Shown in pieces: positions 1-31,348 of a stretch of 31,348 nucleotides of DNA. The position numbers and the translations under genes are program-made. Position 1 is the first letter of the stretch, and each line of letters begins with the position of its first letter. The notes under the pieces were generated by a model, which saw nothing but the letters and a program-made list of their open reading frames with translations, had not been told where the DNA came from and did not search any database. Where the stretch lies: the IMG/VR virus record IMGVR_UViG_3300022074_000223, positions 1 to 31,348 of that record, one strand, 5' to 3'. The DNA comes from a virus.

Positions 1-1326
1 TACTAACATTGAGAGACCAGCAGTTGTAGTATCTGTAGAACGAATTACAGTAAATGGTGTAGAACCTGCTATTACAAGTTTTCCATAAGTTGCTGGTGAA
101 GCGTCTCCAATTCCAACATTGCCTGAAGTATCAACAACCAATCTTGTAGCACCAGCAGTTTCATCATATAAAACAAATGAATCTGACAATCCACCATGTA
201 CGCCAAGTGCATAATTTCTTGCATCATTAATAAATCTTGTTTGCACAATACTATTAGAACTTGTATCGCTTAGAGTTAATTTAGAAGCAGGACTAGCAGT
301 CCCAATTCCAACACGATTATTACTAGAATCTACAACTAATGTAGTTGTATCGACTGTTAAGTTGGCTGACATCTTTACATCGCCAACAATATCTACGGGC
401 ACGGATGGAGAGGCTGTACCCAATCCTACACGAGAGTTAGAGTTGTCTACCACAAAAGTAGGTGAGTCAAAGGCTACATCGTGAGATCCTACAGTTAGAG
501 TGCCTGGAGTAGTTATGTTGCCCGAAAGTTTTGCACTTGTTACGGTGCCATCGCTTGGAGTTCCTATGTTTACTGGGTTTATTATATAAACTGTTACGCC
601 CCTACCAGCTATAACGCCTGTAGTTATTGTCAAAGTGTTAGTAGAAATAGTGTAAGCGTCTTGGTCTTGGAAGACACCATCTACAAAAACTATTAAGTTT
701 GTTTCAGCTGCTGGAGTGTCAGATAGAGTAAAAGCTGTTTGTGGACTGCCTCCTACATCGGCCGCTGTAAAAGAATCTACAGTTAAATTAGAGCTTTGTA
801 AGTTAATTAAGTTATCTACTATAACTTCTAAGGCCATGCCGTCTGGTGGTGCGGCATCAAAAGTAAGAGTAGAACCAGAAAATGAGATAGTGTTGTGGTG
901 TTGTAGTACACCATTTAGGAAGACCATGGCGTTAGCTTCTACGCCTGGGTCAATACCTATGTTGTAAGTTGTTGCACTACTAGCTGTAGTAGCATTGTAG
1001 ACTGTTTGGTTTGCAGATTTAGCTGCAATGTTTTCTTGAATTGTTTCGAGAACTGCAGCAGTAAGCCTGAGTTCAGCTGCATCTCCAGAGCTAAAAGCCC
1101 TTGCTGTTGTACTTTCTTGGGCACGGACAATAGTAAGAGTATTACTGGATCTACCCGTAACTTTTACTATTTCGTGATTAGTGCCATCATCAAAGGTGCA
1201 AAAGAAAAATTCTCCTGCGCCTAAACTTGGAAATACACTGCCGTCTGTTACTGTAGCGCTTGTCGCACTATTGTTTAGGCTAGACCCAAGCGTTGTTTTG
1301 GCATTGTTCTTAAAAACAATTCCCAT
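1..1326 (-). CDS. Tail fibre protein, C-terminus cut by window edge
   Basis: An open frame of 442 codons starts with ATG at 1326 and runs off the left edge without a stop, so the C-terminal part is missing. The first half is a low-complexity, Ser/Thr/Ala-rich beta-type sequence with two related segments of the type VFLNGVLQ and VFVDGVFQDQDAYT. From about residue 292 there are three spaced copies of a VVD...RVGIGTASP repeat (near residues 292, 331 and 397). That repeat is typical of shaft domains in marine phage tail fibres and of proteins ending in an intramolecular chaperone; the missing end may hold one. It is the last gene of the leftward virion block and probably binds the host surface. 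The 21-nt gap to the gene before it suggests co-transcription. The fibre assignment is strong; receptor specificity is unknown. Confidence 0.85.
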   Translation of the reverse strand, partial: MGIVFKNNAKTTLGSSLNNSATSATVTDGSVFPSLGAGEFFFCTFDDGTNHEIVKVTGRSSNTLTIVRAQESTTARAFSSGDAAELRLTAAVLETIQENIAAKSANQTVYNATTASSATTYNIGIDPGVEANAMVFLNGVLQHHNTISFSGSTLTFDAAPPDGMALEVIVDNLINLQSSNLTVDSFTAADVGGSPQTAFTLSDTPAAETNLIVFVDGVFQDQDAYTISTNTLTITTGVIAGRGVTVYIINPVNIGTPSDGTVTSAKLSGNITTPGTLTVGSHDVAFDSPTFVVDNSNSRVGLGTASPSVPVDIVGDVKMSANLTVDTTTLVVDSSNNRVGIGTASPASKLTLSDTSSNSIVQTRFINDARNYALGVHGGLSDSFVLYDETAGATRLVVDTSGNVGIGDASPATYGKLVIAGSTPFTVIRSTDTTTAGLSMLV

Positions 1327-1347
1327 AAGTAACGTCTCCTATTTATA

Positions 1348-1773
1348 TTAGCTGACCGTTACTGTCCAGGTTATTGTCATTGAGTCATTAGCTCCTTTGT
1401 TAACAACGGAAAATACGGTTCTACATAATAGAGTACCACCAGAAGAAGCGTTAAATAACCCCGCTTCTGTAACAGCACCTGTACCTGTTCCAGCTGCAAA
1501 AGTCGCTACGTAAGTAACAACAGCTGCAGAAACATTGGTGCTTGTTAAAGACACTCTACCGAGTGCTGATCCTAATGTAGTATTGCCTGCCGCTGCCGCG
1601 GTACTACCACTACCAATTTCCATGTGAGACATGGCTGTAGCAGAAGCATCCTTCATACGGGAAGCAACATACCCTTTTCCAGCTGTAACAACTAAGTTAT
1701 CGACTTCTTGTACAGTATCGCCGTTTATAGCTATCTGTAACTTACCTTTTAATTTTAAGTCGTCATTAATCAT
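1348..1773 (-). CDS. Small tail-associated structural protein
   Basis: 141 residues, start ATG at 1773 with a GGAG Shine-Dalgarno site about 6 nt upstream. The sequence is rich in Ala, Gly, Ser, Thr and Val with no transmembrane helix. The C-terminal half has the pattern VTEAGLFNASSGGTLLCRTVF followed by VVNKGANDSMTITWTVTV, which I recognise as recurring in small phage proteins beside tail fibre genes; I know no tested function. It lies between the fibre gene and the cupredoxin-bearing tail protein, so a fibre-attachment or tail-tip role is the natural inference. Confidence 0.6.
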   Translation of the reverse strand: MINDDLKLKGKLQIAINGDTVQEVDNLVVTAGKGYVASRMKDASATAMSHMEIGSGSTAAAAGNTTLGSALGRVSLTSTNVSAAVVTYVATFAAGTGTGAVTEAGLFNASSGGTLLCRTVFSVVNKGANDSMTITWTVTVS

Positions 1774-1785
1774 ATTAGCTCCATT

Positions 1786-3153
1786 TTAGTTTAAAACACT
1801 AGTATTTAGTGCAGATGTATTCAATACGCTCCCGCCACCAGGAACAAACAGAATTTCAACTGACTCAGATATTGTAGCACTATCTGTAAAAGATGTGTCA
1901 AAAGATAAACCCAAACTTTCTCCGATAGAAGGCGCATCAGAGAAGGGATCTACTGGCGCGTTGGACAAACTTGGGGAGTCTGAAAGACTAAAAGCATCTA
2001 CAAAAGCCGAATCTTCACCTACAAAACTAAAAGAAAAGCTCTCTGATATGTTGATTGTGTCTGCTATCGCAGGTTTAGTTAAAGCAAAAACTGGTGCATC
2101 TGTGATACCAAAGACGTTACTTTTATTAAGACCAGATTGTGTAGCTAAGTTGTCTTCAGCACTAGCTAAGTCATCTAAAGCGTAAGCATCTGTAAAAGTT
2201 CTTTCATAAGTAACAGTTCTATCTAGGCTTTCTGCTATAGTAGGGGCGTCAGAAACAGGCCTTTCAAAGCTTTTTGCTGGTACGTCTAACATCAACATAT
2301 CCCCAGCAGCGCCTACATTAGCCTGTCCCCCCATAGCCGAGTGGTTCGTGCAATAGTAGTAAAGAGTAGATGGAGTAGAGCCCGTAACTACTATTCGTGT
2401 ATAAGCACCAGAAGATCCAGCAGTTCCGTTCGTGGTTACGTTGGTTGTGTAAGCAGAACCTCCGCCGTGGGTACCATTAGAAGTAGTGGATAACCGTAAC
2501 GGATGACTAGCATTACTAGAATCGGACTGGTCAAAAGTATAGGTAGCTCCGATTTTTAAGCTCAACGTGTCTTGACGCACGCCATTTATATAGTATTTAT
2601 TAGCTCCATAATAAGACTGGACTACAACTGTAAATGTCTGATCTACGGCACTAGAATCATCAACAGCTTTGCCTACAGCTTTTGCATCAGACTCGAGTAT
2701 GCTAGTGGTATCAGCTTTGCCCAAACCTGTAGAAAGGACTTCTGAATCAGTAAAGCTATAGCTATCTGTAAATTCTCTAACATAAGACACTACTTTGCTA
2801 AGTTGTTCAGCCACAGAAGTGGAATCTGCAAGCGCTTTATCTAATGCTTTGGCTAGTTGCTCATTAATTATTGGCGTGTCGCTTGATGCTTTACCAAAGT
2901 CAAACACGTCCGAATCAGTAAAACCAAAGGATTCTGCATTAGGTGAGTTGTATTGCGCGCTAAAGTAAAGATTTTTAGTGTCTGCGTCTATAAAGACATC
3001 TGCAGCTGTAAGCTGTTGAAATGCAACGATTTGTTGCATATCGATAAATTGTACTGTGCTTTTTAGGTGCTCAAAAGAGCTTACAGATTCAGTAGAGTCT
3101 GTTTGTATTACCAGCTCTAGTTGCTGGTAGTCTACTGTAAACTTGAATGCCAT
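1786..3153 (-). CDS. Repeat-containing tail protein with cupredoxin-like domain
   Basis: 455 residues, ATG at 3153, sharing one base with the stop of the preceding gene (TAATG). Flanking regions are made of imperfect repeats built on FTDS, SD.P and ES motifs (for example GFTDSDVF near 78-84, SFTDSEVL near 133-140, and SFTDSATISES near the C-terminus). Residues about 183-283 are different: a beta-rich segment with HPLRL (H217) and, 51 residues on, YYYCTNHSAMGG (C268, H271, M274). The His...Cys-x2-His-x2-Met spacing is the type I copper site pattern of amicyanin/pseudoazurin-like cupredoxins. The C-terminus is a short LNTS-type repeat. Context says virion tail or fibre component. Whether copper is bound is not known; the fold may serve only as a beta-sandwich adhesion domain. 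Confidence 0.7.
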   Translation of the reverse strand: MAFKFTVDYQQLELVIQTDSTESVSSFEHLKSTVQFIDMQQIVAFQQLTAADVFIDADTKNLYFSAQYNSPNAESFGFTDSDVFDFGKASSDTPIINEQLAKALDKALADSTSVAEQLSKVVSYVREFTDSYSFTDSEVLSTGLGKADTTSILESDAKAVGKAVDDSSAVDQTFTVVVQSYYGANKYYINGVRQDTLSLKIGATYTFDQSDSSNASHPLRLSTTSNGTHGGGSAYTTNVTTNGTAGSSGAYTRIVVTGSTPSTLYYYCTNHSAMGGQANVGAAGDMLMLDVPAKSFERPVSDAPTIAESLDRTVTYERTFTDAYALDDLASAEDNLATQSGLNKSNVFGITDAPVFALTKPAIADTINISESFSFSFVGEDSAFVDAFSLSDSPSLSNAPVDPFSDAPSIGESLGLSFDTSFTDSATISESVEILFVPGGGSVLNTSALNTSVLN

Positions 3154-3527
3154 TAATCAAAATCGTCACGTACTTTAAATTTTATTAGATCTTGTACTGT
3201 TTGTATGTTTCCATCCGATTTTGTAAATTCAAGTTCTCCTTCAAAAGTACCAGCAGTTGCCCATGTTCCTGACGGAAATAGTAAAGTGCAAGTGCCTGCG
3301 CTAGGAGCAGAAATAGTAGCTGTAATAGTTGATAACACTGTAGTTTTACCTACTTCTCTTACTCTTAGTTTTACAGAACCTCCTGTTAAATTTACAGGGG
3401 CCCAAGTTGTGCTGTCCTCTATGTCTAAAGTAGCACCAGAAGCAGCAGTGTTGCTGTCTTTTAGGTTAAAAGTAAGTTCAGGGAGTGTATCTCCTACTAC
3501 TAATTTTATTGTGTCTGAATATGCCAT
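3153..3527 (-). CDS. BppU-type baseplate/tail N-terminal domain protein
   Basis: 124 residues, ATG at 3527. The order of elements resembles the N-terminal domain of the BppU baseplate upper protein: an early GDTLPELTFNLKD strand, a middle segment GGSVKLRVRE followed by a second strand pair, and a late GTFEGELEFTKSDG...VQDLIKFKVRDDF block. This domain occurs in many phages as a small adaptor between tail and fibre. Here it stands alone, without the long C-terminal receptor-binding part. It overlaps the following gene by one base (TAATG), suggesting translational coupling. Confidence 0.55.
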   Translation of the reverse strand: MAYSDTIKLVVGDTLPELTFNLKDSNTAASGATLDIEDSTTWAPVNLTGGSVKLRVREVGKTTVLSTITATISAPSAGTCTLLFPSGTWATAGTFEGELEFTKSDGNIQTVQDLIKFKVRDDFD

Positions 3528-3535
3528 AATTAATT

Positions 3536-6500
3536 TTACCTCTCTAATGCTCTAGTGTCGAGTTGACTATATACAGGAAAATAATCAAAAGCTTGTGCCT
3601 CACCTTGTAGTAAATTATAAGCTCTTTCTGCTCCGGGTCCAAGAATAGGAACAAGAGCAGGCTTTCCGTATCTTTTTTCTTCCATAACAAGTGGTAAAGC
3701 TAAAGCTCCTGGGCCTAACATACCGCTTCTATCTAAAACTTCAAACCAATATCTACCGTTTGACATATTTTTAGAGGCCCTATAGTTTACACCTGGGTCA
3801 TTTGGGTCTATACCAGGTAACATATAAGATAGACCTATTTTAAACCTTTCTCGCATATCCCAACCTAACATAGTCAAAGGCGTAAGGAGGGCAGCCCCAA
3901 AGAATAAAGGATATATAGCAGTAGGAAGTATTCCTGTTTCTCTATATCTAGTTTTACCTTCTCTGTACAAACCCCCCATTATATTCTTGCCATAAGCATA
4001 ATAAAAAGATTTAAGTTGCCACACTATCGCCCAATGCGGGTCAGAAGCCCAGATAGGTCTTTCTGCAGCGTTTGGTCTTACAATAGCTTCATCTACAAAC
4101 CTACCTAAAGCAGTTTTTACTTCAGGGTGAGCATCTATGTCTGCACCATTCCAATCATTAACTTGTTTAGCAGTTAATCCTAAATCTGCTAAATATCGTT
4201 TAGAAAGCATTACAACTTGATCTCCTTCATACCCTTCTTCTACTATTTTTGCATGTTTAAGTAAAAAGTCTCTCGCCATACCTGCTGCAAATTTTCTAGT
4301 AAACACAGTCCATCGTTCTAGTTGAGTTAACCTAAACCAACCATTTGTAGCTTTTTTAGCTATTAAAGACACCCCATCAAGTTCACCTGCATACAAAATA
4401 GTGGTAGCCATAGCTTCTCTACCATTTGCACCTATGTCTCTTGCTAGTTGTTCTGCTTCTCCTTTACCTAAAGCTTGGGTTACATTCTTAACAATTGTTT
4501 TTAATTCAAAGTCTCTGCTTCGTAAAATTGGCCCAGCCCCATCTGGTACAGATGCAAACACTGCCATACCTAACAAAGTAAGAACATTTAAAGTCAGCAT
4601 TCCATCATTTATATTACGCCACATATTAAAACGTATAGGATCTATTCTACCTAACATAGCGTTTACAGCTTCTTTTGCATGCCCTCGTTCTTCTTCTGGC
4701 AAAGCATTTATCAATTGTTTAATTCTTCTACCACCGCCTCTTTTTTGTAATTCTACTTGTCTAGTTACATCTCTTAAATATTCTAATATTGCTATTTCGC
4801 CCGGAGCAGCTAATCCTTCTTCTACAAGAGTAGGAGTGTTTAAATTTTCAAAAAGTCTGGCTCTTGGGACAGGCATTCCTAAACCATGTCCAGAAGAATC
4901 ATCTTTTTCTACAGTCGCATCTGGATTCTTTTCATTGTTGGATATCATCTTTTCTACTTGTTTAACTATGTAGTTAGGGTCTTTTATTTGCGGGTTTGCT
5001 TCTATTAAAAGTTCAATAAGTTTTGCTTTCAATTTAGGGTTAGAAGCAATTTCTGCTACTAAAATAATACGAGGGAAAAAATTAGGTCTTCTTTTAATTT
5101 TTCTTTTTTCAAATTCCATTGTTTCAAAATTAACTGCCGTAATTTCATATTTGTCTAACTCTAAAATATCATAAACATCAAAAAGAAATTTACGTATTAT
5201 CTTTGCTCTAGGGGATAAAGCTTCAGTTGGCTTACGTTCGTCTTGCGCTTCTCTAAAAGCATCTATCTCTTCTTGGGTAAAAGAACTATCGTATATACCA
5301 GTTACAGCTTGTTTAATTTGATCAAATCTTCCAACTTCTTCTTTAGGCTCCATGTTTAAATCATTAACTAGCTTGTTAACTAATTCATTTAACGACCTAT
5401 TAGCTTCGTTTATAAACCCGGGTTCTCCAGTTTCCCCGCTTACTTTATGAAATATTTGACCAAGTTCTTTGCCTACGCCTGTGTCTTTACCTAAAGTGTC
5501 TAAAAAACCACGTGCGGTAAAGAAAAGTTTTGTAAGCCAAGAAGGCATTTTGCCACTTTTTACCATATTGTCTGCGTCTTTGTTAATTTTTCTTATAAAT
5601 TTTATGCTTGTTTTATTACCAAACATACTATCTATTAACTCTTCTGCATGAGCTCTTTCTGTAAAACTCATGTTATCAGTAGCTTCTTGCAGAGTTCTAT
5701 CTCTTAGCCCTTGTATAAACTCTCCTACCGTTTCATCATAAGTAAATCTTCCTTGATAGAAATCATTAACATCCATAACTGCATCTAATTTAGCTTCCCC
5801 TGATTGCTTTTTTAAAACTGGGTTTTCTTGAACTACTGAAGCCATAAAATTACTGTTTACAATTTCTTTAGCTTTAGCATTGTAAAAAGCATTCAAAGCC
5901 TTTGCCATAGTGTTTGCATAGTTGTCTACTATGTTGTTAGCTTTTAAAACAACACCTTTTTCTAAATCAAATAAACCTGAAGAAACTTTATCTACAAAAA
6001 ATTCTTCAAACCCATTTTCTTCAAAATACTGATGACCAGTCAGCCCTTGTTTTTCAAGTTCTTTTTTTGCTTGTTCAAAATTTTTCATAAAAGCTCTTCT
6101 CAACAAAGGATTTTTTAAAACTTTGCCCATTTCAGATCTAAAGAAACTATGCCCTACTTCATGTCCTAATATAAGAGTAAGGAGACCAGTATCATAATCA
6201 GTTAAAGCCTCTGGGTTATTTAAAACAATAATATCAAAAGTTTTAAATACATTTTGCATATAAGCCCCAACTCCTGTACCGGGACCAGCACCTTCTTTAA
6301 CTTCATTTAATTTTCTATTTAAATCTATTATCATATCTTCAAATGTCGATAATTTTTGATTATTAGCTGCTGCATAAGCATTATATGCTGCTAAATATCT
6401 TTCAGCTTCTTGTTTAAAAGCAGGCACCTTATTTATAGTTGCTGTCAGATCTATAGTTTCTTGTCTAGTGTACAGCAAAATAGGTCTGTTCATTTTTAAG

Positions 6501-9500
6501 TGTTTTTTTGCAAGTTTACCTATTGTTAAAAAGTATTTTTTTGCTTCACTTGAGGTATTAGCTTCTAAAGCAGCACTAAGAAAAACTTTTTCTTCTGTTT
6601 TGATTGGTTTTTCATCTACTGTTTTTGTTTCTTGTTTTACTGTTATTTGACTTCTACTAAGGGGCTGTTTGTTATATTGCTCTAGCTCTCCATCCCAATA
6701 TTTTTCTTGTGTCTGGTCTCCTTGAAAATCTCCTTGTATGCCTTCATTAGGATTAGTTGTGTCCTCTATATCAGCTCTAGGGTCTAATGTTGTACTACCG
6801 CCTGCTACTTCTGCTTGTCGTAAAGCAAACTCTAAATCATTACGTTGAATATATAAATTAGCAGCAGTGTTTCTTTTGCCATTTTTTTTAGGGCCGTAAA
6901 GTTTATTAATTACGTCTATAAACTCATCGTACTGGTTATCTATAAATTCACCTTGTTGTTGGTCTCGCAAAGTTGCAAAATCTTTTAATTCTTTTTCTAA
7001 AGCTTCTATTTCTTTAGTTTTTTCTTGTATTTGATTTTCTAAACCTTTTACTTCGCCAAGTGTAGGCTGTTCGCTTATTCCCAAAGATTCTTCAGCGCCC
7101 CTTGCTACTAAATCTCCTAAACCTAGTTGAACTTCTCCTTGTTGTTCTGTAACTACTACAAAATCAGGATCTTGCAAAGATTCATCTGTAATTTTTTCAC
7201 CTTTAAATCTAAGCTCGTAATCAGGGTCTTCTTCAAAAGTACCGAAAACACTAGTAAAGCTATCCGCCAAAGATTGGTAATATTGATCATTAGAAAGAGC
7301 CCCCATTCTAGCTAGAACTTTTCTATACTCTCTAACAAGTTTAGGCATATCAATACTTTGAGGCATACTAAAATTACCGTCAGGTTCTCTAGTAGTTACA
7401 GTAAATAAACTGTCTGCGAAACCTTCTCGCACTTCTCCAGTGTTAGGGTCTACTACTCTTTTCTTTTTTCTACCGGTTTGTTTAGCTCTTCGTACAATCC
7501 TATCAAACTCAGGTTTAGCTTGTTCATAAGATTGTAATTTTTTTAAAGGCTGTTCATATTTATTTATTACGTAACCTTCTTCTTGAGGGTCTATTTTATA
7601 TACTAATTCAGTATTATTGTCTGTATCTATTTCTCCAAATCTATCTACTCGTTTTATAAATTCTGTTAATAAAAGCCTAGAATAGTTATTCTCATCTATG
7701 TTTTTATCAAACTCTTGACGAAAATCTGGGTGAGTAGCTAATCTAGCATTTTTAATTAACTCAGAGGGAGGTGTTTGTTCTTTTATAAATTCTGGATTTG
7801 GTTTAGTCCAAGGTTGTTTATTTCTGTTTAAAATTGATTTTTCGTTTTCTTTTTTAACGGGTAGTACACGCACGCCGTCTTCCACTATTTCAGAAGCTTG
7901 TGCAAACCTTCCAGTGTCATCTCTAAGACCTGTTGTGCCTTCTGGGTCTATTACATTACCAGTTCCCATAACTTCAGCTGCTTCTTCTTCTGATAACAGA
8001 CTCATTTGCCTTATGGTCCCTACATCATCTAAATCAACTGCAGGGGTATCTACTAAACTTTGTCTTTCATCTAAATGTTCTTGTGCTTCTACAATCTCAT
8101 AACTGTATTTATCTGAATTATTAAATAGCTTTTTAGCATTTTCAAGATGTACGCCGCCGTCTTCTTTTGGGTCTCCTGTTTGGTGGTAATGCACAAGTGA
8201 ACCTGTTTCTTTGTTTCTAACTTGCACTACCCATTCGTCTGTGTTTCGTCTACCTCTTGGGTATCCTAATATTTCAACTAAAGTATTTTCTAAAAGCTTT
8301 GTGCTAGGCATATTGTTTTCCATAATTCTTTGGAATCTTTCTACTACGGTTGGATCAGTAGAAAACAAAGTACCACCAAGTTGACTATCTTCATCCCCCA
8401 TTTCATAACGAAAAACACTACCGGGGCTCCTTAATACTAAACCTTCTGTTTCTTTTTCAAATTGAGCAAGTTCATCTGCACTATTAATATCTACCCAAAC
8501 TGCTTTTTTATCGTTGTCTGGATCTAGCATGGCCTCAAACTGGTCTTCAATCCATTGTTTAGGTTCTATTTGAACTCCGGCGCCTTCTGGCCCATACTTC
8601 TGTCGCACCATATTAATCAAGGCGTCTCTGCCTTGGTAATCATCTAAAAGATTTTGAGCTTTAGAAGTTGCGCCTTGTATAGAAGCACCACCAATACCAA
8701 AAGTTACACCAGCAGTTAAACCAGCTAAAGCAGATACACTTCTATCAAGATTGGCTTGTTGTTGGGTATATTTTTTATCTAGTTGTCCATCTAAACGAGG
8801 GTCTAACCTACCCATTTTTTGTTGTACTTCTAACTCTGTCTGTAACAGTTCTGTTATTGGCTCTCCAACTGTGCTAATCCCTAACGCCTTAGCCATACCA
8901 GGTAAAGCACTTGGCCTAGGCATATTTTTACCAGCTGGAGTTAAAACAGATTTACGTGCGGTGGTTTTAGCAAAGTTGTTTAGTAAACTTCTTAACACAA
9001 TCGTTTCAGTTGCTCCGCCAATAGCCGCGCTAAGTCCACCCTGTCCAATAGCTAAAGCAGCACTAATTGGATCATACTTATCTTGGTCCGCATAATTTGC
9101 AAAAGCAGTACCAATCCCTCTAGGAGCTTCACCTCCAGTTATACCAGCAAATTGTCCTATTGCAGTTCTTTTGGTCAAAACATTTTTTTGATACTGTTTG
9201 TAAACAGCTTCCATAATTTCTTTTTCAGCTTTTGTTAAACTTTTTTGAGCAGCTGCTTTACTTACAGCATTAGCGATTGTGGTCTTTGAAAAATTTTTAA
9301 AAGCTAATTGTTTTGTAAGTTTATTTAAACTTTTTTTACCCGCAGCCGTTGCAGTCCCTCCAGCCATAAGACCCGCAAGGCCAATCGGAACAGTTGCTGG
9401 TGCAGTATAAATAGCTGCTGCTGTTCCTATTAAGGCTCCTGTTATGGTAGTTAGAGCAGATAAGCCTACTTCACCAATTGTTGCAGGGGCTGCTCTGTTC

Positions 9501-9898
9501 CAAAACTGTTCAAAAGTAGGTTCTTCTATAAACTTTTCCCACTCTTTAGCCATGTCTAAAGCTCCAACAACATTTGCAGCTTCTTCTTGGTCTTTTACAC
9601 CTTTCATAACAAACTTTTTAGCTCGTTCTTCGTTGCCTACAAGAGCATTAAAAGCTCCTCTTGTGTAATTAATATCAGCTGCAAACTGTTTGCCGCCTTT
9701 TTGAAAACCAGTTGATATTCTACGACCCCCTTGGGCTTCTATTTGAGATAAGAGTTCTGGGTCAAAACTTGTGTCGACAGCACCACCACTAACTTGATCA
9801 AGTTGTTTTTGAAAGGAAGGAATAGGGTCGTAGCCAGATTTAGCTGATGTATCTTCTTCGTTTTGAGATTTTATAAAATCTAGTATAGGATCTGACAC
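3536..9898 (-). CDS. Giant 2120-residue polyvalent virion protein with zincin metallopeptidase motif
   Basis: Start is GTG at 9898, with GAAGG about 6 nt upstream and no other credible start nearby; the stop of the preceding gene is 2 nt away. Hydrophobic Gly/Ala-rich segments lie near residues 145-186, 275-300 and 385-408, and again near 1760-1780 and 1990-2010. A heptad-rich coiled coil lies around 945-985. Residues 1246-1250 are HEVGH, the zinc-binding HExxH motif, with a FEEFFVDKVSSG segment (E1298/E1299) downstream that can supply the third ligand. The C-terminal 400 residues resemble the large polyvalent-protein-associated domains seen in giant phage proteins. Length and position after three internal virion proteins match podoviral ejection proteins (analogous in place to T7 gp16). 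It is likely injected with the DNA. No lytic transglycosylase or RNA polymerase motif was seen. Confidence 0.75.
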   Translation of the reverse strand: MSDPILDFIKSQNEEDTSAKSGYDPIPSFQKQLDQVSGGAVDTSFDPELLSQIEAQGGRRISTGFQKGGKQFAADINYTRGAFNALVGNEERAKKFVMKGVKDQEEAANVVGALDMAKEWEKFIEEPTFEQFWNRAAPATIGEVGLSALTTITGALIGTAAAIYTAPATVPIGLAGLMAGGTATAAGKKSLNKLTKQLAFKNFSKTTIANAVSKAAAQKSLTKAEKEIMEAVYKQYQKNVLTKRTAIGQFAGITGGEAPRGIGTAFANYADQDKYDPISAALAIGQGGLSAAIGGATETIVLRSLLNNFAKTTARKSVLTPAGKNMPRPSALPGMAKALGISTVGEPITELLQTELEVQQKMGRLDPRLDGQLDKKYTQQQANLDRSVSALAGLTAGVTFGIGGASIQGATSKAQNLLDDYQGRDALINMVRQKYGPEGAGVQIEPKQWIEDQFEAMLDPDNDKKAVWVDINSADELAQFEKETEGLVLRSPGSVFRYEMGDEDSQLGGTLFSTDPTVVERFQRIMENNMPSTKLLENTLVEILGYPRGRRNTDEWVVQVRNKETGSLVHYHQTGDPKEDGGVHLENAKKLFNNSDKYSYEIVEAQEHLDERQSLVDTPAVDLDDVGTIRQMSLLSEEEAAEVMGTGNVIDPEGTTGLRDDTGRFAQASEIVEDGVRVLPVKKENEKSILNRNKQPWTKPNPEFIKEQTPPSELIKNARLATHPDFRQEFDKNIDENNYSRLLLTEFIKRVDRFGEIDTDNNTELVYKIDPQEEGYVINKYEQPLKKLQSYEQAKPEFDRIVRRAKQTGRKKKRVVDPNTGEVREGFADSLFTVTTREPDGNFSMPQSIDMPKLVREYRKVLARMGALSNDQYYQSLADSFTSVFGTFEEDPDYELRFKGEKITDESLQDPDFVVVTEQQGEVQLGLGDLVARGAEESLGISEQPTLGEVKGLENQIQEKTKEIEALEKELKDFATLRDQQQGEFIDNQYDEFIDVINKLYGPKKNGKRNTAANLYIQRNDLEFALRQAEVAGGSTTLDPRADIEDTTNPNEGIQGDFQGDQTQEKYWDGELEQYNKQPLSRSQITVKQETKTVDEKPIKTEEKVFLSAALEANTSSEAKKYFLTIGKLAKKHLKMNRPILLYTRQETIDLTATINKVPAFKQEAERYLAAYNAYAAANNQKLSTFEDMIIDLNRKLNEVKEGAGPGTGVGAYMQNVFKTFDIIVLNNPEALTDYDTGLLTLILGHEVGHSFFRSEMGKVLKNPLLRRAFMKNFEQAKKELEKQGLTGHQYFEENGFEEFFVDKVSSGLFDLEKGVVLKANNIVDNYANTMAKALNAFYNAKAKEIVNSNFMASVVQENPVLKKQSGEAKLDAVMDVNDFYQGRFTYDETVGEFIQGLRDRTLQEATDNMSFTERAHAEELIDSMFGNKTSIKFIRKINKDADNMVKSGKMPSWLTKLFFTARGFLDTLGKDTGVGKELGQIFHKVSGETGEPGFINEANRSLNELVNKLVNDLNMEPKEEVGRFDQIKQAVTGIYDSSFTQEEIDAFREAQDERKPTEALSPRAKIIRKFLFDVYDILELDKYEITAVNFETMEFEKRKIKRRPNFFPRIILVAEIASNPKLKAKLIELLIEANPQIKDPNYIVKQVEKMISNNEKNPDATVEKDDSSGHGLGMPVPRARLFENLNTPTLVEEGLAAPGEIAILEYLRDVTRQVELQKRGGGRRIKQLINALPEEERGHAKEAVNAMLGRIDPIRFNMWRNINDGMLTLNVLTLLGMAVFASVPDGAGPILRSRDFELKTIVKNVTQALGKGEAEQLARDIGANGREAMATTILYAGELDGVSLIAKKATNGWFRLTQLERWTVFTRKFAAGMARDFLLKHAKIVEEGYEGDQVVMLSKRYLADLGLTAKQVNDWNGADIDAHPEVKTALGRFVDEAIVRPNAAERPIWASDPHWAIVWQLKSFYYAYGKNIMGGLYREGKTRYRETGILPTAIYPLFFGAALLTPLTMLGWDMRERFKIGLSYMLPGIDPNDPGVNYRASKNMSNGRYWFEVLDRSGMLGPGALALPLVMEEKRYGKPALVPILGPGAERAYNLLQGEAQAFDYFPVYSQLDTRALER

Positions 9899-9900
9899 GT

Positions 9901-12210
9901 TTAGCCTTCATCTGATTTTGGTAAATCTGTATCGCCGATTGCATCTAAATTTTGCATTAGCCAGTTTAATTCATCTCCAGTGATTGAACCATTTGATATA
10001 AATTTAGCTAGCTCTACGGATTCCTCTAATTCTTCTCCGCTTGCTGTGCCTTTTGCTACTATCTCTACAGGTTTACCCTCTTCATATCTAATAGCCATAA
10101 CATCTTTAAGGTTGTTTACTAAAGCAGCACCACTTAAATCATTAGCCCAAACATCCCCCCAATAATCACTTAAAGTTTGCCCGCCTCGTAAAGCACCTTT
10201 TCCTGCAACATTTCTAAGTAAAGGTATTCCTCCAAATATAGCGTTCCAAATAGTTTCGTCATTTTCTAAAGAGTTAAATACTTTTTGCAAAATAACTTCT
10301 TCTTGCATTTGTTTGTGTTCGAGATAACGCCCCGGTTGTGCATAATTGTAGGTGTATATATTATGACCATCTTTGTTCCACATTTTTTGTAAATTAGCTT
10401 TTGCCGTTTCATCATCTCCTGCAATAGCTAAAAATGCTGCTTCAGCAGTGTCTACATATTGTTTACCTAACTCATTTTTTCTTGAAGCATTGTAATAATC
10501 TAAACTTATACTATCTAAATCATTAACAAACACACGGAACTGAGTAGCTTTTTCAGGCATTTCTGGGTCTCTTCTACGAGTTGCGCCACCCATTTTCATT
10601 ATTTCTCTTAAGTTTTGAGTTTGTGTTACAAAATCAATGCCGCCTTTTTTGTTATAATCACCAGTTTTTAATTTTGCTGTATTGTCTGTAAAAGTACTAT
10701 TTATTGTACCAAAGGCACCTCTAACTCTTTCTGTCTCATCCAAAGCTAAACCGTTGTAATATTCTTCTTTCTCAAAAGCAAACTCTGCCCATTCTAAAGC
10801 ACTTGCATTTTCTTCTTTAAGCCTAGTAGTCTGTGCTTTATAGAAATCAGTTTTTCCGGTTTGTTCTGCAGTGTCTGCTGTTTGTCCTGCACGTAATTCT
10901 GCGCTTCTTTGGTTTTGCGCGGTAGCTAAACCTGTAAAAGCTTCTGTTCCTCCACCTGCTACACCACTATAGAAGTCGTTGAAAACACCATCAGTGGCTT
11001 CTTTTGGAGTTTGGCCATTTGGTAAAACTAACTTACCACTAGCATCTGGTCTAGCTGCAACAGTATTTATAAGTAAAAGTTCTTTATACTGTTCAGCAGG
11101 ATTTTTGCCTTCGTCTTGACGTTTTTTTAGTAAATCTGGAGTAGAAGCAATTCCTTCTACTTGTAAATCTTTAAAAATTTGACTTTGTTGTGCGTTACTT
11201 ATTTGATCAAACTCTCCCGTTTTAACTAATCTATCTATTTCATTTGCTAAAGTTTCACCATCTAGCCCTACAAGGGAAGGATAAGCTTGCTCAAAAGTTT
11301 TAGGTGCGCCTTGAACGCTTACCATAACATCTTGTTCACTACCTGGTACTATTGTTGGGTCTTGCGTAGAAGCCGCTACTTCTTCAGCTGCAAATTTAGG
11401 GTTAGCATTATATATAGTTTCTAAATTTTGTAAGAAAGCATGTGTGGTGCCCCTACCTACATTTTCATCAAACACACCTGTAACAAGCTCACCATAATCC
11501 ATATCACCCGCGCCACCTACACTGCTTAAGTCAAAAGTATTTCTTTTTTCTACTCTTCCAATTTCTCTTGATCTATCAGGTAAAAGCCTATCTGCATCCA
11601 TATTAAATTTGTCTACTCTTGCTTGTAGGCCAGCTTCTATTTGGCTTTTTGTATAAACTGTAGGAGTATCGTCTGCTTTATCTGTTCCAAAAAAATTAAG
11701 CAAGCTAAATCTACCTTCTTGGTTGATTGCAGGAGTTACATAACCTTGTAAAGTACCATTTTCATATTGTTTTTTTAATTCAACAGCGTTAGCATCTCCG
11801 GCAGCAGCAGCTTCCATAATAGACTTAGGCACTGCTCCGCTTTTTGCTGGAGTCGGAGCAAACACTTGTTTGTTTTTCTTTTTAATAAGTTTACCGTCTT
11901 GTTCCCCATGATATTGACCCATCATTTCGTTCATCAACAAAGAATTAGAAACACCTGTTCGATTTCCTTTAGTAAGACCCCCCAGCTTATCTACTGCATC
12001 TACATTTAAAACAATATTTCCATTATTTTCCTCTGTGACAATACCAGCCCCTTTAAGAACTTCTAAATCTGCGTTCCACTTCTTTAACTCATCATTTTCT
12101 CTTAATGTTTCTCTTGCTAATTGATTACCAAGCGCAGTCGTTTGAGCTTGTTCCATACCGCCGACCACTTGGCTACCGGCTAAAAAAGAATTCATAGGGT
12201 TAGTTGCCAT
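9901..12210 (-). CDS. Internal virion protein (putative), 769 residues
   Basis: ATG at 12210, one nucleotide after the stop of the preceding gene. The sequence is hydrophilic, largely alpha-helical in character, rich in Asn, Gln, Glu and Ala, and has no transmembrane segment or catalytic motif I recognise. The N-terminus (MATNPMNSFLAGSQVVGGME) is of the kind seen in podoviral core proteins. Size and place, between two small Ala/Gln-rich proteins and the giant protein, match the middle internal core protein of T7-like virions (gp15 position). That is an argument from synteny, not from sequence similarity. Confidence 0.55.
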   Translation of the reverse strand: MATNPMNSFLAGSQVVGGMEQAQTTALGNQLARETLRENDELKKWNADLEVLKGAGIVTEENNGNIVLNVDAVDKLGGLTKGNRTGVSNSLLMNEMMGQYHGEQDGKLIKKKNKQVFAPTPAKSGAVPKSIMEAAAAGDANAVELKKQYENGTLQGYVTPAINQEGRFSLLNFFGTDKADDTPTVYTKSQIEAGLQARVDKFNMDADRLLPDRSREIGRVEKRNTFDLSSVGGAGDMDYGELVTGVFDENVGRGTTHAFLQNLETIYNANPKFAAEEVAASTQDPTIVPGSEQDVMVSVQGAPKTFEQAYPSLVGLDGETLANEIDRLVKTGEFDQISNAQQSQIFKDLQVEGIASTPDLLKKRQDEGKNPAEQYKELLLINTVAARPDASGKLVLPNGQTPKEATDGVFNDFYSGVAGGGTEAFTGLATAQNQRSAELRAGQTADTAEQTGKTDFYKAQTTRLKEENASALEWAEFAFEKEEYYNGLALDETERVRGAFGTINSTFTDNTAKLKTGDYNKKGGIDFVTQTQNLREIMKMGGATRRRDPEMPEKATQFRVFVNDLDSISLDYYNASRKNELGKQYVDTAEAAFLAIAGDDETAKANLQKMWNKDGHNIYTYNYAQPGRYLEHKQMQEEVILQKVFNSLENDETIWNAIFGGIPLLRNVAGKGALRGGQTLSDYWGDVWANDLSGAALVNNLKDVMAIRYEEGKPVEIVAKGTASGEELEESVELAKFISNGSITGDELNWLMQNLDAIGDTDLPKSDEG

Positions 12211-12211
12211 G

Positions 12212-12748
12212 TTAAATCATAAAGGCTGCTAATAAAGCAGAGCCTAATTGGCCTCCCATACCTATCATTTGTGCGCTATGTTGCGCTTTTGCGTTTTTGT
12301 AAGCTTGTTGTCTTTGGCTTTGTAGCCCAGCAGCTGTGTTCATTTGAGATAGAGCGTTTCTATTTAAACCTTGTCCAATATTTATTAGATCAGCTAAGGT
12401 AGATTGATTAATTTCTCTTTGCGCTAACCTTGCATTATTAAGAGACCCTACGCTAGCTAAACTACCGCCCCTTTGCATGGCCCTTTGTTGTTCTTGCTGT
12501 TGAGCATTAGATAACCCAGCACCCCCATACCTTTCTAAGTTACGGGCTTGTACCCCTCTAGCTATCTCTGCTTGTCTTGCAGAGTCTTCTCTAGCTTGAT
12601 CTATAAGAGATGTATCATCTCTAGCTTTTAACAAAGCTTCTTCAAAACCTCTAAAGTCTCTTATGTAATTATCATAATCGTCTCTAGCCATACCTGCGAA
12701 TACGCTTTGTGGGTCGTTAACATCCATTAAAGAATCTATAGTAGCCAT
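12212..12748 (-). CDS. Small internal virion protein, Ala/Gln-rich
   Basis: 178 residues, ATG at 12748 overlapping the previous stop by one base (TAATG). The acidic N-terminal third (SLMDVNDPQSVFAGMARDDY) is followed by a long helical region rich in Gln, Arg, Ala and Asn with heptad character. The end is an apolar stretch (MIGMGGQLGSALLAAFMI) that could insert in a membrane. A helical body with a hydrophobic tail fits the small ejection proteins of podoviruses (T7 gp14 position), which form the outer-membrane part of the ejection channel. Function is inferred from place and composition. Confidence 0.55.
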   Translation of the reverse strand: MATIDSLMDVNDPQSVFAGMARDDYDNYIRDFRGFEEALLKARDDTSLIDQAREDSARQAEIARGVQARNLERYGGAGLSNAQQQEQQRAMQRGGSLASVGSLNNARLAQREINQSTLADLINIGQGLNRNALSQMNTAAGLQSQRQQAYKNAKAQHSAQMIGMGGQLGSALLAAFMI

Positions 12749-13353
12749 TATGTTCCCGTAAATCCTCCTGTAGTTAAATAGTTACCAAGACGTTTAAAAC
12801 CTTCTGATGCATCTATACCACCATCAAAAAACCCTCTACCTGCTTGTTTATTAATAATTCCTTGCCCAATAGTAGCACCAGCTAATTGAAACCCTGCGCT
12901 TTGTCGAGACTCTCGCATCATCTGTCTTCTTTTTGCTTGTTGTAAATTTTCACTTGCTTCTATTCGAGCAACATTAGCTAAACCAGTTGTAGCGTCTGCT
13001 TGTTGACCCCTTGCAGTAGCTAAAACCCCAACTTGTCTGTTTCTTTGTGCTGCTAACCCTTGGCTTCTAGCTTGGGTTTGTTGGCCCACTGCAGCAGAAA
13101 GCAAATCAGCTTGTGCATCAACAGACTTAGCAGCAGCAAGAGATGGCTTAGAAGTTAACGCTTGCATAGTATCAGCTTGCGCTTTACCGGCTGCATAATC
13201 TCCATAATTTTCTTTCATAGAAATATCGCGCATCTCACGCAACAAAGGAGAGTATGTCTGATTAAAGTAATCTTTTTCAGCTTTTGCTACTTTAGCCTGT
13301 ATTTTTTCAGCTTCGGTAGCTTCAAAATCTGACTTTGGTGGTTTACTACTCAT
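12748..13353 (-). CDS. Small internal virion protein, Ala/Gln-rich (second)
   Basis: 201 residues, ATG at 13353 overlapping the preceding gene by 4 nt (ATGA). A charged N-terminus is followed by a long Ala/Gln/Arg helical middle (for example SAAVGQQTQARSQGLAAQRN). The C-terminus is Gly-rich (QLAGATIGQGIINKQAGRGFFDGG). Composition and layout are like those of the next gene, 12212-12748, so the two may be distant paralogues or paired subunits of the internal core. No enzymatic motif is visible. Expressed as part of the tightly coupled virion operon. Confidence 0.5.
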   Translation of the reverse strand: MSSKPPKSDFEATEAEKIQAKVAKAEKDYFNQTYSPLLREMRDISMKENYGDYAAGKAQADTMQALTSKPSLAAAKSVDAQADLLSAAVGQQTQARSQGLAAQRNRQVGVLATARGQQADATTGLANVARIEASENLQQAKRRQMMRESRQSAGFQLAGATIGQGIINKQAGRGFFDGGIDASEGFKRLGNYLTTGGFTGT

Positions 13354-13793
13354 TTAACTTCTTTCCTATATATTCGTGTATCTAATTCCCAGCCTATTGT
13401 TTGTGCGTACGACTCCATTTCTGGTACCCGTGATCTCGCTTCGAGATACTTACAGCCAACCTGCATGGCGAGGTCATTAAACCAATCATTGTGAGCTAAC
13501 CAACTATGCCCACCTTTTTCATAAGTATACGCTATCCATAACAATAATGTCTTGTCTTTTGTAAACTGATCTACTTCTACAGTCAGTATCAAAAAACCTA
13601 CAGGAGAAGTGTATAAGAAAGCTCTTTCGTTAACACACTCACTGTAAACATCTTCAGGAATATAAGTAAGATGCGGGTTCTCTACTAAAATTTCTTCTAT
13701 TCCAGGCTTTATAATGTTCCACGTGGAACGTACATCAGCAGGCTTAGGATCTATATATACATTAGTAGTCGATTTCTTTTCCGTATCTTCCAT
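13350..13793 (-). CDS. Putative GNAT-fold virion-associated protein
   Basis: 147 residues, ATG at 13793; it overlaps the upstream gene by 32 nt and the next by 4 nt. The pattern looks like a small GNAT-type fold: an N-terminal helix pair (WNIIKPGIEEIL), central strands (FLILTVEVDQF and LLLWIAYTYEKGG), a helix (WLAHNDWFNDLAMQVGCKYLEARS) and a final MESYAQTIGWELDTRIYRKEV segment. I see no clear acetyl-CoA pyrophosphate loop, so catalysis is doubtful. Small proteins of this shape occur between the head-tail adaptors and core proteins of podoviruses. The gene contains a perfect 14-bp parS-like palindrome at 13716-13729, coding for RSTWN. Confidence 0.45.
   Translation of the reverse strand: MEDTEKKSTTNVYIDPKPADVRSTWNIIKPGIEEILVENPHLTYIPEDVYSECVNERAFLYTSPVGFLILTVEVDQFTKDKTLLLWIAYTYEKGGHSWLAHNDWFNDLAMQVGCKYLEARSRVPEMESYAQTIGWELDTRIYRKEVK
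13716..13729. promoter_or_regulatory. Perfect parS-like palindrome GTTCCACGTGGAAC
   Basis: A 14-bp perfect palindrome identical to the core of chromosomal parS sites of the GTTCCACGTGGAAC type (with T before it, 15 of 16 positions of the full site). It lies inside the 13350-13793 gene. Its arm, GTGGAAC, is the unit of the repeat array at 23631-24034. Confidence 0.55.
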
Positions 13794-14436
13794 ACCGTCT
13801 CCTTGGCATTCCGATTCCTTTATACTTAACAGTTCTTTTTACCCCAAGGTCTCCGCCTCGGGCCCTTAATTCTGCTTGTTTTGTTTCTACATTAAATTGA
13901 AATAAGTATTCTTGTGCTGCACCTATATCAGTCCATTCTCTATTTGGCATACGTAACAGTCTGTAGAGAGTTCCATATATTATTGCGTCTCTATACTGGT
14001 TAGATATTGTAGTATCTATGTTATTGCTAGTTCTAGTTGGTTTTAAAGCTAAACTAACTATAACCTGTTTAGCACCGCTTGGCACAGGCACTATCCAAAA
14101 AGTAGTAGGAGTTTTTTGTAAATATACATGAGGTTGGCCTGTTTTATCTCTCCAGTCTGGATAATTTAACTCTAAGCTACGTGGGCTTATGGGGTCCATA
14201 TCATTACCATCGTGTGTCATTAGTAGTACCTGATGCACTTCAGTAGCTACTGGTATATCAAAATCATACTCATAAACACCTGCTATGGTATTAAAAGGGT
14301 CCATATCTAAAATATAAGCTTTTGACCTTTCACAAAATTCTATAGTTGCTGAACGCAAATTTTGTTCTACTAAAGTATCAGGACACATAGGTACATAAGG
14401 TAATACTTCTTTTATTAAAGAAGAATAAGCTGCCAT
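13762..14436 (-). CDS. Head-tail connector/adaptor protein
   Basis: 224 residues, ATG at 14436, 2 nt after the previous stop. The N-terminus has the helical adaptor pattern MAAYSSLIKEVLPYVPMCPD with LRSATIEFCERSKAY following. The middle is beta-rich (FWIVPVPSGAKQVIVSLALKP) and is followed by the helical YRDAIIYGTLYRLLRMPNREWTD. This helix-sandwich-helix layout is like that of the neighbouring adaptor (14439-15161). It probably forms a ring under the portal. The C-terminal tail is strongly basic (RRRYGRYGK), which could touch DNA. Confidence 0.55.
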   Translation of the reverse strand: MAAYSSLIKEVLPYVPMCPDTLVEQNLRSATIEFCERSKAYILDMDPFNTIAGVYEYDFDIPVATEVHQVLLMTHDGNDMDPISPRSLELNYPDWRDKTGQPHVYLQKTPTTFWIVPVPSGAKQVIVSLALKPTRTSNNIDTTISNQYRDAIIYGTLYRLLRMPNREWTDIGAAQEYLFQFNVETKQAELRARGGDLGVKRTVKYKGIGMPRRRYGRYGKEIDY

Positions 14437-14438
14437 TT

Positions 14439-15161
14439 TTAGTTACCTCGTTGCATCATTTTTGGAACAGATCCTATATTAGAAACTAAGTCATTGTTTG
14501 GATCTACTAACATTTGAGCCGAACTGCCTTGTCCTATGCTAGCTGAAAACAATTGATAATGTGTACTTGCTCTTTGGCTATTTGCAGCATATTCTGCATC
14601 TTTCATATACGCCCTATATAAAACAAAATCTACAATTGCATTACCATAAATATCATCTACATCTATAGTAGAGCTTGCACTACTTAGGTCTGTAGGAGAT
14701 TTAGAATAAACAATTTCTACGTAAGCATTACCCGCTACACCCGGATACACATAAAATTTTCTTGGATCATCATCGTCAAAAACATAATGTTTAACTGTGG
14801 TACCATGTGCAGCATCGCCACTTACGCCTGGGTTATTCCAATCTGGTTCTTGTGTATTTAATATATCAACATTTACTAATCTAATCGCTCTGGCCCCTGT
14901 AGCACCCCCAGAAGCATCAGACATATTTCTAGTTACTTTAATTAACCGTAACCCTTCTGTGGGCAGTGATTGTAAAGTACCTGTAGCTAGTTGCATGTTA
15001 GCAGTTTTTGATGAGGAATCAGGCCTAAAATTTACAATTTCTCTTTGCGCATCATTTATGTACCTAAGCAATTCTGCTTCTGGCCATCTAACACTTGTAG
15101 TATCTTGTAGAGTATCTTGTACTCTAGTTATTATATTAGCGCCTGTAAGTGTCCCTGCCAT
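14439..15161 (-). CDS. Phage adaptor protein (DUF6682-like)
   Basis: 240 residues, ATG at 15161. The N-terminus carries the family signature: ITRVQDTLQDTTSVRWPEAE, then LLRYINDAQREIVNFRPD. The middle contains DDDDPRKFYVYPGVAGNAYV, a strand pair seen in these proteins, and the C-terminal helical part holds the IVDFVLYRAYMKDAEYA segment. From memory this matches the phage adaptor family annotated as DUF6682, which forms the ring between portal and tail; a profile search would settle it. It lies directly before a second protein of the same general layout, so the two may build successive connector rings. Confidence 0.65.
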   Translation of the reverse strand: MAGTLTGANIITRVQDTLQDTTSVRWPEAELLRYINDAQREIVNFRPDSSSKTANMQLATGTLQSLPTEGLRLIKVTRNMSDASGGATGARAIRLVNVDILNTQEPDWNNPGVSGDAAHGTTVKHYVFDDDDPRKFYVYPGVAGNAYVEIVYSKSPTDLSSASSTIDVDDIYGNAIVDFVLYRAYMKDAEYAANSQRASTHYQLFSASIGQGSSAQMLVDPNNDLVSNIGSVPKMMQRGN

Positions 15162-15171
15162 TAGTCATCCT

Positions 15172-15522
15172 TTATTGTGCTGCTTTTAAATCTTCAATTA
15201 AAGCTGATTTCTTTTTACGTCTATCTAATTCTATACCAATAGTACGACCATACTCTTCTAATTGTATTTTAGTCATACTTTCAAAGTCTGGTGAAACAAC
15301 TGTTTCTGCAGTTTCTACTCCTGGCATGTCTTCTATTACAACTTCTTCTACTGGAGCAGGCTCCATTGCTGGTACCTCTGACTCTTGCACTTCTGTACAT
15401 CCAGCTTGTAAACAAAGTAACCCTAAGTCTTTACCAACTTGTCTTGGTTCTCCAGCTACTAAATGTATAGTAGCGCCCCAAGTAGATGCTACTGTTATAT
15501 CATCATTTGAAACTATCCACAT
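15172..15522 (-). CDS. Small capsid-region protein with HeH/LEM-like C-terminus
   Basis: 116 residues, ATG at 15522 with AAGGAG about 7 nt upstream. The N-terminal third is compact (MWIVSNDDITVASTWGATIH and a VAGEPRQVGKDLGLLCLQAG segment). A Glu/Pro/Val-rich linker follows, and the last ~35 residues (SMTKIQLEEYGRTIGIELD, then RRKKKSALIEDLKA) have the two-helix HeH/LEM/SAP-like pattern found in small phage head proteins. It follows the capsid gene after a terminator, so it may be made in lower amounts. A head-completion or minor capsid role is inferred. Confidence 0.5.
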   Translation of the reverse strand: MWIVSNDDITVASTWGATIHLVAGEPRQVGKDLGLLCLQAGCTEVQESEVPAMEPAPVEEVVIEDMPGVETAETVVSPDFESMTKIQLEEYGRTIGIELDRRKKKSALIEDLKAAQ

Positions 15523-15535
15523 AATTTTACTCCTT

Positions 15536-15565
15536 AAAAATGGGTGGCTTTAATTAGCCACCCAT
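15536..15565 (-). terminator. Intrinsic terminator after the major capsid gene
   Basis: On the minus strand a perfect 10-bp stem (ATGGGTGGCT/AGCCACCCAT) with a 6-nt loop is followed by TTTT. It begins 14 nt after the capsid stop codon. Since the same transcript must go on to the adaptor genes, partial termination is likely, as after the capsid gene of T7. Confidence 0.8.
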
Positions 15566-15579
15566 AAAATATATCACAA

Positions 15580-16725
15580 TTAGAATGCAACATCTAACGC
15601 AACAACCCCAAAGTCTTCAACCTGACCAGTTACGTCAGAATTGTACTTAGGTTTCTTGAGTCCGAATATTTTCCCAATTGATATACCGTTTTGGTTTCCA
15701 TAGTCAAATGTATCTTCAACTATTTCAGGAATACCAATATCAGCCATTGCTAATGATTGAGCACCACAGAATAAACATCTTGAGTAGTTTACATCTGCAT
15801 TAGCTCCACCTTTATAACCAGCAGCACCAGCATTTGATGATGTACCGCTTGTAGCACCAGACGTGTTAAACACGTGTCTGAACTCATGTACCATGATTCC
15901 ATCAACCATTAAGCTTGATGAACCAGAGAATAAGCTTGACTGAGGACCTCTGATACCAGCTTGTCTTACGTTAGCAAGAAAATCTGAATCAAGTTTTAAG
16001 TCAGCCATTACTTGTGGTGTTACGAAAAGATGGAATGTCTCATCATTACCTTCGCCTCTTAGTCCTCTGATGTACTGATCTTTAGCATAAGCTTTTAGAT
16101 CAACGATAGCGCTATAGCTTAATTTATCAGCTGCAGCAATTGCAGTAACATCACCAGCTACGATACCGTTTGTAGCATCAAATCTTCTATGTCTATTAGA
16201 AGTAGGAGCAGATACATCACTTGAGAACGCAAGATCACCAAGATTCTGTCCAGAATTTTGAACAGGTCTTAATGCACCATTGTTCTTAAGTGTATAACCG
16301 ATACCACTTAGACTTAAGAATGCTAATTGGTCCATTCTGTCAGCCATTGCATAAGCAAGTGCATCTCTAGAATGTTCCCTAAAGTTCACAACTGATTTTT
16401 GATCATTCATTCTACCTGAAAGTCTGTTCGCAAATCTTAGTTGATCAAGTTGTACAACAATGTCGAAAGCTCTTAATGACTCTTCATTACCCTCTAAAGT
16501 ATTGTCTCCAACTATACCATCACCAGTCATATCGGCTAAAAGTGTTAATACAGCTCTAGCTCCTTTTTCTGATTGAGTAAGCTCAGATATAATCTGAACC
16601 ATAGAATTGGATCCGCTACCTGCGAATTGGTTGATGAAGGACATATTTCTAGCGACACGCCAAAAATCACGCGACCAGATCGTTAATTGTTCACTGGTCA
16701 ACGCAGCAAAATTAGTATTTGCCAT
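15580..16725 (-). CDS. Major capsid protein, N4-gp56 family
   Basis: 381 residues from ATG at 16725, chosen because AAGGAG lies 7 nt upstream; an in-frame TTG at 16743 sits before that site and is rejected. The N-terminus (NFAALTSEQLTIWSRDFWRV) and the segments MTGDGIVGDNTLEGNEESLR, RFANRLSGRMNDQKS and FREHSRDALAYAMADRMDQL are hallmarks of the N4-gp56-type major capsid proteins with an HK97 fold. The C-terminal part includes FHLFVTPQVMADLK and VDGIMVHEFRHVF, with family-like strands. The gene follows scaffold and portal genes and is bounded by its own structured leader and a terminator, as expected for a very highly expressed gene. Confidence 0.9.
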   Translation of the reverse strand: MANTNFAALTSEQLTIWSRDFWRVARNMSFINQFAGSGSNSMVQIISELTQSEKGARAVLTLLADMTGDGIVGDNTLEGNEESLRAFDIVVQLDQLRFANRLSGRMNDQKSVVNFREHSRDALAYAMADRMDQLAFLSLSGIGYTLKNNGALRPVQNSGQNLGDLAFSSDVSAPTSNRHRRFDATNGIVAGDVTAIAAADKLSYSAIVDLKAYAKDQYIRGLRGEGNDETFHLFVTPQVMADLKLDSDFLANVRQAGIRGPQSSLFSGSSSLMVDGIMVHEFRHVFNTSGATSGTSSNAGAAGYKGGANADVNYSRCLFCGAQSLAMADIGIPEIVEDTFDYGNQNGISIGKIFGLKKPKYNSDVTGQVEDFGVVALDVAF

Positions 16726-16743
16726 GATAATTCTCCTTATCAA

Positions 16744-16939
16744 AGTTGTTAAAAACCAGTCGTCTTTTGGAGCGACTACCTATCCGTATACCCGTTATCG
16801 TGGGGGGGACGCTCTCGTTATTTGCGGAATACGACTCCGGTTAGTTTTACGCTCTAACAAGCGAAAAACGATTTTTTACAGGAACGACCCTGGTAAGATA
16901 TCGCTCTTACGTGCGAAGTTCTCTTAGTTATACCACAGT
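16744..16939 (-). promoter_or_regulatory. Structured non-coding leader of the capsid gene
   Basis: A 196-nt gap in otherwise tightly packed genes. Read on the minus strand it contains three AGAGCG boxes (near 16907-16902, 16855-16850 and 16815-16810). It also holds a 6-bp hairpin (GTAAGA/TCTTAC, 16893-16910) and a hairpin at 16758-16777 (AGTCG/CGACT) followed on the minus strand by a run of T. No convincing bacterial -35/-10 pair was found. A late promoter or a stabilising 5' leader for capsid mRNA is inferred from position only. Confidence 0.4.
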
Positions 16940-17995
16940 TTATCCGAAATCACCACGCATTCTTTTTAAAGTTTCTGCGGGTAACGCATCAAACTCTTCT
17001 GAGGACAACACATCTAAATCTATTTTTTTCTCTACTTTATTCTTTCCTTTTAAAGCAGGCGGTTGAGACTCAGCAGCTTCTAATTTTTTATTAGTGTTTG
17101 CTACTTTTTTCTTTTCTACTATTTTTTCTCCAACTACATCTTTTTTAGGCTCAGAAGTAGGAACTACTACAGGGCCCATAATATATTTTGCAGCTTTATC
17201 TAAAGCATCTGATCCTGAAAAACCTTGCACCATAAAAGCATCTCTTAAATCTAAAACTTCTTGAGTTTTTACTTGGTCAAAGTCTGCATGTGATTCATCT
17301 AAACTAGGAAAATTAGTAGCTAGTTCTGCAGCTTTAGCTTGTAGAGCGGACATTTCTGTACTTTCTTGAACAGTTTTACCCATTCTATTTTGCACTTCAA
17401 ACATCATAGATTGACGTTCTGCGGTTCTAATTTCAGCTCTTAGTTTTGCTGCGTCTTCGGTTCTACCATTTAAAATATGTTCTTGATACGCTACTTCTTT
17501 TGCATCAAAATCATACTCAGGCTCTCCTTCTATTGTATCAACTGGATTTGTAGCTTCTTCTAATTTTTTAGCTAAAGCTTTTTGTTTTGCTAAAACTTCA
17601 TCAAACCTAGATTTTGGAATCATGGGTTCTTTTGGTTCATTAACTGGTTCCGATACGTCTCCTTCAGCTTGTTGTGTATCTGAGTCATCCTCTGCCAATA
17701 CTGTTTCTTCTCCTGTATCTTCTGCGACTGCAGATTCAGTTTCAACTTCTTCTGTTTCTGTTGTCTCTTCAACTTCTTCTGATGGTTCTTCTTCAGCCTT
17801 AAGCTCTTCAACTTCTTCAACTTCCGCCTCCTTTGGAAATTCTATTTCATCTTCTTCTGTTTTAGGTTCTTCTTCAAAGTTTAAATCTACTTTAAAACCT
17901 TCTGCATCTTCTGCTGTTTTTTTATCAGCCCCCGGTATACCATCTAACATTACTTTGTCGTCTGTTGGTGTTTCGGTTTTTTTATTTTTAGCCAT
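16940..17995 (-). CDS. Capsid scaffolding protein
   Basis: 351 residues, ATG at 17995, 1 nt after the portal stop. Residues about 30-125 are extremely acidic, almost a Glu/Asp/Thr/Ser/Val polymer. They are followed by the segment PMIPKSRFDEVLAKQKALAK, which is a recurring signature of phage scaffold proteins, and by a helical body. The C-terminus is Lys-rich (KGKNKVEKKIDLDVLSSEEF) and is the usual capsid-binding end. It lies between portal and major capsid genes, the standard place. It acts inside the procapsid and is removed before DNA packaging. Confidence 0.8.
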   Translation of the reverse strand: MAKNKKTETPTDDKVMLDGIPGADKKTAEDAEGFKVDLNFEEEPKTEEDEIEFPKEAEVEEVEELKAEEEPSEEVEETTETEEVETESAVAEDTGEETVLAEDDSDTQQAEGDVSEPVNEPKEPMIPKSRFDEVLAKQKALAKKLEEATNPVDTIEGEPEYDFDAKEVAYQEHILNGRTEDAAKLRAEIRTAERQSMMFEVQNRMGKTVQESTEMSALQAKAAELATNFPSLDESHADFDQVKTQEVLDLRDAFMVQGFSGSDALDKAAKYIMGPVVVPTSEPKKDVVGEKIVEKKKVANTNKKLEAAESQPPALKGKNKVEKKIDLDVLSSEEFDALPAETLKRMRGDFG

Positions 17996-17996
17996 A

Positions 17997-20105
17997 TTAA
18001 TTACCTCCTGTTGGTTTTACGGCCGCTGCCGCTAATTTAATAGCAGCTGCAGTATCAGATTGATCTTTTCTCATATCATTCGTCATTTGTGATAAACGTT
18101 CACGTAAATCTAGTTCCTCACGTTTAGTTTGAATTTTACTCTGTAATTCAGCAACCTTCAACTGTGGATCTGCTTCAGCTTGTTCTGTTTTTGCTACATT
18201 TAAAGCAGCTTCTGTTTGTAACCTTGTTACTTCTGCTTCTAATTTAGCTATTTCAAGCTGCGTGCTTCTGATTTGTGATTCCATTTGGAATTGTTGTAAT
18301 TGAAGTTGCTCTTCTGTTGGAGGAGCAGTACCTTCTTGTCTTCTAATTCTTTCTGCTATATCAGCTTTACGCGATAAGTGTGAGTATTCTACTATCATAT
18401 CATTTGGTATTGGTACTCCAACATTCCTAAGTTCGATAGCTTCAGCGAACTGCATTTCATCAAAATTATCTCTAGCTGGAGCGGTGCCTACAATAACGTC
18501 ATATTCTCCTAAAGTTAAATCATTTATAATGACCCCCTCTGGGCTCATTTGATTAACTCTTAATTTATTTCTAGGTTTGTATGGGTCTTCATTATCAGTT
18601 ACTTGAATTATACGTTCTTCTGTATAATAAGTTTGTACCATTTTTAATATTTTTTCAGCTAAATATTGTCTAGTCTTAGCTAAATTATCTAACGGTACTT
18701 GTAACAACAAAGATCCTCTACCTTGTTTAGCTTGAATTGCTACACCAGATACTTCTGGACTATCCATACCAAGCATGGCATCTGTTATACCACTTATCTC
18801 TTTTATGTTTCTTGCTGCTTTTTGACCTAACCTATCTAAACCTGTAGGTATTTGATTCGGTGGTATTTTACCGGGAGGAGTAGAACCTCTGTTATATTCC
18901 AAAACTAATCCTGTTTCTGCGCCGTGTTCTTCTAGGTCATCTGCTGTCATACCAGACAAAGACCCAGACTCTACAATCCACCCACTGTTTGCTGTTGTAT
19001 TTACAATATGTAATTCTTGAGAAGTAATTTTATTAAGTTGTTCTTGAGGAGATAATAAGTTTCTTACCATTCCAAATGGTTTACCACGCCTAAAGTACGG
19101 AAAGTATGGCACGATTGTAAAATGGTCATATGGAGAATAGTCATCAAAGAGCACTACAGTATCTGCGGTCACTGTCCAACGGACTCGTCGCATTTTTTTA
19201 GAAATAATACCTAACCCATAAGTATCTGCAAATTCTTCTCTTTTCTTTTTGCCCCAGGCGTTTGGTATTTTTCTTTTATCTCCTGTTACAGGATCAACAT
19301 AATACATACAATCATCTAGTTTGTAATACTGTCTTTCAATAACACGAATAGATCTAAGCATTCGTGCGTTTTCTGGATCACCAGGATACTGTTGTCCGTA
19401 GTTATATTCGTCTGTATCTCCGTATCTAGACTCCTCAAACTCCATAGAATCAGCACCTAAAGTTGTACCAGTTTCAGCAAGTAACCTAAGTTTATCTGCT
19501 TTATCTTGGCCATAAGTTTCTTCTATTTCGTCTATGCTCATCCACTTTGTTTCAAATATTTCGTTCCATGTTCTAGGGTCGTAATGTTTTGCATCTGGGT
19601 CTATGAGAATGTCTAAAGGATCTTTAGCTTCTATTTGTACTTCTCCATTTACATGGTCGTCAAAATCTATGCGAACATCAAAGTACCCCCTATCTTGAAT
19701 AAGCCCATCAGAAAATACTTGAGCTTCTATCCAATCGAGTTTGTTGTTATCTGCTATTTGCGCATAAACTTGAGTAAGAACATCGGCTACTTCTTGGTTG
19801 CCACCCCCTCTAGGTTTAAATTGTATGTCTGCTTTTTTCGTGCTTTGTTCTGCTAGAACAGCATTGACCGTTGGAAGTATTGTATTAATAGTCAGAGCAG
19901 GTCTACCTTGGTCATCAAGTTCTTGCATATCGAACTCGTCCCATTGTTCTCCTCTATAGTAAGCGTCGCATTTTTTTGCCATGTGTATATAGTCTTCATG
20001 GCCATGGTCCCTAGCGCGCACGTAGGCATTAAATTGAGTTTTTGCTAAAGTAAGTTCTTCCCCTTTGTTTAACTTCTTTTTTGGTTTTTTACTTGTGTAC
20101 GCCAT
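17997..20105 (-). CDS. Portal protein, P22-like family
   Basis: 702 residues, ATG at 20105, immediately after the terminase stop. N-terminal features are CDAYYRGEQWDEFDMQEL, then GRPALTINTILPTVNAVLAE, followed by a QSTKKADIQFKPRGGG segment; together these are typical of P22-type portal proteins. Mid-protein segments such as DILIDPDAKHYD and YDHFTIVPYFPYFRRGKPFG also fit. The C-terminal ~120 residues are a long Gln/Glu-rich coiled coil, comparable to the barrel helix of P22 portals. The protein forms the dodecameric DNA channel at one capsid vertex and docks the terminase. Confidence 0.88.
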   Translation of the reverse strand: MAYTSKKPKKKLNKGEELTLAKTQFNAYVRARDHGHEDYIHMAKKCDAYYRGEQWDEFDMQELDDQGRPALTINTILPTVNAVLAEQSTKKADIQFKPRGGGNQEVADVLTQVYAQIADNNKLDWIEAQVFSDGLIQDRGYFDVRIDFDDHVNGEVQIEAKDPLDILIDPDAKHYDPRTWNEIFETKWMSIDEIEETYGQDKADKLRLLAETGTTLGADSMEFEESRYGDTDEYNYGQQYPGDPENARMLRSIRVIERQYYKLDDCMYYVDPVTGDKRKIPNAWGKKKREEFADTYGLGIISKKMRRVRWTVTADTVVLFDDYSPYDHFTIVPYFPYFRRGKPFGMVRNLLSPQEQLNKITSQELHIVNTTANSGWIVESGSLSGMTADDLEEHGAETGLVLEYNRGSTPPGKIPPNQIPTGLDRLGQKAARNIKEISGITDAMLGMDSPEVSGVAIQAKQGRGSLLLQVPLDNLAKTRQYLAEKILKMVQTYYTEERIIQVTDNEDPYKPRNKLRVNQMSPEGVIINDLTLGEYDVIVGTAPARDNFDEMQFAEAIELRNVGVPIPNDMIVEYSHLSRKADIAERIRRQEGTAPPTEEQLQLQQFQMESQIRSTQLEIAKLEAEVTRLQTEAALNVAKTEQAEADPQLKVAELQSKIQTKREELDLRERLSQMTNDMRKDQSDTAAAIKLAAAAVKPTGGN

Positions 20106-21749
20106 TTATGCACTCATTGCCGTTTTCTTTTTCGGTCCTTTCGCTATTAATTCTAACCTATCTCGCCAGGAAGGTACATGCTCAGGTGCCTCATAAAAAG
20201 TTGCGTATTCCATAATCATTAAACCAACCCAGGCCAAAGCATCAACTTGGTCATCATGCACGCCGTTAGGAAAACGCAAAAGTTCAGCAACCATCGTTCC
20301 TGTCCAGACAGAATCAGCAGGAAAGTAAACTTTACCTTGTTGCATTCTACCTTGAATAGCTCTAGCTCTCGCTTCTTTATCACGTCGTCCTACTTTTAAG
20401 TCTTTGAAATATGCAGAATGGAGTCTACGTTCAGCTACACGTTTTTCTAGAAACGGCCCGATAGCCATCTCGATATGGCCTCTCTCAATACCAACAATAC
20501 CAGGTCTCCATTGTTCATATAAATCCAATATTTTTTCTACTAATTCATACCCATCGTACTTGCCCCGAACAAGGTCAACTACGAACATATTATCGTACTC
20601 GTCTATTCCTACTACTAGACCAACAGAAAAGTCATTTCTATCTCTTTGTCCAATGGCCAAGTCCCACGCACAATAATAACGAAGTCTATCATAGTCTATC
20701 TCATCTGGCTCATAATATCTCACCATATCTCTAGTAAAATAATCACCTTCGTCTGATACTGGATTCTGTTGGTATAAAGCTGTCCAGTCTCTAGGGCCAA
20801 TTGCACGTTGGATCATTTCTAATGATTCTAAGTTATAACGTTCGGGATGCAGGGGTTCACCGGATGCGCGAAACTCTTCATCTTCTTCTGCTATCGCAGG
20901 ATACTTAACTACCTCCCAAGCATCTGCTCCATCTTCTTCTGCAGTAAGCAACTTACCAGCTAGATCGTCATCATGCCACCTAGTTAAAATTACCAGTATA
21001 CCCCCACCTGGAGAGAGCCTTGTATAAGCGGTAGAAGTATACCAGTCCCAGGTTGCTTCTCTATTGTTCTCAGATTCTGCATCTTCTCGGTTTTTTACCG
21101 GATCGTCAATCAACAATACGTGCGCACCTTTACCTGTGATACCACCGCCAACACCAGCGGCCACATAACCACCGCCCTCGGTTGTTTGCCAAGATTCTAC
21201 AGACTGCGAATCTTTGTCTAATTTTGTACTTTCAAATACGTTTTTGTAATTAGGTTCTCTTAGTACTTGTCTTACTTTTCTAGAAAAGCTCATCGCCAAA
21301 GAACCCGAATATGAACAGCTAATGAACTCATGACCGGGGTTACGTCCGAGATGCCAAGCAGGAAAGGCGATACTTGCCAGAGTTGATTTCCCATGCCTAG
21401 GGGGCATGAATAGCATTAATCGAGGAGATTTTTTCTCCGCCACATCTTGACTAAATTTCTCTAGTCTTCTGCAGACATCTTTGTGGACCCAACCTGCTTG
21501 GTAATCGGGATTAAACTTTTCTACAAAGGGCAGCATACGTTTTCTTGACAAAATACGTAACGCAAGCTCTTTTTCCGCTTTTATTTGTGCGTTTTCTTCT
21601 TTTTTACTTATTTTTAGTTGTTTTTGAGGTTGGGGAAGCTGGTCCGCTTCGTCCGCGGCACAATATACGCATAACCCTTTGGGTAATACGAGATTTTCTG
21701 CTAAAAGTTTCTTACACTTGTAGCATTCTAGCTTTTTAAGATCTGTCAC
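20106..21749 (-). CDS. terL: Terminase large subunit
   Basis: 547 residues. ATPase motifs: Walker A PPRHGKST (116-123), Walker B VLLIDD (211-216) and the coupling motif TRWHDDD (256-262). Nuclease acidic residues: D363 in CAWDLAIG, E422 in GIERG and D499/D500 in HDDQVDALAW. The start is GTG at 21749, directly after the stop of a 28-residue mini-gene; no good Shine-Dalgarno site precedes it, so translation probably depends on coupling. The first 30 residues form a likely zinc ribbon (C9-x2-C12, C27-x2-C30), an unusual addition. The protein packages phage DNA into the procapsid with TerS and the portal. Confidence 0.95.
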   Translation of the reverse strand: MTDLKKLECYKCKKLLAENLVLPKGLCVYCAADEADQLPQPQKQLKISKKEENAQIKAEKELALRILSRKRMLPFVEKFNPDYQAGWVHKDVCRRLEKFSQDVAEKKSPRLMLFMPPRHGKSTLASIAFPAWHLGRNPGHEFISCSYSGSLAMSFSRKVRQVLREPNYKNVFESTKLDKDSQSVESWQTTEGGGYVAAGVGGGITGKGAHVLLIDDPVKNREDAESENNREATWDWYTSTAYTRLSPGGGILVILTRWHDDDLAGKLLTAEEDGADAWEVVKYPAIAEEDEEFRASGEPLHPERYNLESLEMIQRAIGPRDWTALYQQNPVSDEGDYFTRDMVRYYEPDEIDYDRLRYYCAWDLAIGQRDRNDFSVGLVVGIDEYDNMFVVDLVRGKYDGYELVEKILDLYEQWRPGIVGIERGHIEMAIGPFLEKRVAERRLHSAYFKDLKVGRRDKEARARAIQGRMQQGKVYFPADSVWTGTMVAELLRFPNGVHDDQVDALAWVGLMIMEYATFYEAPEHVPSWRDRLELIAKGPKKKTAMSA

Positions 21750-21836
21750 TTACTTTTTTTTCTTTTTCATCGTCTTTTTTTTAACTTTTTTAGTTTTTTT
21801 TGGTGACGATTTTTTGTACATACCTGCGTAGCCCAT
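21750..21836 (-). CDS. 28-residue lysine-rich mini-protein
   Basis: ATG at 21836 with an excellent site (AAAGGAG, 6 nt before the start); stop TAA at 21750-21752 directly abuts the terL GTG. The peptide begins MGYAGMYKKSSPKK and half its residues are Lys (14 of 28), ending in five Lys in a row. It is too short for most gene finders. The good ribosome site and its place in a row of similar basic mini-genes argue that it is real. It could bind DNA or RNA, or serve mainly as a leader that loads ribosomes for terL. Confidence 0.65.
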   Translation of the reverse strand: MGYAGMYKKSSPKKTKKVKKKTMKKKKK

Positions 21837-21851
21837 ATTTTACTCCTTTTG

Positions 21852-22115
21852 TTAACATTTCCACCTTTTTCTAGCCTGCCTTAGTCTAGAATTTGGGTTT
21901 TTTGCTGCTTTTGGGAACTTCTTCATCTGTCCTGCGCTTCTTGCACAATAAGACTTTCTTCTTTTTGCTGCTTTTGAGCCTTTTTTGACTTTCCCGGTTA
22001 CTGCTCCTTTAAGTTTTGACCCTGGGTTCTTCCTTCTGTAGGCTTTTATGCCCGCTTTGGTCATCCCAGCGCCTTTTTTAGTTGGCCTAAAGTTCTTCTT
22101 GTTCCTTTTAGGCAT
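21852..22115 (-). CDS. Small basic conserved phage protein (DUF6321-like)
   Basis: 87 residues from ATG at 22115, one nucleotide after the previous stop; a GTG at 22136 would add seven residues but lies inside the upstream gene. The sequence is highly basic with the pattern GAGMTKAGIKAYRRKNPGSK, then AVTGKVKKGSKAAKRRKSYC, and it ends RQARKRWKC. I recognise this motif string from small proteins of marine phages, probably the family numbered DUF6321, with no tested function. Two conserved Cys (in KSYCAR and at the C-terminus) are notable for a nucleic-acid-binding protein. Confidence 0.7.
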   Translation of the reverse strand: MPKRNKKNFRPTKKGAGMTKAGIKAYRRKNPGSKLKGAVTGKVKKGSKAAKRRKSYCARSAGQMKKFPKAAKNPNSRLRQARKRWKC

Positions 22116-22116
22116 A

Positions 22117-22437
22117 TTATCTCTTTTTCTTGGCACGAGTCCTCCTTTTTACTGTTGGTTTTCTCTTCCTAACAATAGTTTTTACGTTACGTGGCTTCCC
22201 ACCTGGATTACCCGCCGCACGTTTTCTCTTTACTGCGCTTTTACGTTGAGCTGCAGTCATAGACCGAGCCTTCGAACGTGGTACGCATTTAGGGTACTTA
22301 CGTTTACTTTTGCCTTTCGCGGATTTTCTACCGCAGGATTGGTACTTGCCCTTTTTCTTTGGAGCACCAATATCAACCCAATCGCCCTTGGGGCCTTTAC
22401 CAAACCATGCGGTCAGGCCACCAGTGGGCTTAGCCAT
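22117..22437 (-). CDS. Small basic conserved viral protein (WVDIGAPKK type)
   Basis: 106 residues, ATG at 22437 sharing one base with the previous stop (TAATG). It has a recognisable order: GGLTAWFGKGPKGDWVDIGA, then KKKGKYQSCGRKSAKGKSKR, KYPKCVPRSKARSMTAAQRK and a tail of Arg/Lys. Proteins with this WVDIGAPKK...KYPKCVP pattern occur in many marine phages and, as I recall, in giant viruses. No function is established. It is about one third Lys/Arg. A DNA-binding or packaging-associated role is plausible from charge and place between terS and terL. Confidence 0.75.
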   Translation of the reverse strand: MAKPTGGLTAWFGKGPKGDWVDIGAPKKKGKYQSCGRKSAKGKSKRKYPKCVPRSKARSMTAAQRKSAVKRKRAAGNPGGKPRNVKTIVRKRKPTVKRRTRAKKKR

Positions 22438-22613
22438 TATCTATATCCGCCGCCACGTTTTTTATAAGTTCTAACTAACCAACCGTTGGCATAGGCTGAT
22501 GGATAGACTTTAAACTTCCGTTTAGCTTCGGCTTTTACCCTAGAATATAAAGTAGGGTTTGTTGGTGTAGCCCCACTTTTTTTCTTAGTAGTTTTTCTTT
22601 TTTTTGCTGGCAT
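22437..22613 (-). CDS. 58-residue conserved basic protein (YPSAYANGW type)
   Basis: ATG at 22613 with AGGAGGT about 5 nt upstream; stop TAA at 22437-22439 overlaps the next start. After a Lys/Arg-rich N-terminus come NPTLYSRVKAEAKRKFKVYP and SAYANGWLVRTYKKRGGGYR at the end. I recognise the YPSAYANGWLV...YKKRGGGY string as strongly conserved in small phage proteins of unknown function. Fewer than 60 residues, so it is easily missed. Neighbours on both sides are similar basic mini-proteins. Confidence 0.8.
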   Translation of the reverse strand: MPAKKRKTTKKKSGATPTNPTLYSRVKAEAKRKFKVYPSAYANGWLVRTYKKRGGGYR

Positions 22614-22710
22614 TTTTACCTCCTGTTTTTGGTATGCTCTTATATTTATTCATTTTCTTCGCAAATTTTTTCATATCTGGTTGCGGTGCGTTTATCCCTG
22701 TAGCCTTCAC
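22585..22710 (-). CDS. 41-residue basic mini-ORF, possible frameshift extension
   Basis: GTG at 22710 overlaps the TAG of the upstream mini-ORF (TAGTG); stop TAA at 22585-22587 lies inside the next gene. The translated sequence, KATGINAPQPDMKKFAKKMN followed by KYKSIPKTGG, has a varied, protein-like composition that does not look like chance. It may start at the GTG by coupling (an AAGGA lies 11 nt upstream). Alternatively it may be reached by a minus-one shift at A_AAA_AAA just before the TAG, giving a fused 74-residue product. Confidence 0.55.
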   Translation of the reverse strand: MKATGINAPQPDMKKFAKKMNKYKSIPKTGGKNASKKKKNY

Positions 22711-22808
22711 TATTTTTTTGTTCCTTTTTTCTTTAAGTTGCCCTTTTTAACTGTTGCTATTACTTTTTTCTTAGACATTTTTTTTTGTGGTTGATTTATA
22801 CAATGCAT
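22710..22808 (-). CDS. 32-residue lysine-rich mini-ORF
   Basis: ATG at 22808 shares one base with the previous stop (TAATG) and has GAGG about 8 nt upstream; an internal ATG at 22778 begins MSKKKVIATVKKGNLKKK. It ends at TAG (22710-22712), preceded immediately by the heptamer A AAA AAA. By itself it looks like the front half of a basic protein whose other half continues in the minus-one frame. See the frameshift finding. Confidence 0.5.
   Translation of the reverse strand: MHCINQPQKKMSKKKVIATVKKGNLKKKGTKK
22713..22719 (-). other. Candidate minus-one slippery heptamer A_AAA_AAA
   Basis: On the minus strand the zero-frame codons read ACA AAA AAA TAG. Slipping back one base gives ATA GTG AAG and continues for 41 further codons. 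An A7 run could also be an assembly or sequencing indel. Confidence 0.4.
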
Positions 22809-22957
22809 TATTTTTTCCTCTTTACGCCTCTACCTTTTAAGATATCGGCAAATGTTACTTTTCCATCTCCAGTTAAGTCTGGAAACTTACCTTTCATTTT
22901 TTTAACTTTACGTTTTTTCTTTCGGGCTCTGGTAGCCATCTCTTGTTTACTAGTCAT
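22808..22957 (-). CDS. 49-residue basic protein with EF-hand/dockerin-like calcium loop
   Basis: ATG at 22957 with AAGGAG 7 nt upstream, overlapping the end of terS by 8 nt. After a Lys/Arg-rich N-terminal half comes GKFPDLTGDGKVTFADILKG. Residues D27, T29, D31, K33, T35 and D38 fit positions 1, 3, 5, 7, 9 and 12 of an EF-hand loop, with Asp at position 12 as in dockerin repeats. A single loop in a highly basic peptide is unusual; calcium binding is only inferred. Stop TAA overlaps the next ATG. Confidence 0.75.
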   Translation of the reverse strand: MTSKQEMATRARKKKRKVKKMKGKFPDLTGDGKVTFADILKGRGVKRKK

Positions 22958-23486
22958 TATCTTCTCCTTTTGGTTCTAAGTATTGTGTATCTACTCCAGC
23001 TAACTTTAACAGTTCTGAGTCTGGTAGTCTTTCTAATCTTTCTAACTTATCTACATTTATATTAACTTGAGTTGCTTGCTCGGGTGCAAATAGACCGTGG
23101 AGCTTGCACAACGAATCTACGACATTTTTTTCTTCAGTCGCGGTTGCCGATTTACGGTGGGCTTCAAAATACATTTGGGTTGCAGTTGTACGATCAAACT
23201 TTACTTCTTCTCGCATCTCTTCTCTTAGATAATTAACAGCTTGTTGCACCTTTGGTTTTTTAAAAACCTCGTACACTGAATCTTGGTTCTTGTACCCCGC
23301 TGCACGGCCCGCTGCCGCTTTGCTCATACCACGTAAAAAATACAAAATTACTCTTTCTTCTTGGACCGAAAGCTCGGACAACTTTACGCCAGCGTAAGGA
23401 AAATGCGACTGAAGTTCAGTTCTGTCTTCGTCGGTTACTTCAACTGCTTGAGAAGTTAATAAGCTCATACGCTCAAAATAACACAT
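22950..23486 (-). CDS. terS: Terminase small subunit
   Basis: 178 residues from ATG at 23486; a second ATG at 23468 (MSLLTSQ) is equally possible, and neither has a strong ribosome site. Residues about 53-66 (GMSKAAAGRAAGYK) form a helix-turn-helix of the terminase small subunit type. KPKVQQAVNYLREE and a helical central oligomerisation region follow, then a C-terminal PDSELLKLAGVD segment. It is the first gene of the leftward block, facing the 608-nt control region, and its DNA-binding domain may recognise the packaging start. It is separated from terL by a cassette of basic mini-genes. Confidence 0.8.
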   Translation of the reverse strand: MCYFERMSLLTSQAVEVTDEDRTELQSHFPYAGVKLSELSVQEERVILYFLRGMSKAAAGRAAGYKNQDSVYEVFKKPKVQQAVNYLREEMREEVKFDRTTATQMYFEAHRKSATATEEKNVVDSLCKLHGLFAPEQATQVNINVDKLERLERLPDSELLKLAGVDTQYLEPKGEDND

Positions 23487-23691
23487 TGGGGTATATCTTG
23501 TAAATTTTTTGTTGAAAAAATTTTTTTTGAAAAATATGAAATATATCGCTCATACATCTTCTCCTCTATCATCACAGACCGCACCCCGACCCCGAACCGT
23601 TTTCCGTTTACACTTTGTCGTTTCAGTCATTGGAACCTTGTTTTGGTTTTTTGACCCTGGTCCATGTCCCATGTCCCACGCTTCTATGTTT

Positions 23692-23714
23692 ACTACTATC
23701 ATGACTACTATCAT
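23692..23714. repeat. 12-bp tandem repeat
   Basis: ACTACTATCAT occurs at 23692-23702 and again at 23704-23714, separated by a G. It stands just left of the palindromic cluster. Confidence 0.85.
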
Positions 23715-23746
23715 CACGCATGTATGAGCTTACATCATCATGCGTG
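23715..23746. repeat. Inverted repeat CACGCATG/CATGCGTG
   Basis: Perfect 8-bp arms at 23715-23722 and 23739-23746 enclose 16 nt; an alternative inner pairing TGTA/TACA also exists. There is no T run, so it is not a terminator. Confidence 0.8.
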
Positions 23747-23750
23747 GAGA

Positions 23751-23848
23751 ATGTTCCGTTGGTTCCACGGCTCTAACCCCATGTGGAACCAGTTCGTGGA
23801 ACCACGACAAAGCTATACAGGATATAGCTTTGCTTGCCAACGGAACAT
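23751..23848. repeat. 12-bp inverted repeat enclosing two hairpins
   Basis: ATGTTCCGTTGG (23751-23762) pairs perfectly with CCAACGGAACAT (23837-23848). Between them lie TTCCACG/CGTGGAA (23763-23769 with 23795-23801) and a perfect 10-bp hairpin, CAAAGCTATA/TATAGCTTTG (23808-23832, loop CAGGA). Together they can fold into a three-way, cloverleaf-like structure in DNA or RNA. Confidence 0.85.
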
Positions 23849-23895
23849 GTTCGGTTCCATGGTTCCGTTTAAATCAAAACAGAGTTTTGTAACGG

Positions 23896-23934
23896 ACCGT
23901 GGACCACGGTTAATGGTTAAAGATTAACTTAACC
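23896..23934. repeat. Two adjacent inverted repeats
   Basis: ACCGTGG-A-CCACGGT (23896-23910) is followed by a nested hairpin. Its outer arms are GGTTAA (23908-23913) and TTAACC (23929-23934). Its inner stem is GTTAA (23916-23920) and TTAAC (23924-23928), with an AGA triloop. Confidence 0.75.
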
Positions 23935-24035
23935 TAAAACTAATGGAACCAGTGGAACCATAACCTAGAACCAGCATTCTTACAGCGTTATTTGTGTTCC
24001 ACGACTCGTGGAACCAAGTGGAACCAGTGGAACCA

Positions 24036-24060
24036 CAGATAGCTCGTCCCGAGCCATCTG
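24036..24060 (+). promoter_or_regulatory. TCC-triloop hairpin 1, candidate N4-type promoter
   Basis: CAGAT-a-GCTCG-TCC-CGAGC-c-ATCTG: a 5-bp GC-rich stem on a TCC triloop, extended by five more pairs beyond one mismatch. It lies 35 nt before the first rightward gene. The strand that would be template has GGA in the loop. The core CTCGTCCCGAG recurs at 24353-24363. The hairpin is certain; the promoter role is a hypothesis. Confidence 0.4.
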
Positions 24061-24094
24061 TTCTCTAGTTAGGTATAAATATAAGGAGTATATT

Positions 24095-24283
24095 ATGAAA
24101 CCAAATGATTATGATTTTTATCGTTCTTACTATATCAAACAGCAAATAGCTCGTATTGATAAAGTATTTGCTAACGCTTCTCAAGAAGAGCTTGAAGATT
24201 CTTGGCAAGGAGACAGCGAGTTATACCAACTCCAAGCAGAACGCGAATATTGGATGAAGAAGCTTGTTAGTCGAGTTACTTGA
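24095..24283 (+). CDS. Early small protein, 62 residues, unknown
   Basis: Start ATG at 24095 is chosen because AAGGAG lies 7 nt upstream; an in-frame earlier ATG (24008) sits inside the repeat array and is rejected. The protein is hydrophilic, rich in Tyr, Gln and Glu (for example YDFYRSYYIKQQIARIDKVF), and helical in character with no membrane segment. I recognise no family. First gene of the rightward block; small host-takeover proteins are common in this position. Confidence 0.7.
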   Translation: MKPNDYDFYRSYYIKQQIARIDKVFANASQEELEDSWQGDSELYQLQAEREYWMKKLVSRVT

Positions 24284-24290
24284 TTCAGTT

Positions 24291-24333
24291 GAGAGAAAGT
24301 AAACTTTCTCTCGCTCGGCACTTTGCAAGTGCC
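24291..24333 (+). repeat. Two perfect hairpins in early spacer
   Basis: GAGAGAAAGT/ACTTTCTCTC (24291-24312, 10-bp arms separated by AA) and GGCACTT-TGC-AAGTGCC (24317-24333). The second is flanked by direct repeats TCGCTCG at 24311-24317 and 24334-24340. No T run follows either. Confidence 0.85.
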
Positions 24334-24343
24334 TCGCTCGTCG

Positions 24344-24371
24344 ACAGTTGACCTCGTCCCGAGGCAACTGT
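24344..24371 (+). promoter_or_regulatory. TCC-triloop hairpin 2, candidate N4-type promoter
   Basis: ACAGTTG-a-CCTCG-TCC-CGAGG-CAACTGT: a 12-bp stem with one bulged A and a TCC triloop. It is followed by GTTTTTT at 24378-24384, 7 nt after the stem. It has the same 11-nt core, CTCGTCCCGAG, as hairpin 1. It lies 44 nt before the next gene. A weak terminator is an alternative reading because of the nearby T run. Confidence 0.4.
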
Positions 24372-24414
24372 TCGTGAGTTTTTTATCTATTAATTACATT
24401 ATAAGGAGTAAATT

Positions 24415-24651
24415 ATGTATTCAAGATATATATTAATCCCCGGTAAAGACGGGAAACAAAGGTCTCGAGAGATTGGGACTGCAACTACTAACAAAGACGG
24501 AAGTCTAACTTGTTGGGATGATGTCACTGTACCAGTTGACCCAACCAACGGCAGACCATACCCTGTCTTTATGAGAGAGATTGTGATGAAGGAAGCTTCA
24601 GCACAATCAACAGCCAGCAATGGCGTTCAACAAGAGTTACCAGTAGCGTAA
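24415..24651 (+). CDS. Early small protein, 78 residues, unknown
   Basis: ATG at 24415 with leader ATAAGGAGTAAATT, nearly identical to the leaders of the genes on either side. The N-terminal half looks beta-rich (MYSRYILIPGKDGKQ, then REIGTATTNKDGSLTCWDDV); the C-terminal part is polar and probably disordered (EASAQSTASNGVQQELPVA). No family recognised. The stop codon lies inside a perfect 10-bp hairpin (24631-24657). Confidence 0.7.
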   Translation: MYSRYILIPGKDGKQRSREIGTATTNKDGSLTCWDDVTVPVDPTNGRPYPVFMREIVMKEASAQSTASNGVQQELPVA

Positions 24652-24725
24652 CTCTTGTAGCTACCATGTGAGCTAGGCACATGGGGGTTGTTACCGAAAG
24701 CACACGCTCGGATGAAAAGCCGAGC
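24631..24725 (+). promoter_or_regulatory. Three hairpins across stop codon and spacer
   Basis: CAAGAGTTAC/GTAACTCTTG (24631-24657, 7-nt loop) spans the stop codon at 24649-24651. CCATGTG/CACATGG (24664-24684) and GCTCGG/CCGAGC (24706-24725, 8-nt loop) follow. None has a T run, so they look like RNA-stability or processing elements rather than terminators. The rest of the 105-nt spacer holds only the next leader. Confidence 0.6.
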
Positions 24726-24756
24726 ACTAATATTCAATCTTATATAGGAGTAAATT

Positions 24757-24999
24757 ATGAATATATTGTATGGAACTGCTAGCTTGTTTGGAAAAGCAGC
24801 TAAGCTAATTGTATCAATGACATCATCTTCAACATCTAGTGTTGTAAATGGTTTCAAACAAGGCTATACAGGTCAACCGCAACAAGTTACAAGACCTGGA
24901 ATCAAGCCTGTGTATAGACAAGAAACACCTGTTCAACAGGAGTTTGACTTTGCACATCCACAAGGCATTGATACATCAAAAATAGACAACGCTATCTAA
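24757..24999 (+). CDS. Early small protein, 80 residues, unknown
   Basis: ATG at 24757 with leader ATAGGAGTAAATT, of the same type as the two genes before it. The N-terminus is mildly hydrophobic (MNILYGTASLFGKAAKLIVS) and could be an amphipathic helix. A Ser/Thr-rich patch and a polar, Pro/Gln-rich tail follow (KPVYRQETPVQQEFDFAHPQ). I know no family. A strong terminator begins 15 nt after the stop, closing this first early unit. Confidence 0.7.
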   Translation: MNILYGTASLFGKAAKLIVSMTSSSTSSVVNGFKQGYTGQPQQVTRPGIKPVYRQETPVQQEFDFAHPQGIDTSKIDNAI

Positions 25000-25013
25000 T
25001 AGTGTTGTTTACT

Positions 25014-25049
25014 AAAGGGAATGTTATTTAGGTAGCATTCCCTTTTTTT
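25014..25049 (+). terminator. Strong intrinsic terminator
   Basis: AAAGGGAATG (25014-25023) pairs with CATTCCCTTT (25036-25045), loop 12 nt, and the T run continues to 25049. It ends the unit of three small early genes. Confidence 0.92.
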
Positions 25050-25108
25050 ATGTTGTAGCAGTGCCAACAACAGCCAGTAATAATGTGCTTGCCTGAGTGA
25101 GTAATGTG

Positions 25109-25133
25109 CACTTACTACATCCTGTAGTAAGTG
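25109..25133 (+). promoter_or_regulatory. TCC-triloop hairpin 3, candidate N4-type promoter
   Basis: CACTTACTACA-TCC-TGTAGTAAGTG: a perfect 11-bp stem on a TCC triloop, placed between the terminator at 25014-25049 and the next gene (start 25178), exactly where a new promoter is needed. There is no T run after it, so it is not a terminator. Confidence 0.45.
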
Positions 25134-25177
25134 TTATTTAAAGCAAGTGTAATTTTTGTATACACAAGGAGGTAAAC

Positions 25178-25342
25178 ATGTGTATTGAAGAGGTGAGTAT
25201 CCCTACTGAGGTGCTCAAACAAGCCGAAGCAAGCGAAATGCGTGCGCGAGCTGATTATGTGAATTCTGGTGAGTATCTAAAAGAGCTCATCAGAAGAATA
25301 GAACTAAAGCCAGAAGGAGGTAATTATGGCAGATCATTTTGA
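25178..25342 (+). CDS. Ribbon-helix-helix DNA-binding protein, 54 residues
   Basis: ATG at 25178 with a consensus AAGGAGG about 6 nt upstream; stop TGA at 25340-25342, overlapping the next gene by 17 nt. Residues 4-40 show the RHH plan: strand EVSIPTE, helix VLKQAEASEMRARA, turn with DYVNSGEY, then helix LKELIRRIEL. This resembles ParD/CopG-type antitoxin and repressor proteins (compare the usual ..G.Y.s.SE.iReaLR pattern). No toxin gene follows, so a phage transcription regulator, as Arc and Mnt are, is more likely than a toxin-antitoxin pair. Confidence 0.65.
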   Translation: MCIEEVSIPTEVLKQAEASEMRARADYVNSGEYLKELIRRIELKPEGGNYGRSF

Positions 25343-26105
25343 CCCAAGTGACTTGGGACCAGAGGTTGTAGACATGGCAAACGGTGAGACAGGAGAACTC
25401 CTACCTGACCAAAAAACACCAGAGTCTGCGTGGAGACCAGATACCAATGGTGATCCCATTGGGAGTGAGATCAGAGCAACACAGGACCCTGTGCATTTGC
25501 CTGATTTTTACTACAGAAAATATGCACTTGATGGAGAAGGCAAGCCACTTGCTCAGAAATCAAGAGTCGATGGTATCATGGAGGTATTCAAATCTAAAAA
25601 GAATACAGCTATGACTTTCAATGCGACAGACGATGAGCAACGAAAGAAAGAAGAAGATTATTATCTTCAACAAGTTCAAACGATTGCAGATGGTCTTTTC
25701 CCATTGTTGGAGACAGACCCCCAATCAACTGGTATTAACTTTTTACAGTTGACAACCAGAACTTGGGCAGAGTTTGCATCTATTGCATACGAATACAAAG
25801 AAGAAACCGAATCAGCTAATCCAAACGACGATCTACCTACATGGTTGATTGAGCGTGAAGACAAGATGTTTGGTCTCGGTCGTAAAGCAAGAATGCTTTC
25901 TGCAGTTGTCGGACTTGTTGGTGAGAACTTTGGTCTTCAAGATCTTGGTCTCAAAGATGTTCGTGTTCAAAACGAGATTGAAAGACGACAACAAAGACTT
26001 GCTGAGTGGAACTTCAAACAACACGCAGATTCATCTGTTCGTGTTGCCACTGAGCTCAACAATGCAACCAAAGAACACACTAAAAATGTATTCTCAGCTG
26101 CGTAA
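25326..26105 (+). CDS. Unknown 259-residue early protein
   Basis: ATG at 25326 with GGAGG about 6 nt upstream, inside the end of the RHH gene. The N-terminal ~60 residues are polar and probably disordered (DLGPEVVDMANGETGELLPD). The rest is helical and charged, with WAEFASIAYEYKEETES, DLPTWLIEREDKMFGLGRKA and a Gln/Arg-rich C-terminal helix (IERRQQRLAEWNFKQHADSS). No catalytic motif or membrane segment. It looks like a soluble, abundant protein; function unknown. A UUCG-type terminator follows. Confidence 0.75.
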   Translation: MADHFDPSDLGPEVVDMANGETGELLPDQKTPESAWRPDTNGDPIGSEIRATQDPVHLPDFYYRKYALDGEGKPLAQKSRVDGIMEVFKSKKNTAMTFNATDDEQRKKEEDYYLQQVQTIADGLFPLLETDPQSTGINFLQLTTRTWAEFASIAYEYKEETESANPNDDLPTWLIEREDKMFGLGRKARMLSAVVGLVGENFGLQDLGLKDVRVQNEIERRQQRLAEWNFKQHADSSVRVATELNNATKEHTKNVFSAA

Positions 26106-26112
26106 ACTAATG

Positions 26113-26132
26113 GGGGACTTCGGTCCCCTTTT
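26113..26132 (+). terminator. UUCG-tetraloop terminator
   Basis: GGGGAC-TTCG-GTCCCC followed by TTTT (26129-26132), 7 nt after the stop codon. The U tract is short, so readthrough into the next gene, whose Shine-Dalgarno site starts 8 nt later, is likely. Confidence 0.75.
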
Positions 26133-26152
26133 CTATTCCAAAGGAGGTTAAC

Positions 26153-26566
26153 ATGGGATTAGATGCACACGCTGGTTATCAAAAGCCAATGCCAGCAGAC
26201 AACGTAGAGCCAATAGATGTATACGATACACTAGAAGCTCCATATTATTGGCGCAAGCATGCCAGGCTACAACAATTTATGATGGAGCTATGGCACACAA
26301 AAAAAGGAGAAGAAACACCATTGGGTGTTATGGGCTCTGATTTTAATGGTGACAACATTCTGTGGTTACTTGAAGAAGATATTCTTAAACTACAAGACGC
26401 AGTCAAAACAGAAAACTTGCCTTTCTGCCCAGACGGTTTCTTTTGGGGACATCAGTTCCAAGAAGAATCTATGCGTGAGTATAAAAACCAAGACCTTGAG
26501 TTCTGTGAAAAAGCACTCAAGTGGCTTAAAGAAGGCAAAAATGTATTTTACGATTGTTCGTGGTAA
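26153..26566 (+). CDS. Conserved phage protein of unknown function, 137 residues
   Basis: ATG at 26153 with AAGGAGG upstream. The overall pattern is one I have seen in many phages: a MGLDA start, YYWRKHARLQQFMMELWHTK, LPFCPDGFFWGHQF, and a C-terminal ALKWLKEGKNVFYDCSW. The many aromatic residues and final YD.SW motif are conserved in such proteins. No function is known to me. It is cytoplasmic by sequence and comes directly before the AAA ATPase gene. Confidence 0.7.
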   Translation: MGLDAHAGYQKPMPADNVEPIDVYDTLEAPYYWRKHARLQQFMMELWHTKKGEETPLGVMGSDFNGDNILWLLEEDILKLQDAVKTENLPFCPDGFFWGHQFQEESMREYKNQDLEFCEKALKWLKEGKNVFYDCSW

Positions 26567-26581
26567 ATATAAGGAGGTTAT

Positions 26582-27598
26582 ATGCATTCAATCAATCCAA
26601 TTAAACTAAAAGAAGAACTCAAAGACTGCATCAATGCTGGCTACCCAGCTATGATCTGGGGTGGCCCCGGCATTGGTAAGTCTGAGATACCCGAGCAGGT
26701 TGCACAAGAGCTAGGAGTCCCACTCATTGACTTTCGTGCTAACCTGTTCGACCCTGTTGACGTGCGTGGTATTCCGTATATCAAGCAACTCAAAGAAACT
26801 GGTAAACGGTTTACATCTTGGGCTGTGCCTGATGTCTTCCCTATCGCAGAACGAGACGGAGACCGTGGCATACTCTTCATTGATGAGTTGCCCACAGCAC
26901 CACCAGCAACACAAAATGCTTTCTTGCAGTTGTTGCTAACTAAACAAATCGGTGAATACAAGCTACCACTTGGTTGGCAGATTGTATGTGCTGGCAACAG
27001 ACTAACTGATGCAGCAGCTGTTTATCAAATGCCAAGCCCAGTTCGTAACAGGCTTGCTCACTATGAACTCGAACCGTCGCTCGATGACTGGGTACAATGG
27101 GCATACCAAAACAAACTAGATACCGATGTTATCTCATTCATTCAATACAGACCTAACTTGTTGTCTAACTTCAATGCAGATGAGTATGCATTCCCAACAC
27201 CACGTGCTTGGTCAATGGTCAGCAAAAAAATGGCACGAGCCAACACAGATCCAGAACGTCTGTTCTTTGGTGTTTCATCACTTGTTGGTGATGGCCCAGC
27301 TGGTGAGTTTGTTGCGTTCAAAGAAATTGCTAACAAGTTGCCTGATGTTGATATGCTTATTGAAGATCCATTGGCGTACAAAAAAGATGACAATCCAGCA
27401 CTATTGTATGCTCTATCTACTGCTATTGCAGCTAGAGCAGAAGATGACAAAATGGAGAACATTATGAAGCTTAACAAAAGAATACCTATTGAGTTCCAGG
27501 TTGTACTAGTCAAAGGTTGTCTAGCAAAAGACAGACAACTAAAATCACACAACGATGTGCGTAAGTGGATCGTTGACAATGCTAATGTTGTTTTATAG
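26582..27598 (+). CDS. MoxR-type AAA+ ATPase
   Basis: 338 residues, ATG at 26582 with AAGGAGG upstream. Motifs in order: Walker A GGPGIGKS (27-34), the conserved DFRANLFDPVDVRGIPY (50-66), Walker B ILFIDE (97-102), sensor 1 in VCAGNR (N139) and an arginine-finger segment SPVRNRLAHYEL (R155/R157). This is the MoxR branch, whose members work with VWA-domain partners as chaperone-like remodelling machines. A VWA protein is encoded two genes downstream. N4-type phages carry an AAA/VWA pair of this kind. The target in this phage is unknown. Confidence 0.9.
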   Translation: MHSINPIKLKEELKDCINAGYPAMIWGGPGIGKSEIPEQVAQELGVPLIDFRANLFDPVDVRGIPYIKQLKETGKRFTSWAVPDVFPIAERDGDRGILFIDELPTAPPATQNAFLQLLLTKQIGEYKLPLGWQIVCAGNRLTDAAAVYQMPSPVRNRLAHYELEPSLDDWVQWAYQNKLDTDVISFIQYRPNLLSNFNADEYAFPTPRAWSMVSKKMARANTDPERLFFGVSSLVGDGPAGEFVAFKEIANKLPDVDMLIEDPLAYKKDDNPALLYALSTAIAARAEDDKMENIMKLNKRIPIEFQVVLVKGCLAKDRQLKSHNDVRKWIVDNANVVL

Positions 27599-27606
27599 GA
27601 GGTTAT

Positions 27607-28257
27607 ATGAAAACAGTTAGATTATCTGAACAGCTTAAACGCGATATTACTGACAATGCTGAAAAGAAATACAAAACAGCTAACCCTACAAAAGATTATC
27701 CAAGCGATGGTTATCAAGTTCTTAATGACCATGGCGTAATAGATAAGTCTAATCGAACACAAGAGATGTTCAAAACTATTTGGGGTTATGACTGTCCAAC
27801 AAAAGTTGTTGATGATGTAAGACTTACAGCTAATATCATAAAAAAAGACTACCATGGTGAAGAGTATAAAGATGAAGAATCTTTTACCGTGCCTTGTGGT
27901 TCTGTAGATGTGCCTAGTTTTCTTGTAGATTATGGTACTTTGAAACTTAAAGTTGAGCCAACAGATCCTACAATTGTAGAAGCTATGCAAGTTAAAGACT
28001 TTAATGATAAAAGATATGACAAGATGAAAGCTCAAACAATGAAACTAAAGGAAGTTATGAGTAGATTTAGTACTTTAAATCAACTAATTAAAGCTGCTCC
28101 TTATATCAAAGATCTTGTTCCACAAGAAAAACTTACAAAAATGCACGAAGCAGACGATCGTACAGCTAGACGTAAAGAGCTTGCAGAAATTGCAGACAAT
28201 GAATTACAAGATTTACGTGAAACACTGCTTGAAGATGCACTACTTGGAGATGATTAA
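27607..28257 (+). CDS. Unknown protein, paralogue of 30154-30969 product
   Basis: 216 residues, ATG at 27607, lying between the ATPase and VWA genes. The N-terminus VRLSEQLKRDITDN matches VQLSQRLKENIVDN of the later gene. A C-terminal segment TLNQLIKAAPYIKDLVPQEK matches TLKQFLDDVPGGSSLVPKED, and both proteins end in (L/M)GDD. The middle is beta-rich with FTVPCGSVDVPSFL. No family recognised. Its stop overlaps the VWA start by one base (TAATG), so it is made together with that protein and may be its substrate, adaptor or inhibitor. Confidence 0.75.
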   Translation: MKTVRLSEQLKRDITDNAEKKYKTANPTKDYPSDGYQVLNDHGVIDKSNRTQEMFKTIWGYDCPTKVVDDVRLTANIIKKDYHGEEYKDEESFTVPCGSVDVPSFLVDYGTLKLKVEPTDPTIVEAMQVKDFNDKRYDKMKAQTMKLKEVMSRFSTLNQLIKAAPYIKDLVPQEKLTKMHEADDRTARRKELAEIADNELQDLRETLLEDALLGDD

Positions 28258-29363
28258 TGAATCAATTATTTGTAAAAGCTAGATCTCGTCTGATACTAGA
28301 CAGTCCGTTCTTTGGTACTTTGTGCCTGCGACAAATACCTACAGAGTGGGAAGAACAAACAGGCGCTGTAGATGGTAAGCATTTGTTCTACAATCCTAAA
28401 TGGTTTGAAAAGCTTACAGAACTAGAACGTGTGGGCTTTCTAGCGCACGAAGTTATGCATCTTGTTCTTATGCACCACACCCGTAGACAAGAACGTAACC
28501 CACATAAATGGAATGTAGCAGCTGATTACGCAATCAACAATCATTTGATTGCAGAAGGTTTTATTCTGCCGAAAGGCGGACTTGTAGATGATCAGTACAT
28601 TGATATGTCTACCGAACAAATTTACAATCTTCTACCGGAACCTCCTTCGGGCTGGGACTCAGAATTTTGTGATGCCGGTAAATGTGGCGGTGTACTGGAC
28701 GCTGCAGGATCAGACGGTACAGCTGCAACACAAAGTGCTATTGAATCTGAACTACAAGTTGCAATCAATCAAGCTGCAGAAGCAGCAAAAGCTCAAGGTA
28801 AATTGTCCGCAAACATGGAGTCTATTGTTACTGATGTAACAGATCCAAAAGTTGATTGGAAAAATGTGTTAGCTAGGTTCTTACGTGCTAACAATAAATC
28901 AGACTTTACTTGGCAACGCCCAAACAGAAGATTTATTGGTCAAGGTATGTATTTGCCATCATTGCACAATCCTTGTCTTGAACAGATTGCAATTGCTGTT
29001 GACACATCAGGTTCTATATCTGAAGAAGAACTAACACAATTCACTACAGAAACTTCGTACATTCTGCATGATCTTAATCCTGAACGTATACAATTTATAC
29101 AATGCGATGCAGAAATAAACGAAACAACAGAATACACACGTGAATCGTTGCCACTTAAAGTTACCTACAAAGGCCGTGGTGGTACAAGCTTTGCGCCAGT
29201 TATTGATTATGTCAATGAGCATCATCCTGATGTTGCTGCTCTCGTGTATCTTACTGATCTCGAAGCTTATCAAGACGACTTTGGAGATAAACCACATTAT
29301 CCAGTTCTTTGGGTAACAACTAATGCTGAGGAGGCACCTTATGGAGAAATTATCAAAATGTAA
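28257..29363 (+). CDS. Zincin-like plus VWA domain protein
   Basis: 368 residues, ATG at 28257. Residues 64-68 are HEVMH (in FLAHEVMHLVLMHHTRR), the HExxH motif of the putative metallopeptidase domain found in this family. The C-terminal third is a VWA domain with a full metal-ion-dependent adhesion site: DTSGS (D249, S251, S253), T310 in GRGGTSF and D334 in YLTDLEA. This two-domain plan matches the DUF2201-type proteins paired with MoxR ATPases. Acting with the ATPase at 26582-27598, it probably remodels or cleaves a protein complex. Its last 23 nt overlap a membrane-protein gene. Confidence 0.88.
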   Translation: MNQLFVKARSRLILDSPFFGTLCLRQIPTEWEEQTGAVDGKHLFYNPKWFEKLTELERVGFLAHEVMHLVLMHHTRRQERNPHKWNVAADYAINNHLIAEGFILPKGGLVDDQYIDMSTEQIYNLLPEPPSGWDSEFCDAGKCGGVLDAAGSDGTAATQSAIESELQVAINQAAEAAKAQGKLSANMESIVTDVTDPKVDWKNVLARFLRANNKSDFTWQRPNRRFIGQGMYLPSLHNPCLEQIAIAVDTSGSISEEELTQFTTETSYILHDLNPERIQFIQCDAEINETTEYTRESLPLKVTYKGRGGTSFAPVIDYVNEHHPDVAALVYLTDLEAYQDDFGDKPHYPVLWVTTNAEEAPYGEIIKM

Positions 29364-29520
29364 ACAATACATTAGTGAGTTTGGTGTATCTGTGTTGACC
29401 GGCACAGCTATACTATTTTTATTATTCGGTCTTGCAACGAGTATCCATTATTCGTTGATCTTGCTCGGTGTCGGCGTCGGCCTCGGGTGTATATTTTATT
29501 TACTATGGAGGATTATCTAA
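29341..29520 (+). CDS. Small membrane protein, 59 residues
   Basis: ATG at 29341 with GAGGAGG 6 nt upstream; it overlaps the VWA gene by 23 nt. A charged N-terminus (MEKLSKCKQYISEFG) precedes two hydrophobic helices: VSVLTGTAILFLLFGLA and SLILLGVGVGLGCIFYLLW. Two helices and a small size fit a class II holin, but no endolysin is visible nearby. Membrane partner of the ATPase/VWA pair is another option. The stop overlaps the next ATG by one base. Confidence 0.7.
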   Translation: MEKLSKCKQYISEFGVSVLTGTAILFLLFGLATSIHYSLILLGVGVGLGCIFYLLWRII

Positions 29521-29672
29521 TGGGAAATATTGTTGGCACAGTAACCACAGCTATGTGGATACTAATCGAACTTATTCAATTTGCATATATGGCCTACTTA
29601 ATGTGGCTAAGGAGAAATGATGTTACTGGTAGGCATACTGTCCGCGCTCGGACTGCTTTTGCTGGCGCTTAA
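29520..29672 (+). CDS. Small membrane protein, 50 residues
   Basis: ATG at 29520 (TAATG overlap) with GGAGG 8 nt upstream; a longer reading from 29487 would ignore that site. One transmembrane helix (TAMWILIELIQFAYMAYLMW) is followed by a basic tail (LRRNDVTGRHTVRARTAFAG), giving an N-out, C-in prediction. No family recognised. Its last 53 nt overlap the next gene. Confidence 0.65.
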   Translation: MGNIVGTVTTAMWILIELIQFAYMAYLMWLRRNDVTGRHTVRARTAFAGA

Positions 29673-29943
29673 AGCCGGTGGACGTAAAACAATTGGTAAT
29701 GACGTTTTTGTAGACGTTTTAATTACCGTCACTCTTATGGTGTGTTTCTATGGCACTTTCAGTGGCATGGCTGCTGCTATGGTTGGTGGTTTGGTTGCTT
29801 CTCTTGTTTTATTTACTATGAAGAAAACTATGACGCATGAAAAACTTGTAGTTGTAAAAGAAAAAGTAGAAATGCCGCTTGGTATAAAAATTATTAAACC
29901 AAAAGTTACATGGCAAACTATACACCCAAGTTGGAGAAAATAA
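29620..29943 (+). CDS. Small membrane protein, 107 residues
   Basis: Two ATGs stand in tandem (29617 and 29620); the second is chosen because AAGGAG at 29609-29614 is then 5 nt away instead of 2. Three hydrophobic segments: LLVGILSALGLLLLALK, VFVDVLITVTLMVCFYGTF and AAAMVGGLVASLVLFTM. A basic cytoplasmic tail follows (KKTMTHEKLVVVKEKVEMPL onward). This could be a class I holin by topology, but that is inference. The stop overlaps the next ATG (TAATG). Confidence 0.7.
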   Translation: MLLVGILSALGLLLLALKAGGRKTIGNDVFVDVLITVTLMVCFYGTFSGMAAAMVGGLVASLVLFTMKKTMTHEKLVVVKEKVEMPLGIKIIKPKVTWQTIHPSWRK

Positions 29944-30161
29944 TGAGTATAAAAAAACAAGAACAAGCTCATAACAAACTATATAGTGACTTAGACGATA
30001 TAAGTGCAACAGCTTTAGAATGTCTAAGTCCTATACATGTTATAGCATCTGGCATAGATTACTATTTAACTCAAGCATACAAATCCGCTCCTTCGCCAGA
30101 GCAAGCGGAAGTGCTTATTGACGCATCTGTAAAAAGAGCAAAGGAGGAAAACAATGGCTAG
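29943..30161 (+). CDS. Unknown 72-residue protein
   Basis: ATG at 29943, one-base overlap with the previous stop. Helical and polar (MSIKKQEQAHNKLYSDLDDI, then a weakly hydrophobic ECLSPIHVIASGIDYYL stretch, then EQAEVLIDASVKRAKEENNG). No family recognised. It overlaps the next gene by 8 nt and carries that gene's Shine-Dalgarno site. Confidence 0.7.
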   Translation: MSIKKQEQAHNKLYSDLDDISATALECLSPIHVIASGIDYYLTQAYKSAPSPEQAEVLIDASVKRAKEENNG

Positions 30162-30969
30162 TGTGCAATTATCACAAAGACTAAAAGAAAATATCGTAGA
30201 CAACTTTTCAAAAGAACTAGGTAAAGCCTATCGAAAGAAATACGATGTTGAACAAGCTTTACAAACTGTAATAGAAACCTTAGAAAATTCTAGTGATTAT
30301 CTACAAGATTTAATTGCTATGGAGAAACAATATCAACTTATGTTACCTGATTTGCGTAATACTTATGGTATACAAACACAGAACTATGGTGCAAAATTGA
30401 GAGAACATATTCTTACCCCAAACAAACATATTGGTATTGTCTGCAACCCAAAACGTTCTAAAGAAGATAATTTTACAGTTCTTGAAGGCTGGGCGGTGCC
30501 TCATACAGATCAGTATTCTAATGAACGAGCAGGCCAAAACCATGTTGAAGGAGATGTAGCAATTAAAATCGAAAATCTTAATTACTATTATCCAAAAAAC
30601 CTTGAACTTAGATATTACAGTGGTTGGCGCGATAGCGGTCCTTATGCACCTCAATCTGTAGGACATGTTCTTTTACTTAGTGATCCAGAACTATGTAATG
30701 CTTTTTCTCCTATTGGTGAAATAGAAGATAGGATTGGCAGAGAAACATCTGCTTTTAAAGAGGCGTTAGATAAAAAGAATACTCTTAAACAATTCTTAGA
30801 CGATGTTCCAGGCGGTTCAAGTTTAGTGCCTAAAGAAGATATACAACGTATGTCTGCTAAACCTAAACCAAGAACTGCTACTAAATCTATTGTTGATACA
30901 ATACCTGACGAGTTGAAAGAATCAATGAATGAGGTATTATTAACTAATAAACTAATGGGGGACGACTAA
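30154..30969 (+). CDS. Unknown protein, paralogue of 27607-28257 product
   Basis: 271 residues, ATG at 30154 with AAAGGAGG upstream. It shares with the 216-residue protein the N-terminal VQLSQRLKENIVDN motif, the segment TLKQFLDDVPGGSSLVPKED with a nearby RM, and the C-terminal MGDD. It has an extra N-terminal helical insert (YDVEQALQTVIETLENSSDY). The middle is beta-rich (DNFTVLEGWAVPHTDQYS, then NLELRYYSGWRDSG). No catalytic motif. The duplicated genes bracket the VWA and membrane genes, suggesting related roles with different partners. Function unknown. Confidence 0.75.
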   Translation: MASVQLSQRLKENIVDNFSKELGKAYRKKYDVEQALQTVIETLENSSDYLQDLIAMEKQYQLMLPDLRNTYGIQTQNYGAKLREHILTPNKHIGIVCNPKRSKEDNFTVLEGWAVPHTDQYSNERAGQNHVEGDVAIKIENLNYYYPKNLELRYYSGWRDSGPYAPQSVGHVLLLSDPELCNAFSPIGEIEDRIGRETSAFKEALDKKNTLKQFLDDVPGGSSLVPKEDIQRMSAKPKPRTATKSIVDTIPDELKESMNEVLLTNKLMGDD

Positions 30970-31154
30970 TGGAATTAGTAAAAGAAAAACAATGGCAGTA
31001 CAATACAGATCTTTCATATGAGGCAAATATGAGTAACTGGATTGATGCTGTTCATTTTGAACGTAAAAAATATTATGAAACTGCATTGACGCATGAACAA
31101 GCAACAATGAAGTTTAAAGAATTATATCCAAGGAATGAATATGGGCAGACTTAA
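30969..31154 (+). CDS. Unknown 61-residue protein
   Basis: ATG at 30969 overlapping the previous stop by one base. Hydrophilic with many Tyr, Lys and Glu (for example WIDAVHFERKKYYETALTHE). No family or motif recognised. It overlaps the following gene by 14 nt and provides its AAGGA ribosome site. Confidence 0.65.
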   Translation: MELVKEKQWQYNTDLSYEANMSNWIDAVHFERKKYYETALTHEQATMKFKELYPRNEYGQT

Positions 31155-31344
31155 ATCAGCAATGATGGACATAGGTGAAGAAGCCATGACTCATGGTGTT
31201 GAACCTACTGCTAGCAAATATGCTATGTCTACCGATGATGTACAACTATGCATCATGTTTTCATGCGCTTACGACGGCAGCTGGACAGACTTTGTAAGAG
31301 AACATCCAGATTTTGATCCTCGTAATGGCGTAAATATACATTAA
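31141..31344 (+). CDS. Unknown 67-residue protein
   Basis: Start ATG at 31141 is preferred to the one at 31135, which directly abuts AAGGA (31130-31134) with no spacing. The sequence has a helical N-terminus (MGRLKSAMMDIGEEAMTHG), a segment like a short helix-turn-helix (PTASKYAMSTDDVQLCIMFS) and an acidic C-terminus. The YDGSWTDFVREHPDFDPRNG part is distinctive but unknown to me. Last gene in the window. Confidence 0.65.
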   Translation: MGRLKSAMMDIGEEAMTHGVEPTASKYAMSTDDVQLCIMFSCAYDGSWTDFVREHPDFDPRNGVNIH

Positions 31345-31348
31345 GTTT

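Follow-up and report, generated by a model that had tools for sequence, protein, structure and literature searches.

Does a palindrome that reads like the ParB-binding site of bacterial chromosomes serve as a DNA element in a phage, or is it merely a by-product of the protein sequence in which it is embedded? The question arises from the viral record IMGVR_UViG_3300022074_000223 (31,348 nucleotides, hereafter the window), for which an earlier note, made without database searches, had claimed a host-type parS core inside a virion gene and an array of half-sites 10 kb away, and had proposed that host ParB might be recruited. The first claim held: GTTCCACGTGGAAC is present as an exact and perfect palindrome with the host-type parS core (Table 1), and its 16-mer context, TGTTCCACGTGGAACG at 13715-13730, agrees with the canonical chromosomal parS, TGTTCCACGTGGAACA, at 15 of 16 bases. 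Expressed as criteria for a chromosomal-type parS, the 14-bp core GTTNCACGTGNAAC is exact in the window and the 16-bp consensus TGTTNCACGTGNAACA is met at 15/16 positions there, and at 16/16 in the array slot of relatives and in the Pseudomonas phage KPP25. A second copy of GTTCCACGTGGAAC is absent across the whole 31-kb record, as is any match to the reversed control. At the window GC content of 38.5%, the chance expectation of GTTCCACGTGGAAC anywhere in the window is ~5e-5; this figure is softened by the post-hoc choice of the motif, and it is the comparative evidence that decides. The claim of the array held as well, with ParB as its binder not settled, while the placement in a virion gene held only in part. 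The palindrome forms the codons for RSTWN in a gene of the structural module, which adjoins two SU10-adaptor-like genes and shares its first 32 nt with the upstream gene; its sole match is phrog_610, of unknown function, and a Pfam search of its product gave no match, such that a role in the virion is probable but not shown.

Table 1 Positions of the palindrome, the half-site array and neighbouring genes in the window, and of paired parS variants in other viral records
Feature	Position	Strand	Remarks
parS core GTTCCACGTGGAAC	13716..13729	none	exact match, codon conservation, following base
Structural-module gene, 147 aa, phrog_610, function unknown	13350..13793	minus	codons 22-26 hold the site
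Major capsid protein (MCP)	15580..16743	minus	52% identical to Pseudomonas phage KPP25; identifies phage group
Terminase small subunit (terS)	22950..23486	minus	adjoins the array
Intergenic array, 8 half-parS heptamers, core motif TGGAACCA	23762..24033	none	order and spacing conserved in relatives
Array heptamers	23762, 23783, 23796, 23952, 23996, 24008, 24018, 24027
Full-parS slot of the array, decayed in the window (GTTCCGTTTAAATC)	23862..23875		exact parS in relatives G024, G027, G040
Side-by-side parS variants	L104:310-349, L430:3372-3411, L458, L467, L468

The gene was compared across 80 viral relatives, 80 sequences from a second clade (with contigs partly shared) and one contig from a metagenome-assembled genome (MAG), which together gave 101 distinct sequences. 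All 35 distinct sequences encoding RSTWN use the codons CGT TCC ACG TGG AAC, while nearby synonymous codons vary. A result named beforehand as a refutation, namely that relatives keep RSTWN without the palindrome, thus came out opposite, with the reservation that these 35 sequences are related to each other and are not 35 independent observations. Relatives with other residues at the site (RKCWN, RQCWD, RSCWD and others) use a mixture of Arg and Asn codons and have no palindrome, and a single RSMWN sequence is one base away from it. On the pruned gene tree, the site's four degenerate codons have undergone no synonymous change, whereas the mean for 62 other conserved degenerate codons is 3.08, with only 11 of them invariant; the probability that four random codons are all invariant is P=6e-4 by resampling (4e-6 under a Poisson model). 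The constraint extends to the codon 3' of the site, which is ATT, ACT or AAA (encoding I, T or K) and thus begins with A every time. This A is the canonical parS base at that position, where GTT, AAG or GTA prevails in the other relatives. The synonymous test and the base after the site together argue that the site is not a by-product of the protein sequence. Presence of the palindrome switches seven times on the gene tree, and it must therefore have been repeatedly gained, lost or recombined. Codons 1-11 of the gene are also low in synonymous change, because they overlap the upstream gene. A second stretch of low synonymous variation, comprising codons 78-82 (TKDKT) and 88-90 (AYT), has no known reason.

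The array upstream of terS consists of eight GTTCCAC/GTGGAAC heptamers in about 270 bp, and the window as a whole has 14 such heptamers where ~2.5 are expected. Across 45 distinct arrays, conservation is 96.5% in the half-site columns and 65.3% elsewhere. At a fixed slot in this array, an exact full parS is found in the three relatives listed in Table 1, all of which are without the gene palindrome, and in the array loci L234, L238, L244, L251, L284, L292 and L294, among others; in other arrays, the slot has one or two mismatches. The full site in the slot bears canonical parS flanks (T...A), unlike the ...AACCA of the array itself. Exactly one GTTNCACGTGNAAC was present in 25 of 50 records and two copies in none (reversed control, 0). 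Among 12 records read in detail, four have the gene site without a canonical array site, the opposite holds for three, and the other five are without either exact site; several relatives are without any near-exact parS, from which it follows that the site is inessential to the phage family. Strict complementarity of the two sites was accordingly rejected as a law: they are never found together, yet several relatives have neither. The parS has thus moved between gene and array slot within this phage family, and the window palindrome is a chromosomal-type parS that is selected as DNA, in a phage without a detected ParB.

The last point rests on a search of 16 large relatives, in which no ParB_N (PF02195) match exceeded the family cut-off (one weak match reached 13.8 bits), and of 44 other parS-bearing viral records, in which there was likewise none above cut-off; a ParB of the phage's own was rejected on these grounds. 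The window is a fragment, and one 56-kb relative was scanned with Pfam and PHROGs. Its replication genes are of lytic type (DNA polymerase A, helicase, exonuclease), and no integrase or partition family was among the first 25 families matched. As a separate observation, L204:12903-14654 (G017 52903-54654) encodes a phage protein combining CHASE2 and adenylate/guanylate cyclase, with a FecR-domain gene nearby.

For comparison with the parS of hosts we turned to cultured phages. Judged by its major capsid protein, the window phage is nearest, among cultured phages, to the P. aeruginosa Kochitakasuviruses KPP25 and phiR18 (52%); judged by terL, it is nearest to the Aeromonas phage phiA008 (52%). 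KPP25, phiR18, CRPAP1904 and YMC17/07/R4900a have one exact TGTTCCACGTGGAACA each, in the stretch that separates the MCP gene from the gene upstream of it, next to a terminator-like hairpin; the KPP25 copy (L392:16588-16603) is the exact P. aeruginosa parS2/3 16-mer and directly adjoins the hairpin. Since identity among these four phages is 95-100% at the site, they are regarded as one observation. ChIP-seq has established the P. aeruginosa parS as TGTTCCACGTGGAACM, in four genomic copies, with two-mismatch versions unbound in vivo (PMC5098823), and the KPP25-type 16-mer is identical to the sequence that ParB binds in vivo in P. aeruginosa (PMC5098823). The half sites GTTCCAC and GTTTCAC are also bound by this ParB (PMC10419367). 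None of 13 other P. aeruginosa phages has a parS, which makes its presence among phages of this host lineage-specific; the Aeromonas phage phiA008 and the Acidovorax phage AP1 have none either. On the bacterial side, the 16-mer parS occurs in 49/143 gammaproteobacterial species (control, 0), usually in 1-2 copies, with paired copies ~620 bp apart in many species. The match to host parS is thus exact for KPP25 and P. aeruginosa, where the phage parS is that of the host. The marine host of the window phage is unknown: the sole link to a genome bin, one close contig in a Neomarinimicrobiota MAG, is doubtful and may be misbinned, and the parS of that MAG is GTTTCACGTGAAAC.

The site is not confined to these phages. 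Within IMG/VR, TGTTCCACGTGGAACA was found in at least 120 stretches and the variant TGTTTCACGTGAAACA also in at least 120, while two control palindromes, matched to TGTTCCACGTGGAACA in composition, sharing its CACGTG centre and equally perfect, were found in 2 stretches each, which puts the canonical 16-mer at least 60-fold in excess of matched controls in viral contigs (L004-L121 subset, L420-L480). The 120 listed TGTTCCACGTGGAACA loci fall into 70 similarity components, and one of these loci clearly belongs, by marker proteins, to the window's family. The largest component includes phages with a terL 55-64% identical to that of the Pelagibacter phages HTVC023P/HTVC027P, and in phages of this kind TGTTCCACGTGGAACA and TGTTTCACGTGAAACA stand side by side immediately upstream of terL, with their starts ~24 bp apart. 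Some IMG/VR contigs may be contaminated with host DNA, but this does not account for those sites that lie inside conserved phage genes or arrays. Two cultured phages have single sites: HTVC027P (L623) has one GTTTCACGTGAAAC at 16413-16426, and Roseobacter phage CRP-810 (L624) one GTTCCACGTGGAAC at 24251-24264.

We consider it likely that the palindrome works as a host-type parS and brings host ParB to the genome of the phage, a reading for which there are no binding data and which is not tied to one particular benefit. It is the best explanation because RSTWN always comes with the palindrome, because KPP25 has the exact parS of its host, and because the core is common in gammaproteobacteria. 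The recruitment proposed in the earlier note is thus supported, while its three alternatives of positioning, decoy and a plasmid-like state are not resolved. In the mechanism that we envisage, host ParB would bind the phage parS after genome entry, load as CTP clamps and spread across the flanking phage DNA; the host ParA/SMC machinery would then treat the phage genome like an origin region, and genome copies would be positioned and spread on the nucleoid. Binding by the ParB of the marine host, clamp loading, spreading and benefit are all inferred, in the absence of binding data. The single copy per genome speaks for an action in cis, upon the genome of the phage itself. Given binding, positioning or segregation is as likely as not to be the benefit, local transcriptional timing or silencing is somewhat unlikely, and a decoy or other use is improbable.

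Timing can be seen either as a rival to plain ParB recruitment or as a sub-mechanism of it, and is possible but not likely. ParB nucleated at parS would keep nearby promoters, structural or early, silent for as long as it is not outnumbered by genome copies, with host ParB serving as the copy-number-sensing repressor of the phage. In its favour, promoters close to parS are silenced by the ParB of P. aeruginosa (PMC5521831). As to position, the array slot adjoins terS, the gene site is part of the structural operon, the KPP25 site neighbours the MCP gene, and in a second phage group the sites stand immediately upstream of terL. However, location is weak evidence, since structural genes take up roughly half of a genome like this; moreover, no promoter has been mapped, and the window site is mid-operon. 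A decoy, in which replicated phage genomes titrate chromosomal ParB and block segregation and division, is unlikely. The many genome copies would provide many parS sites per cell late in infection, and the array adds half-sites of the type bound by P. aeruginosa ParB (PMC10419367), but one site per genome is a poor design for titration. Even less plausible is that a replication initiator or regulator encoded by the phage binds both palindrome and array, with the match to parS being coincidental. The array does resemble iterons, with direct repeats that recur every 9-10 bp and share the core TGGAACCA, and in some relatives the full site stands among them; against this, the full site has parS flanks rather than those of the array, KPP25 has the site without the array, and the 120 listed stretches of the first variant fall into 70 similarity groups, with the second known variant as frequent. 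Chance retention of a 14-mer through the protein sequence RSTWN has in its favour only that few codons are involved and is all but excluded by the identical synonymous choices in 35/35 distinct sequences, the alternation of gene and array states, and the excess over matched palindromes, so that we rejected a chance or protein-driven origin. A simple RNA or DNA hairpin function was rejected because equally perfect palindromic controls are so rare.

Host ParB recruitment, the reading that we prefer, can be set against known systems. The site has the same 14-bp core as the chromosomal parS of P. aeruginosa, with 15/16 agreement in the window and 16/16 in the array slots and KPP25 phages, but the phage copy is single, lies inside a protein-coding gene and belongs to a genome without a detected ParB gene. 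As in the ParABS systems of phages and plasmids (P1, N15, mycobacteriophage parABS), a centromere site is carried on a phage replicon; those systems, however, encode ParA/ParB themselves and use a private site, whereas here no such genes were found and the site is of chromosomal type. Test plasmids to which chromosomal parAB and parS lend stability show that a parS of chromosomal type can work on a different replicon, provided that Par proteins are present (reviewed in PMC7022226); these plasmids are engineered, while the phages have the site only. We found no description of ParB-less phages with a host parS in the literature searched (preprints and most subscription journals were outside its scope). 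If host ParB does load on phage genomes, the host chromosome machine would be used in cis for a cost of 16 bp, providing a mechanism for intracellular positioning of phage genomes, host-dependent timing or carrier states, and parS would be a sequence mark that may help to predict hosts. One could go further and read a host parS without ParB as a widespread means for lytic phages to enlist host chromosome segregation. We lean, with little margin, towards this bolder reading, which rests on at least 70 similarity groups, on sites that move within genomes and on the two variants standing side by side in some phages. KPP25-type phages make the question directly testable in P. aeruginosa.

As for the array, its heptamer GTTCCAC is that of the half-sites bound by P. 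aeruginosa ParB (PMC10419367), but unlike those sites the phage array is ordered, with conserved spacing and an extended motif. Since the conserved motif, TGGAACCA, is only partly parS-like, a phage protein may bind it; without binding data, both host ParB and a phage protein are possible. Its iteron-like arrangement could also point to an origin of phage replication or to the binding site of a phage regulator.

Follow-up and report, generated by a model that had tools for sequence, protein, structure and literature searches.

What reads the three hairpins that precede early genes in this phage? The window, meaning the whole stretch of DNA analysed here, is a 31,348-base IMG/VR phage fragment in which virion genes run leftward and early genes rightward out of a divergent region near 23.5–24.0 kb. 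All three hairpins, of a family called class A below, lie on the plus strand in early-gene leaders. The first (24035–24061, ACAGATaGCTCG[TCC]CGAGCcATCTGT) belongs to e1 (24095–24283, plus strand, 62 aa, no family), the second (24344–24371, ACAGTTGaCCTCG[TCC]CGAGGCAACTGT, with one bulged A) to e2 (24415–24651, plus strand, 78 aa, conserved in near relatives), and the third (25109–25133, CACTTACTACA[TCC]TGTAGTAAGTG, a perfect 11 bp) to e4, a 54-aa gene read from the sequence at 25178–25342 on the plus strand and overlapping the start of e5. Gene e3 (24757–24999, plus strand, 80 aa) has no class-A element directly upstream. The stems are 11–12 bp long, and the 3′ ends of hairpins 1, 2 and 3 stand 33, 43 and 44 nt from the ATGs, with ribosome-binding sites of the AAGGAG type. 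From each hairpin to the ribosome-binding site runs a downstream box (24062–24086, consensus TTNNTNAGTNNGTTRTATT; 24372–24405; 25134–25168; all plus strand), described by column counts over 21 elements.

Chance does not readily produce such an arrangement. When the window was shuffled 1500 times with its dinucleotides preserved, triloop hairpins of equal quality averaged 0.24 per shuffled window, against 4 in the window itself; TCC/GGA triloops were expected at 0.0033 per shuffle, against 3 TCC loops observed, and three hairpins with a common loop appeared in 0/1500 shuffles. All three fold as single-stranded DNA (z about −4 to −7). Tested as intrinsic terminators, they have no T tract, with TTATTTAG or TTCGTGAG downstream instead; an uninterrupted T tract is present in the true terminator that precedes hairpin 3 (25014–25045, plus strand). 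Sigma-70-like sites are not above chance in the region (13 found, 23 expected from shuffles). The original prediction had described three TCC-triloop hairpins shortly upstream of rightward early genes, the third after a strong terminator, with no evident sigma-70 promoters, and on all these points it was borne out.

The surroundings hold other structured sequence. A second recurrent stretch at 24660–24727 (GTTACCGAAAGCAC-stem-GGATGAAAAGCC-stem) is of a type found before e4 or e6 in most relatives, with changing stems and no Rfam family. A terminator with a TTCG loop (26112–26138), conserved in relatives, ends about 15 nt 5′ of e6, so that transcription of the AAA/VWA operon has to pass through it, and attenuation or antitermination there is possible. 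Between TerS and the early genes, the divergent region (23600–24035) carries many TGGAACCA/GTTCCACG repeats, possibly origin or regulator sites, and a long inverted repeat at 23808–23832, upstream of the leftward genes and with a minus-strand loop TCCTG (CAAAGCTATA/TATAGCTTTG), could be a leftward counterpart of the hairpins. The DUF2201 metallopeptidase/VWA protein at 28257–29363 has homologs that many GenBank phage records label HNH or homing endonuclease, which is likely a misannotation. Among the relatives, G003 (L046:7869–14592) and others encode a collagen-repeat tail fibre followed by a protein with PLOD-type, family-25 glycosyltransferase and 2OG-Fe(II) oxygenase domains, and phage-encoded collagen hydroxylation and glycosylation is possible there, judging from the domains. 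A 583-aa CHASE2 and adenylate/guanylate cyclase protein (G003, L047:8053–9804; G002, 34272–36032) is conserved across these phages.

The VWA protein, used as query, gave 41 loci, and 14 contigs were read essentially in full. Pattern scans added L084–L087 and L089 to class A, and a covariance model (R1) added three more elements in L085; R1 matches were confined to class-A contigs except for one weak match in L008. The class comprises about 20 distinct hairpins from six contigs of related uncultured phages, nearly all of them 33–100 nt 5′ of a ribosome-binding site and ATG, and some overlapping the 3′ end of the preceding gene. At sites homologous to those of the window, G002 has TCC hairpins with compensatory stem changes; its counterpart of hairpin 3 (AGTCGCTACA[TCC]TGTAGCGACT) shows several, and in hairpin 2 a T–A to A–T compensatory change is found in G002, L084, L085 and L089. 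Hairpin 1 (24035–24061) has an A.C mismatch on the plus strand, which is a G.T wobble on the minus strand, and its homolog in L085 has a perfect stem and an ACC loop. A strictly TCC loop, the first idea, was ruled out by L085. The check proposed in the original prediction, covariation of the stems around a constant loop in relatives, was clear-cut for the stems: 94.3% of cells are paired against 76 ± 2 in shuffles, double-change cells number 24 against 6 ± 1.9, and the covariation score is 0.551 against 0.207 ± 0.032 (0/500 shuffles). The loop is nearly constant, NCC and mostly TCC, but ACC, CCC, ACCC and TCTCC (3–5 nt) also occur. Invariant or nearly so are the CC of the loop and a G 12 nt past the loop centre, and most copies contain a defect, either a mismatch or a bulge, close to where the inner 5 bp end. 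A −10-like hexamer at fixed spacing, with its second A in just 10 of 21 elements, is too weak to serve as proof of sigma-70 promoters.

Where class A is missing, near relatives carry at these sites a class B, in which a fixed GTCGC-TN(N)C-GCTT sits inside a covarying 5-bp outer stem (CGCCA/TGGCG, CGCGA/TCGCG, CGTCA/TGACG, CGCTA/TAGCG). Class C, read by eye, has CAT[C/T]-ANA-[G/A]ATG on variable outer stems in four copies in G008, and L008/G021, whose ejection block lies outside the contig, may hold a fourth class. Leader hairpins are fewer in G006, G007, G009 and G010, which were left out of classes A–C, and phiA008 has no clear repeated hairpin. None of the genomes examined combines A and B, the class being uniform within a genome; small early genes have been exchanged between A and B phages along with the local hairpin class, and L089 carries a duplicated hairpin cassette.

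Whether these elements are selected as DNA or as RNA can be approached through their imperfect pairs. RNA helices tolerate G.U and do not tolerate A.C. On the coding strand, the 220 class-A pairs include 2 G.T and 2 A.C, and the 70 pairs of the class-B outer stems include 0 G.T and 3 A.C. Because G.U is nearly absent and A.C no rarer, the pattern favours selection on DNA, and it suggests that the hairpins are read as DNA.

According to the original prediction the reader would be a diverged N4-type polymerase, encoded elsewhere in the genome as a large protein with T7-like motifs. A complete genome was available for this search: contigs G016, G026 and G027 overlap at 99.95–100% identity over 2–17 kb and close the class-A genome of the P85 phage. 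PF00940 at E≤1 gave no match in the window, the P85 contigs or 14 other contigs; T7 and N4, added as controls after 14 control genomes had given nothing, did match (T7 RNAP 1e-110, N4 gp16 1e-14, N4 vRNAP 0.007). An HMM built from seven vRNAPs and searched against every ORF matched three held-out divergent vRNAPs (E 1e-72 to 1e-98) and nothing in these phages, including the complete class-A P85 and the complete class-B G003, and the polymerase searches found no RNAP in KPP25 and phiA008, the nearest isolates examined. The 2120-aa giant virion protein was considered as a hidden RNAP and rejected: it has neither motif B nor motif C and no RNAP homology, does not match the HMM, and gave no profile match in an hhalign comparison whose G027 row is another long protein rather than the giant virion protein of that contig. 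An AlphaFold model of its C-terminal 899 aa (pLDDT 51) was too poor for a fold search. The original prediction had itself named a complete genome with no single-subunit polymerase as speaking against it, and no T7- or N4-type RNAP was found in one although the positive controls matched. What stands of it is a set of genuine hairpins with covarying stems and a nearly constant loop, in fixed orientation 5′ of early genes, but not the N4-type polymerase, and since these phages do not have that enzyme, something else must read the hairpins.

Four contiguous minus-strand genes at 3536–13353 form a block that co-segregates perfectly with hairpin class. They encode the giant virion protein (3536–9898), in the position of N4 gp50 (vRNAP); a 769-aa protein (9901–12210), in a position like that of N4 gp51; a 178-aa protein (12212–12748), like N4 gp52 in position and size; and a 201-aa virion or ejection-block protein (12748–13353). 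The order and sizes (178, 769, 2120 aa) match the gp52-gp51-gp50 ejection cassette of N4 (PMC12633501). When about 34 genes were tested for association with class in up to 10 genomes, these four alone had every within-class similarity above every between-class one. Permutation gave 1/105 for the giant gene, 1/280 each for the 769-aa and 178-aa genes and 1/35 for the 201-aa gene, floor values that are each the minimum possible and are carried by eight related, non-independent genomes. Hairpin class is not reflected in the capsid, TerL, portal, AAA, VWA or replication genes. Homologs of the 769-aa protein were found only in class-A phages and in contigs with the early region unseen. The association is sharpest in close pairs: the window phage (A) and G001 (B) are 93–97% identical in capsid, portal and TerL (TerL 97%), and P85 (A) and G003 (B) 98–99% identical in replication proteins, and both pairs switch hairpin class and ejection block together, the four block genes of the window phage and P85 resembling class-A phages only. 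Simple linkage is not the cause, because the 13.4–23.5 kb stretch that separates block and hairpins shows no such agreement with class. Support is good both for the hairpin family and for its connection with the ejection block.

Our preferred reading, with a probability of about one in three, takes the hairpins for repeated control elements of the early genes that work as DNA and are read by a factor ejected from the virion, in concert with the host polymerase. Every element combines three parts: a tip specific to its class (here the NCC loop with a short inner stem), an outer stem that covaries, and a short conserved box ahead of the ribosome-binding site. A protein or complex that is ejected from the virion and enters with the DNA would recognise the hairpin, either extruded or as a palindrome, and once bound would help host RNA polymerase to start early transcription there. 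Covariation, class switching with the ejection block, the few G.T pairs, the lack of an RNAP and the hairpins of KPP25 support a virion-borne reader. Against it stand the lack of any recognised DNA-binding domain in the ejection proteins, the finding that N4 gp51 and gp52 form envelope channels (PMC12633501), the weak −10-like hexamer, the eight non-independent genomes and the fact that ejection proteins also track host range. A more specific version is more doubtful: it would be an address code, in which the ejected protein recognises the class-specific hairpins that precede the phage's own early genes and guides host RNA polymerase there, with the result that ejection proteins and hairpins must match and switch together.

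Close behind the virion-borne reader, though tentative in its own right, comes a role as RNA leader hairpins, which would regulate translation, stabilise or process the mRNA or form an antitermination site of the nut type, with the ribosome or an RNA-binding factor as reader. Location suits this well, as most copies lie 33–100 nt 5′ of a ribosome-binding site, a conserved single-strand box follows the hairpin, in some cases the element overlaps the preceding gene's stop, and read-through must occur at the terminator 15 nt 5′ of e6. A G-U-tolerant covarying helix would be the mark of such a leader; here covariation is strong but G-U is almost nil and A.C no rarer, the hairpins give no match in Rfam, and the tracking of class by the virion ejection block alone is left unexplained. 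Host-linked selection, third in rank and rather unlikely, would explain that tracking by a host factor that reads the element, with hairpin class and ejection proteins both following the host taxon. One expects ejection proteins to differ from one host envelope to another; since they track host range, both hairpin class and ejection block could be set by the identity of the host, which would produce the association observed. However, where core proteins are 97–99% identical, the hosts of the phages are probably close relatives too, and so large a difference in their expression machinery is not to be expected.

We think it improbable that the elements are double-stranded operators, that is, imperfect palindromes centred near −38 of weak host promoters and bound by a dimeric regulator. 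The dyad centre does lie 26 (A) or 28 (B) nt 5′ of a TATATT-like hexamer, with no −35 element and with symmetric stem changes, but the half-sites vary almost freely around a constant, asymmetric centre, the reverse of a palindromic operator. Little can be said for recombination joints, in which mobile intergenic cassettes like T4 PeSL would shuffle small early genes with no specific reader. That A and B phages swap these genes with the local hairpin class, and that L089 has a duplicated cassette, would be expected of such joints, yet copies in one genome differ in stem sequence, which makes them poor homology tracts, and hairpin class is uniform within a genome. Just as improbable, and largely refuted, is the view that a diverged single-subunit RNA polymerase of the phage uses the hairpins as N4-type promoters. 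Pointing that way were the triloop with its template GGA, the early location, a −8 base that is nearly constant and the N4-like order of the ejection cassette. However, searches whose controls matched find no RNAP either in the complete class-A genome or in complete relatives, −8 is C rather than G, the closing pair is reversed, the stems reach 11–12 bp, the transcription start position is buried in the stem and the loop is not always three bases.

N4 has so far been regarded as a singular case of a virion-borne protein reading DNA hairpins. The present family does without such a polymerase, yet its hairpins follow the same logic and fall into several interchangeable classes, every one of them linked to its own type of ejection module. 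Should that linkage prove causal, phages would have a new way of switching on their genes, and virion and genome would have to fit each other like lock and key, which would restrict recombination and superinfection. The idea can be tested in the culturable relatives KPP25 and phiR18.

Several known systems invite comparison. KPP25, a cultured P. aeruginosa phage (L083:24021–24342), has two 9-bp C(GGA)G hairpins about 40 nt 5′ of its first two early genes, where base composition would give about 0.01 in 50 kb; both recur unchanged in phiR18 and R4900a. Sequences of the d(GCGNAGC) type are stable DNA minihairpins, and the heptamer GCGNAGC, the core of N4's promoter, is found on the class-B template strand as GC-GN(N)A-GC and on the KPP25 coding strand as GC-GGA-GC; the class A of the window, in contrast, does not close its loop with C-G. 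T4 PeSL are mobile regulatory cassettes with a terminator and a strong sigma-70 early promoter, and resemble class A as repeated intergenic stem-loops before exchangeable small early genes, but the class-A hairpins have neither terminator nor sigma-70 promoter. The CUUCGG leader hairpins of T4 and phage 7-11 are also intergenic and before phage genes, but differ in loop, act at the RNA level, tolerate G-U and show no class switching (PMC8948821). In the Schitoviridae LUZ7 and LIT1, three proposed hairpin promoters, each with a 4–5 nt stem and 3-nt loop, likewise precede early genes (PMC3715699); those phages carry vRNAP and RNAPII, whereas class-A phages have neither.

With N4 itself (promoter features from PMC4496689) the likeness to P1–P3 consists of hairpins with a coding-strand TCC or TTC loop and a covarying stem 5′ of early genes, template GGA, bases that hardly vary at matching positions (−11, −8) and a three-gene ejection cassette in the same order. 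The central template G at −11 is found, the coding-strand centre being C in all TCC, ACC and CCC copies, with L008 (TAC) the exception. Where N4 has a 5–7 bp stem and a 3-nt loop, 3/3 window copies have a triloop on an inner 5-bp stem, but class-A stems total 11–12 bp and have a built-in defect. The class-A closing pair is R–Y (G–C or A–T) and not C–G; −8 is C, as the original prediction had read it, and not G, in 12 of 13 aligned copies; and the C(GNA)G-closed GC heptamer with G at −8 is absent from class A. The positions of the A4 template spacer and of a start 11 nt past the loop centre fall in the class-A outer stem, and several loop classes exist among close relatives of class-A phages. 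N4's early promoters are read by the virion RNA polymerase gp50, and class-A phages are without such a polymerase. On polymerase, −8 base, closing pair and spacing, then, the class-A hairpins are not N4 vRNAP promoters; by analogy, their logic may nonetheless be N4-like, that of a virion-borne factor reading DNA hairpins, minus N4's polymerase.
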